37,736 bases of DNA, from assembly GCA_001799735.1 (NCBI GenBank), contig MGUA01000031.1, forward strand, positions 11,142 to 48,877. Reading direction: 5' to 3'. The DNA is from Elusimicrobia bacterium GWB2_63_22. Lineage in GTDB: Bacteria > Elusimicrobiota > Elusimicrobia > Elusimicrobiales > UBA9959. Position 1 is the first letter of the stretch, and every line of letters starts with the position of its first letter. Positions 1-37,736 of this stretch are shown here, in pieces. Both the position numbers and the translations under genes were made by a program. Under the pieces are notes generated by a model, which was not told the origin of the DNA, did no database searches, and saw only the letters and a list, made by a program, of their open reading frames with translations.

Positions 1-1424
1 CCGGCGACCTGGTGGCCCGCCTCTCAGACGACATCTCCGAGAAGATCTCCTGGTTCGGCTGCTCGGGCGTCTTCCGCTTCGTGCAGGCAGTCTTCACGCT
101 GACGGCGGCCGTGGGCATGATGTTCTACGTGAATCCGGCCTTCTCCCTCTGCGTGCTGCTGCCGCTGCCGTTCGTGCTGGTCTTCTCCATAAAGACCGGG
201 CGGCTGCTCACCGGCCGCTACAAGGAGCTGCAGGATTCGATCACCAACCTCTTCGACTTCCTGGAGACCTGCTTTACCGGCATCCGCGTGATCAAGGCCA
301 ACGCCAAGGAACCCTCCCAGCTGGAGTTCTTCAAAACCCGGACCGCCGCCCAGAGCTCCGCCGAGATCTCCACCGCCAAGCTCCAGATCATCTTCTCCTA
401 CTTCTGGCACGAGGCCGGCTTCCTCTCTATCGCGCTGCTCTACACCGCGGGCGGGCTGATGGTGATAAACGGCCGTGCGACGCTCGGCGAACTGATCGCC
501 TTCCAGTTCTACGCGGGCATGGTGGTGCAGCCCCTGATGGACATCAGCCAGTTCGTGGTGGCCGGCAACCGCGCCGGCGTCTCCATAGGGCGCGTCAACG
601 AGCTGCTGACGGCCCGCTCCTCGCTTAAGTCGGGGCTGGGGGACAAGACCACGCCCGACCACATCACCTCGCTGGAATTCCGCGGGGCCGGCCTGAAGAA
701 CCCCAAGGGCGACGCCCTGCTTATCCGGGATATAACGTTTACGGCCGTCCGCGGCCAGCGCGTGGCGGTGGTAGGCCGGATCGGTTGCGGCAAGTCCACC
801 CTGCTGTCGCTGGCGCTGCGCCTGGCCGAGCACGACGCTGGAGAGATGCTGGTCAACGGCACTGACATCCGCGAATGGAACCTCCATCTTTTCAGGGAGC
901 GCGTAGGCTATACCTCGCAAGAGGCGTCCATATTCAGCGGGACGCTGCGCGACAATATCCTGATGGACCGCACTTTCGGCGTGGCGCCGGGGATGCTGGA
1001 AAAGGCCCTGGAGACCGCACAGCTGGCCAAGGAACTCCACAAATTCCCCAAAGGCCTGGACACCGTGGTGGGCACGCGCGGCTTCGCCCTCTCCGGCGGC
1101 CAGAAACAGCGCGTAGCCATCGCCCGGGCCCTCCTGACCGGCCCCGATGTGCTGCTGCTCGACGACGCCACCAGCGCCATGGACGCCCAGACCGAGGACC
1201 ACTTCTGGAAAGCTTACCGCAAGGAGCATCCGGACGCCTTGTGCCTCGCCGTCACCCACCGCCTCAAGACCATCGAGACCTCCGACCTCATCCTGGTCCT
1301 CGAGAACGGGGCCCTGGCCGAAAAAGGCACCCACGCCGAACTCATGGCCCAGGGCGGCATCTACAAACAGATCTACGAGCGCCAGAAACTCTCAGAAGAA
1401 CTCGGCCCCCAAACCGCAGCCTGA
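1..1424 (+). CDS. ABC exporter half-transporter (MsbA/LmrA-like), 5' truncated
   Basis: The reading frame is open to the window edge (first full codon at base 3), and its first residues (GDLVARLSDDI) match the middle of an exporter membrane domain, so the true start lies upstream. The remaining membrane domain is followed by a nucleotide-binding domain with Walker A (GRIGCGKST), signature LSGGQKQR, and an H-loop His in AVTHRLK. The Walker B segment reads LLLDDATS: the normally catalytic Glu is Asp (codon at 1164-1166). In known heterodimeric exporters such as TM287/288 one subunit carries exactly this change, so this is probably the degenerate half of a heterodimer. Its partner would lie upstream, since a strong terminator follows directly. 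The substrate (lipid, peptide or drug) cannot be told. Confidence 0.93.
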   Translation, partial: GDLVARLSDDISEKISWFGCSGVFRFVQAVFTLTAAVGMMFYVNPAFSLCVLLPLPFVLVFSIKTGRLLTGRYKELQDSITNLFDFLETCFTGIRVIKANAKEPSQLEFFKTRTAAQSSAEISTAKLQIIFSYFWHEAGFLSIALLYTAGGLMVINGRATLGELIAFQFYAGMVVQPLMDISQFVVAGNRAGVSIGRVNELLTARSSLKSGLGDKTTPDHITSLEFRGAGLKNPKGDALLIRDITFTAVRGQRVAVVGRIGCGKSTLLSLALRLAEHDAGEMLVNGTDIREWNLHLFRERVGYTSQEASIFSGTLRDNILMDRTFGVAPGMLEKALETAQLAKELHKFPKGLDTVVGTRGFALSGGQKQRVAIARALLTGPDVLLLDDATSAMDAQTEDHFWKAYRKEHPDALCLAVTHRLKTIETSDLILVLENGALAEKGTHAELMAQGGIYKQIYERQKLSEELGPQTAA

Positions 1425-1443
1425 CCCCAGGCATGCAAATAAT

Positions 1444-1475
1444 AAGAGCCGCTGCAAAGCGGCTCTTCTTATTTT
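1444..1475. terminator. bidirectional intrinsic terminator
   Basis: A perfect 10-bp stem (1444-1453 with 1458-1467) closes on a GCAA tetraloop of the GNRA class. A T-rich tract follows on the plus side and an A-rich tract precedes it. It sits between two convergent genes and should end transcription from both. Confidence 0.85.
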
Positions 1476-1497
1476 GGGGCACGGCGCAGGGAGCAGG

Positions 1498-2409
1498 CTA
1501 CAGGAACTTCAACATGGCCCAGTCGTAGAGGTAGAGGAGGGGGAAGAAGGCCAGCGTAGAGACCAGGATGCTCTGGCCCACCAGGTCCTGGTCGAAATCG
1601 AACTCCCTGGCCACCACATAATTCAGCACCGCCACCGGCATCACCATCTCGATAAAAGACACCCGGGAGACCAGCCCCGTAAAACCAAAAACCCTCGCCG
1701 CCAGCAGGTAGCACAGCGGCAGCAGCAGCAGCTTCAGCCCGCTCACCAGCGCGATGCGGGACAGGTTATGCGCTATCTGCTTGCCGTACAGCCCCACGCC
1801 CAGCGTGAACAGAGACAGCGGCAGCGTAGTCCGGCCTATATCCGACAGCACCCGGTGCAGCAGCTCCGGAATGCGCAGCCCGAAGCCGGCCATCAGCAGG
1901 CCCGCCACCGAAGCCCACAGCACCACGCTGCGGCCCACCAGCCGCGCAAAGCGGGCCGGCGGACAGTCCCGCTCGCAGACCAGCGTCATCAGCAGGAAGC
2001 CGAACGTAAAGATGAAAATATTGTGCACCGACGAGACGATAGCCGCGTAGCCGATGGCCTCCTCGCCCAGGCGCATAGCCGCCACCGGGAAACCGAGGTA
2101 GACTGTGTTACCCAGCACCGAGACGATGATCAGCAGCCGCGCCAGCCGCCAGTCTATCCGGCCGGCCTTCCACAGCCCCCAGGCCGCGCCCATCACCGCG
2201 GCCAGCGGCAGCGTATTGGCCGCCAGGAAGCGCCAGTCCAGCCCGGACAGCGGCGTATCGGCGATCTTGAGGATGATCAGGGCGGGAAGCGCCAGGTAAT
2301 ACAGGTACTGGTTGAAGGCGTGCTCGGCCCCTTCCCGCACGATACCGTATTTGCGGAACAGCCAGCCGGCGGCCAGGACGAGGGCGAGGTTTGCGATTAT
2401 TATAGTCAT
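1498..2409 (-). CDS. AEC-family (auxin efflux carrier / malate permease type) transporter
   Basis: This is a 303-residue, very hydrophobic protein with about ten predicted membrane helices. The N-terminal hydrophobic helices, the motif YYLALPALI and the C-terminal segment VMPVAVLNYVVAREF (the conserved second half of the family) fit the AEC carriers, which are usually 300-320 residues. The family exports or imports small organic anions such as malate. The ATG overlaps the TGA of the upstream transporter gene by one base (TGATG), so the two are probably translationally coupled. Pairing with an AspT/YidE-type carrier suggests dicarboxylate or amino-acid exchange, but the substrate is inference. 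Confidence 0.88.
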   Translation of the reverse strand: MTIIIANLALVLAAGWLFRKYGIVREGAEHAFNQYLYYLALPALIILKIADTPLSGLDWRFLAANTLPLAAVMGAAWGLWKAGRIDWRLARLLIIVSVLGNTVYLGFPVAAMRLGEEAIGYAAIVSSVHNIFIFTFGFLLMTLVCERDCPPARFARLVGRSVVLWASVAGLLMAGFGLRIPELLHRVLSDIGRTTLPLSLFTLGVGLYGKQIAHNLSRIALVSGLKLLLLPLCYLLAARVFGFTGLVSRVSFIEMVMPVAVLNYVVAREFDFDQDLVGQSILVSTLAFFPLLYLYDWAMLKFL

Positions 2410-4061
2410 CAGAGAAAAAGCAGCACCATGACCTGCGCGGAGATCACCCGCAGGATCATCACCAGCGGGTACACCGTGGCGTAGCTCATGGCCGACAGGT
2501 TGGACGGGCTCATGGAGTTGGCGAAAGCCAGCGCCGGCGGGTCCGTCATGGAACCGGCCAGGGCCCCGCAGAGGGACATATAGTTAAGCTTCAGCCGGGC
2601 CTTGGCGAAGATCCCGATGATCACTATCGGCAGCACCGTTATCAGGAACGAGAACAGCACGATCTGCAGGCCGTTGCCGTTGAGCAGCGTCTCGAAGAAC
2701 CGCCCGCCGGCCTTCAGGCCGACGCAGGCCAGGAAAAGAACGATGCCTAACTCGCGCAGCATCAGGTTGCCGGCGGGGGGGAGGTACCAGTTCAGCGGGC
2801 CGATGTGCTGCACGTAGCTGAGGACGATGGCCATGATCAGCGGCCCGCCGGCCAGACCCAGCTTCACCGGGGCGCCCAGGCCGGGAATGGAGATCGGGAT
2901 AGAGCCCAGCAGCACGCCCGCCGCGATGCCGATGAAGGCCGGGATCAGCTGCGGATGGTTGAGGTCCTTGGGGGAATTGCCCAGCAGGGCCGCGGCCCGG
3001 GCCACGGCGGCCTCAGAACCCACGATCACCAGGTTGTCGGCGAACTGCAGCACGTAGGAATCGGACACCAGGAACTCCACGTCGGCGCGGGCCACGCGCG
3101 TGGCCGCCACGTCGTACTGCGCTTCCAGGCCGATCTCGTCGAGAGTTTTGCCGATGACTTCTTTATGCGTTACGATAACGCGCGAATGGATGATCTGGCT
3201 GGGGAGCTTCTTCAGGTCCATCTCGCTCCGGGAGCCGACCACCAGGGTGAACTTCTTTACGCTCTCCTCCAGCCCCACCGCCAGCAGCACGTCGCCCGTG
3301 TGGATAACGGTGTCGTCGTGCGCCACGCCCAGCTGCCCGCCGTGGTAGAAGCGGGAAACCACCACGCCCAGCTGGTCTATGGCCGGGATGTCCTTGATCT
3401 TGAGGCCCTCAAGGTTCTTGTTCTCCACCGTTATGCTCGCGTTGATGAGGGCCGAGGCGGCTTTTTCGGCGTGCACGGTCAGCAGGTCCTGCTCGGCCTG
3501 GGCCTTAAAAAGCCGGCGGATCAGGATCATCGTAAGGATTATGCCCAATATGGCGCCCGGGTAGGCCAGCGCGTAGCCGACGGAGGCGCTGTTGACGGCC
3601 TCGGGGCTTACCGCGCCCAGGGTCTGCTGGGCCGCGGCCAGGGAAGGGGTATTGGTGACGGCGCCGGCGTACATGCCCACCGCGGTGGCGATGTCGAAAC
3701 CGGCCAGCCTGGCCGCGGCCAGGGCAGCGGCGACGCCGCCCAGCACCACGGCGGCGGCCAGCAGGTTAAGCTGCAGGCCCTGCTTTTTAAAGGAGGAGAA
3801 AAAACCGGGCCCGACCTGGGTGCCGATGGAGTACACGAAGAGGATCAGGCCGAAGTCCCGCAGGAATTCCAGCGTGTCGTGGTTGATATCCAGCCCGAAA
3901 TGGCCGAAGAGGATGCCGGAGAACAGGACGCCGGCTATGCCGAGGTTTATGCCGGCGACGCTGATATTCCCGATAGCCAGCCCGCCGGCCGCCACCAGCA
4001 TGATGACGAACACCGACCAGGCCACCGACTGAGGGGAGAAAAGCAGGGAGAACAGGTCCAT
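2409..4061 (-). CDS. AspT/YidE/YbjL-duplication family transporter with TrkA-C domains
   Basis: This 550-residue membrane protein has the two-fold layout of the AspT:Ala exchanger / YidE family. An N-terminal helix bundle contains FGLILFVYSIGTQVGPGFF, a cytosolic middle section (about residues 205-360) resembles two TrkA-C (RCK_C) ligand domains, and a second helix bundle contains ELGIVLFLACVGLKAGGRFF, the duplicated copy of the first signature. Length matches the family (about 550). Known members exchange aspartate for alanine or carry other carboxylates. It is the first gene of a two-gene minus-strand unit. No Shine-Dalgarno is visible; a TAAAAT box ends six bases before the ATG, suggesting a leaderless start. 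Confidence 0.9.
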   Translation of the reverse strand: MDLFSLLFSPQSVAWSVFVIMLVAAGGLAIGNISVAGINLGIAGVLFSGILFGHFGLDINHDTLEFLRDFGLILFVYSIGTQVGPGFFSSFKKQGLQLNLLAAAVVLGGVAAALAAARLAGFDIATAVGMYAGAVTNTPSLAAAQQTLGAVSPEAVNSASVGYALAYPGAILGIILTMILIRRLFKAQAEQDLLTVHAEKAASALINASITVENKNLEGLKIKDIPAIDQLGVVVSRFYHGGQLGVAHDDTVIHTGDVLLAVGLEESVKKFTLVVGSRSEMDLKKLPSQIIHSRVIVTHKEVIGKTLDEIGLEAQYDVAATRVARADVEFLVSDSYVLQFADNLVIVGSEAAVARAAALLGNSPKDLNHPQLIPAFIGIAAGVLLGSIPISIPGLGAPVKLGLAGGPLIMAIVLSYVQHIGPLNWYLPPAGNLMLRELGIVLFLACVGLKAGGRFFETLLNGNGLQIVLFSFLITVLPIVIIGIFAKARLKLNYMSLCGALAGSMTDPPALAFANSMSPSNLSAMSYATVYPLVMILRVISAQVMVLLFL

Positions 4062-4067
4062 AGGATA

Positions 4068-4073
4068 ATTTTA
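4068..4073 (-). promoter_or_regulatory. TANNNT -10 box, probable leaderless start of the AspT-family gene
   Basis: On the minus strand TAAAAT ends six bases before the ATG at 4061. There is no purine-rich ribosome-binding site and no convincing -35 box. Confidence 0.5.
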
Positions 4074-4104
4074 TCAAATCGGGGGGCTTCCCGCCGTGCC
4101 GCGG

Positions 4105-4133
4105 TTTCATTTGCGCCGCTAATTTCATATTAT
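4105..4133 (+). promoter_or_regulatory. possible promoter for the MFS gene
   Basis: TTTCAT (4105-4110) and TATTAT (4128-4133) are spaced by 17 bases. They would give a short leader carrying the GGAG ribosome-binding site before the ATG at 4162. The -35 match is weak. Confidence 0.35.
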
Positions 4134-4161
4134 TTAACTAACTTCAGCCACGGAGACAAAA

Positions 4162-5430
4162 ATGACAGCCAAAGCAGAAAGCCGCAGCCCCTGGTCCTAC
4201 GTACCGACCACCTACTTCGCCGAAGGCCTGCCGTACATGATAGTCAATTCGCTGGCCGTTATCATCTACAAGAAGATGGGCGTCTCCAATACCCTCATCG
4301 CCTTCTGGACCAGCTGGCTGTACCTGCCGTGGGTCATAAAGATGCTGTGGGGCCCGCTGATAGACATGTACTCCACCAAGCGCAACTGGATAGCCTGGAC
4401 CCAGGCTCTGATGGCCGTGGCCATAGCTACCGCGGCCCTCTCCCTCAAGACCCCGCAGTTCCTGTATGTCTCGATGGCCTGCTTTATGGGCATAGCCTTC
4501 CTGTCGGCCACGCACGACATCGCCGTGGACGGCTTCTACATGCTGTCGATGGACGACAAGCGGCAGGCCTTCTTCATAGGCATCAGGTCCTTCTTCTACC
4601 GCGTGGCCATGCTGTTCAGCTCCGGCGTGCTGGTGATGCTGGCGGGCCGCATAGAGACCAATACCGGCAATATACAGAACAGCTGGACCAGCGTGCTGCT
4701 GCTGGCGGCGGCCATCATGGGCCTGCTCTTCGTCTACCATAAGGTCTGGCTGCCGGCGCCGGCGGCCGACAAGCCCGACGAGGCCAAGGCCAGCCAACTG
4801 GCCGAGTTCGGCGAGATCTTCCGGGCTTATTTCAAACTGGAGAACGTGGGCCTGGGCCTGGCTTTCATCCTGACCTACCGCTTCGGTGAGGCGATGCTGC
4901 TAAAGCTGACCGCGCCGTTCCTGCTCGACGCCGCGGAGGCCGGCGGCATGGCGCTGACCACCTCCCAGGTGGGTATAGCCTACGGCACCGTGGGCCTGGC
5001 CTCGCTGATAGTCGGCGGCCTGCTGGGCGGCTGGATAATCTCGAAGTACGGCCTGAGGCGCACCATCTGGCCGCTGGCCTTCCTGCTCAACGCCCCGGAC
5101 CTGGTATATGTATACATGTCCTACCACACAGCCCTGTCCATCAACTTCGTCTACGGGCTGGTGGGAGTAGAGCAGTTCGGCTACGGCATGGGGACCACGG
5201 CCTTCATGTTCTACATGATCACGCTTACCGGGGAAAAATACAAGACCGCGCATTTCGCCATCTCCACCGGCATCATGGCGCTGGGCATGATGGTGCCCGG
5301 CTTCATCAGCGGCAAGCTGCAGGACCTGGTCGGCTACCCCAAGTTCTTCATCATAGTGTGTCTCGCCACTATCCCGGGCATGCTGCTGATACCCTTCCTG
5401 AAGCTGAAGGACAAGGAGAAAGCGGCATAA
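4162..5430 (+). CDS. MFS permease, AmpG / acetyl-CoA-transporter-like
   Basis: This 422-residue integral membrane protein has about 12 helices. The N-terminus SYVPTTYFAEGLPYMIVN, the segment PWVIKMLWGPLID and the conserved SATHDIAVDGF resemble AmpG-type MFS proteins, which in Proteobacteria import anhydro-muropeptides released in cell-wall recycling. Length fits (AmpG about 420-490). A GGAG Shine-Dalgarno lies about 8 bases before the ATG. The gene is monocistronic: it is divergent from the AspT-family gene and is followed by a strong terminator. No other cell-wall recycling gene is adjacent, so the muropeptide role is family-based inference, and another solute is possible. Confidence 0.85.
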   Translation: MTAKAESRSPWSYVPTTYFAEGLPYMIVNSLAVIIYKKMGVSNTLIAFWTSWLYLPWVIKMLWGPLIDMYSTKRNWIAWTQALMAVAIATAALSLKTPQFLYVSMACFMGIAFLSATHDIAVDGFYMLSMDDKRQAFFIGIRSFFYRVAMLFSSGVLVMLAGRIETNTGNIQNSWTSVLLLAAAIMGLLFVYHKVWLPAPAADKPDEAKASQLAEFGEIFRAYFKLENVGLGLAFILTYRFGEAMLLKLTAPFLLDAAEAGGMALTTSQVGIAYGTVGLASLIVGGLLGGWIISKYGLRRTIWPLAFLLNAPDLVYVYMSYHTALSINFVYGLVGVEQFGYGMGTTAFMFYMITLTGEKYKTAHFAISTGIMALGMMVPGFISGKLQDLVGYPKFFIIVCLATIPGMLLIPFLKLKDKEKAA

Positions 5431-5450
5431 AAGCCTTCGAGGCGTAAAAA

Positions 5451-5483
5451 AAACAGCCCGCTTCTCAGCGGGCTGTTTCTTTT
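5451..5483. terminator. bidirectional intrinsic terminator
   Basis: An 11-bp perfect stem (5451-5461 with 5468-5478) with a six-base loop has A residues before it and TTTCTTTTT on the plus side. It separates the convergent MFS and ferredoxin genes. Confidence 0.9.
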
Positions 5484-5496
5484 TAAGGCTTATGTC

Positions 5497-5679
5497 TTAG
5501 GCGACCGCGATGCACTGCACGGGGCAGTTGGCGGCAGCGGTCTTGGCGGCGTCTTCCTTGCCGGCGGGCACGTCGCCCTTCACGATGGCCTTGTCGGCGT
5601 TCATTTCGAAAACCTCGGGGCAATCATTGGCGCAGAGTCCGCAGCCGATGCAGGCAGCCTGGTCTACAGTAGCTTTCAT
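5497..5679 (-). CDS. small single-cluster [4Fe-4S] ferredoxin
   Basis: This is a 60-residue cytosolic electron carrier. The motif CIGCGLC plus the distant CP in ANCPVQC supplies four ligands for one [4Fe-4S] cluster. The Cys of NDCPEVFEMN and the overall length match the Desulfovibrio and Thermotoga monocluster ferredoxins. I chose the ATG at 5679 rather than the in-frame start at 5715 because GGAGG lies seven bases upstream of it and the family N-terminus starts there. The gene stands alone between a terminator and the end of the sugar importer operon, with its own TATAAT box. Its redox partner is not identifiable here. Confidence 0.93.
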   Translation of the reverse strand: MKATVDQAACIGCGLCANDCPEVFEMNADKAIVKGDVPAGKEDAAKTAAANCPVQCIAVA

Positions 5680-5718
5680 GTTATACCTCCGTGTATTTAC
5701 TGAAAATCCGTCCACTAA

Positions 5719-5724
5719 ATTATA
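5719..5724 (-). promoter_or_regulatory. -10 box for the ferredoxin gene
   Basis: A consensus TATAAT on the minus strand lies about 40 bases upstream of the ferredoxin ATG, in the gap after the importer ATPase gene. No good -35 box is seen. Confidence 0.45.
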
Positions 5725-5737
5725 CTAAAAGCGGGAG

Positions 5738-6835
<1,098 letters not shown>

Positions 6836-6838
6836 AGG

Positions 6839-7738
6839 TTATCCTTTCACGCTGCCGAGGGTGAGGCCGGAAATAAGCCATTTAGAAGAGTACAGGAAGA
6901 CTGCCAGCACCGGGATGGTGACGAGCATCGAGCCGGCGGCGAACATGCCCCATTGCGTGATGTACTGGCCCTGCAGCTCGAACAGGCCCAGCGTCCAGGT
7001 ATACTGCTTGGAGCTGAACAGCACTACGCGCGCCACCAGGTACTCGTTCCAGGCGGTGGTGAAATTGAACAGGAAGGCGATGCTGAGCGCCGGCGTGGAC
7101 AGCGGCAGGATGATGCGCCAGAAGGCGCCCACCTGGCTGGTGCCGTCCACGAGAGCCGCCTCCTCGAGCGAGCGGGGGATGGTGTCGTAGTAGCCCTTCA
7201 GGATCCAGATGCTGAAAGGCAGCGAGCTTACCGAGTAGGCGATGATCATGCCGAGGTAGGTGTTCATGAGCTTGAGCTTCATGATCATCAGGAACAGCGG
7301 CAGGATGAGCATGCCGGCGGGGATCATCTGGCTCGACAGCAGCAGGATGAGGCCGGCCTTCTTGCCGGGGAAGCGGAAACGGGAGAAGGCGTAGGCCGCC
7401 GTGCTGGCCAGCGACACGCCGATGAACGACGTGGCCAGGGTGATGAGCAGCGAGTTCCACAGCCAGCGCAGGAACATGGTGTCCTTGAGCAGGCTGGCGT
7501 AGGCGACGAAGGTGGCGTTGTCCGGGATCAGCGACAGGTCGGTGGAGAACAGCTTGTCGCCGGGGCGCAGCGAAATGGAGAAGATGCGCAGCAGCGGGTA
7601 GATGAAGACGAGCGACACGGCCAGCATCACCAGGTGGATCAGCAGGTACTTCAGGAACTTGCGGCGCTGTATCGGGTCGCGCAGCACTTCGGCGCCGGAG
7701 GCGCGCAGGCCGGAGAAATATTTTTTTATACGGAGCAT
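6839..7738 (-). CDS. sugar ABC importer permease, MalG type
   Basis: This is a 299-residue inner-membrane permease with six predicted helices. The cytoplasmic EAA loop that docks on the ATPase is visible as EEAALVDGTSQVGAFWRIILP (in two parts: EEAALVDGTSQ, then FWRIILP). The C-terminus ends in the usual SGLTLGSVKG. Length matches MalG-type carbohydrate permeases (about 280-300). It follows the MalF-type gene with a one-base gap, and a GGAG site within the end of that gene serves its ATG. Confidence 0.96.
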   Translation of the reverse strand: MLRIKKYFSGLRASGAEVLRDPIQRRKFLKYLLIHLVMLAVSLVFIYPLLRIFSISLRPGDKLFSTDLSLIPDNATFVAYASLLKDTMFLRWLWNSLLITLATSFIGVSLASTAAYAFSRFRFPGKKAGLILLLSSQMIPAGMLILPLFLMIMKLKLMNTYLGMIIAYSVSSLPFSIWILKGYYDTIPRSLEEAALVDGTSQVGAFWRIILPLSTPALSIAFLFNFTTAWNEYLVARVVLFSSKQYTWTLGLFELQGQYITQWGMFAAGSMLVTIPVLAVFLYSSKWLISGLTLGSVKG

Positions 7739-7739
7739 A

Positions 7740-8927
7740 TCAGCGCTCCTCCTTGGCCGCGTCGAAACCGTGCAGGTAGGTGACCGAGATGAAGAACAGC
7801 AGCGCGAACACCACTATGGCGAAAGCGGCGGAGTAGCTGTAGCGGTTGTAGGTGAAGGCCGCCTTGTACAGCGCCGACACCAGGATGTCGGCCTGCTCGG
7901 TGCCGCCCGCCTGGCCGGTAACCAGGTAGATCACGTTGATATTATTGAAGGTCCACACCGTGCCCAGCGTGACCGCCGGCATGAGTACCGGCTTGATCAG
8001 CGGCATGGTGATGAAGCGCAGCTTCTGGAAGTAGGAGGCGCCGTCTATGTCGGCCGCGTCGTAATAGGAGCTGGAGATGCTCTGCAGGCCGCCGAGGATG
8101 ACCACCATCATGAAGGGGATGCCCAGCCAGACGTTGATGATAGTACAGGTCAGCAGCGGGTAGTCGGAGAGCCACTGCACCGGCCCCACGCCGAGCGAGA
8201 CCAGGAAAGGGAACACCTCCGTCAGCTTGGCCAGGATGATGTTGACGAAACCGTTCTGGGAGTGGAACTCGCCGCGCATGGCCAGCACCGCCACCACCTG
8301 CGGCATGGCCCACGGCACCACCAGCAGCGTGCGGTAGATCCCCTTGAAGCGGATGGCGTTGTTGAGCAGCAGCGCCAGCGCGAAGCCGCCCGCCACGTGG
8401 AAGAAGACGTTGGTGAAGGTCCACACCAGGGTCCGGCCCAGCAGCGCCCAGAACGTGACCTCGGAGAGCGGGGAGGTGGTGAACACGTCGAAGTACTGGC
8501 GCAACCCCACGAAGGGCAGGCTGCCGGTGTTCTTCCACATCATTATCGTGGTCAGCTTCAGGTCGTGGAAGGAGAGGTACACTTCGAAGACGAAAGGGTA
8601 CACCAGCAGCAGGGCCAGGCCGATGAAGGCCGGGGCCAGCAGCAGGTACGGCACGGTATGCCGGCCCTTCACCGCGTAGCGGAACGCGGCCGCGATCAGC
8701 GCCTCGGCGGCCAGGAAATAGAACCACAGGCGGAACTGGTAGTCGCCCAGGATGGCGGCGGCGGCCACTACGGCGGCGGCGGGGAAGGCGGCCAGAGCCA
8801 CCGGGAAGAACCAGGCGCGGTCGTGGCATTTGAAGTGGTAGTAGAAGTAGCCCTCGAGCGCGGCCACGCCGAGGGCGATCAGCACGATGAAGCCGGCTAC
8901 CTCGTATATGGATTTAAGGATTTCCAT
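7740..8927 (-). CDS. sugar ABC importer permease, MalF type, with N-terminal membrane extension
   Basis: This 395-residue inner-membrane permease has an EAA loop reading YYDAADIDGASYFQKLRFI, then MPLIKP. The core permease starts near YLLLAPAFIGLALLL (about residue 93) and has the usual six helices. The first 90 or so residues form about three extra hydrophobic segments that most 290-residue members of the family lack; E. coli MalF also carries extra N-terminal helices, but this is not obviously the same sequence. The gene lies four bases after the binding-protein gene. Together with the MalG-type subunit it should form the channel of the importer. Confidence 0.95.
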   Translation of the reverse strand: MEILKSIYEVAGFIVLIALGVAALEGYFYYHFKCHDRAWFFPVALAAFPAAAVVAAAAILGDYQFRLWFYFLAAEALIAAAFRYAVKGRHTVPYLLLAPAFIGLALLLVYPFVFEVYLSFHDLKLTTIMMWKNTGSLPFVGLRQYFDVFTTSPLSEVTFWALLGRTLVWTFTNVFFHVAGGFALALLLNNAIRFKGIYRTLLVVPWAMPQVVAVLAMRGEFHSQNGFVNIILAKLTEVFPFLVSLGVGPVQWLSDYPLLTCTIINVWLGIPFMMVVILGGLQSISSSYYDAADIDGASYFQKLRFITMPLIKPVLMPAVTLGTVWTFNNINVIYLVTGQAGGTEQADILVSALYKAAFTYNRYSYSAAFAIVVFALLFFISVTYLHGFDAAKEER

Positions 8928-8931
8928 GCCT

Positions 8932-10149
8932 TTACCTGTTCATCTCGGCGATCTTCTTGTCGGTGTTTTCCTGCATGCGCCGCACCGCGGTATCCACGTC
9001 CATTTTTTTGGTGGCGGCCAGGCCCAGGTAGTTGCGGGCGGAATCCCAGACGGCGCGCATCTCGGTGACCATCGGCATGGGCCGGCCTTTCAGGATCTGC
9101 TCCAGCGAGACCCTTGATATCTCGTCGGAAGTGATCTCCTTGGCGGAGCCGGCCTCCTTAAGGGCAGGCAGGCGGGTCAGCTCGCGATACTGGCGCACCT
9201 GGTTCTCCTTCGAGGTGTAAAACTCTATCAAGCGCTTCAACAGCGCGATCTTTTCGGGTTTAACCCCGGTGCTGAGCATGAAGTATTTTCCGCTCACCAT
9301 AGGGGAGGGCCAGCGGCCGGTTTTGGAAAGCATAGGGATCACCGCGATCCCGAAATCTTTCCCGAAATGCTTCTGGTAGCCGGAGATGGCCCAGTCGCCG
9401 TTGATAATGAAGGCGGCCTTGTTCTCCTTGAACAGGGAATCCATGCAGTTATAGTCGCATTCCATCGGCACGTATTTCTTCTCGTACTTCAGGTCCAGGT
9501 AGAAATTCACCGTGTCACGCATCGCCTGCGTGTCGAGCGTGGGCTTCTTGCCTTCCATCGGCCAGCCGCCGAAGGCGCCCAGCCACGGCATCATCCAGAA
9601 AGGCTCGCCCATGTCAAAGGCGATGCAGCGGTCCAGCTTGTATTTTTTCGCCGCCCCGGCGCAGAAAGCGAAGAGTTCGTCGGTGGTCCTGGGGGCCGTC
9701 TTGATGAATTTCTTGTTGTAGAACATTATCAGGTGGTTGCCGTTGGAAACCGGCACGCCCCAGATATGCCCGTCGAGCGAGATGGCGTCCACCACGGGGG
9801 CATTGAACCTGCTGAAATCGAACATCCCTTCCAGCGGGACTATGAAGCCGGAAACGGCGTAGAGCCCGGCGGTGTCGGAGGGGCCGAGCAGCAGGTCGGG
9901 GGGAACGCCGGCGAGAGAGGCGGCCTGGAACTGCTGGCGCAGGTCCTCGGGCTGGTAATGGGTGCGGGTTATCTCTACCCCGGCGTTCTCGGGCAGGCGC
10001 TTGAAGGCTTCAAGGACGGAATCTATGTAGGGGGCGACCTGGGCGTCTTCCTGCTCCCAGAGCACGATGGTTCGGGAATCGTCGGCGGCGGGGCGGGCGC
10101 AGGCGGCCAGGGCCGCCAGCAGAACCGGGAAAAGTCGAGTTAGTTTCAC
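8932..10149 (-). CDS. sugar ABC importer solute-binding lipoprotein (family 1, MalE-like)
   Basis: This 405-residue periplasmic binding protein has a lipobox, LAALAAC (Cys about residue 17), after a short basic and hydrophobic signal, so it is a lipid-anchored lipoprotein. The body shows family-1 features: TIVLWEQ near the mature N-terminus, KKYKLD, and a C-terminal region with AAFIINGDWAISGY. The start is GTG at 10149, preceded by GGGG. The stop is four bases before the MalF-type gene. The ligand is probably an oligosaccharide or glycerol-phosphate-like compound, but no glycosidase or regulator is nearby to name it. Confidence 0.94.
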   Translation of the reverse strand: MKLTRLFPVLLAALAACARPAADDSRTIVLWEQEDAQVAPYIDSVLEAFKRLPENAGVEITRTHYQPEDLRQQFQAASLAGVPPDLLLGPSDTAGLYAVSGFIVPLEGMFDFSRFNAPVVDAISLDGHIWGVPVSNGNHLIMFYNKKFIKTAPRTTDELFAFCAGAAKKYKLDRCIAFDMGEPFWMMPWLGAFGGWPMEGKKPTLDTQAMRDTVNFYLDLKYEKKYVPMECDYNCMDSLFKENKAAFIINGDWAISGYQKHFGKDFGIAVIPMLSKTGRWPSPMVSGKYFMLSTGVKPEKIALLKRLIEFYTSKENQVRQYRELTRLPALKEAGSAKEITSDEISRVSLEQILKGRPMPMVTEMRAVWDSARNYLGLAATKKMDVDTAVRRMQENTDKKIAEMNR

Positions 10150-10165
10150 CCCTGCCCCCTTTTTA

Positions 10166-10402
10166 TCAGCTTTTGGAAATATTGGTTATGGCGGCCAGCA
10201 GCGCCACCAGCACGGAAAGTTTCAGCGCCGTCCACCAGGAGATCACCCCGGCTACAGCCCCGGAGGCTACCGCGCCCGGGAAAAGCGCGGGAATGGTCCA
10301 CATCCAGAACCACTTTATCAGGAAGATGCCGAGCACGAAGATCCCGGCCAGCCACAGCACTATGGCCGGCATACCGAGGAAGAGCAGGTTGCGGAGCTTC
10401 AT
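10166..10402 (-). CDS. small membrane protein of unknown function, first gene of sugar importer operon
   Basis: This is a 78-residue protein with a basic N-terminus (MKLRN) and two to three hydrophobic segments (LLFLGMPAIVLWLAGIFVL, then a Trp-rich IKWFWMWTIPALF stretch, then SVLVALLAAITNI). It lies 16 bases upstream of the binding-lipoprotein gene on the same strand, so it is probably co-transcribed with the importer. I do not recognise a family. It could be an importer accessory or simply a leader gene. A TAGAAT box ends seven bases before its ATG and there is no Shine-Dalgarno, so the operon mRNA may be leaderless. Confidence 0.65.
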   Translation of the reverse strand: MKLRNLLFLGMPAIVLWLAGIFVLGIFLIKWFWMWTIPALFPGAVASGAVAGVISWWTALKLSVLVALLAAITNISKS

Positions 10403-10409
10403 TAAAGAA

Positions 10410-10415
10410 ATTCTA
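10410..10415 (-). promoter_or_regulatory. TANNNT -10 box, probable leaderless start of sugar importer operon
   Basis: Minus-strand TAGAAT ends seven bases before the ATG at 10402, in an AT-rich divergent intergenic gap. No ribosome-binding site is present. Confidence 0.5.
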
Positions 10416-10459
10416 ACAAATAATCCTGAATAAAACCCATAATATTGTTAAATATATAT

Positions 10460-11227
10460 ATGCGGGGAACCAAAGCCGACGAAAAACTTTTCTGGAACAG
10501 CCGGGCGCGCAGCTACCCGTTGCCCTTCGACGCGGGCACGGCCGCCAAAACACGCCGGATCCTGCGTCGGCTCGAGGGCCTGGGCGCGGAGTTCAGCGGC
10601 CGCAGGGTGCTCGACATCGGCTGCGGCACGGGCGTCTACGCCCTGCAGTTGGCGGGGCGGGCGGCCCGAACCTTCGGCATAGATTCCTCCTCCGCCATGC
10701 TCCGGGTCTTCAGGCGGGAACGGCGCTTGCGCGGCATTAAGAACTCCGGCTGCGCCGTCGCGGCCTGGGGCACGCTGCCCCGGAAACGGGTGGCCGGCCG
10801 GTTCGACGTCGCCCTGGCCTCAATGACGGCGGCGATAAAGACCGAACGGGACTTGCTGAAGATGGAAGCCGCGGCCCCGCGCTGCGTCTATATAGGCTGG
10901 GCCGGCGTCAGGCACAACGCCCTGCTGGAAGAAGTTTACGCGGCTCATGGCCTGGAATACAAGGCGCCGGAAGGCGCGCAGCGCGTGCTGGGGATACTCA
11001 AGACCCTGGGCAGGAAACCCAGGACCGTTTACATAACAGACAGCTGGAGCAAGAGCGCCTCCCCGGAGGAAACCCTCCGGGAGATCGGCGTCAGCATGAA
11101 AGTCAACGGCGTGAAACTGCAGAAGGACTGGACGGCGGCCCTGCTCAAAAAAAAAACCCGGGGGGGGAAGGTGCGCCAGCGCACCAGCATGCGCAAAGCC
11201 CTGATCACCTGGCTCCGCCCGTCCTGA
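10460..11227 (+). CDS. SAM-dependent class I methyltransferase
   Basis: This is a 255-residue protein from the ATG at 10460; an in-frame TTG at 10445 is possible but less likely. It has the Rossmann motif I VLDIGCGTGVYALQLA (about residues 50-65), the acidic residue at the end of strand 2 in FGIDSSSAM, and a post-I region VALASMTAAI, all typical of SAM binding. The C-terminal half is Lys/Arg-rich and unassigned. The substrate is unknown. The gene is monocistronic, divergent from the sugar importer and closed by a strong terminator. No Shine-Dalgarno is present and the start lies in a TA-rich run, so it may be leaderless or nearly so. Confidence 0.85.
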   Translation: MRGTKADEKLFWNSRARSYPLPFDAGTAAKTRRILRRLEGLGAEFSGRRVLDIGCGTGVYALQLAGRAARTFGIDSSSAMLRVFRRERRLRGIKNSGCAVAAWGTLPRKRVAGRFDVALASMTAAIKTERDLLKMEAAAPRCVYIGWAGVRHNALLEEVYAAHGLEYKAPEGAQRVLGILKTLGRKPRTVYITDSWSKSASPEETLREIGVSMKVNGVKLQKDWTAALLKKKTRGGKVRQRTSMRKALITWLRPS

Positions 11228-11239
11228 GATTTGCCCGCA

Positions 11240-11281
11240 AAAAAGGCCGGCCGCGCTTTAAAAGCGCGGCCGGCCTTTTTT
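11240..11281. terminator. very strong bidirectional terminator
   Basis: A 19-bp stem (11240-11258 with 11262-11280), mostly GGCCGGCCGCGC and its complement, is flanked by A and T tracts. It lies between the convergent methyltransferase and acetate kinase genes. Confidence 0.93.
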
Positions 11282-11293
11282 ACACTGTCGGGC

Positions 11294-12646
11294 TCAGCGC
11301 TGGGCCGCGTGCTGCGTATCGGCGGCGACCTTCAGCAGCGCGGGCTTCTTGACGCACTGCTTGGCGAAAGCGTCGTCGCGCAGCTTGTTGCGGTAGTCCG
11401 GGTGCTGGAAGGTATAGTCGAAGCGGGTATGGATGTCGTAGGAGCCGTTCATCAGGCCCACCACATCCTCCACGAACACGCGTTCCTCGTCGGTGGGGAT
11501 CACGAACACCTTGACCTTGGAGGTCTTGCACGAGATCTCGGTCTCGGCGTTGCGCGTCTTGGAGATGTCGTTCTTCTCCGGGTCCATTTTAATGCCCATG
11601 AACTCCAGGCCGCCGAGGGCCCCGGCGCGGGTCAGGGGGCCCATCTCGCCGACGCCGGCGGTGAACACCACCGCGTCTATGCCGCCCACTTCGGCCGCGT
11701 AGGCGCCGATGTATTTCTTTATGCGGTTGGCTTCCATGTCCAGCGCCAGCTGGGAGCGGGCGTCGCCCTGTTCGGCAGCCAGTTCCACGTCGCGGGCATC
11801 CGAGTACTTGCCGGTGATGGCCAGCTTGCCGGACTTCTTATTGAGGATGCCGTCCATCTCGCCGGGGTTGAGGCTCTCGCGGGCCATCACGTAGAGCGGG
11901 ATGGCCGGGTCATGGTCGCCGGCGCGGGTGCCCATCACCAGGCCCTCGAGGGGGGTGAAGCCCATGCTGGTGTCGTAGGAGAGGCCGTTCTTGACCGCGT
12001 TGACCGACGCGCCGTTGCCGATGTGGCAGATGACGAGGTTGGTCTTGAAGGGGTCCTTGCCCAGCAGCACGGCGGCGCGCTTGGCGGTATAGAGGAACGA
12101 GGTGCCGTGGAAGCCGTAGCGGCGGATGGCGTACTTCTCGTACCAGGCGCGGGGGAGGGCGTACATGTAGGAGGACTCCGGCATGGTCTGGTGCCAGGCG
12201 GTGTCCATGATGGCCATGTGCGGGATCTTGGGCATCAGCGCGCGGGCGGCCTCTATGCCCTGGATGTTCGGCGGGTTGTGCAGCGGGGCCAGGGAGGAGA
12301 GTTCGCGGAAAGTCTCTACGATCTTGTCGTCGATGATGGCGGATTTGACGAATTTCTCGCCGCCGTGCACCACGCGGTGGCCTACGGCGGCTATGCCGTC
12401 GAGGCTGTCTATGACGCCGTGCTCTTTGTGGGTCAGGGTGTTGATGACCAGCTGGATAGCGTCCTTATGGGTGGGGCAATCCTGGTTGACGGTCACCTTC
12501 TCGCGGCCGGGGGCCTCGATGTTGATGAACGAGGCGCCGATGCCGACGCGCTCGACCAGGCCGGAGGCCACCGTCATCTTGGCCTGCCAGTCGAAAAGCA
12601 GGTACTTCACGGAAGAGCTGCCGCAGTTGAGACAGAGTATTTTCAT
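11294..12646 (-). CDS. ackA: acetate kinase with C-terminal extension
   Basis: This cytosolic enzyme interconverts acetyl phosphate + ADP and acetate + ATP. All family motifs are visible: N-terminal LNCGSSSVKY, GHRVVHGGEKF, DTAWHQTMP, YGFHGTSF, ICHIGNGASV, MGTRAGDHDPA and FTAGVGEMGP. The protein is 450 residues against the usual 395-405. The extra part is the last 51 or so residues after EDVVGLM, a basic and polar tail with aromatic residues that I do not recognise. No pta gene adjoins it, which is unusual. An AGGGGA site precedes the ATG. The gene is monocistronic, with a terminator just downstream. Confidence 0.97.
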   Translation of the reverse strand: MKILCLNCGSSSVKYLLFDWQAKMTVASGLVERVGIGASFINIEAPGREKVTVNQDCPTHKDAIQLVINTLTHKEHGVIDSLDGIAAVGHRVVHGGEKFVKSAIIDDKIVETFRELSSLAPLHNPPNIQGIEAARALMPKIPHMAIMDTAWHQTMPESSYMYALPRAWYEKYAIRRYGFHGTSFLYTAKRAAVLLGKDPFKTNLVICHIGNGASVNAVKNGLSYDTSMGFTPLEGLVMGTRAGDHDPAIPLYVMARESLNPGEMDGILNKKSGKLAITGKYSDARDVELAAEQGDARSQLALDMEANRIKKYIGAYAAEVGGIDAVVFTAGVGEMGPLTRAGALGGLEFMGIKMDPEKNDISKTRNAETEISCKTSKVKVFVIPTDEERVFVEDVVGLMNGSYDIHTRFDYTFQHPDYRNKLRDDAFAKQCVKKPALLKVAADTQHAAQR

Positions 12647-12698
12647 TGAGGTTCCCCTTTGTGCAGGCCGCAGGTTACGCCAGGTCCTGCCGTTTTTC

Positions 12699-12704
12699 TA
12701 TAAT
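12699..12704 (+). promoter_or_regulatory. possible -10 box for the gene at 12757
   Basis: TATAAT lies in the AT-rich gap upstream of the gene, with a poor -35 candidate (TTACGC, 12675-12680). A small hairpin (12721-12726 with 12731-12736) sits just before the GGAGG ribosome-binding site. Confidence 0.4.
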
Positions 12705-12756
12705 CTTATTCTACTAAAATAAACGGACGCCCGTTTTTCGGAGGATTCATTTTTTT

Positions 12757-13149
12757 ATGAGCAACAAGCTAATGCGCATCCTGGCCCCCGCGGCGGCCCT
12801 GCTGCTGGCCGGCGGAGGCTATGTCTACCTGCGGGGCGGCATGGGCTCGCCGGAAGTGCTCAGGAAACTGTCCGGCCTGCGCGTCTCCCTGGAGCTGTAC
12901 TCCATGGAACGCCGCAGAAAGCCCGCCTCTTTCGAGGATATTATAAAGGAGGGGCAGCTGGAGGCCGCCCCGTCCCTCAAGCTGCCGGGCCACTCCGCCA
13001 CCTCTTCGGTCAGGAACGCGCCCGCCTTCGCCATCTCCGACACCGGGGGCTGGGCCTACGTAAACGCCCCGGCCTCCCCGGATTTCGGGACCATCTTCAT
13101 AGACTGCGCTCACAAGGACGAAAAAGGCAGGTTCTGGAGCGAGTTCTAG
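12757..13149 (+). CDS. small membrane-anchored or secreted protein, resembling a pseudopilin C-terminal domain
   Basis: This 130-residue protein has an N-terminal hydrophobic segment (ILAPAAALLLAGGGYVYL) that could be an anchor or signal. A region SGLRVSLELYSMERRRKPASF then resembles the helix and 'Y..d.g.yP' part of type II/IV pseudopilins, and the C-terminal GGWAYVNAP...GTIFIDC resembles their closing strands. The pilin N-terminal processing motif (Gly then Phe-Thr-Leu-hydrophobic-Glu) is absent, so it is unlikely to be a true pilin. GGAGG (12740-12744) lies 12 bases from the ATG. It stands alone, followed by a terminator. The function is unknown. Confidence 0.75.
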   Translation: MSNKLMRILAPAAALLLAGGGYVYLRGGMGSPEVLRKLSGLRVSLELYSMERRRKPASFEDIIKEGQLEAAPSLKLPGHSATSSVRNAPAFAISDTGGWAYVNAPASPDFGTIFIDCAHKDEKGRFWSEF

Positions 13150-13167
13150 GCATCCGCGCAAGGACAA

Positions 13168-13195
13168 AAAAAATCCCCGGCGGCGGGGATTTTTT
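13168..13195. terminator. bidirectional intrinsic terminator
   Basis: A stem of ATCCCCG with CGGGGAT, extended by A:T pairs (13168-13179 with 13184-13195), closes on a GCGG loop. It ends both the gene at 12757 and the long minus-strand operon. Confidence 0.9.
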
Positions 13196-13212
13196 CATTC
13201 CGGGCGCCGGCT

Positions 13213-14250
13213 TCAGGCCTGGGCTTCCTCGTACAGGCGGATCAGGAGGTTGGCCACCACGGGCACGGACATATTGTTGTTGACGTAGTCGAAAGCCATC
13301 TTGGACATGCTGTGACAGACCTGCGGGCTGGCGATAAGCCGCGCCACGGCGCGGGTGCAGTCGAGGATGTCGTTCGGCTCCACTATCATCCCGTTGCGTT
13401 CGTGAACAGTGAAGTCGCTAAGGCCGCGCAGGCGGGGGACCACGCAGGCCACGCCGGAGGCCTGGGCCTCTATCAGCGACATGGACAGGCCTTCCCGGCG
13501 GGAGGTCTTGGCGTAGATGTGCATCATGGCCATGACCTCGGGGATGTCGTTGCGCTCCCAGAGCACGTCCACCTTATGGCTGATGCCCAGGTTCCGGGCG
13601 AGCTGGCGGATGCGTTCGTCCTTCAGACCTACCACCATGAAATTGGTTTCAGGCAGGACCTCGAGCACCTCCTTGGCCATCAGCAGGAAGAGTTCCTGCT
13701 CCCGGAGGGTCTTGTCCATAGTGATGGTGCCGACCTTGTACGGGCGCTTCTGGAACATCGCCGGCTTTATCAGCATGGCGCTCTCCCAGCGGCCGATGCT
13801 GATGCAGGGCGGGACCACGAAGGTCCTGGCGCTGTCCACGCCGGCGCCCAGCAGGTCCTCCTGCACGGAATTGCAGGCGGCCACGTACTTGTGGACGTAG
13901 GGCTGCGCCGCCGCCAGCCGCTCGAAAGCCCTGGGGCTGCCGAGCTTGAGCTGCGTGACGAAAACTTTGGACGAGGCGCGCGCCTTTTTAAGGAGGAGGG
14001 GATTGAGCGAATCGGGGTTGTAGAAATGGACCACGTCCCAGCCGGCCGTCTCAAAGAAGCCGAACTTCGCCCCCAGGGTAAAAGGCTTGGCCTCGACCTT
14101 GAGCTTCTGGCATTCCGCGTAAAGGCGGGACCCGCGCGGGCAGACCACGGCGGCGTTATGCCCGAGCTTGAGGAACTTGGCTGCGGTATGGAGCGCCTGG
14201 TAGGCGACTATGTCCCATTCCGCGCTGTCGCAGACGTTAAGTATGTTCAC
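13213..14250 (-). CDS. GT4-family (group 1) glycosyltransferase
   Basis: This 345-residue GT-B fold enzyme transfers an activated sugar to a lipid or glycan acceptor. An N-terminal Rossmann half starts MNILNVCDSAEWDIVAYQAL and includes LKLGHNAAVVCPRGSRL. The C-terminal donor half carries the E-x7-E type motif in SRREGLSMSLIEAQASG (about residue 265). The start is GTG at 14250, overlapping the upstream TPR gene's TGA by four bases (GTGA). It is the last gene of the lon-DUF885-ABC-TPR minus-strand string. The acceptor and donor cannot be told. Confidence 0.9.
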   Translation of the reverse strand: MNILNVCDSAEWDIVAYQALHTAAKFLKLGHNAAVVCPRGSRLYAECQKLKVEAKPFTLGAKFGFFETAGWDVVHFYNPDSLNPLLLKKARASSKVFVTQLKLGSPRAFERLAAAQPYVHKYVAACNSVQEDLLGAGVDSARTFVVPPCISIGRWESAMLIKPAMFQKRPYKVGTITMDKTLREQELFLLMAKEVLEVLPETNFMVVGLKDERIRQLARNLGISHKVDVLWERNDIPEVMAMMHIYAKTSRREGLSMSLIEAQASGVACVVPRLRGLSDFTVHERNGMIVEPNDILDCTRAVARLIASPQVCHSMSKMAFDYVNNNMSVPVVANLLIRLYEEAQA

Positions 14251-15023
14251 TTTGTTTTCCGTGGGCCGGGGGCGCCGGCCGAAAGCGCAGCCGCCAGTTT
14301 CTGCAGTTCCCGCTCGGCGTTGCGCACATAGGCCATGTCGCGGGAAGTGGCGGCGATATCGGCGTAAATAGCCGCCGCGGCGGCGTAGCTGCCGATCTTC
14401 TTATTGAGGAAAGCCGCCTGCTGCTTCAGCATTACGGGGCAGTCCGGGTCCTTGAGCATCGGGGCTATGGCCGCCGCTACCGCCGCCGGGTCGTTGGCCT
14501 TGCTGTAGCCGATAGCCGCCAGGACGTTAAGGTATTTCCATTCGCGGGGGGAATATTCGAGCGCGTAGCGCAGCAGGTCCTGCGCCTCTTCCGTGCGGCC
14601 CATGTTGAAGGCCAGGGAGCCGGCCCCGTACAGCGCCGCCACGGTAAAATTCGGGTCTATCTCCAGCACGTGCCTGGCCCTGGTCAGGAACTCCGGGTAC
14701 CGGCCCTCCCCGTTGAGGCCGCGGTGGTCGTGGTGGCGATGTTCGCCGGGAGCCTTCGGCTTAAGCCAGTCCAGGCCGCCTTCCGCGTCGTCCTCGTCGT
14801 GAAATTCCGGGGAGCCGTAATACTGCATCAGCCGTATGAACCAGACGTCCGCGAAAAGGCGGCGGGCGCCCAGGGCCAGGGCGAACATGTCGGCCGCCGC
14901 GCCGGCGGCGGGGGTGCGTATCTCTGAAGGGGGAGGGAAAGGGCTGCGGTAGGCGGCGGCCGAAAGCGCCGAACCGGCAGCCCAGGCCAGCAGCGCGGCG
15001 GCTGGCAGCGCCAGGCGGCGCAT
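14247..15023 (-). CDS. TPR-repeat protein with signal or anchor segment
   Basis: This 258-residue protein starts at the ATG at 15023, whose A is also the last base of the upstream permease stop (TGATG). A hydrophobic N-terminus (ALPAAALLAWAAGSALSAAA) acts as signal or anchor. An acidic then His-rich insert follows (DEDDAEGG, then GEHRHHDHRG, about residues 78-105). The rest is made of TPR-like helical pairs: EFLTRARHVLEIDPNFTVAAL, and EEAQDLLRYALEYSPREWKYL. It is predicted to act outside the cytoplasmic membrane as a scaffold. Location between an ABC-2 permease and a glycosyltransferase suggests a role with exported envelope material, by inference only. Confidence 0.82.
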   Translation of the reverse strand: MRRLALPAAALLAWAAGSALSAAAYRSPFPPPSEIRTPAAGAAADMFALALGARRLFADVWFIRLMQYYGSPEFHDEDDAEGGLDWLKPKAPGEHRHHDHRGLNGEGRYPEFLTRARHVLEIDPNFTVAALYGAGSLAFNMGRTEEAQDLLRYALEYSPREWKYLNVLAAIGYSKANDPAAVAAAIAPMLKDPDCPVMLKQQAAFLNKKIGSYAAAAAIYADIAATSRDMAYVRNAERELQKLAAALSAGAPGPRKTK

Positions 15024-15787
15024 CAGAACTCCTTCCTCGAGATCAGCCATAGCGCGCCCAGGTAGGAACCCGCGGTCCAGGCCGCGGCCGACAGGAAAGC
15101 CGCGGGAGCCAGGGCGGCGGCGGCGCCGGCGGCGTCCCTGGCGTTGAAGAGCTGCAGGTTGGGAATAAGCCAGATGGCCGCCTTAAGCGCCAGCGACTTG
15201 GCCCCGGCCGACTGCTCGGCCAGGAAGCGGGTCTCCGCCGCGAAATGCCCGGCGGTCCAGAAGATCCCGGAGATGACCAGCGTGGAAACGGCCGAGGTGG
15301 AGAACAGGGAGACGAAGTAAGCGAAGGAGGTTATGACTCCCAGCTTGAGCAGGGACCCGACCAGCGCCCAAGCGTAGGCGGGCGGCACGCCGAAGCCGCG
15401 CAGCTTTAACAGCAGCAGGTGCATGAGGCCCATGACCGCCAGCATAAGGGCCGACGTCAGCAACGAGCCCGCCAGCTTGCCGGCCAGGTAAGCCCAGCGC
15501 GGCACGGGCCGGGAGAAGACCAGGTAGATGGTCTTGGTCTCGGCCTCCCTGAGCAGCACGGACGAGGCGTTGAAGAGGGCGTAGGCCAGCGCCGTCAGCT
15601 CCATCAGGGCCAGGCCGAAATCCGACAGGACCCGGGCCTCCTGGTCCACGGCCATCACGCCGGCCAGCACCGAGGCGTAGATAGCCGCGAAGGCGAAGAC
15701 GGCGAAGAGGGTGAAGAAACGGTTGCGCACGTTCTCCATGAAGGAATTGGCGGCGACGGCCCAGACTACAGGGAGAGTTTTTCTCAT
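15023..15787 (-). CDS. ABC-2 type transporter permease
   Basis: This 254-residue membrane protein has six predicted helices. The N-terminus AVAANSFMENVRNRFF is the amphipathic entry typical of ABC-2 permeases (NosY/Gld-like), followed by YASVLAGVMAVDQEARVLSDFGLALMEL. I chose the ATG at 15787 (MRKTLPV), not the earlier in-frame start, because it forms an ATGA overlap with the ATPase stop. With the adjoining ATPase it makes a two-gene transporter of the exporter class. The substrate is unknown. Confidence 0.9.
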   Translation of the reverse strand: MRKTLPVVWAVAANSFMENVRNRFFTLFAVFAFAAIYASVLAGVMAVDQEARVLSDFGLALMELTALAYALFNASSVLLREAETKTIYLVFSRPVPRWAYLAGKLAGSLLTSALMLAVMGLMHLLLLKLRGFGVPPAYAWALVGSLLKLGVITSFAYFVSLFSTSAVSTLVISGIFWTAGHFAAETRFLAEQSAGAKSLALKAAIWLIPNLQLFNARDAAGAAAALAPAAFLSAAAWTAGSYLGALWLISRKEF

Positions 15788-16521
15788 CGCACCGCCTCCA
15801 CGAAGATGGCTTCCAGGCCGCCGGGCGCGGCTTCCCATTCGGCCCTGCGGACCGTGCGCTCCAGCCTGCCGCGCACCATTATCAGGACGCGGCCGGCTAG
15901 CTTCTCCACTTCCGAAATGCTGTGGGAGGACAGGAAAATGGTGCGGCCCTCGGCGCTGATGGCGGCCAGCAGCTGGCGGATATCGTGGATGGCCAGCGGG
16001 TCCAGGCCGCTGACCGGCTCGTCGAGGATAAGCAGGTCGGGGCTGTGCAGCAGGGCCTGGGCCAGGCCGAGCCTCTGCAGCATGCCTTTGGAAAATTCCG
16101 AAACGCGCTTGCCGGCGTGGGGCTCCAGGCCGGTCTTGCGCATGGCGGCCTCCACCGCGGCGCCCAGGCCCGCTCCGGAGAGGCCCGAGAGGCGCCCGTA
16201 GTACTCGAGGGCCTGCGAGGGCCTGACCTGGGGCGGGAAATAGGGAAGTTCCGGCAGGAACCCCACCTTGGACTTGGCCTCGGAACCGGAGGGGGAATGG
16301 CCGAAAACCTTCACGCGCCCGGCGTCCGGGAACAGCAGGCCGCAGATCAGCTTCATGATGGTCGTCTTGCCCGCGCCGTTAAGGCCGAGCAGGCCGGTCA
16401 CTTCTCCGGCGGGGATCTCGAAAGAAAGGTCCTTTATGGCCGTGTGGTAGGACGCCCCTAAAAGGCGCGGTCGGCGGTACGTCTTCTCTACCCCGGCGAA
16501 AGATACGGCGTGCTGGCTCAT
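15784..16521 (-). CDS. ABC-2 type transporter ATP-binding protein
   Basis: This 245-residue stand-alone nucleotide-binding subunit has Walker A GLNGAGKTT (about residue 46), a signature-like SEFSKGMLQRLGLA, Walker B LLILDEPVSGLD and H-loop LSSHSISE. It belongs to the CcmA/NatA/NosF-like branch that pairs with ABC-2 permeases. Its ATG overlaps the TGA of the DUF885 gene (ATGA), and its own stop overlaps the permease ATG, so the subunits should be made in equal amounts. Confidence 0.95.
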   Translation of the reverse strand: MSQHAVSFAGVEKTYRRPRLLGASYHTAIKDLSFEIPAGEVTGLLGLNGAGKTTIMKLICGLLFPDAGRVKVFGHSPSGSEAKSKVGFLPELPYFPPQVRPSQALEYYGRLSGLSGAGLGAAVEAAMRKTGLEPHAGKRVSEFSKGMLQRLGLAQALLHSPDLLILDEPVSGLDPLAIHDIRQLLAAISAEGRTIFLSSHSISEVEKLAGRVLIMVRGRLERTVRRAEWEAAPGGLEAIFVEAVR

Positions 16522-18293
16522 CTTATGATTTTCTTCTCCTCTCTCTTCTGGCGCTTCATCTCTTCCTCTATGCGGTCTATCGGGATCTCGCCCATCTGCA
16601 GGAAAAGGGTATGGAAGCGCCGGAGGTCGAAATACTTGGCCTCCGTCCTCTGGTAGTAGCGGCGCATCTGCAGGATGCGGTCCATGCCTATGATATACGT
16701 CACGCCGTCGGTGGGAGCCAGGGAGATCTTGAGGACCTCCGCGTCCGCCGCCGGTTTGGACATAGACAGCTTCTCCTGGAAGAACAGGGAGGCCTCGGCC
16801 GCGGTCATCCGCTTCTGGTGCAGGGCGGCGTCGACATAGGCCCGGGTCGCGCGCAGCGCCCGCACGTAGCAGCGCAGGAAGCGGGACCAGTAGGAAGAAT
16901 AGTAGCCCATCTCCTCGGCCAGCAGCTCGGCGTAGCAGGCCCAGCCGTTGGTCACCACCGGCTGGCGGGAGGCCCGGCGTATGCGCGAGCGGTTGTTGGA
17001 GGCCTCGAAGCTGCGCAGGTGCATGCCGGGCATGATGGAGTACGCCGTCAGGAGTTCCATCTGCGCGTAGTTAAAGCCGGCGCCCAGCGTCCTCTCCCGG
17101 GCGGCCTCGGAAGTCTTGTCCGGGGGGAGCAGGACGAAAAGTTCCGAGATCCTGGTGTCGTCCAGCGCGAAGGCGGGAGCGTAATAGACATAGGGCAGCA
17201 CCGAGGCCATGAACCCGGGCATGCGCTTGATCAGCAGGCGCTGGCGGGGGAATTCCACGACTTTGTGCTCGTCGAAATGCTGGTAGGCGCGGTCCATCTC
17301 GTCCTGGAACACTTTCAGCACGTCGCCGGCCTGGGGGTGCTCCTTGGGGAGCTTGTCGAGCACGCCTTTCCAGCCCTTTTCCTTGGCCGCCATGGCGTCC
17401 ACGTTGAAAGCCTCTTTTTCCAAATCTTTCATGGCTTTCTTAAAAGCGCTTTTAGCGTAGCTGGCGGCAGAGCCAGGAGTCATGTCCAGGGCGTGCAGCC
17501 GCTCCAGGTAGAAGCCGTAGGCGTAGTCGCCGGCCCTGAAATCCCCGTCGGAGTTGGGAAGGATGTCCTTCTCCAGGTAGGCCGCGTAGCGGGTGAGCGC
17601 GGACTTGACCTTCTCCATGGTCTCGTCGACCTGGGTCTTGAGCACGGGGTCGTAGCGGGTATAGCCGCGGAAGACCGGCACGAAGTCGGAAACGTAGTTC
17701 AGCGCGTCGTTAGCCTGGCGGATGGCCTGGCGGGTCCAGATCTCCGGCGGGCGGGAAAGGTTGCGCTCGGCCTGTTCCAGGACGCCCGGGAAGGCCTTGA
17801 GGCGGGCGATGGCGTTGCCGGAGCGGGTGTTGTAGTCCTCGTAGTCCTTGCTCATCATCTGGTAGACGAGGAAGAGCGGCTCGAGGTAATGCTGCGGGCG
17901 CTTGGCCAGCAGCGCCAGGTTCTCCATCTCGTAGATGTCGACTTCCAGCATGTGGTCCAGCGTCTCGTAGTCCACCTTCAGCCGGGAGTACATCGTGTTC
18001 TTATCGATATCGTGGAGCTTGGCGCGGAGGCGCTTGATGGCCGCGAGCTGCTTGGCCACCCTTTCGGAAGACCGCTCGGTGAGCTGGCTGTCGGAGCCGT
18101 GCAGGCCCATGCGCGTCGCGCGCTCCGGGTCGTACATCTGCACGGTGGCGAGGAACTGGGAGAACACCTCGTTAAGCTTGGTGTTCTCCAGGGTTCCCTG
18201 CATTTCTTCGGTGGTAAGGGTGTCCTCGTAGGCGCGCGCCGGCGAGGCCGGCAGCAGGGCGCAGGCGAGGAGCAGCGGTATCAAGAGACGCAT
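16518..18293 (-). CDS. DUF885-family secreted protein with degenerate metal site
   Basis: This 591-residue protein has a cleavable signal peptide (MRLLIPLLLACALLPASPARA). The helical body, with the N-terminal LNEVFSQFLATVQMYDPERATRMGLH, fits DUF885 proteins, which are predicted zinc metallopeptidases. The family's HExxPGHH site aligns with YSIMPGMH (about residues 415-423): the His and Glu are Tyr and Ser. The downstream GWACYAELLAEEMG, which carries the third ligand, is kept. It may therefore be a non-catalytic relative. I chose the ATG at 18293 because GAGG lies six bases upstream; a GTG at 18305 overlapping the lon stop is an alternative. Confidence 0.85.
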   Translation of the reverse strand: MRLLIPLLLACALLPASPARAYEDTLTTEEMQGTLENTKLNEVFSQFLATVQMYDPERATRMGLHGSDSQLTERSSERVAKQLAAIKRLRAKLHDIDKNTMYSRLKVDYETLDHMLEVDIYEMENLALLAKRPQHYLEPLFLVYQMMSKDYEDYNTRSGNAIARLKAFPGVLEQAERNLSRPPEIWTRQAIRQANDALNYVSDFVPVFRGYTRYDPVLKTQVDETMEKVKSALTRYAAYLEKDILPNSDGDFRAGDYAYGFYLERLHALDMTPGSAASYAKSAFKKAMKDLEKEAFNVDAMAAKEKGWKGVLDKLPKEHPQAGDVLKVFQDEMDRAYQHFDEHKVVEFPRQRLLIKRMPGFMASVLPYVYYAPAFALDDTRISELFVLLPPDKTSEAARERTLGAGFNYAQMELLTAYSIMPGMHLRSFEASNNRSRIRRASRQPVVTNGWACYAELLAEEMGYYSSYWSRFLRCYVRALRATRAYVDAALHQKRMTAAEASLFFQEKLSMSKPAADAEVLKISLAPTDGVTYIIGMDRILQMRRYYQRTEAKYFDLRRFHTLFLQMGEIPIDRIEEEMKRQKREEKKIIR

Positions 18294-18301
18294 TTTTTGC
18301 C

Positions 18302-20680
<2,379 letters not shown>

Positions 20681-20727
20681 ATCTATTATTGTCCCGGGCG
20701 CGCCATGGCGCAAAAAACCGCGTCCCC

Positions 20728-20772
20728 AAAAAAAGGTCCCGCCGGCGCCCGTCCGCGGGCGCGGACGGGACC
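20728..20772 (-). terminator. terminator-like hairpin between clpP and lon
   Basis: On the minus strand a 9-bp stem (20761-20769 with 20748-20756, four-base loop), or an alternative 7-bp outer stem GGTCCCG with CGGGACC (20766-20772 with 20735-20741), is followed by seven T residues (20734-20728). The second fold places the T run directly after the stem. It could separate lon from clpP or attenuate readthrough. Confidence 0.7.
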
Positions 20773-20789
20773 GCCGGAACCGGGTCCGA

Positions 20790-21398
20790 TTACTTCTTGC
20801 GGTGCTCGAGCACCGAGTCGATTATGCCGTAATCCTTGGCCTCGGCCGCGGAGAGGTAGAAATTCCTTTCCATGTCGGCGCGGATCTTTTCGGCCGTCTG
20901 GCCCGTATGCTTGGCCATGATCTCGATGAGGCGGGTCTTGCTCTCCTGCATTTCCTTGCTCTCGATCTCGATATCGGTGGCCTGGCCGGAGATGCCGCCG
21001 CCCCAGATGAGGGGCTGGTGGATCATGATGCGGGAGTTAGGCAGCGCGTAGCGCTTGCCCTTGGAGCCGGCGGCCAGCAGCACCGCGCCGAAGCTCATGG
21101 CCATGCCCATGCAGATGGTGGAGATGGGGGCCTTGATGAACTGCATCGTGTCATAGACCGCCAGGCCCGCCGTCACCATGCCGCCGGGGGAGTTGATGTA
21201 GAGGTTGATCTCCTTCTCGGAGTCGTCGGCGTCGAGGTACAGCAGCTGGGCGATGACGGTGTTGGCCGAGGCGGTGGAAACCGCGCCCTCGGGATCGCCG
21301 ATGAAGACGATGCGGTCGCGCAGCAGGCGGGAGTAGATGTCGTACCCCATCGCCGAGCCGGCGCCTTTCCAGGTTTCAATAATTGTCGGTATTATCAT
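20790..21398 (-). CDS. clpP: ClpP-family protease subunit with Asn at the catalytic Asp position
   Basis: This 202-residue ClpP fold protein would form the barrel protease used with AAA+ unfoldases. Catalytic Ser102 (GMAMSFGA) and His127 (IMIHQPL) are in place. The third triad residue, which lies in the 'ERD' segment before 'LSA' in E. coli (Asp171), reads ERN here: codon AAT at 20862-20864 gives Asn179. An Asn triad is known in Listeria ClpP1, which needs a second ClpP for activity. No clpX adjoins. GGAGG lies three bases before the ATG, and the gene follows tig after an 18-base gap. Confidence 0.96.
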
Positions 21399-21416
21399 AA
21401 TCCTCCGGTTCCGAGA

Positions 21417-22682
21417 TTAATTCTGCTCTTCCTTTATAGTGGCGCGTTCCTTCACCAGGGTCATCGTCTTGTTCTCCACCATCGAGGCCCTGATATACTC
21501 CTTGCGCTTGGCGAAGAGCTCGCGGCCCTTGGTCTTTTCATCTTCAGTGTTCAGCCGCGCCATCACCTTCTCCAGCTCCGCGTCCAGTTCGGCGTCGGTG
21601 GCCTCTATCTTCTCTTTCTTGGCGATGTGGTGCAATATATAGGTAAGGGAGAGGTTGCGCTCGGCCACGGGCTTGAGGCGCTCGAGCAGGGAGTCGTCCG
21701 GCAGATGCTGCTCCATCGGAGCGCGCTTCTTGAAGAGCTCCAGCAGTTCCTGCGCCTCTTCCCTGACCAGGGTGGGGGGCAGCGAGAGCGGGTTGTTCTT
21801 TATCAGCGCGTCCTCTATCTGGCCGAGCAGGTCCTTCTCGGTCTTCTCCAGGGAGCCCTGCTCCAGGAGCTTGCGGACGTTGGCCTTCAGCTCTTCGGCG
21901 GTCTTCACGCCGGCTTCCTTGAGGAAATTCTCGTCTATTTCCGGCACGACCTTCTGCTTGATCTCGGCCACGGTCACCTTGAAATGCATCTTCTTGTCGC
22001 CGAACGGCGCGTCGAACTCGCGGCTCTCGCCCTTCTTGGCGCCGATCACGGCTTCGGCCAGGCCGGCTATGGTCTGGGGGCTGGACAGGTCCACGATCTC
22101 GCCTTTCACCTCGCCGCCGGCCACCGGCTTGCCGTCCTCGAACGTGTCGTAGTCGACGATGACGAAATGGTTCTTGCCCGCGGCCTCGCCCTCGGCGGCG
22201 GGCTTGAGGTAGGCGTTGTATTCGCGGACCTGGTTGATGTACTTCTCAACCTCGGCGTCGGTGACCTTGTGCGCCTTGCGGGTCGCGGCGATCTTCTCGT
22301 AGCCTTTCGGCTCCAGGGAGGGGGAACATTCGAACTGGATCTCGAAGTAGAGGGACTTGGCGGGTTCGTACTTCACGTCCTTGAGAAGCGGGGCAACCAC
22401 GGGGTTGAGCTGCGCGCCTTTGAGGATCTCGGGCAGGGCGGCCTTGGCGGCGATGTCGAGGACCTCGTCCTTGACCATCGACGGGAACTGATCCTTGATC
22501 ATCCCGAGCGGCACCTTGCCAACGCGGAAGCCGGGGAGGCTGACCACGCTCTGCAGGTGGACCAGGGCCTCCTGGGAAGCTTCGCCGAGGGCATTGGCGT
22601 CCACGTTAACAGAGAAGACGTGCACGCAGCCTTCCTGCTTGATCTTCTTTATCTTGTCGCCGAAACCTAAAGTAATGTTCAT
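21417..22682 (-). CDS. tig: trigger factor
   Basis: This is a 421-residue ribosome-bound chaperone and peptidyl-prolyl isomerase acting on nascent chains. The N-terminal domain contains the ribosome-docking loop GFRVGKVP (about residue 51). The middle FKBP-like domain has FVIVDYDTF and GLAEAVIGAKKGE, and a helical C-terminal domain follows. Length matches the family (about 430). GGAGG lies six bases upstream of the ATG. The order tRNA-Leu, tig, clpP, lon resembles that of several bacteria, with clpX missing from its usual place between clpP and lon. Confidence 0.97.
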   Translation of the reverse strand: MNITLGFGDKIKKIKQEGCVHVFSVNVDANALGEASQEALVHLQSVVSLPGFRVGKVPLGMIKDQFPSMVKDEVLDIAAKAALPEILKGAQLNPVVAPLLKDVKYEPAKSLYFEIQFECSPSLEPKGYEKIAATRKAHKVTDAEVEKYINQVREYNAYLKPAAEGEAAGKNHFVIVDYDTFEDGKPVAGGEVKGEIVDLSSPQTIAGLAEAVIGAKKGESREFDAPFGDKKMHFKVTVAEIKQKVVPEIDENFLKEAGVKTAEELKANVRKLLEQGSLEKTEKDLLGQIEDALIKNNPLSLPPTLVREEAQELLELFKKRAPMEQHLPDDSLLERLKPVAERNLSLTYILHHIAKKEKIEATDAELDAELEKVMARLNTEDEKTKGRELFAKRKEYIRASMVENKTMTLVKERATIKEEQN

Positions 22683-22743
22683 TGTTTCCTCCGCCGCTGT
22701 TGTTTAAAAGCCTGGGCGCCGTTACCCCCGGGGCGCGCAACTA

Positions 22744-22827
22744 TGTCGGGACGGGGACTTGAACCCCGACGGGTGTTACCCCACATGGTCCTAAGCCATG
22801 CGCGTCTGCCGATTCCGCCATCCCGAC
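22744..22827 (-). tRNA. tRNA-Leu (anticodon TAG)
   Basis: This 84-base cloverleaf has acceptor GTCGGGA pairing with TCCCGAC, the T-arm GGTTCAAGTCC, a long variable arm (TGTGGGGTAACACCC) as expected for Leu, and anticodon loop CTTAGGA. The discriminator is A and no CCA is encoded. It lies 61 bases upstream of tig and may share its transcript. Confidence 0.96.
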
Positions 22828-22876
22828 AAGATAGTCCGCCGGCCGGACCGCCTTCTAAAGAGCCTGAAATAAATAA

Positions 22877-22947
22877 GGAGTAATGAGTTCTGAGTATTCC
22901 GGGAAGGTCTCGCCTTCTCCCTTTACTCGCCGACTACTCATTACTCC
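22877..22947. repeat. 71-base imperfect palindrome between two tRNA genes
   Basis: Outer 12-base arms (22877-22888 and 22936-22947) are perfect inverted copies of GGAGTAATGAGT. Inside them are GAGTA paired with TACTC and a GAAGG/CCTTC stem around a TCTCG loop. The element has no T tract, so it does not look like a terminator. It could be a REP- or MITE-like repeat or a structured RNA processing signal. Confidence 0.75.
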
Positions 22948-22965
22948 GCCGCGTTAAAATCTGAA

Positions 22966-23037
22966 TGGGCCATACGGGATTCGAACCTGTAACCTTGCGC
23001 TTAAGAGGCGCCTGCTCTACCGTTGAGCTAATGGCCC
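22966..23037 (-). tRNA. tRNA-Lys (anticodon CTT)
   Basis: This 72-base cloverleaf has acceptor GGGCCAT with ATGGCCC, D-arm GCTC/GAGC, anticodon loop CTCTTAA and T-arm GGTTCGAATCC. The discriminator is A and no CCA is encoded. The top anticodon-stem pair looks like G-A. A strong promoter lies just upstream. Confidence 0.95.
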
Positions 23038-23047
23038 GTCGCTATAA

Positions 23048-23075
23048 ATTATACATAAACCTGAAAAAAAATCAA
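23048..23075 (-). promoter_or_regulatory. promoter of the tRNA-Lys gene
   Basis: On the minus strand TTGATT (23075-23070) and consensus TATAAT (23053-23048) are separated by 16 bases. The expected start falls a few bases before the tRNA 5' end at 23037. It may also drive tRNA-Leu and tig. Confidence 0.75.
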
Positions 23076-23141
23076 AATATATTTCCTCAACCCCGGGGCG
23101 CGGCGGGGCGGAGCGCACTTCCTTTTGTCCCGCAGAATTGC

Positions 23142-23147
23142 TAAATT
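23142..23147 (+). promoter_or_regulatory. TANNNT -10 box, probable leaderless start of the SpoIID-like gene
   Basis: TAAATT ends seven bases before the ATG at 23155. No Shine-Dalgarno is present. Confidence 0.45.
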
Positions 23148-23154
23148 TGTCACT

Positions 23155-25194
23155 ATGACAACGTTGAAAACCGCCGTGTTCGCCCTGACCGCCGCCCTGC
23201 TCCCGGCCCCCTCGGCGGCCCAGGAAGACCTCTCGAAGATTTATTCGGACGCCGCCGCGCAGTGGCTCGACGGCAGGCCGGAGGACGCCGCCGGCTCGCT
23301 TAAATACGTGGTCTACCGCTCTTCCGACCAGGCCCTCAACGCCGCCGCGCTGCGCGACCTGGCCGCGCTGCTGGCCGAGGCCGGCAAGAACGGGGAGGCG
23401 CTGGCCTACCTGCTGAAGGCGGAGATTCTCAGCCCCGAAGATTTTTTCATGCAGTTCGAGAAAGGCTGGAACCTGCTCAGCCTGGAGAAGCACCAGGACG
23501 CGAGGACAGCCTTTGAAAAGGCCCTCACCCTGACCGCGGACCAGGACCTGTCCAACCAGGCGCGTTTCGGCCTGGCCATCGCGGACGCCGAACTCTCCGG
23601 CCCGGCCGCCTCGATAGAACACCTCCGCTCGATCTACAGCCGCTATCCGTACCTCCTCTCGCCCGCCGCGCAGCTCATCAGCGCGAACTTTGAAAAGCTT
23701 AAAAAAAGGCTTCACGCCGTCAACTTCACCAAGGACGCCCTCTCCTACGACCCGCGCAACATCCAGGCCGAGATCGACCTAGCGCGGCTCTACGACGAGG
23801 CGGACTTCTTCGTGCCGGCCTGGCAGACGTATTACACCCTCTCCGACCTGGACCCGGAGGAGCCGTTCTTCACCGGGAAGGAGAAGAAGCTGCGCAAATA
23901 CGTGAAGGGAAAGATTGACAACCTGCTCTACTGGCCGCGCATGGCCTGGCCCGCGCACAAAGACCTGCTGCCGGCCGACTCCGGCCCGCGCGTGAAGGTG
24001 GGGCTTTATGCCGACAGGGCGGGCGTCCCGTCCCTGGTCAACAGCTTCAGCTTCATCGCCACCTCGGACTTCGACCTGGTGGACACCCGCCTGGGCAAGA
24101 TCCTCTCCGGCAAGGCGGGCATGCAGTGGACCGTGGCCTACGACGCGATGAACCGCGTCTACCAGATACGCGACAGCATGGATTCCGCCGCGCATACGAC
24201 CAGCAACAGCGTCCGCATAGTCGCCCGCCCGGGCGGCATCATCCTCATAAAGAACCCAGAACTGCTGACCGCTTCCGGCGTGAACCGCGGGGACAAGGAG
24301 GTCGCGGGGGAACTTCTGGCCCTGGCGCGCGAAAAGGGCGGCTTCTGGCTGATCAACGAGACGCCGCTGGAGAACCTGGTGGCGCCGGTCGCTTCGTCCC
24401 TCTCCGACGGGTCCAAGCTGCTCGAGCACATTAAGGCCGTGGCGGTCACCGTGCGCACCAGGCTGACCCGCCTGTCCCGCCTGACCACCCACGAGAGCCG
24501 GGAATACCATCTTTGCGACTCCCAGCACTGCCTGCCGTTCAACGGCCTGCAGGCCGAAAGCGCCGTCGCCGGCAACGCGGCGCGGGAGACCAAAGGGGAA
24601 ACGCTGCAGACCGGCGACGCCCTCGCGCCCGCCGACATCCACCGCGCCTGCGGCGGCATTACCGAGGGCGGGACCAGCGACGGCGGACGCCCCCTGCCGA
24701 GGATGACCCCTTTCAACTTCTACGTCCATACTGTAAAAAGCCCGCCGGACGGCCTGCTCTGCCTGCCCGAGGACAAGACCACCGCCTCCGACGTCTACTG
24801 GACCCTCCTGCTGAACCCCAAATGGATCGAGTCCCGCCTGAACCGCAAGGCCAAGGTGGGCTATCTGCGCGCCATCATCCCGCTGGCCCGGGATGCCCAT
24901 GGCAGGATCAAGTCGCTCCGCTTCGAAGGCACGGCCGGCAGCGCCGTGGTGGAGGGGCAGGACGCCATAGCCGCCGCCCTCGGCGCCGGCGCGCTGCGCT
25001 CCGCCGCCTTCAGCATCCGCCCGCTTTACAAGGGCAAAGCCCCGGCCTTCTTCCTGCTGCGCGGCATCGGCACCGGGGATGGCAAGGGCCTGTGCCTCCT
25101 CGGGGCGCGGGGCATGGCCAAGGCGCGCGGGGCCAAGTACCGCGACATCCTGAACCACTACTTTCCTTTATATAAGGTAAAGAACAACCGCTGA
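23155..25194 (+). CDS. secreted TPR + SpoIID/LytB-domain protein, catalytic Glu replaced
   Basis: This 679-residue protein has a signal peptide ending PAPSAA. TPR-like repeats follow (about residues 20-240: ALAYLLKAEILSPEDFFMQF, DARTAFEKALTLT). The C-terminal SpoIID domain shows FWLINETPLENLV, HIKAVAVTVRTRL, HLCDSQHC and ADIHRACGGIT. SpoIID is a lytic transglycosylase of peptidoglycan. The ungapped alignment with B. subtilis SpoIID puts Leu416 at the catalytic Glu of its 'SEMP' segment. The zinc-ligand set H452, C454 and C459 is kept. I chose the ATG at 23155 because the signal peptide starts there. Two glycosyltransferase genes follow directly. Confidence 0.87.
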   Translation: MTTLKTAVFALTAALLPAPSAAQEDLSKIYSDAAAQWLDGRPEDAAGSLKYVVYRSSDQALNAAALRDLAALLAEAGKNGEALAYLLKAEILSPEDFFMQFEKGWNLLSLEKHQDARTAFEKALTLTADQDLSNQARFGLAIADAELSGPAASIEHLRSIYSRYPYLLSPAAQLISANFEKLKKRLHAVNFTKDALSYDPRNIQAEIDLARLYDEADFFVPAWQTYYTLSDLDPEEPFFTGKEKKLRKYVKGKIDNLLYWPRMAWPAHKDLLPADSGPRVKVGLYADRAGVPSLVNSFSFIATSDFDLVDTRLGKILSGKAGMQWTVAYDAMNRVYQIRDSMDSAAHTTSNSVRIVARPGGIILIKNPELLTASGVNRGDKEVAGELLALAREKGGFWLINETPLENLVAPVASSLSDGSKLLEHIKAVAVTVRTRLTRLSRLTTHESREYHLCDSQHCLPFNGLQAESAVAGNAARETKGETLQTGDALAPADIHRACGGITEGGTSDGGRPLPRMTPFNFYVHTVKSPPDGLLCLPEDKTTASDVYWTLLLNPKWIESRLNRKAKVGYLRAIIPLARDAHGRIKSLRFEGTAGSAVVEGQDAIAAALGAGALRSAAFSIRPLYKGKAPAFFLLRGIGTGDGKGLCLLGARGMAKARGAKYRDILNHYFPLYKVKNNR

Positions 25195-25196
25195 CG

Positions 25197-26342
25197 ATGA
25201 TAAAGGTAGCGCACATAATCACGCGGCTGGACTTCGGCGGGGCGCAGGGCAACACCCTCTACACCGCCGCCCGGCTGGACCGCTCCCGCTTCGACCCGAC
25301 GATAATCGCGGGCCCCGGCGGCCTGCTGGCCCCCAGGGCCGACAAGAGCCGCCTCATCACCGCCGCCCGGCTGTGCCGGGAGATAAACCCGGTGAAGGAT
25401 CTCGCCGCGTTCTTCGAGCTGCGCCGGCTCCTGAAGCGGGAGGCCCCGGACGTCGTGCACACCCATTCCTCCAAGGCCGGGATACTCGGCCGCCTGGCGG
25501 CCGCCGCCGCGGGAGTGCCGGCGGTGGTGCATACGTTCCACGGGTTCGGCTTCCACCCGCGCCAGAATTTTCTGAAGCGCGGCCTCTACATACTGCTGGA
25601 GAAAGTCTGCGCCGGGCTGAGCGACGCCCTGGTCTTCGTGTCCCGCTCCAACATGGAGACCGCCCGCGCCGCCGGCATAGGCGATCCGGCCAAGTACCGC
25701 CTGATCCGCAGCGGGGTCAAACTTTCGTCCTACCCGGCCAAGATTGACAGGAACGCCGTGCGCGCCGCGCTGGGCCTCGCCCCTGACAGCCTGGTGGTGC
25801 TCAGCATCGGCAACGCCAAGCCGCAGAAGAACCCCGGCCATTTCCTGGCGGCAGCCGCCCGCCTGGCCGCCGCCCGGCCGGCGGCCCGTTTTGTTTTCGT
25901 AGGCGGGGGGGAGCAGCTGGAAGAGCTGCGCGCCCAGGCGCGGGAAAGGGGTCTGGAGCGGACCTGCCTCTTCACCGGCTGGCGGGAAGACTCGGCCGAA
26001 CTGCTGGCCGCCGCCGATATTTTCGCGCTGACCTCGCTCTGGGAAGGGCTGCCGCGCGCGCTGGTGGAAGCCCTCCGGACGGGACTGCCCGCCGTCTGCT
26101 ACGCCACGGACGGCGTTACGGACATACTTAAGGAAGGGATCAACGGCTTCCCTGTGGCGCAGGGCGACCTGGACGCCTTCTGCTCGGCGCTCGCCGGGGT
26201 GCTCGACGACAAAGCGTTGAGGGAAAAACTGGCGGCAGGAGCCGCGGCCACGGACCTGGCGGAATTCGACATAGACTATATGGTCAGGCAGCAGGAAGAA
26301 CTATACTCGGCCCTGCTCGGGGCCGGAGGACGGAGAGAATGA
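25197..26342 (+). CDS. GT4-family glycosyltransferase
   Basis: This 381-residue GT-B enzyme starts VAHIITRLDFGGAQGNTL, the acceptor-side loop of group 1 transferases. The segment DVVHTHSSKAGILGRLAA is the typical WcaA/EpsD-like motif, and the donor half has IGNAKPQKNPGHFL and LTSLWEGLPRALVEALRTG with the E-x7-E motif. It lies two bases after the SpoIID-like gene, and its TGA overlaps the next ATG (ATGA). A role in making an exported polysaccharide or lipid-linked glycan is probable; the sugar is unknown. Confidence 0.94.
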   Translation: MIKVAHIITRLDFGGAQGNTLYTAARLDRSRFDPTIIAGPGGLLAPRADKSRLITAARLCREINPVKDLAAFFELRRLLKREAPDVVHTHSSKAGILGRLAAAAAGVPAVVHTFHGFGFHPRQNFLKRGLYILLEKVCAGLSDALVFVSRSNMETARAAGIGDPAKYRLIRSGVKLSSYPAKIDRNAVRAALGLAPDSLVVLSIGNAKPQKNPGHFLAAAARLAAARPAARFVFVGGGEQLEELRAQARERGLERTCLFTGWREDSAELLAAADIFALTSLWEGLPRALVEALRTGLPAVCYATDGVTDILKEGINGFPVAQGDLDAFCSALAGVLDDKALREKLAAGAAATDLAEFDIDYMVRQQEELYSALLGAGGRRE

Positions 26343-27289
26343 ACCCTACGATATCCGCCGTGATCCCCGTATTCAATGAAAAGGACAGCCTCGCTGATTT
26401 TGAAAAGGAGCTGTCCGCCGAACTCGCCGCCCTGCGCACGCCCCACGAGATCATCTGGGTGGACGACGGCAGCACGGACGGCTCCTTCTCGGAGCTGAAA
26501 CGGTTCGCCTCGCTCCCCGGCCAGCGCGCCATCCGCCTGGCGGCGAATTTCGGCCAGACCGCGGCGCTGGCCGCCGGGATCGCCGCGGCGCGCGGGGAAT
26601 GGATAGTGACGCTGGACGCCGACGGGCAGAACGATCCGGCCGACATCAGCCGCCTCCTGGCCGCGGCGGCCGCCGGGTCCGACGTGGTGAGCGGCTGGCG
26701 CAAGAACCGCCAGGACGCCTATTTCTCCCGCATCCTGCCGTCCCGCGCGGCCAACGCGCTCATCTCCGCCGTCACGGGCGTGCGCCTGCACGACTTCGGC
26801 TGCACGCTAAAAGTGTACCGCGCGCGCCTGCTCAAGGCCGCCGACCTGTACGGCGAGATGCACCGCTTCCTGCCGGCCATCCTCGGCTACGCCGGCGCCT
26901 CGGTGACGGAGCTGGAGGTCAACCACAGGCCCCGCAGGACGGGCCGGTCCAAGTACGGCATCGCCCGGACCTTCAAGGTGGCGCTGGACCTGCTCACCGT
27001 CAAGTTCATGGGCGACTTCATCACAAAACCGATCTACCTCTTCGGGGGCCTGAGTTTCGCGCTGATGGCCTCCTCCATGCTGATGGCCGGCTACACGCTC
27101 TACAACAAATTCGCCAACGGCGTCTTCGTCAAGGACCAGCCGCTCTTCCTGCTGGCCATCTTCTTCGCCCTGGTGGCGGTGCAGCTCGCCTTCATGGGCC
27201 TGATGGCGGAGGTCCTGATCCGCACCTATCACAGCGCCAACCGCAAGCCGCCCTACACCGTGGCCGAAGAGGCGGGGGAGGGCAGATAG
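26339..27289 (+). CDS. GT2-family polyprenyl-phosphate glycosyltransferase (DPM1/GtrB/ArnC-like)
   Basis: This 316-residue enzyme has a GT-A domain with VIPVFNE, WVDDGSTDGS and the metal-binding TLDADGQNDP, the signature of transferases that load a sugar onto polyprenyl phosphate. Two C-terminal membrane helices follow (PIYLFGGLSFALMASSMLM and LFLLAIFFALVAVQLAFMG), as in GtrB and ArnC. It is coupled to the upstream GT4 gene by an ATGA overlap. It probably makes a lipid-linked sugar donor on the inner leaflet. Confidence 0.93.
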   Translation: MNPTISAVIPVFNEKDSLADFEKELSAELAALRTPHEIIWVDDGSTDGSFSELKRFASLPGQRAIRLAANFGQTAALAAGIAAARGEWIVTLDADGQNDPADISRLLAAAAAGSDVVSGWRKNRQDAYFSRILPSRAANALISAVTGVRLHDFGCTLKVYRARLLKAADLYGEMHRFLPAILGYAGASVTELEVNHRPRRTGRSKYGIARTFKVALDLLTVKFMGDFITKPIYLFGGLSFALMASSMLMAGYTLYNKFANGVFVKDQPLFLLAIFFALVAVQLAFMGLMAEVLIRTYHSANRKPPYTVAEEAGEGR

Positions 27290-27310
27290 CCAGCCCGGGC
27301 CCTTTCCCGT

Positions 27311-27339
27311 TTGACTATTAGGCGCATAGTTGATATCTT
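27311..27339 (+). promoter_or_regulatory. promoter of the yceD-rpmF-plsX operon
   Basis: TTGACT (27311-27316) and TATCTT (27334-27339) are spaced by 17 bases. The expected start, near 27346, is about three bases before the ATG at 27349, so the transcript would be nearly leaderless. Confidence 0.7.
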
Positions 27340-27348
27340 ATTGTTCTT

Positions 27349-27846
27349 ATGGAGCACACCCCGCTGGTATTCAAGTACGCCGAAATCAGGGAGGCAGGCG
27401 GCCACCGCGAAGAACTTTCGCTGGAGCCGGCCCTCTACGCTGACGCTTTCGAGCCGCAGGTGAAGCTGAAAAAGCTCGATCTGGAGATGGATTTTTCCGT
27501 CGGGGGGGATTCGATACTTCTGGAGGGCCGGGTGCGCGGGGAACTGGAGATGGAATGCTCCCGCTGCGGAGAACCGCTGACCAGGGTTTTCGAGGACTCT
27601 TTTGACGAGGTATATCCGGATACGGTAGAATATATAGATACGCGCGAGGCAGTAAGGGAAACAGCCGCCCTGCTCGCGCCGCTGAAGGTGCTCTGTTCGG
27701 ATAACTGCAAAGGGCGCTGCCTGGTCTGCGGCATCGACCGCAACAAGGCAACCTGCTCCTGCCGGACGGACAAAGCCAGCCCTTTCGAGGCGCTGAGAGA
27801 CCTGAAAGTGGAGAAGCCGGGCAAGCCCCGGAAAAAGAAGCTTTAA
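27349..27846 (+). CDS. yceD: DUF177/YceD-family protein
   Basis: This 165-residue cytosolic protein has the family's layout: an N-terminal beta region, the CSRCGEPL motif (about residue 66), and a C-terminal Cys-rich part CSDNCKGRCLVCGIDRN...CSC that probably binds zinc. YceD proteins are nearly always encoded just upstream of rpmF and are linked to 23S rRNA or L32 metabolism. That context is present here (rpmF 23 bases downstream). The ATG has no Shine-Dalgarno and lies right behind a good promoter. Confidence 0.92.
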   Translation: MEHTPLVFKYAEIREAGGHREELSLEPALYADAFEPQVKLKKLDLEMDFSVGGDSILLEGRVRGELEMECSRCGEPLTRVFEDSFDEVYPDTVEYIDTREAVRETAALLAPLKVLCSDNCKGRCLVCGIDRNKATCSCRTDKASPFEALRDLKVEKPGKPRKKKL

Positions 27847-27869
27847 GTAAAAAAAGAGGTGCTACAACT

Positions 27870-28082
27870 ATGCCGAATCCTAAACGTAAACATACACCGA
27901 TGCGCAGGGACAAGCGCCGCGCACAGAACTGGAAGCTGGAAGTGAAATCCCTTTCCTCCTGCAGCCAGTGCGGCGGGCTCCGCCTGCCCCACCGCGTCTG
28001 CCCTTCCTGCGGCTCCTATAACGGAAAGATCGAGGTGGCCCCGAAGGCCGCCAAGGGCGAAGAAGGCAAGGACCAGAAGTAA
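27870..28082 (+). CDS. rpmF: 50S ribosomal protein L32
   Basis: This is a 70-residue basic ribosomal protein. The N-terminus MPNPKRKHTPMRRDKRRAQN is typical, and the zinc ribbon CSQCGG...CPSCG keeps all four Cys. A Lys/Glu-rich tail follows. GAGG lies upstream of the ATG. It stands in the conserved yceD-rpmF-plsX order. Confidence 0.97.
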   Translation: MPNPKRKHTPMRRDKRRAQNWKLEVKSLSSCSQCGGLRLPHRVCPSCGSYNGKIEVAPKAAKGEEGKDQK

Positions 28083-28100
28083 CTCCCCCGGCGCGCGAAC

Positions 28101-29129
28101 ATGCGAATAGCGCTCGACGCTCACGGGGGCGACTTCGGCCTTAAGCCCAACATCGAAGGCGCCCTGCTTGCGGCTAAAAAGCTGCACCACGAGGTCATCC
28201 TCGTGGGCAGGGACCCCGAGATACGGGAAGAGCTGCGCCGCCACGGCGCGGAAGACCCCGAGCACATCTCCATCGTTCACGCCCCGCAGCTGGTGGAGAT
28301 GGCCGCCGAGCCGGTGGAGGAGTGCCGCTCCAAGCCCGACTCCTCGCTGATGGTGGGCGCGGCCCTCGTGAAGGAAGGCAAGGCCGACGCTTTCATCTCG
28401 GCCGGCAACTCCGGCGCCATCATGGTGGCGGCCCTGCTCAATCTCAAGCGCATCCCCGGCGTGATACGCCCGGCCATAGCCGCGCCGCTGCCGACCCTCA
28501 AAGGCACCACGGTGCTGCTGGACGCCGGCGCCAACATGGACTGCAAGCCGTGGCATCTCGCGCAGTTCGCGGTGATGGGCTCCATCTACATGCAGTCCCT
28601 TTTCAAGATCGAGAACCCGACGGTGGGGCTCCTCTCCATCGGCGAGGAGGAGACCAAGGGCAATACGCTGGTGCAGGAAACCCTGCCGCTGATAAAGAAC
28701 GTCGGCGTAAACTTCTACGGGCCCGTGGAAGGCCGCGACATCCCGGAGGGCCTGACGGACGTGGCGGTGGCGGACGGCTTCACCGGCAACGTGGTGCTCA
28801 AGCTCTACGAAGGCACGGCCAAGGTCGTCTTCAAGATGCTCAAAGAGCAGATCATGGGCAAGTTCACCTACAAGATAGGCGCCATGCTGATGCGCAAACT
28901 TTTTACGGACATGAAGACCAAGATGAGCGTGGATATTTACGGCGGGGCCCCGCTGCTCGGCGTCAACGGCGTGGTGCTGGTCTGCCACGGCAAAGTGACC
29001 TCCAACGCAATTTTCAACGCCATCCGGGTCGGCGGCGAACTGGCCGCCTCGGGCATGGTGACCAATATAAAGAAGCAGATGGAGCAGGTCAAGGACAAGA
29101 TCTCGGCCGCCAGGGAGACGCAAGAGTGA
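28101..29129 (+). CDS. plsX: phosphate acyltransferase PlsX
   Basis: This 342-residue peripheral membrane enzyme makes acyl phosphate from acyl-ACP and phosphate, the first step of phospholipid synthesis in the PlsX/PlsY route. It begins MRIALDAHGGDFG (family: 'DAMGGD'), with AFISAGNSGAIMVAALL, LLDAGANMDCKPWHLAQFA and DGFTGNVVLK. Length is normal. There is no clear Shine-Dalgarno. Its TGA overlaps the GTG start of fabG (GTGA). Confidence 0.97.
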   Translation: MRIALDAHGGDFGLKPNIEGALLAAKKLHHEVILVGRDPEIREELRRHGAEDPEHISIVHAPQLVEMAAEPVEECRSKPDSSLMVGAALVKEGKADAFISAGNSGAIMVAALLNLKRIPGVIRPAIAAPLPTLKGTTVLLDAGANMDCKPWHLAQFAVMGSIYMQSLFKIENPTVGLLSIGEEETKGNTLVQETLPLIKNVGVNFYGPVEGRDIPEGLTDVAVADGFTGNVVLKLYEGTAKVVFKMLKEQIMGKFTYKIGAMLMRKLFTDMKTKMSVDIYGGAPLLGVNGVVLVCHGKVTSNAIFNAIRVGGELAASGMVTNIKKQMEQVKDKISAARETQE

Positions 29130-29872
29130 AGCGCCTGGAGGGGAAAACCGCCCTCGTCACCGGCGCCGCCCGCGGCATCGGCCTGGAGATAGCCATGGCC
29201 TTCGCCGCCGAGGGCGCCGCCGTAGCGGTCGCCGACCTCTCCCAGCAGGACTGCGCCGCCGCGGCCGCGGAGATCGCGGGCAAGACCGGGGCCAAGGCGA
29301 TCGGCCTGGGCCTGGACGTCTCGAAAGAGGCGGACTGCGAGCGGGCCATAGAAGAGACGATCGCGGCTTTCGGTAAAGTGGATATCCTCGTCAACAACGC
29401 CGGCATCACCCGGGACGGTCTGGTGCTGCGCATGAAGGAAGCGGATTTCGACGCCGTGATGGACGTGAACCTGAAAGGCGCGTTCCTGATGGCCAAGGCG
29501 GCGGCCAAACCGATGCTGAAGGCGAGGGCGGGACGCATCATAAACATTTCCTCGGTGGTGGGCCAGAGCGGCCAGGCGGGGCAGGCCAACTACTCGGCCT
29601 CCAAGGCCGGCCTTATCGGCCTCACCAAATCCCTGGCCCGCGAGTTCGCCCCCAGGCAGGTGCTGGTCAACGCGGTGGCCCCCGGCTTCATCCGGACCCG
29701 CATGACCGAAGGGCTGAAGGACGAGGCGAAAACGAAGATCTATGAGATGATACCGCTGGGCCGCATGGGCGAGCCCGGCGAAGTGGCGAAAGCGGCGCTG
29801 TTCCTGGCCGGAGACGACTCAGCCTACATCACGGGCCAGGTGCTGGCCGTGAACGGCGGGCTGTACATGTGA
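29126..29872 (+). CDS. fabG: 3-oxoacyl-ACP reductase FabG
   Basis: This 248-residue SDR enzyme reduces 3-oxoacyl-ACP with NADPH in fatty-acid elongation. It has the cofactor motif TGAARGIG, NNAG at residues about 90-93, catalytic Ser in NISSVVG and YxxxK in NYSASKAG, and the C-terminal GQVLAVNGGLYM. I chose the GTG at 29126, which overlaps the plsX stop and gives the standard length; a longer open frame upstream is only plsX read in another frame. fabH and fabD, which often lie between plsX and fabG, are absent. Confidence 0.97.
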   Translation: MKRLEGKTALVTGAARGIGLEIAMAFAAEGAAVAVADLSQQDCAAAAAEIAGKTGAKAIGLGLDVSKEADCERAIEETIAAFGKVDILVNNAGITRDGLVLRMKEADFDAVMDVNLKGAFLMAKAAAKPMLKARAGRIINISSVVGQSGQAGQANYSASKAGLIGLTKSLAREFAPRQVLVNAVAPGFIRTRMTEGLKDEAKTKIYEMIPLGRMGEPGEVAKAALFLAGDDSAYITGQVLAVNGGLYM

Positions 29873-29908
29873 TTTAAGCGGATCTAAAATAAGCAGGAGG
29901 GTAACGCA

Positions 29909-30163
29909 ATGGCAGTAACCGAAAACCTGGAAGAAAGAGTGAAGAAAATAATAGTCGAGCAGCTGGCCGTCGATTCGGCCGAAGTCACCCCGCAGGCCCA
30001 GTTCGTTCAGGACCTCGGCGCCGACTCGCTCGACACCGTGGAACTGGTGATGGCGCTCGAAGAGGAATTCGACGTGGAGATCCCCGACGAAGACGCCGAA
30101 AAGATCAAAACTGTCGGCGAAGCCGTCAGCTACATCAAGGAAAAAGCCGGCAAGAAAGACTGA
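29909..30163 (+). CDS. acpP: acyl carrier protein
   Basis: This 84-residue acidic carrier of growing acyl chains has the phosphopantetheine-attachment Ser in [18 protein letters not shown]. Length and the helical C-terminus ([12 protein letters not shown]) are standard. A consensus AGGAGG lies eight bases before the ATG, the best ribosome-binding site in this operon, fitting a protein needed in excess. Confidence 0.98.
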
Positions 30164-30174
30164 CCCTTACGGAG

Positions 30175-30861
30175 ATGTCTTCCCTTGAAGAAGTAATAGG
30201 ATACAGATTCAGGGACAAGGAACTGCTGGCCGAGGCGCTCACGCACAAGTCGCACGCGACAGAGCACGCCGCCATCCGGCACAACGAGCGCCTGGAATTT
30301 CTGGGCGACAGCGTCCTTGGCCTGATCGTATCCTATTACCTTTTCCTGAAGAACCCCTCGGAGAACGAGGGGTTCCTTTCAAAGACCAAGTCGGCGCTGG
30401 TCTCCAGGGCCAACCTGGCGCGCTGGGCCGAGGCGATCGGCCTGGGGCACCACCTGTACCTGGGCGCCGGCGAGCACCTGAGCGGCGGCTCCAAGCGCCA
30501 CAGCATCCTGGCCAACGCCCTTGAAGCCGTGCTCGGGGCGGTGTATCTCGACGGCGGGCTGCCGCCGGTTGAAAAGCTGGTCATCCCGTGGCTGGAGGGC
30601 CAGGCCCCGGAAAGCCTGGACCCCGACTATAAGAGCTCCCTGCAGGAGCTGATACAGAAGCGCCACAAGCGCCCCCCGGATTACGAGCTCATGAGCGAAG
30701 CCGGCCCGGAGCACGCCAAGCTGTTCACCATACGCGTCTGCCTGGGGAAAAAGACGCTGGGGCTCGGCTCCGGCAAGAACAAGAAAGAAGCCCAGCAGGC
30801 CGCCGCCAAGAACGCCCTGGACTACCTGGCCACCCACGAAGTCCACAAACACGAACTGTGA
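30175..30861 (+). CDS. rnc: ribonuclease III
   Basis: This 228-residue double-strand RNA endonuclease processes rRNA precursors. The catalytic domain has the signature ERLEFLGDSVL (about residue 39) and the second acidic site LEAVLGAVYLDGG. The C-terminal dsRNA-binding domain (about residues 155-225) ends with GSGKNKKEAQQAAAKNAL. Placement after acpP is a common bacterial order. It begins 11 bases after acpP. Confidence 0.97.
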   Translation: MSSLEEVIGYRFRDKELLAEALTHKSHATEHAAIRHNERLEFLGDSVLGLIVSYYLFLKNPSENEGFLSKTKSALVSRANLARWAEAIGLGHHLYLGAGEHLSGGSKRHSILANALEAVLGAVYLDGGLPPVEKLVIPWLEGQAPESLDPDYKSSLQELIQKRHKRPPDYELMSEAGPEHAKLFTIRVCLGKKTLGLGSGKNKKEAQQAAAKNALDYLATHEVHKHEL

Positions 30862-30886
30862 GCCGCGCGGGCTGCCCTCCCGACCG

Positions 30887-31498
30887 ATGAGAAACGAAGA
30901 CCTTACCTACGCTGACGGGGAAAAGGAATTCTCCGACGCCCTGTTCGAGCGCCTCGACCTCAGGGACAAAGCCGTAACCTCCCGCGAATTCCACTCCTGC
31001 GTCTTCAAGGGCTGCGACCTGACCCGCGCGTCCCTGGTCCGCTCGCGCTTCACCGATTGCCGCTTCGAAAGCTGCAACCTGAGCCTGGCAAAACTGCCGG
31101 GGTCGTCCTTCAGCTCCGTAGTTTTCCGCAGCTCCAAGCTGGCCGGGGTTAACTGGACCGAGGCCGCCTGGCCCAGGATAAAACTGCCCGGGCAGCTGAG
31201 CTTCGAGGACTGCGTCCTGAGCGACGCCGTGTTCCTGGGCCTCTACCTGCGCGGCGCGTCGTTCCTCAACTGCCTGGCGAAGGGCGCCGACTTCCGCGAG
31301 GCCGACCTCTCCGGCGCCGCCCTGCGCGGCACCGATTTTTCCGGGGCGCTTTTCGGCGGCACCGACCTGTCGGGGGCGGACCTCAGCCTGGCCCGCAATT
31401 ACGCCATACGCCCCGACGACAACAAGCTGAAAAACGCCGTCTTCTCCATGCCGGAGGCGATGGCCCTGCTCTACTGCATGGACATCAAGCTGCAGTAG
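30887..31498 (+). CDS. pentapeptide-repeat protein
   Basis: This 203-residue protein is made mostly of A(D/N)LxX-type repeats forming a right-handed beta-helix: FKGCDLTRASLVRSRF, GADFREADLSGAALRGTDF, GGTDLSGADLSLA. The C-terminus NYAIRPDDNKLKNAVFSMPEA is shared with the McbG/YjcF-like branch, some of which protect DNA gyrase by mimicking DNA. The middle (about residues 75-105) is less regular. It follows rnc by 25 bases and has no clear ribosome-binding site. The function here is unknown. Confidence 0.88.
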   Translation: MRNEDLTYADGEKEFSDALFERLDLRDKAVTSREFHSCVFKGCDLTRASLVRSRFTDCRFESCNLSLAKLPGSSFSSVVFRSSKLAGVNWTEAAWPRIKLPGQLSFEDCVLSDAVFLGLYLRGASFLNCLAKGADFREADLSGAALRGTDFSGALFGGTDLSGADLSLARNYAIRPDDNKLKNAVFSMPEAMALLYCMDIKLQ

Positions 31499-31522
31499 AG
31501 AGAAGAAGAAGGGGGGACACCT

Positions 31523-31867
31523 ATGAAACTTCTTACCGTAGAGAACCGCGGCCAGCTGGAACAGGCCCTTGCCGGCGGGGGGAACAGGCTGGTCCTTTTC
31601 TATTCCGCCTACTGTCCGTTCTGCCTCGGCTTCATGCCCGCTTTCGAGAAACAGGCCGCCGCGCACCCGGACCTCTGCATCAAGGCCTGCACGGACGGGA
31701 GCGAAGAGCTGGAAGACCTATTCGCCGTGGAAGTGGTCCCCACCATCCTTTTCTTCGAGGGCGGCAAGCTCTCCAAACGCCTGGACGGCAAACTGGGGCG
31801 CGGGCTCAGCGCCGAAAGCCTGGCCGCCTTCACCGCCGCCTGCGTGCCGGGACAAGGCAAAAAATGA
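31523..31867 (+). CDS. thioredoxin-like protein
   Basis: This 114-residue protein has a thioredoxin fold without a signal peptide. The active site is YCPFC rather than WCGPC, and the cis-Pro is kept in VEVVPTILFFEGG. It probably acts as a cytosolic thiol-disulfide reductant or isomerase. GGGGGG lies seven bases before the ATG, a strong ribosome-binding site. Its TGA overlaps the ATG of the next gene, a Cys-rich secreted protein (ATGA). Confidence 0.9.
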   Translation: MKLLTVENRGQLEQALAGGGNRLVLFYSAYCPFCLGFMPAFEKQAAAHPDLCIKACTDGSEELEDLFAVEVVPTILFFEGGKLSKRLDGKLGRGLSAESLAAFTAACVPGQGKK

Positions 31868-32940
31868 AAACCCTTTCCGCCCTGGCCGGCCTCCTTTTCC
31901 TGGCCTTCCCTGCCGCCGCGGCCGGCCCGGCCGACGGGATCGCCGCGGCCGCGGAGGAGGCGCTGCTGCGCGACGGCGGCGGGGACCTGGTAGAGATAGA
32001 GGGGTTCGCGGGACCCGACGGGAACATTCCCTGCTCGCGCGGCTCCTACTCCAATTCCTGGCACTATAAATTCTACGCCGCGGGCGACTGGCTGCAGGTG
32101 AACGCCTGCGGCCCGAACGTCCTTAACTCCGCCAGGCACAGGCCGTACAGCAGGGCCAACGAGCCGGACAGGCGCCTCCCGGCCTCTTTCGCCCCGCCGG
32201 CCGAAGTGCTGAAAAAACTGGCGGCGGACAAGATCTTCACCCCGGCGCCCAACCCGTACGACCGGGACGTGCTGATGCGCATCCGCCTGCTCCCGGCCAA
32301 GGACGGGCGCCCCGAGGGGTGCTACTGGTACGTCGCGCAGGGCAGGGCCAAGGCCCTGACCGACTGCGACGCCGCCAAAGCCTGGAAACTAGGGGGCGCG
32401 CCCGCCCCCAAAGCCGGCAAACTGCAGGGCCCGGCGGCCAAGGGCATCGACACCGCCGGCAGGTACGTGCAGCGGGCGCTGGACACCATCCCCAGGAAGG
32501 CTCTCGGCGCGCGCCTGATGCTCATAGAGTCGCTCGTGGACCGCAACGGGAGCGCCAAATGCATAGAGCCGAAGGACGGCTGGAGCTACGTCTTCGCCCT
32601 CCCTGGCAAGAAAGCCTCGTCCGCTTTCGCCGGCTGCAGGGGCAAGACCACTTCCGACTATGTGCTTTTCGACGGCGCCAACGCCGGCGATATCGACAAG
32701 CTCGACCCCATCGCCCCGCCCTTCAAGGACAGCGATTTCGCGCTCTCCCAGGTCCCGAAGGACTGCGTTAAAGGCTACGCCACGCTCTCAATGAAGCTGC
32801 AGAACTTCAAGCCCCGCTATTCCCCGTTCGCCGGGCACAGCCTGGTCTGGACCATAGACTGCGGCTCTAAACGGCATATAGTGGACGGCCATACGGGCAG
32901 GTACCTGGGCCCGGGCAGCAAGACGCCGATCCACCAGTAG
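31864..32940 (+). CDS. secreted Cys-rich protein with internal duplication, unknown function
   Basis: This 358-residue protein has a signal peptide (MKTLSALAGLLFLAFPAAAA). The mature part appears to be two copies of one module. Cys57-Cys82 and Cys233-Cys258 have the same 25-residue spacing, each pair brackets an aromatic strand (SWHYKFY and GWSYVFA), and each half has two more Cys (153/168 and 301/333). The repeat resembles PepSY-like domains only in outline. Eight paired Cys suggest disulfides in an oxidising compartment. It overlaps the thioredoxin-like gene by four bases. I know no family. Confidence 0.85.
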   Translation: MKTLSALAGLLFLAFPAAAAGPADGIAAAAEEALLRDGGGDLVEIEGFAGPDGNIPCSRGSYSNSWHYKFYAAGDWLQVNACGPNVLNSARHRPYSRANEPDRRLPASFAPPAEVLKKLAADKIFTPAPNPYDRDVLMRIRLLPAKDGRPEGCYWYVAQGRAKALTDCDAAKAWKLGGAPAPKAGKLQGPAAKGIDTAGRYVQRALDTIPRKALGARLMLIESLVDRNGSAKCIEPKDGWSYVFALPGKKASSAFAGCRGKTTSDYVLFDGANAGDIDKLDPIAPPFKDSDFALSQVPKDCVKGYATLSMKLQNFKPRYSPFAGHSLVWTIDCGSKRHIVDGHTGRYLGPGSKTPIHQ

Positions 32941-32949
32941 GAGTAAACC

Positions 32950-33714
32950 GTGAAAAAACAAACCTCGCCCTTAAAGAACCTTAGGACCATCGACCAGGTC
33001 GCGGACCTGGTAAAGGAGCGGACGGATAACCGGCGCTCCACCCTGGCCATCTTCGATCTCGACGGCACGCTGTTCGACAACCGCACGCGCACGATGTTCA
33101 TCCTGCGGGAGATCTCCGAGAAGTTCGACAGCCGCCTGCCGCAGCTTTCCGCGGCTTTCAACAGCTTCCGGGACCTCTCGGTGGTGGACTACAGCCTGGA
33201 TGTAACGCTCCGGCGCCTGAAGGTAAGGGCCCCCGCCGAGGTCCACTTCATAAAACAGGAATGGGCGAAACGCTTCTTCTCCGACGAATACCAGAAATAC
33301 GACATGCCGCTGCCCGGGGCCAAGGCCTGCGTGGAGCGCATCCACAAGGCCGGCGCCACCGTGATCTATCTCACCGGGCGCGACGTCGGCCGCATGCTGG
33401 TCGGCACCACGGAAGTGCTCCGGCTGTACGGCTTTCCCGTCGGGGTGGCCGGCACCATGACGATCGTTAAGAAGGAATTCGAGCAGGACGACGAGATCTT
33501 CAAGCGGGAAGTGAGCGAGTACATCGACCGCCTCGGGGAAGTAGTGGCCGTGTTCGAGAACGAGCCGGCCAACTCCAACATCCTGCAGGCGCGCTTTCCC
33601 GGCGCCGCGTCCTTCTTCGTCGAGACGCAGCACCGCCCCGGCGCGCCGCGCCTCAACCCCGGCATCGCCCGCATAAAGGACTTCCGCCCGGCGGGCCGGC
33701 GCACCGGCCGCTGA
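32950..33714 (+). CDS. HAD-superfamily hydrolase
   Basis: This 254-residue protein carries the HAD nucleophile motif FDLDGTLFDN (about residues 35-44), motif II IYLTGRD, a Lys candidate for motif III in TIVKKEF, and a weak motif IV (AVFENEPAN, where two acidic residues are not adjacent). It is a probable phosphatase of unknown substrate. The start is GTG at 32950, with AGGAG upstream. It lies between the secreted repeat protein and the TrmJ-like gene in a continuous plus-strand run. Confidence 0.87.
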   Translation: MKKQTSPLKNLRTIDQVADLVKERTDNRRSTLAIFDLDGTLFDNRTRTMFILREISEKFDSRLPQLSAAFNSFRDLSVVDYSLDVTLRRLKVRAPAEVHFIKQEWAKRFFSDEYQKYDMPLPGAKACVERIHKAGATVIYLTGRDVGRMLVGTTEVLRLYGFPVGVAGTMTIVKKEFEQDDEIFKREVSEYIDRLGEVVAVFENEPANSNILQARFPGAASFFVETQHRPGAPRLNPGIARIKDFRPAGRRTGR

Positions 33715-33715
33715 C

Positions 33716-34447
33716 ATGGAGTACAGGATAATACTGGCCGGCCCCAGGAACCCGGACAACATCGGGGCCGCCGCCCGCGCGATGGCCAATTTCGGCATCA
33801 GGGAGCTGGCCCTGGTGAACGCTTTCGACTCCGACTGGAAGGAGGCCGCGGCGGTCTGGCGGCGCGAGGCCTCGGTCTCGGCGATCGGCTCCATGGACAT
33901 CATCGAGTCCGCGAAACTTTACGATTCAATTCCGGAAGCCGCCCAAGGCTGCGGCCTGCTGCTGGGCACCGCCTCGCTGCACCGCCTGAAGCCGGAGCGC
34001 GACGTGATCCCGCTCTCCGGGGCCGCGGCCTACGCCGCCTCACGGGGAGTTTCAAAGACGGCTATCCTTTTCGGCCCGGAGAAGACCGGCCTGACCCATG
34101 ATGACCTCTCCCTCTGCAGCGCCATCATCAACATACCCACCCTGCCCGCCCAGCCCTCCATGAACCTGGGCCAGGCGGTAGCCGTGGCCTGCTACGAGCT
34201 GTCCGGGCTGGTACGCGCGCAGCCCCCTGCGGGCCGGCGGCGGGCGCCGGCGGCGTCCACGGCGGAGCTGGACCGCGTGGCCGGGGAGATCTCGCGCCTG
34301 CTCACGCGCAAGAAAGGACGGCACTGGGCCGGGGCGGCCCAGCTGCGGGCCATCAGGCAGAGCCTGACGGACGCGCGCCTTACGAAGGGAGCCATGTTCG
34401 CCCTCAAGACCCTGCTGAAGGGGAATGAGGAACAAGATGAAAAATAA
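33716..34447 (+). CDS. SpoU-family RNA 2'-O-methyltransferase, TrmJ-like
   Basis: This 243-residue knotted methyltransferase uses SAM on ribose 2'-O of RNA. SPOUT motifs are visible: NPDNIGAAARAMANFG (motif 1), LFGPEKTGLT (motif 2) and PSMNLGQAVAVACYEL (motif 3). Length and the C-terminal helical tail fit TrmJ, which modifies tRNA position 32, but the exact target is inference. It starts one base after the HAD gene's stop, and its end overlaps the Tag gene. Confidence 0.92.
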   Translation: MEYRIILAGPRNPDNIGAAARAMANFGIRELALVNAFDSDWKEAAAVWRREASVSAIGSMDIIESAKLYDSIPEAAQGCGLLLGTASLHRLKPERDVIPLSGAAAYAASRGVSKTAILFGPEKTGLTHDDLSLCSAIINIPTLPAQPSMNLGQAVAVACYELSGLVRAQPPAGRRRAPAASTAELDRVAGEISRLLTRKKGRHWAGAAQLRAIRQSLTDARLTKGAMFALKTLLKGNEEQDEK

Positions 34448-35000
34448 AGAGCGCTGTCCCTGGGCCTACGGCGCCAGCCCCCTGTACATCCCGTACCATG
34501 ACAAGGAGTGGGGGCGCCCCGTGCGCGACGACAGGACGCAGTTCGAGTTCCTGACGCTGGAGAGCGCGCAGGCGGGGCTGAGCTGGGCCACGGTGCTCAA
34601 CAAGCGCGAGGGCTACCGCCGCGCCTTCGCCGGCTTCGACCCGGTAAAAGTGGCCCGCTTCACCCCGGCGCGGATAGAAAAGATTTTAAAGGACCCCGGC
34701 ATAATCCGCAACAGGCTGAAAGTCCTGGCCGCGGTCAACAACGCCCGCCGTTTCCTGGAGGTGCAGGCCGAGTTCGGCACCTTCTGCCGCTATATCTGGG
34801 GGTTCGTCGGCGGAAAGCCCAAGGTCAACCGCTGGACCCGGCTCTCCCAACTGCCGGCTTCCACCAAGGAGTCCGACGCCCTGAGCGCGGACCTGAAAGC
34901 CCGCGGTTTCAAATTCGTCGGCAGCACTATAGTCTACGCCCACATGCAGGCCACCGGCCTGGTGAACGACCACCTGGTCTCGTGTTTTTGCCGCAAATAA
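34437..35000 (+). CDS. tag: DNA-3-methyladenine glycosylase I
   Basis: This 187-residue base-excision enzyme removes 3-methyladenine from alkylated DNA. The zinc ligands match E. coli Tag: Cys7 (ERCPW), His21 (IPYHDKEWG), His179 and Cys183 (HLVSC). The Glu of the base pocket is Glu42 (LTLESAQAGLSW). I chose the ATG at 34437, with GAGG eight bases upstream, over one at 34425. It is the last gene of the plus-strand run that began at 27349. Confidence 0.96.
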   Translation: MKNKERCPWAYGASPLYIPYHDKEWGRPVRDDRTQFEFLTLESAQAGLSWATVLNKREGYRRAFAGFDPVKVARFTPARIEKILKDPGIIRNRLKVLAAVNNARRFLEVQAEFGTFCRYIWGFVGGKPKVNRWTRLSQLPASTKESDALSADLKARGFKFVGSTIVYAHMQATGLVNDHLVSCFCRK

Positions 35001-35009
35001 TATTCAAGA

Positions 35010-35026
35010 TGATCCGGAACGGATCA
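35010..35026. terminator. weak hairpin between convergent genes
   Basis: A perfect 7-bp stem TGATCCG/CGGATCA closes on a GAA loop. It contains the stop codon of the minus-strand gene. No long T tract follows on either side, so termination is uncertain. Confidence 0.4.
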
Positions 35027-35860
35027 GGTGCCCGTCCGCCCCAGCAGTTCCCGCACGCCCCGGAACCTGCCGGAAGGCACGTTGGGGGAGGCCATCATAA
35101 GGTATTGCTCGCGCGTCATGGGCGGGACCGGGAAAAGGGCGAGCAGCGGCAGCAGCGGCCGGAAGAAGCTCCTGGGCAGCCCGACCACCGGGCGGCGCAA
35201 GCCCGACGACGCCAGTGAAGCGGCTATTATTTCCCGGAAACTAACAGTCCTGTCACCGCCCAGCTCGAAGATCTCATCCCTCACCAGAGCGTCCTCCGCG
35301 GCGCGCACAAAGCAGGCCGCCACGTCCGCCACGGGCACCGGCGCGGCCAGGGCGTCGCCCGGCGCGGCGAAGACCGGAAGGCAGCGGGCCAGGGCCGCCA
35401 GTTCCGCCCGCAGCTTCTGCCCCGGGCCGTCTATGAACGAAGGCCGGAAAATAACGTAGGGGAGGCCGGCCGCTCCCACCAGCCTCTCGCCGGCATACTT
35501 GCTGCGGTGATAGGCCGAGGGCGCGTCCGGGGCGGCCCCCAGCGCGGACATCTGGATGAATTTTTTAGCCCCGGCCGCCCGGGCGCCTGCCAGCAGCCGC
35601 CTGGTATACTCTTCGTGGACCAGGGCGAAAGAGGCCCCCGGAGTTTCCCTGATTATGCCGAGCAGGTTAATTACGACCTCGGGCGCCGCCGCCGTAACCT
35701 GCGCCTCGAGCTCCCCGGTAAAAGGGGGGAAAGCGCCCGTCAGCCCGGCCGCCCTCAGCCTGTCCGGATCGCGCGACGGCAGCACGAGCTCATGCCCGGC
35801 CAGCGCCCTGGCCACGGCCCCGCCCACAAAACCGCCCGCCCCTGTTATGAGTATGCGCAT
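35024..35860 (-). CDS. NAD(P)-binding epimerase-like protein, NDUFA9-like
   Basis: This 278-residue atypical SDR has the dinucleotide motif ITGAGGFVGGAVARAL at its N-terminus, INLLGIIRE (typical of the NDUFA9 / complex I accessory branch), a YHRSKYAGE variant of the YxxxK site, and FRPSFIDGPG. In mitochondria NDUFA9 is a complex I subunit; bacterial relatives are mostly of unknown function. It is transcribed divergently from nuoA, which supports a link to complex I by context only. A TATAAT box ends seven bases before its ATG, and no Shine-Dalgarno is seen. Confidence 0.9.
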   Translation of the reverse strand: MRILITGAGGFVGGAVARALAGHELVLPSRDPDRLRAAGLTGAFPPFTGELEAQVTAAAPEVVINLLGIIRETPGASFALVHEEYTRRLLAGARAAGAKKFIQMSALGAAPDAPSAYHRSKYAGERLVGAAGLPYVIFRPSFIDGPGQKLRAELAALARCLPVFAAPGDALAAPVPVADVAACFVRAAEDALVRDEIFELGGDRTVSFREIIAASLASSGLRRPVVGLPRSFFRPLLPLLALFPVPPMTREQYLMMASPNVPSGRFRGVRELLGRTGT

Positions 35861-35867
35861 TAAGCCG

Positions 35868-35873
35868 ATTATA
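35868..35873 (-). promoter_or_regulatory. TANNNT -10 box, probable leaderless start of the NDUFA9-like gene
   Basis: Minus-strand TATAAT ends seven bases before the ATG at 35860. No -35 box is clear. Confidence 0.55.
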
Positions 35874-35894
35874 TAATATGCGGTGAAACTTTTC

Positions 35895-35941
35895 GGACCT
35901 GCCGCGCATCTAACCCCGGCAGTCCGGAGAGAATTCTCCGG
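35895..35941. repeat. two overlapping inverted repeats upstream of nuoA
   Basis: GGACCTGCCG (35895-35904) pairs with CGGCAGTCC (35917-35925) with one bulge, and CCGGAGA (35924-35930) pairs with TCTCCGG (35935-35941). They share two bases, so both cannot form fully at once. They lie in the gap between the two divergent promoters and could be operator sites. Confidence 0.5.
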
Positions 35942-35968
35942 GCAGGCCGAAAGCGGGATTATATTTAG

Positions 35969-35974
35969 TAAAAT
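35969..35974 (+). promoter_or_regulatory. TANNNT -10 box, probable leaderless start of the nuo operon
   Basis: TAAAAT ends seven bases before the nuoA ATG at 35982. No ribosome-binding site is present. Confidence 0.5.
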
Positions 35975-35981
35975 TTAACCG

Positions 35982-36335
35982 ATGCGCCAATACCTGGCGG
36001 TTATACTGACAGCGGGGTTCGGGCTTGCCGTGGCGGCGGGCATGACGGCCTTTTCCATCCTTTTCGGGCCCAAGAAGAAGACCGCCGTTAAGCAGGAGCC
36101 TTTCGAATGCGGCATGCCCCCGGCGATGGAGCCGCGCGGCATGGCCAAGGTCAATTTCTACCTCGTGGCGGTCCTGTTCGTGATGTTCGACATAGAAATA
36201 GTGTTCCTCTATCCCTGGGCCGTCTCTTTCCGGGAGCTCGGGGCGGGCGCCTTCTACGCCATGGGGGCTTTCCTCGCGGTGCTGCTGGCGGGCCTGGTCT
36301 ACGCCGTAAAGAAAGGAGCCCTCGAATGGGATTAG
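35982..36335 (+). CDS. nuoA: NADH-quinone oxidoreductase subunit A
   Basis: This 117-residue membrane subunit of complex I has three helices. The conserved loop EPFECGMPP (family 'KxxpyEcGxxP') and the following NFYLVAVLFVMFDIEIVFLYPWA are diagnostic. Length is normal. It is the first gene of the nuoA-B-C-D order, and its stop overlaps the nuoB start by ten bases. Confidence 0.97.
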   Translation: MRQYLAVILTAGFGLAVAAGMTAFSILFGPKKKTAVKQEPFECGMPPAMEPRGMAKVNFYLVAVLFVMFDIEIVFLYPWAVSFRELGAGAFYAMGAFLAVLLAGLVYAVKKGALEWD

Positions 36336-36811
36336 AAACCGCCTTCGGCCACTCCTACCTTACTACCCGCCTGGACGAGGCGGTCAACTGGGCGCGCAAG
36401 TATTCCCTGTTCAACTACCCTTTCGTCACGGCCTGCTGCGGCATGGAGTTCATGGCCACCTTCGCCTCCACCTACGACATAGCCCGCTTCGGCGCGGAAT
36501 ACCCGCGCTTCTCGCCGCGCCAGGCCGACGTGCTGTTCGTGGTGGGGACCGTCAACGAGAAGCTGGCCCCGGTGCTTAAGCGCGTCTACGACCAGATGTG
36601 CGAGCCCAAGTGGGTGGTCTCCTTCGGCGTGTGCGCCACCTCCGGCGGCTTCTACGACAATTACGCCACCGTGCAGGGCATCGACAAGATCATCCCTGTG
36701 GACATCTACATCCCCGGCTGCCCGCCGCGGCCCGAGGCCGTGCTGGACGCCCTGATAAAGCTCCAGGAAAAGATCGCCAAAGAATCCGTGCTGGACAGGA
36801 AGTACAGATGA
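36326..36811 (+). CDS. nuoB: NADH-quinone oxidoreductase subunit B
   Basis: This 161-residue subunit at the junction of the peripheral and membrane arms carries cluster N2, the last iron-sulfur centre before quinone. The four cluster Cys are visible in TACCGMEF, SFGVCATSGG and YIPGCPPRP. I chose the ATG at 36326 with AAGGAG upstream, giving the standard length. The stop overlaps the nuoC ATG (ATGA). Confidence 0.97.
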   Translation: MGLETAFGHSYLTTRLDEAVNWARKYSLFNYPFVTACCGMEFMATFASTYDIARFGAEYPRFSPRQADVLFVVGTVNEKLAPVLKRVYDQMCEPKWVVSFGVCATSGGFYDNYATVQGIDKIIPVDIYIPGCPPRPEAVLDALIKLQEKIAKESVLDRKYR

Positions 36812-37281
36812 ACAGCTACCTGCTCGACGCGCTGAGGGCCAAATTCCCCGACGACCTGCTGGAAACCCACGCTTTCCGCGGCGACGAGACCGCCGTCATA
36901 AGGAAGGAGGCGCTGCTCAAGGCCGCGGCTTTCCTGCGCGACGGGCTGGGCTTCGACTTCCTGATGGACCTGACCGCCGCCGACTACCTGCCGCGGGACC
37001 CGCGCTTCGAACTGGTCTGCCATTTTTATTCCTCGGCCCACAATTACCGCCTGCGGCTCAAATGCCCGGTCTACGCCGACGACGCCGTCGTGGCCTCGCT
37101 GACGCAGCTCTGGCCCGGGGCCAACTGGTTCGAGCGCGAAGTTTACGACATGTTCGGCATAAAGTTCGACGGCCACCCGGACCTCAGGCGCATCCTGATG
37201 TACGACGGCTTCGAAGGCCACCCGCTGCGCAAGGATTACCCGCTCAAGAAGCGCCAGCCGAGGATACCCCACAGGGATTAG
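36808..37281 (+). CDS. nuoC: NADH-quinone oxidoreductase subunit C
   Basis: This 157-residue peripheral-arm subunit (30-kDa family) has the signature WFEREVYDMFGIKFDGHPDLRR (first part WFEREVYDMFGI, then GHPDLRRIL) and ends in the usual FEGHPLRKDYPL. I chose the ATG at 36808 on the basis of the ATGA overlap with nuoB. It is separate from nuoD here, not fused as in E. coli. Confidence 0.97.
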   Translation: MNSYLLDALRAKFPDDLLETHAFRGDETAVIRKEALLKAAAFLRDGLGFDFLMDLTAADYLPRDPRFELVCHFYSSAHNYRLRLKCPVYADDAVVASLTQLWPGANWFEREVYDMFGIKFDGHPDLRRILMYDGFEGHPLRKDYPLKKRQPRIPHRD

Positions 37282-37282
37282 C

Positions 37283-37736
37283 ATGACGCAACACGCCAAG
37301 CCCGACATCCCCAAGAACTGGGAGCTGGAAAAGCTCGCCGACGGCCGCCTGGTGCTCAACATGGGGCCCTCGCACCCGGCCATGCACGGCATAGTGCGGA
37401 TGCTCCTCACCGTGGACGGGGAACGCGTAGTAGACTCCGACATCGAGATCGGCTACCTGCACCGCGGCTTTGAAAAGACCTGCGAGAACGTGACCTACAA
37501 CCAGTGCGTGCCCTACACCGACCGCCTGAACTACGTCTCGCCCTTCATAAACAACGTCGGCTACGCCCTGGCCGTGGAAAAGCTGATGGGCATAGAGACC
37601 CCGGCCCGGGCCCAGTATATCCGGGTGATCATGAGCGAGATCTCCCGCATCACCGACCACCTGACCTGCATAGGCGCCAACGCCATGGAGCTCTCCGCCT
37701 TCACCGTCTATTTCTACCTGATCAACGCCCGCGAAG
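37283..37736 (+). CDS. nuoD: NADH-quinone oxidoreductase subunit D, 3' truncated by window
   Basis: The first 151 residues of the 49-kDa subunit, which lines the quinone site, are present. NMGPSHPAMHGIVR (quinone-site His) and the YLHRGFEKTCENVTYNQ segment are diagnostic. It begins one base after the nuoC stop. The family is about 400 residues, so the gene continues beyond the window, probably into nuoE-N. Confidence 0.97.
   Translation, partial: MTQHAKPDIPKNWELEKLADGRLVLNMGPSHPAMHGIVRMLLTVDGERVVDSDIEIGYLHRGFEKTCENVTYNQCVPYTDRLNYVSPFINNVGYALAVEKLMGIETPARAQYIRVIMSEISRITDHLTCIGANAMELSAFTVYFYLINARE

Follow-up and report, generated by a model that had tools for sequence, protein, structure and literature searches.

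The 71-base inverted repeat at positions 22877-22947 of the window (the whole stretch of 37,736 nucleotides analysed here) is probably an intrinsic terminator on the minus strand that stops only part of transcription and thereby acts as an attenuator inside a transcription unit. The order on the minus strand is promoter, tRNA-Lys, hairpin, T tract, tRNA-Leu, tig, clpP and lon; because both tRNAs, tig, clpP and lon lie on this strand, the relevant RNA is the reverse complement of the plus strand. In the transcript, the hairpin has a 5' arm (GGAGUAAUGAGU, 22936..22947) and a 3' arm (ACUCAUUACUCC, 22877..22888), both recognized by an inverted-repeat search and by arm conservation, which enclose an inner part with GAGTA/TACTC and GAAGG/CCTTC stems (22889..22935), and it is followed by a U tract (TTATTTATTT, 22867..22876) identified by counting T.

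The sigma-70 type promoter (TTGATT, 16 nt, TATAAT; 23048..23075, minus strand; 10 of 12 in the promoter scan) ends 10 nt before tRNA-Lys (CTT), the first gene of the unit (22966..23037, minus strand; ARAGORN; Rfam tRNA, 65.8 bits). The genes beyond the hairpin, all on the minus strand, are tRNA-Leu (TAG) (22743..22828; ARAGORN), tig, encoding trigger factor (21417..22682; NCBIfam TIGR00115, 277.5 bits), clpP (20790..21398; NF001368, 287.4 bits) and lon (18302..20713; TIGR00763, 945.3 bits); relatives of the tig protein at 67-87% identity belong to Elusimicrobia or Elusimicrobiota MAGs, which places the window in this phylum. Gene order and promoter support the earlier placement of the repeat in a tRNA-tig transcript. 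The genus set comprises 32 genomes, 29 of which, the own genome included, have a readable spacer from tRNA-Lys to tRNA-Leu (for G001, G007 and G026 the search for the locus produced no strong match, just weak ones to tRNAs), and a perfect TATAAT lies 8-10 nt upstream of tRNA-Lys in 29/29 loci. For every one of the 29 loci, 58-100% of 60 shuffles reached the best promoter score of the spacer, and as little as 14 nt separates the T tract from tRNA-Leu (about 15 nt in L022 and L024). The tRNA-Leu(TAG) gene, with anticodon UAG, is the single gene with that anticodon among the 44 tRNAs found in the own genome. Since the spacer has no recognisable promoter and tRNA-Leu(TAG) is single-copy, transcription very probably reads through the hairpin into tRNA-Leu, although this argument would fail if there were a promoter of another type; and since RNA polymerase very probably must pass the hairpin, a stop there could only be partial or conditional.

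The hairpin itself is real and well beyond chance. The sequence-only reading had described a palindrome between tRNA-Leu and tRNA-Lys with perfect 12-base arms, and the tRNA calls and the repeat search confirm both its position and its arms: GGAGTAATGAGT / ACTCATTACTCC (22877-22888 / 22936-22947) are 100% complementary over 12 bp each at a separation of 47 nt, and form the only inverted repeat of at least 12 nt reported between 22700 and 23200. Its plus-strand RNA folds at -33.3 kcal/mol, compared with a shuffled mean of -15.0 kcal/mol (sd 2.58, z -7.09), and 0/200 shuffles fold as well. The repeat was also correctly described as richer in A/T than its surroundings, with a GC fraction of 0.507 versus 0.61 and 0.64 in the 2 kb on either side. 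Folding of the hairpins of the window and the genus loci gives a stable stem-loop in the transcript, as in an intrinsic terminator; only 5 of the 12 arm pairs are G-C, so the G+C-rich stem that is usual, but not strictly required, in intrinsic terminators is absent. An Rfam search of the region matched both tRNAs and nothing else, including no known aptamer.

The earlier statement that the hairpin has no T tract holds for the plus strand only; on the transcribed minus strand, TTATTTATTT (22876-22867) abuts the stem directly on its 3' side. Counted over the 26 genus loci that have the hairpin (the same loci as in alignment A1; L030-L032 are left out because they lack such a hairpin), the transcribed strand has 6-9 T (mean 7.65) in the nine bases following the 3' arm, versus 0-5 T (mean 2.38) on the other strand. 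The U tract that an intrinsic terminator carries directly after its stem is thus found on the transcribed strand in 26/26 loci. The tract in the window is the poorest of the 26, with 6 T in nine bases broken by an A, and several relatives have 8-9 T without interruption. L027 and L025 lack the inner module, which leaves a 13-14 bp stem, a loop of 3-5 nt and a T run, and a terminator scan directly calls these two elements; the window hairpin is absent from the list of the scan, as its loop side exceeds the scan rule. Minus- and plus-strand RNAs have equal mean folding energies (-26.7 and -26.7 kcal/mol), and the minus strand is the stronger in 8/26 loci.

Within the genus, the hairpin is present in 26/29 readable loci. 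The sequence-only reading had named two findings that together would speak against its proposals, a lack of other copies in the genome and a lack of conserved pairing in relatives, and these have come apart: no other copy of the arms was found, but the pairing is conserved. Mean pairwise identity of the 11-nt arm stretches (26 loci, 325 pairs) is 0.95 for the inner 11 nt of the 5' arm and 0.91 for the 3' arm, that of the inner part of the hairpin is 0.72 (24 loci), that of the adjoining spacer is 0.41 before the hairpin and 0.23 after it, and that of the flanking tRNAs is 0.98 and 0.88. The inner part is absent in L025 and L027 and enlarged in L026, so that the arms stand anywhere from a few nt to about 100 nt apart. 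In the alignment 95.7% of outer-stem cells are paired. Over columns 3-13 of the outer stem (26 rows), the commonest pair is replaced in 20 cells, several of them common to related genomes and therefore representing fewer independent events than cells; 14 are G-U in the minus-strand RNA, two are A-C (G-U on the plus strand) and four are neither. The G-U changes keep pairing in the minus-strand RNA only. Compensatory double changes in the stem occur in two pairs, a number reached by 397/500 shuffles; because they are rare and not above shuffles, the case for pairing rests on kept pairs and G-U replacements. The arms are more constant in sequence than either pairing or a terminator needs. No conserved small reading frame was seen by eye across the hairpin in the genus spacer sequences, the frames differing between loci.

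The three genomes that have the locus without this hairpin (G002, G011 and G031; L030-L032) have no T tract and carry another hairpin at the same place. In the tig tree, in which many inner branches are weak and from which L089 was dropped because no tig frame was found, they group together as a single clade (100/99) next to two genomes with the hairpin (97/99), and a loss or replacement of the hairpin in this trio would agree with this. That their different hairpin lacks a T tract speaks for some role of structure here besides termination. Two further features of the spacer were noted: in L018, L012, L021 and L030-L032, the tRNA-Leu gene is immediately preceded by a stretch that, by eye, resembles its own 5' half, giving the impression of a partial duplication or replacement of the gene, and in several but not all loci (L004, L016, L018, L019, L020) a GCTCTTTAAAA-like motif, which we take to resemble boxA, lies between the T tract and tRNA-Leu.

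The tandem order of tRNA-Lys and tRNA-Leu looks old; it recurs in the sister family (f2; 24 genomes, of which 23 have a readable spacer between the two genes). There, 20/23 spacers are 17-44 nt long, one is 92 nt (L076), and the folded spacers other than L158 reach -4.3 kcal/mol or weaker. Two genomes (G049 and G050; L075 and L158) have an unrelated hairpin plus T run in this spacer, and this suggests that the device arose a second time, a stop signal having been added to the unit more than once.

In the own genome the hairpin is single-copy, both by DNA search and by exact 11-mer search. A covariance model built from the 26 hairpins gives strong matches in 26/32 genus genomes, at one place each and always at this locus; its weaker matches are the opposite strand of the same inverted repeat, except one in G013 (L157, G013:C42:10318-10390), an off-locus hairpin with a weak fit (E 0.084) and some likeness to the inner part. 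The exact 11-mer occurs off-locus at five places in the genus genomes (G003, G004, G018, G023 and G028, read as L084-L088), none of which has a hairpin plus T tract like that of the window (L087 has a partly similar hairpin); since the reversed control 11-mer occurs at 9 places in 9 of the same 32 genomes, these strays are about what chance provides. The 15-mer TAAARGGGCGAAGGC occurs at 11 places in the 32 genomes, 8 at this locus and 3 elsewhere (two in G009, one in G026). The inner module was considered as a mobile insert, for which no dispersed family was found, and a phage origin was considered, for which there were only short, weak matches to 7 phage records. A search of titles and abstract beginnings found no paper on this hairpin.

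Dispersed palindromes of another kind are found in sister genera. A pattern of four CACTNNN units occurs at 136 places in G034, 102 in G115, 73 in G203, 59 in G080 and 55 in G243, and is absent in 29/32 genus genomes, the own included (four places each in G004 and G005, one in G023). A separate pattern search gave 63 places; its backward control is void, as the 10-base core of that pattern reads identically backwards. The 20 of these 63 places that were read (L091-L110), together with L089 at about 1600-1660, are palindromes scattered between genes and made of degenerate 7-base units (CACTNNN / AGTGNNN), one of which lies directly behind tRNA-Leu in G034, where tig is unconfirmed. Palindromes of this kind, present in the five genomes above and absent in the close relatives G082 and G244, are patchy and possibly mobile. 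They resemble the window hairpin in being long intergenic hairpins with period-7, GAGTRNT-like units, and differ from it in having tens of copies, no T tract noticed among the copies read by eye, and no match to the covariance model. Applied to 10 family genomes, the model (R1) had a match below E 0.05 in 0/10; the best matches were in G080 (0.059) and G115 (0.13), and by eye both are palindromes of 7-base units. These two (L177 and L178) are long hairpins with differently spelled units (GCGTAAA / GAGTAAA), an indication that the palindromes fall into several sub-families. The arms in the window (GAGTAAT GAGT) share the period and flavour of these units, which offers a lead, and only that, towards a derivation of the window hairpin from 7-base-unit repeats.

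The earlier suggestion that the palindrome is a copy of a dispersed REP- or MITE-like element gains some appeal from the sister-genus palindromes, above all the one behind tRNA-Leu in G034, but is highly improbable: the own genome has one copy where a REP element requires many dispersed ones, the sole off-locus model match in the genus stands at E 0.084, no sister-genus palindrome in the 10 family genomes scores below E 0.05, and every one of the 26 strongly matching genomes has the element at this one locus, where a MITE would have copies at different sites. REP elements are reported to carry at one end an unpaired tag, GTAG or CGTC (available part of PMC3733652); this tag is absent here, the plus-strand flanks being AAATAA before the arms and GCCGCG after them. 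Copy counts already refute a living dispersed family in this genus. A palindrome read as double-stranded DNA, bound by a repressor as an operator, would account for a long, near-perfect inverted repeat with constant arms; this is scarcely credible, as a DNA-bound dimer could hardly tolerate arm spacings from a few nt to about 100 nt, G-U replacements break DNA symmetry while keeping RNA pairing, and the site lies downstream of the first gene.

Two explanations act, as the preferred one does, through the transcript. A nuclease specific for double strands, for example RNase III, could cut the hairpin to separate tRNA-Lys from the tRNA-Leu-tig precursor, the T run being incidental, much as the sequence-only reading had proposed. 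Placement between two tRNAs of one apparent transcript agrees with this, as does the other hairpin, without T tract, in the three genomes that lack this one, and the E. coli metY-nusA-infB transcript is reported to be cut by RNase III (available part of PMC5371410). Processing needs no T tract, yet 26/26 loci have one, and on the transcribed strand only, which puts termination ahead of processing; the sister-family spacers also speak against it, 20/23 being 17-44 nt long and the folded ones, L158 apart, reaching -4.3 kcal/mol or weaker. A processing site is thus unlikely: its place in the transcript stands, but the T tract points first to termination. A special case of the attenuator, in which a protein or RNA reads the GAGUAAUGAGU/ACUCAUUACUC arms and sets read-through into tRNA-Leu-tig-clpP-lon, is unlikely. 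Its attraction is the arm identity of 91-95% over 325 locus pairs, against 41% and 23% in the adjoining spacer, when pairing alone would permit many other arm sequences. No partner was found, a dedicated factor would serve one site as the genome has no second copy of the arms, and the genus spacers show no conserved small reading frame by eye; for the last reason, and because Rfam finds no aptamer, a leader-peptide or riboswitch attenuator was rejected. An elaboration of this special case, that the hairpin is perhaps a domesticated 7-base-unit palindrome whose GAGUAAU arms are read by a factor coupling tRNA supply to trigger factor, ClpP and Lon, is a rather speculative and unlikely one.

Partial termination is preferred on account of the strand-specific T tract in all 26 hairpin loci, the reduction of L027 and L025 to plain terminators called by the scan, the bias of departing cells towards G-U in minus-strand RNA (14 vs 2 of 20), the promoter before tRNA-Lys with none recognisable between it and the single-copy tRNA-Leu(TAG), and the T run with an unrelated hairpin that L075/L158 have in the corresponding spacer. 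Against it stand the poorest T tract of all in the window, the replacement of the hairpin by one without a T tract in L030-L032, double changes no more frequent than in shuffles, a minus-strand RNA no more stable than its complement, the 5/12 G-C arm pairs, and an arm constancy beyond the needs of a terminator. From the observed hairpin, strand-specific U tract, conservation and promoter we infer termination of partial efficiency, as follows. RNA polymerase would start at the strong promoter before tRNA-Lys, transcribe tRNA-Lys, and then meet the hairpin and U tract, where a fraction would stop and release tRNA-Lys alone; the remaining polymerases would read through into tRNA-Leu, tig, clpP and lon. 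One promoter would thus supply more tRNA-Lys than tRNA-Leu and proteostasis mRNA.

Like intrinsic (Rho-independent) terminators within operons, the window hairpin is a stem-loop that runs straight into a U tract on the transcribed strand and precedes needed genes for which no other promoter was seen; it differs in its A/U-rich stem of near-constant sequence and its variable inner module, and here termination is a prediction. The E. coli metY-rimP-nusA-infB leader also has a tRNA gene first and then housekeeping protein genes, with a structured spacer after the tRNA gene. It differs in its genes and in having an internal promoter, P2. Its transcript is, again unlike the proposal here, RNase III-cut (PMC5371410, available part). 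The internal-operon termination sites (ioTTS) of Methanococcus maripaludis work as proposed for the window hairpin, a partial stop inside an operon favouring the output of the upstream gene over that of the downstream one; they are archaeal and require poly-U and the factor aCPSF1, and the available part of the source describes no hairpin (PMC10450193).

A striking inverted repeat is thus probably an ordinary class of signal once it is read on the right strand, and in this lineage an old tRNA-Lys/tRNA-Leu/tig unit appears to have acquired an internal stop signal. The terminator type is well known, but this one is unusually constant across its genus, and the constant sequence of its stem arms is the unusual feature that makes a trans-acting partner testable. 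If the origin from repeats were true, a dispersed palindrome would have been turned into a fixed regulatory part.
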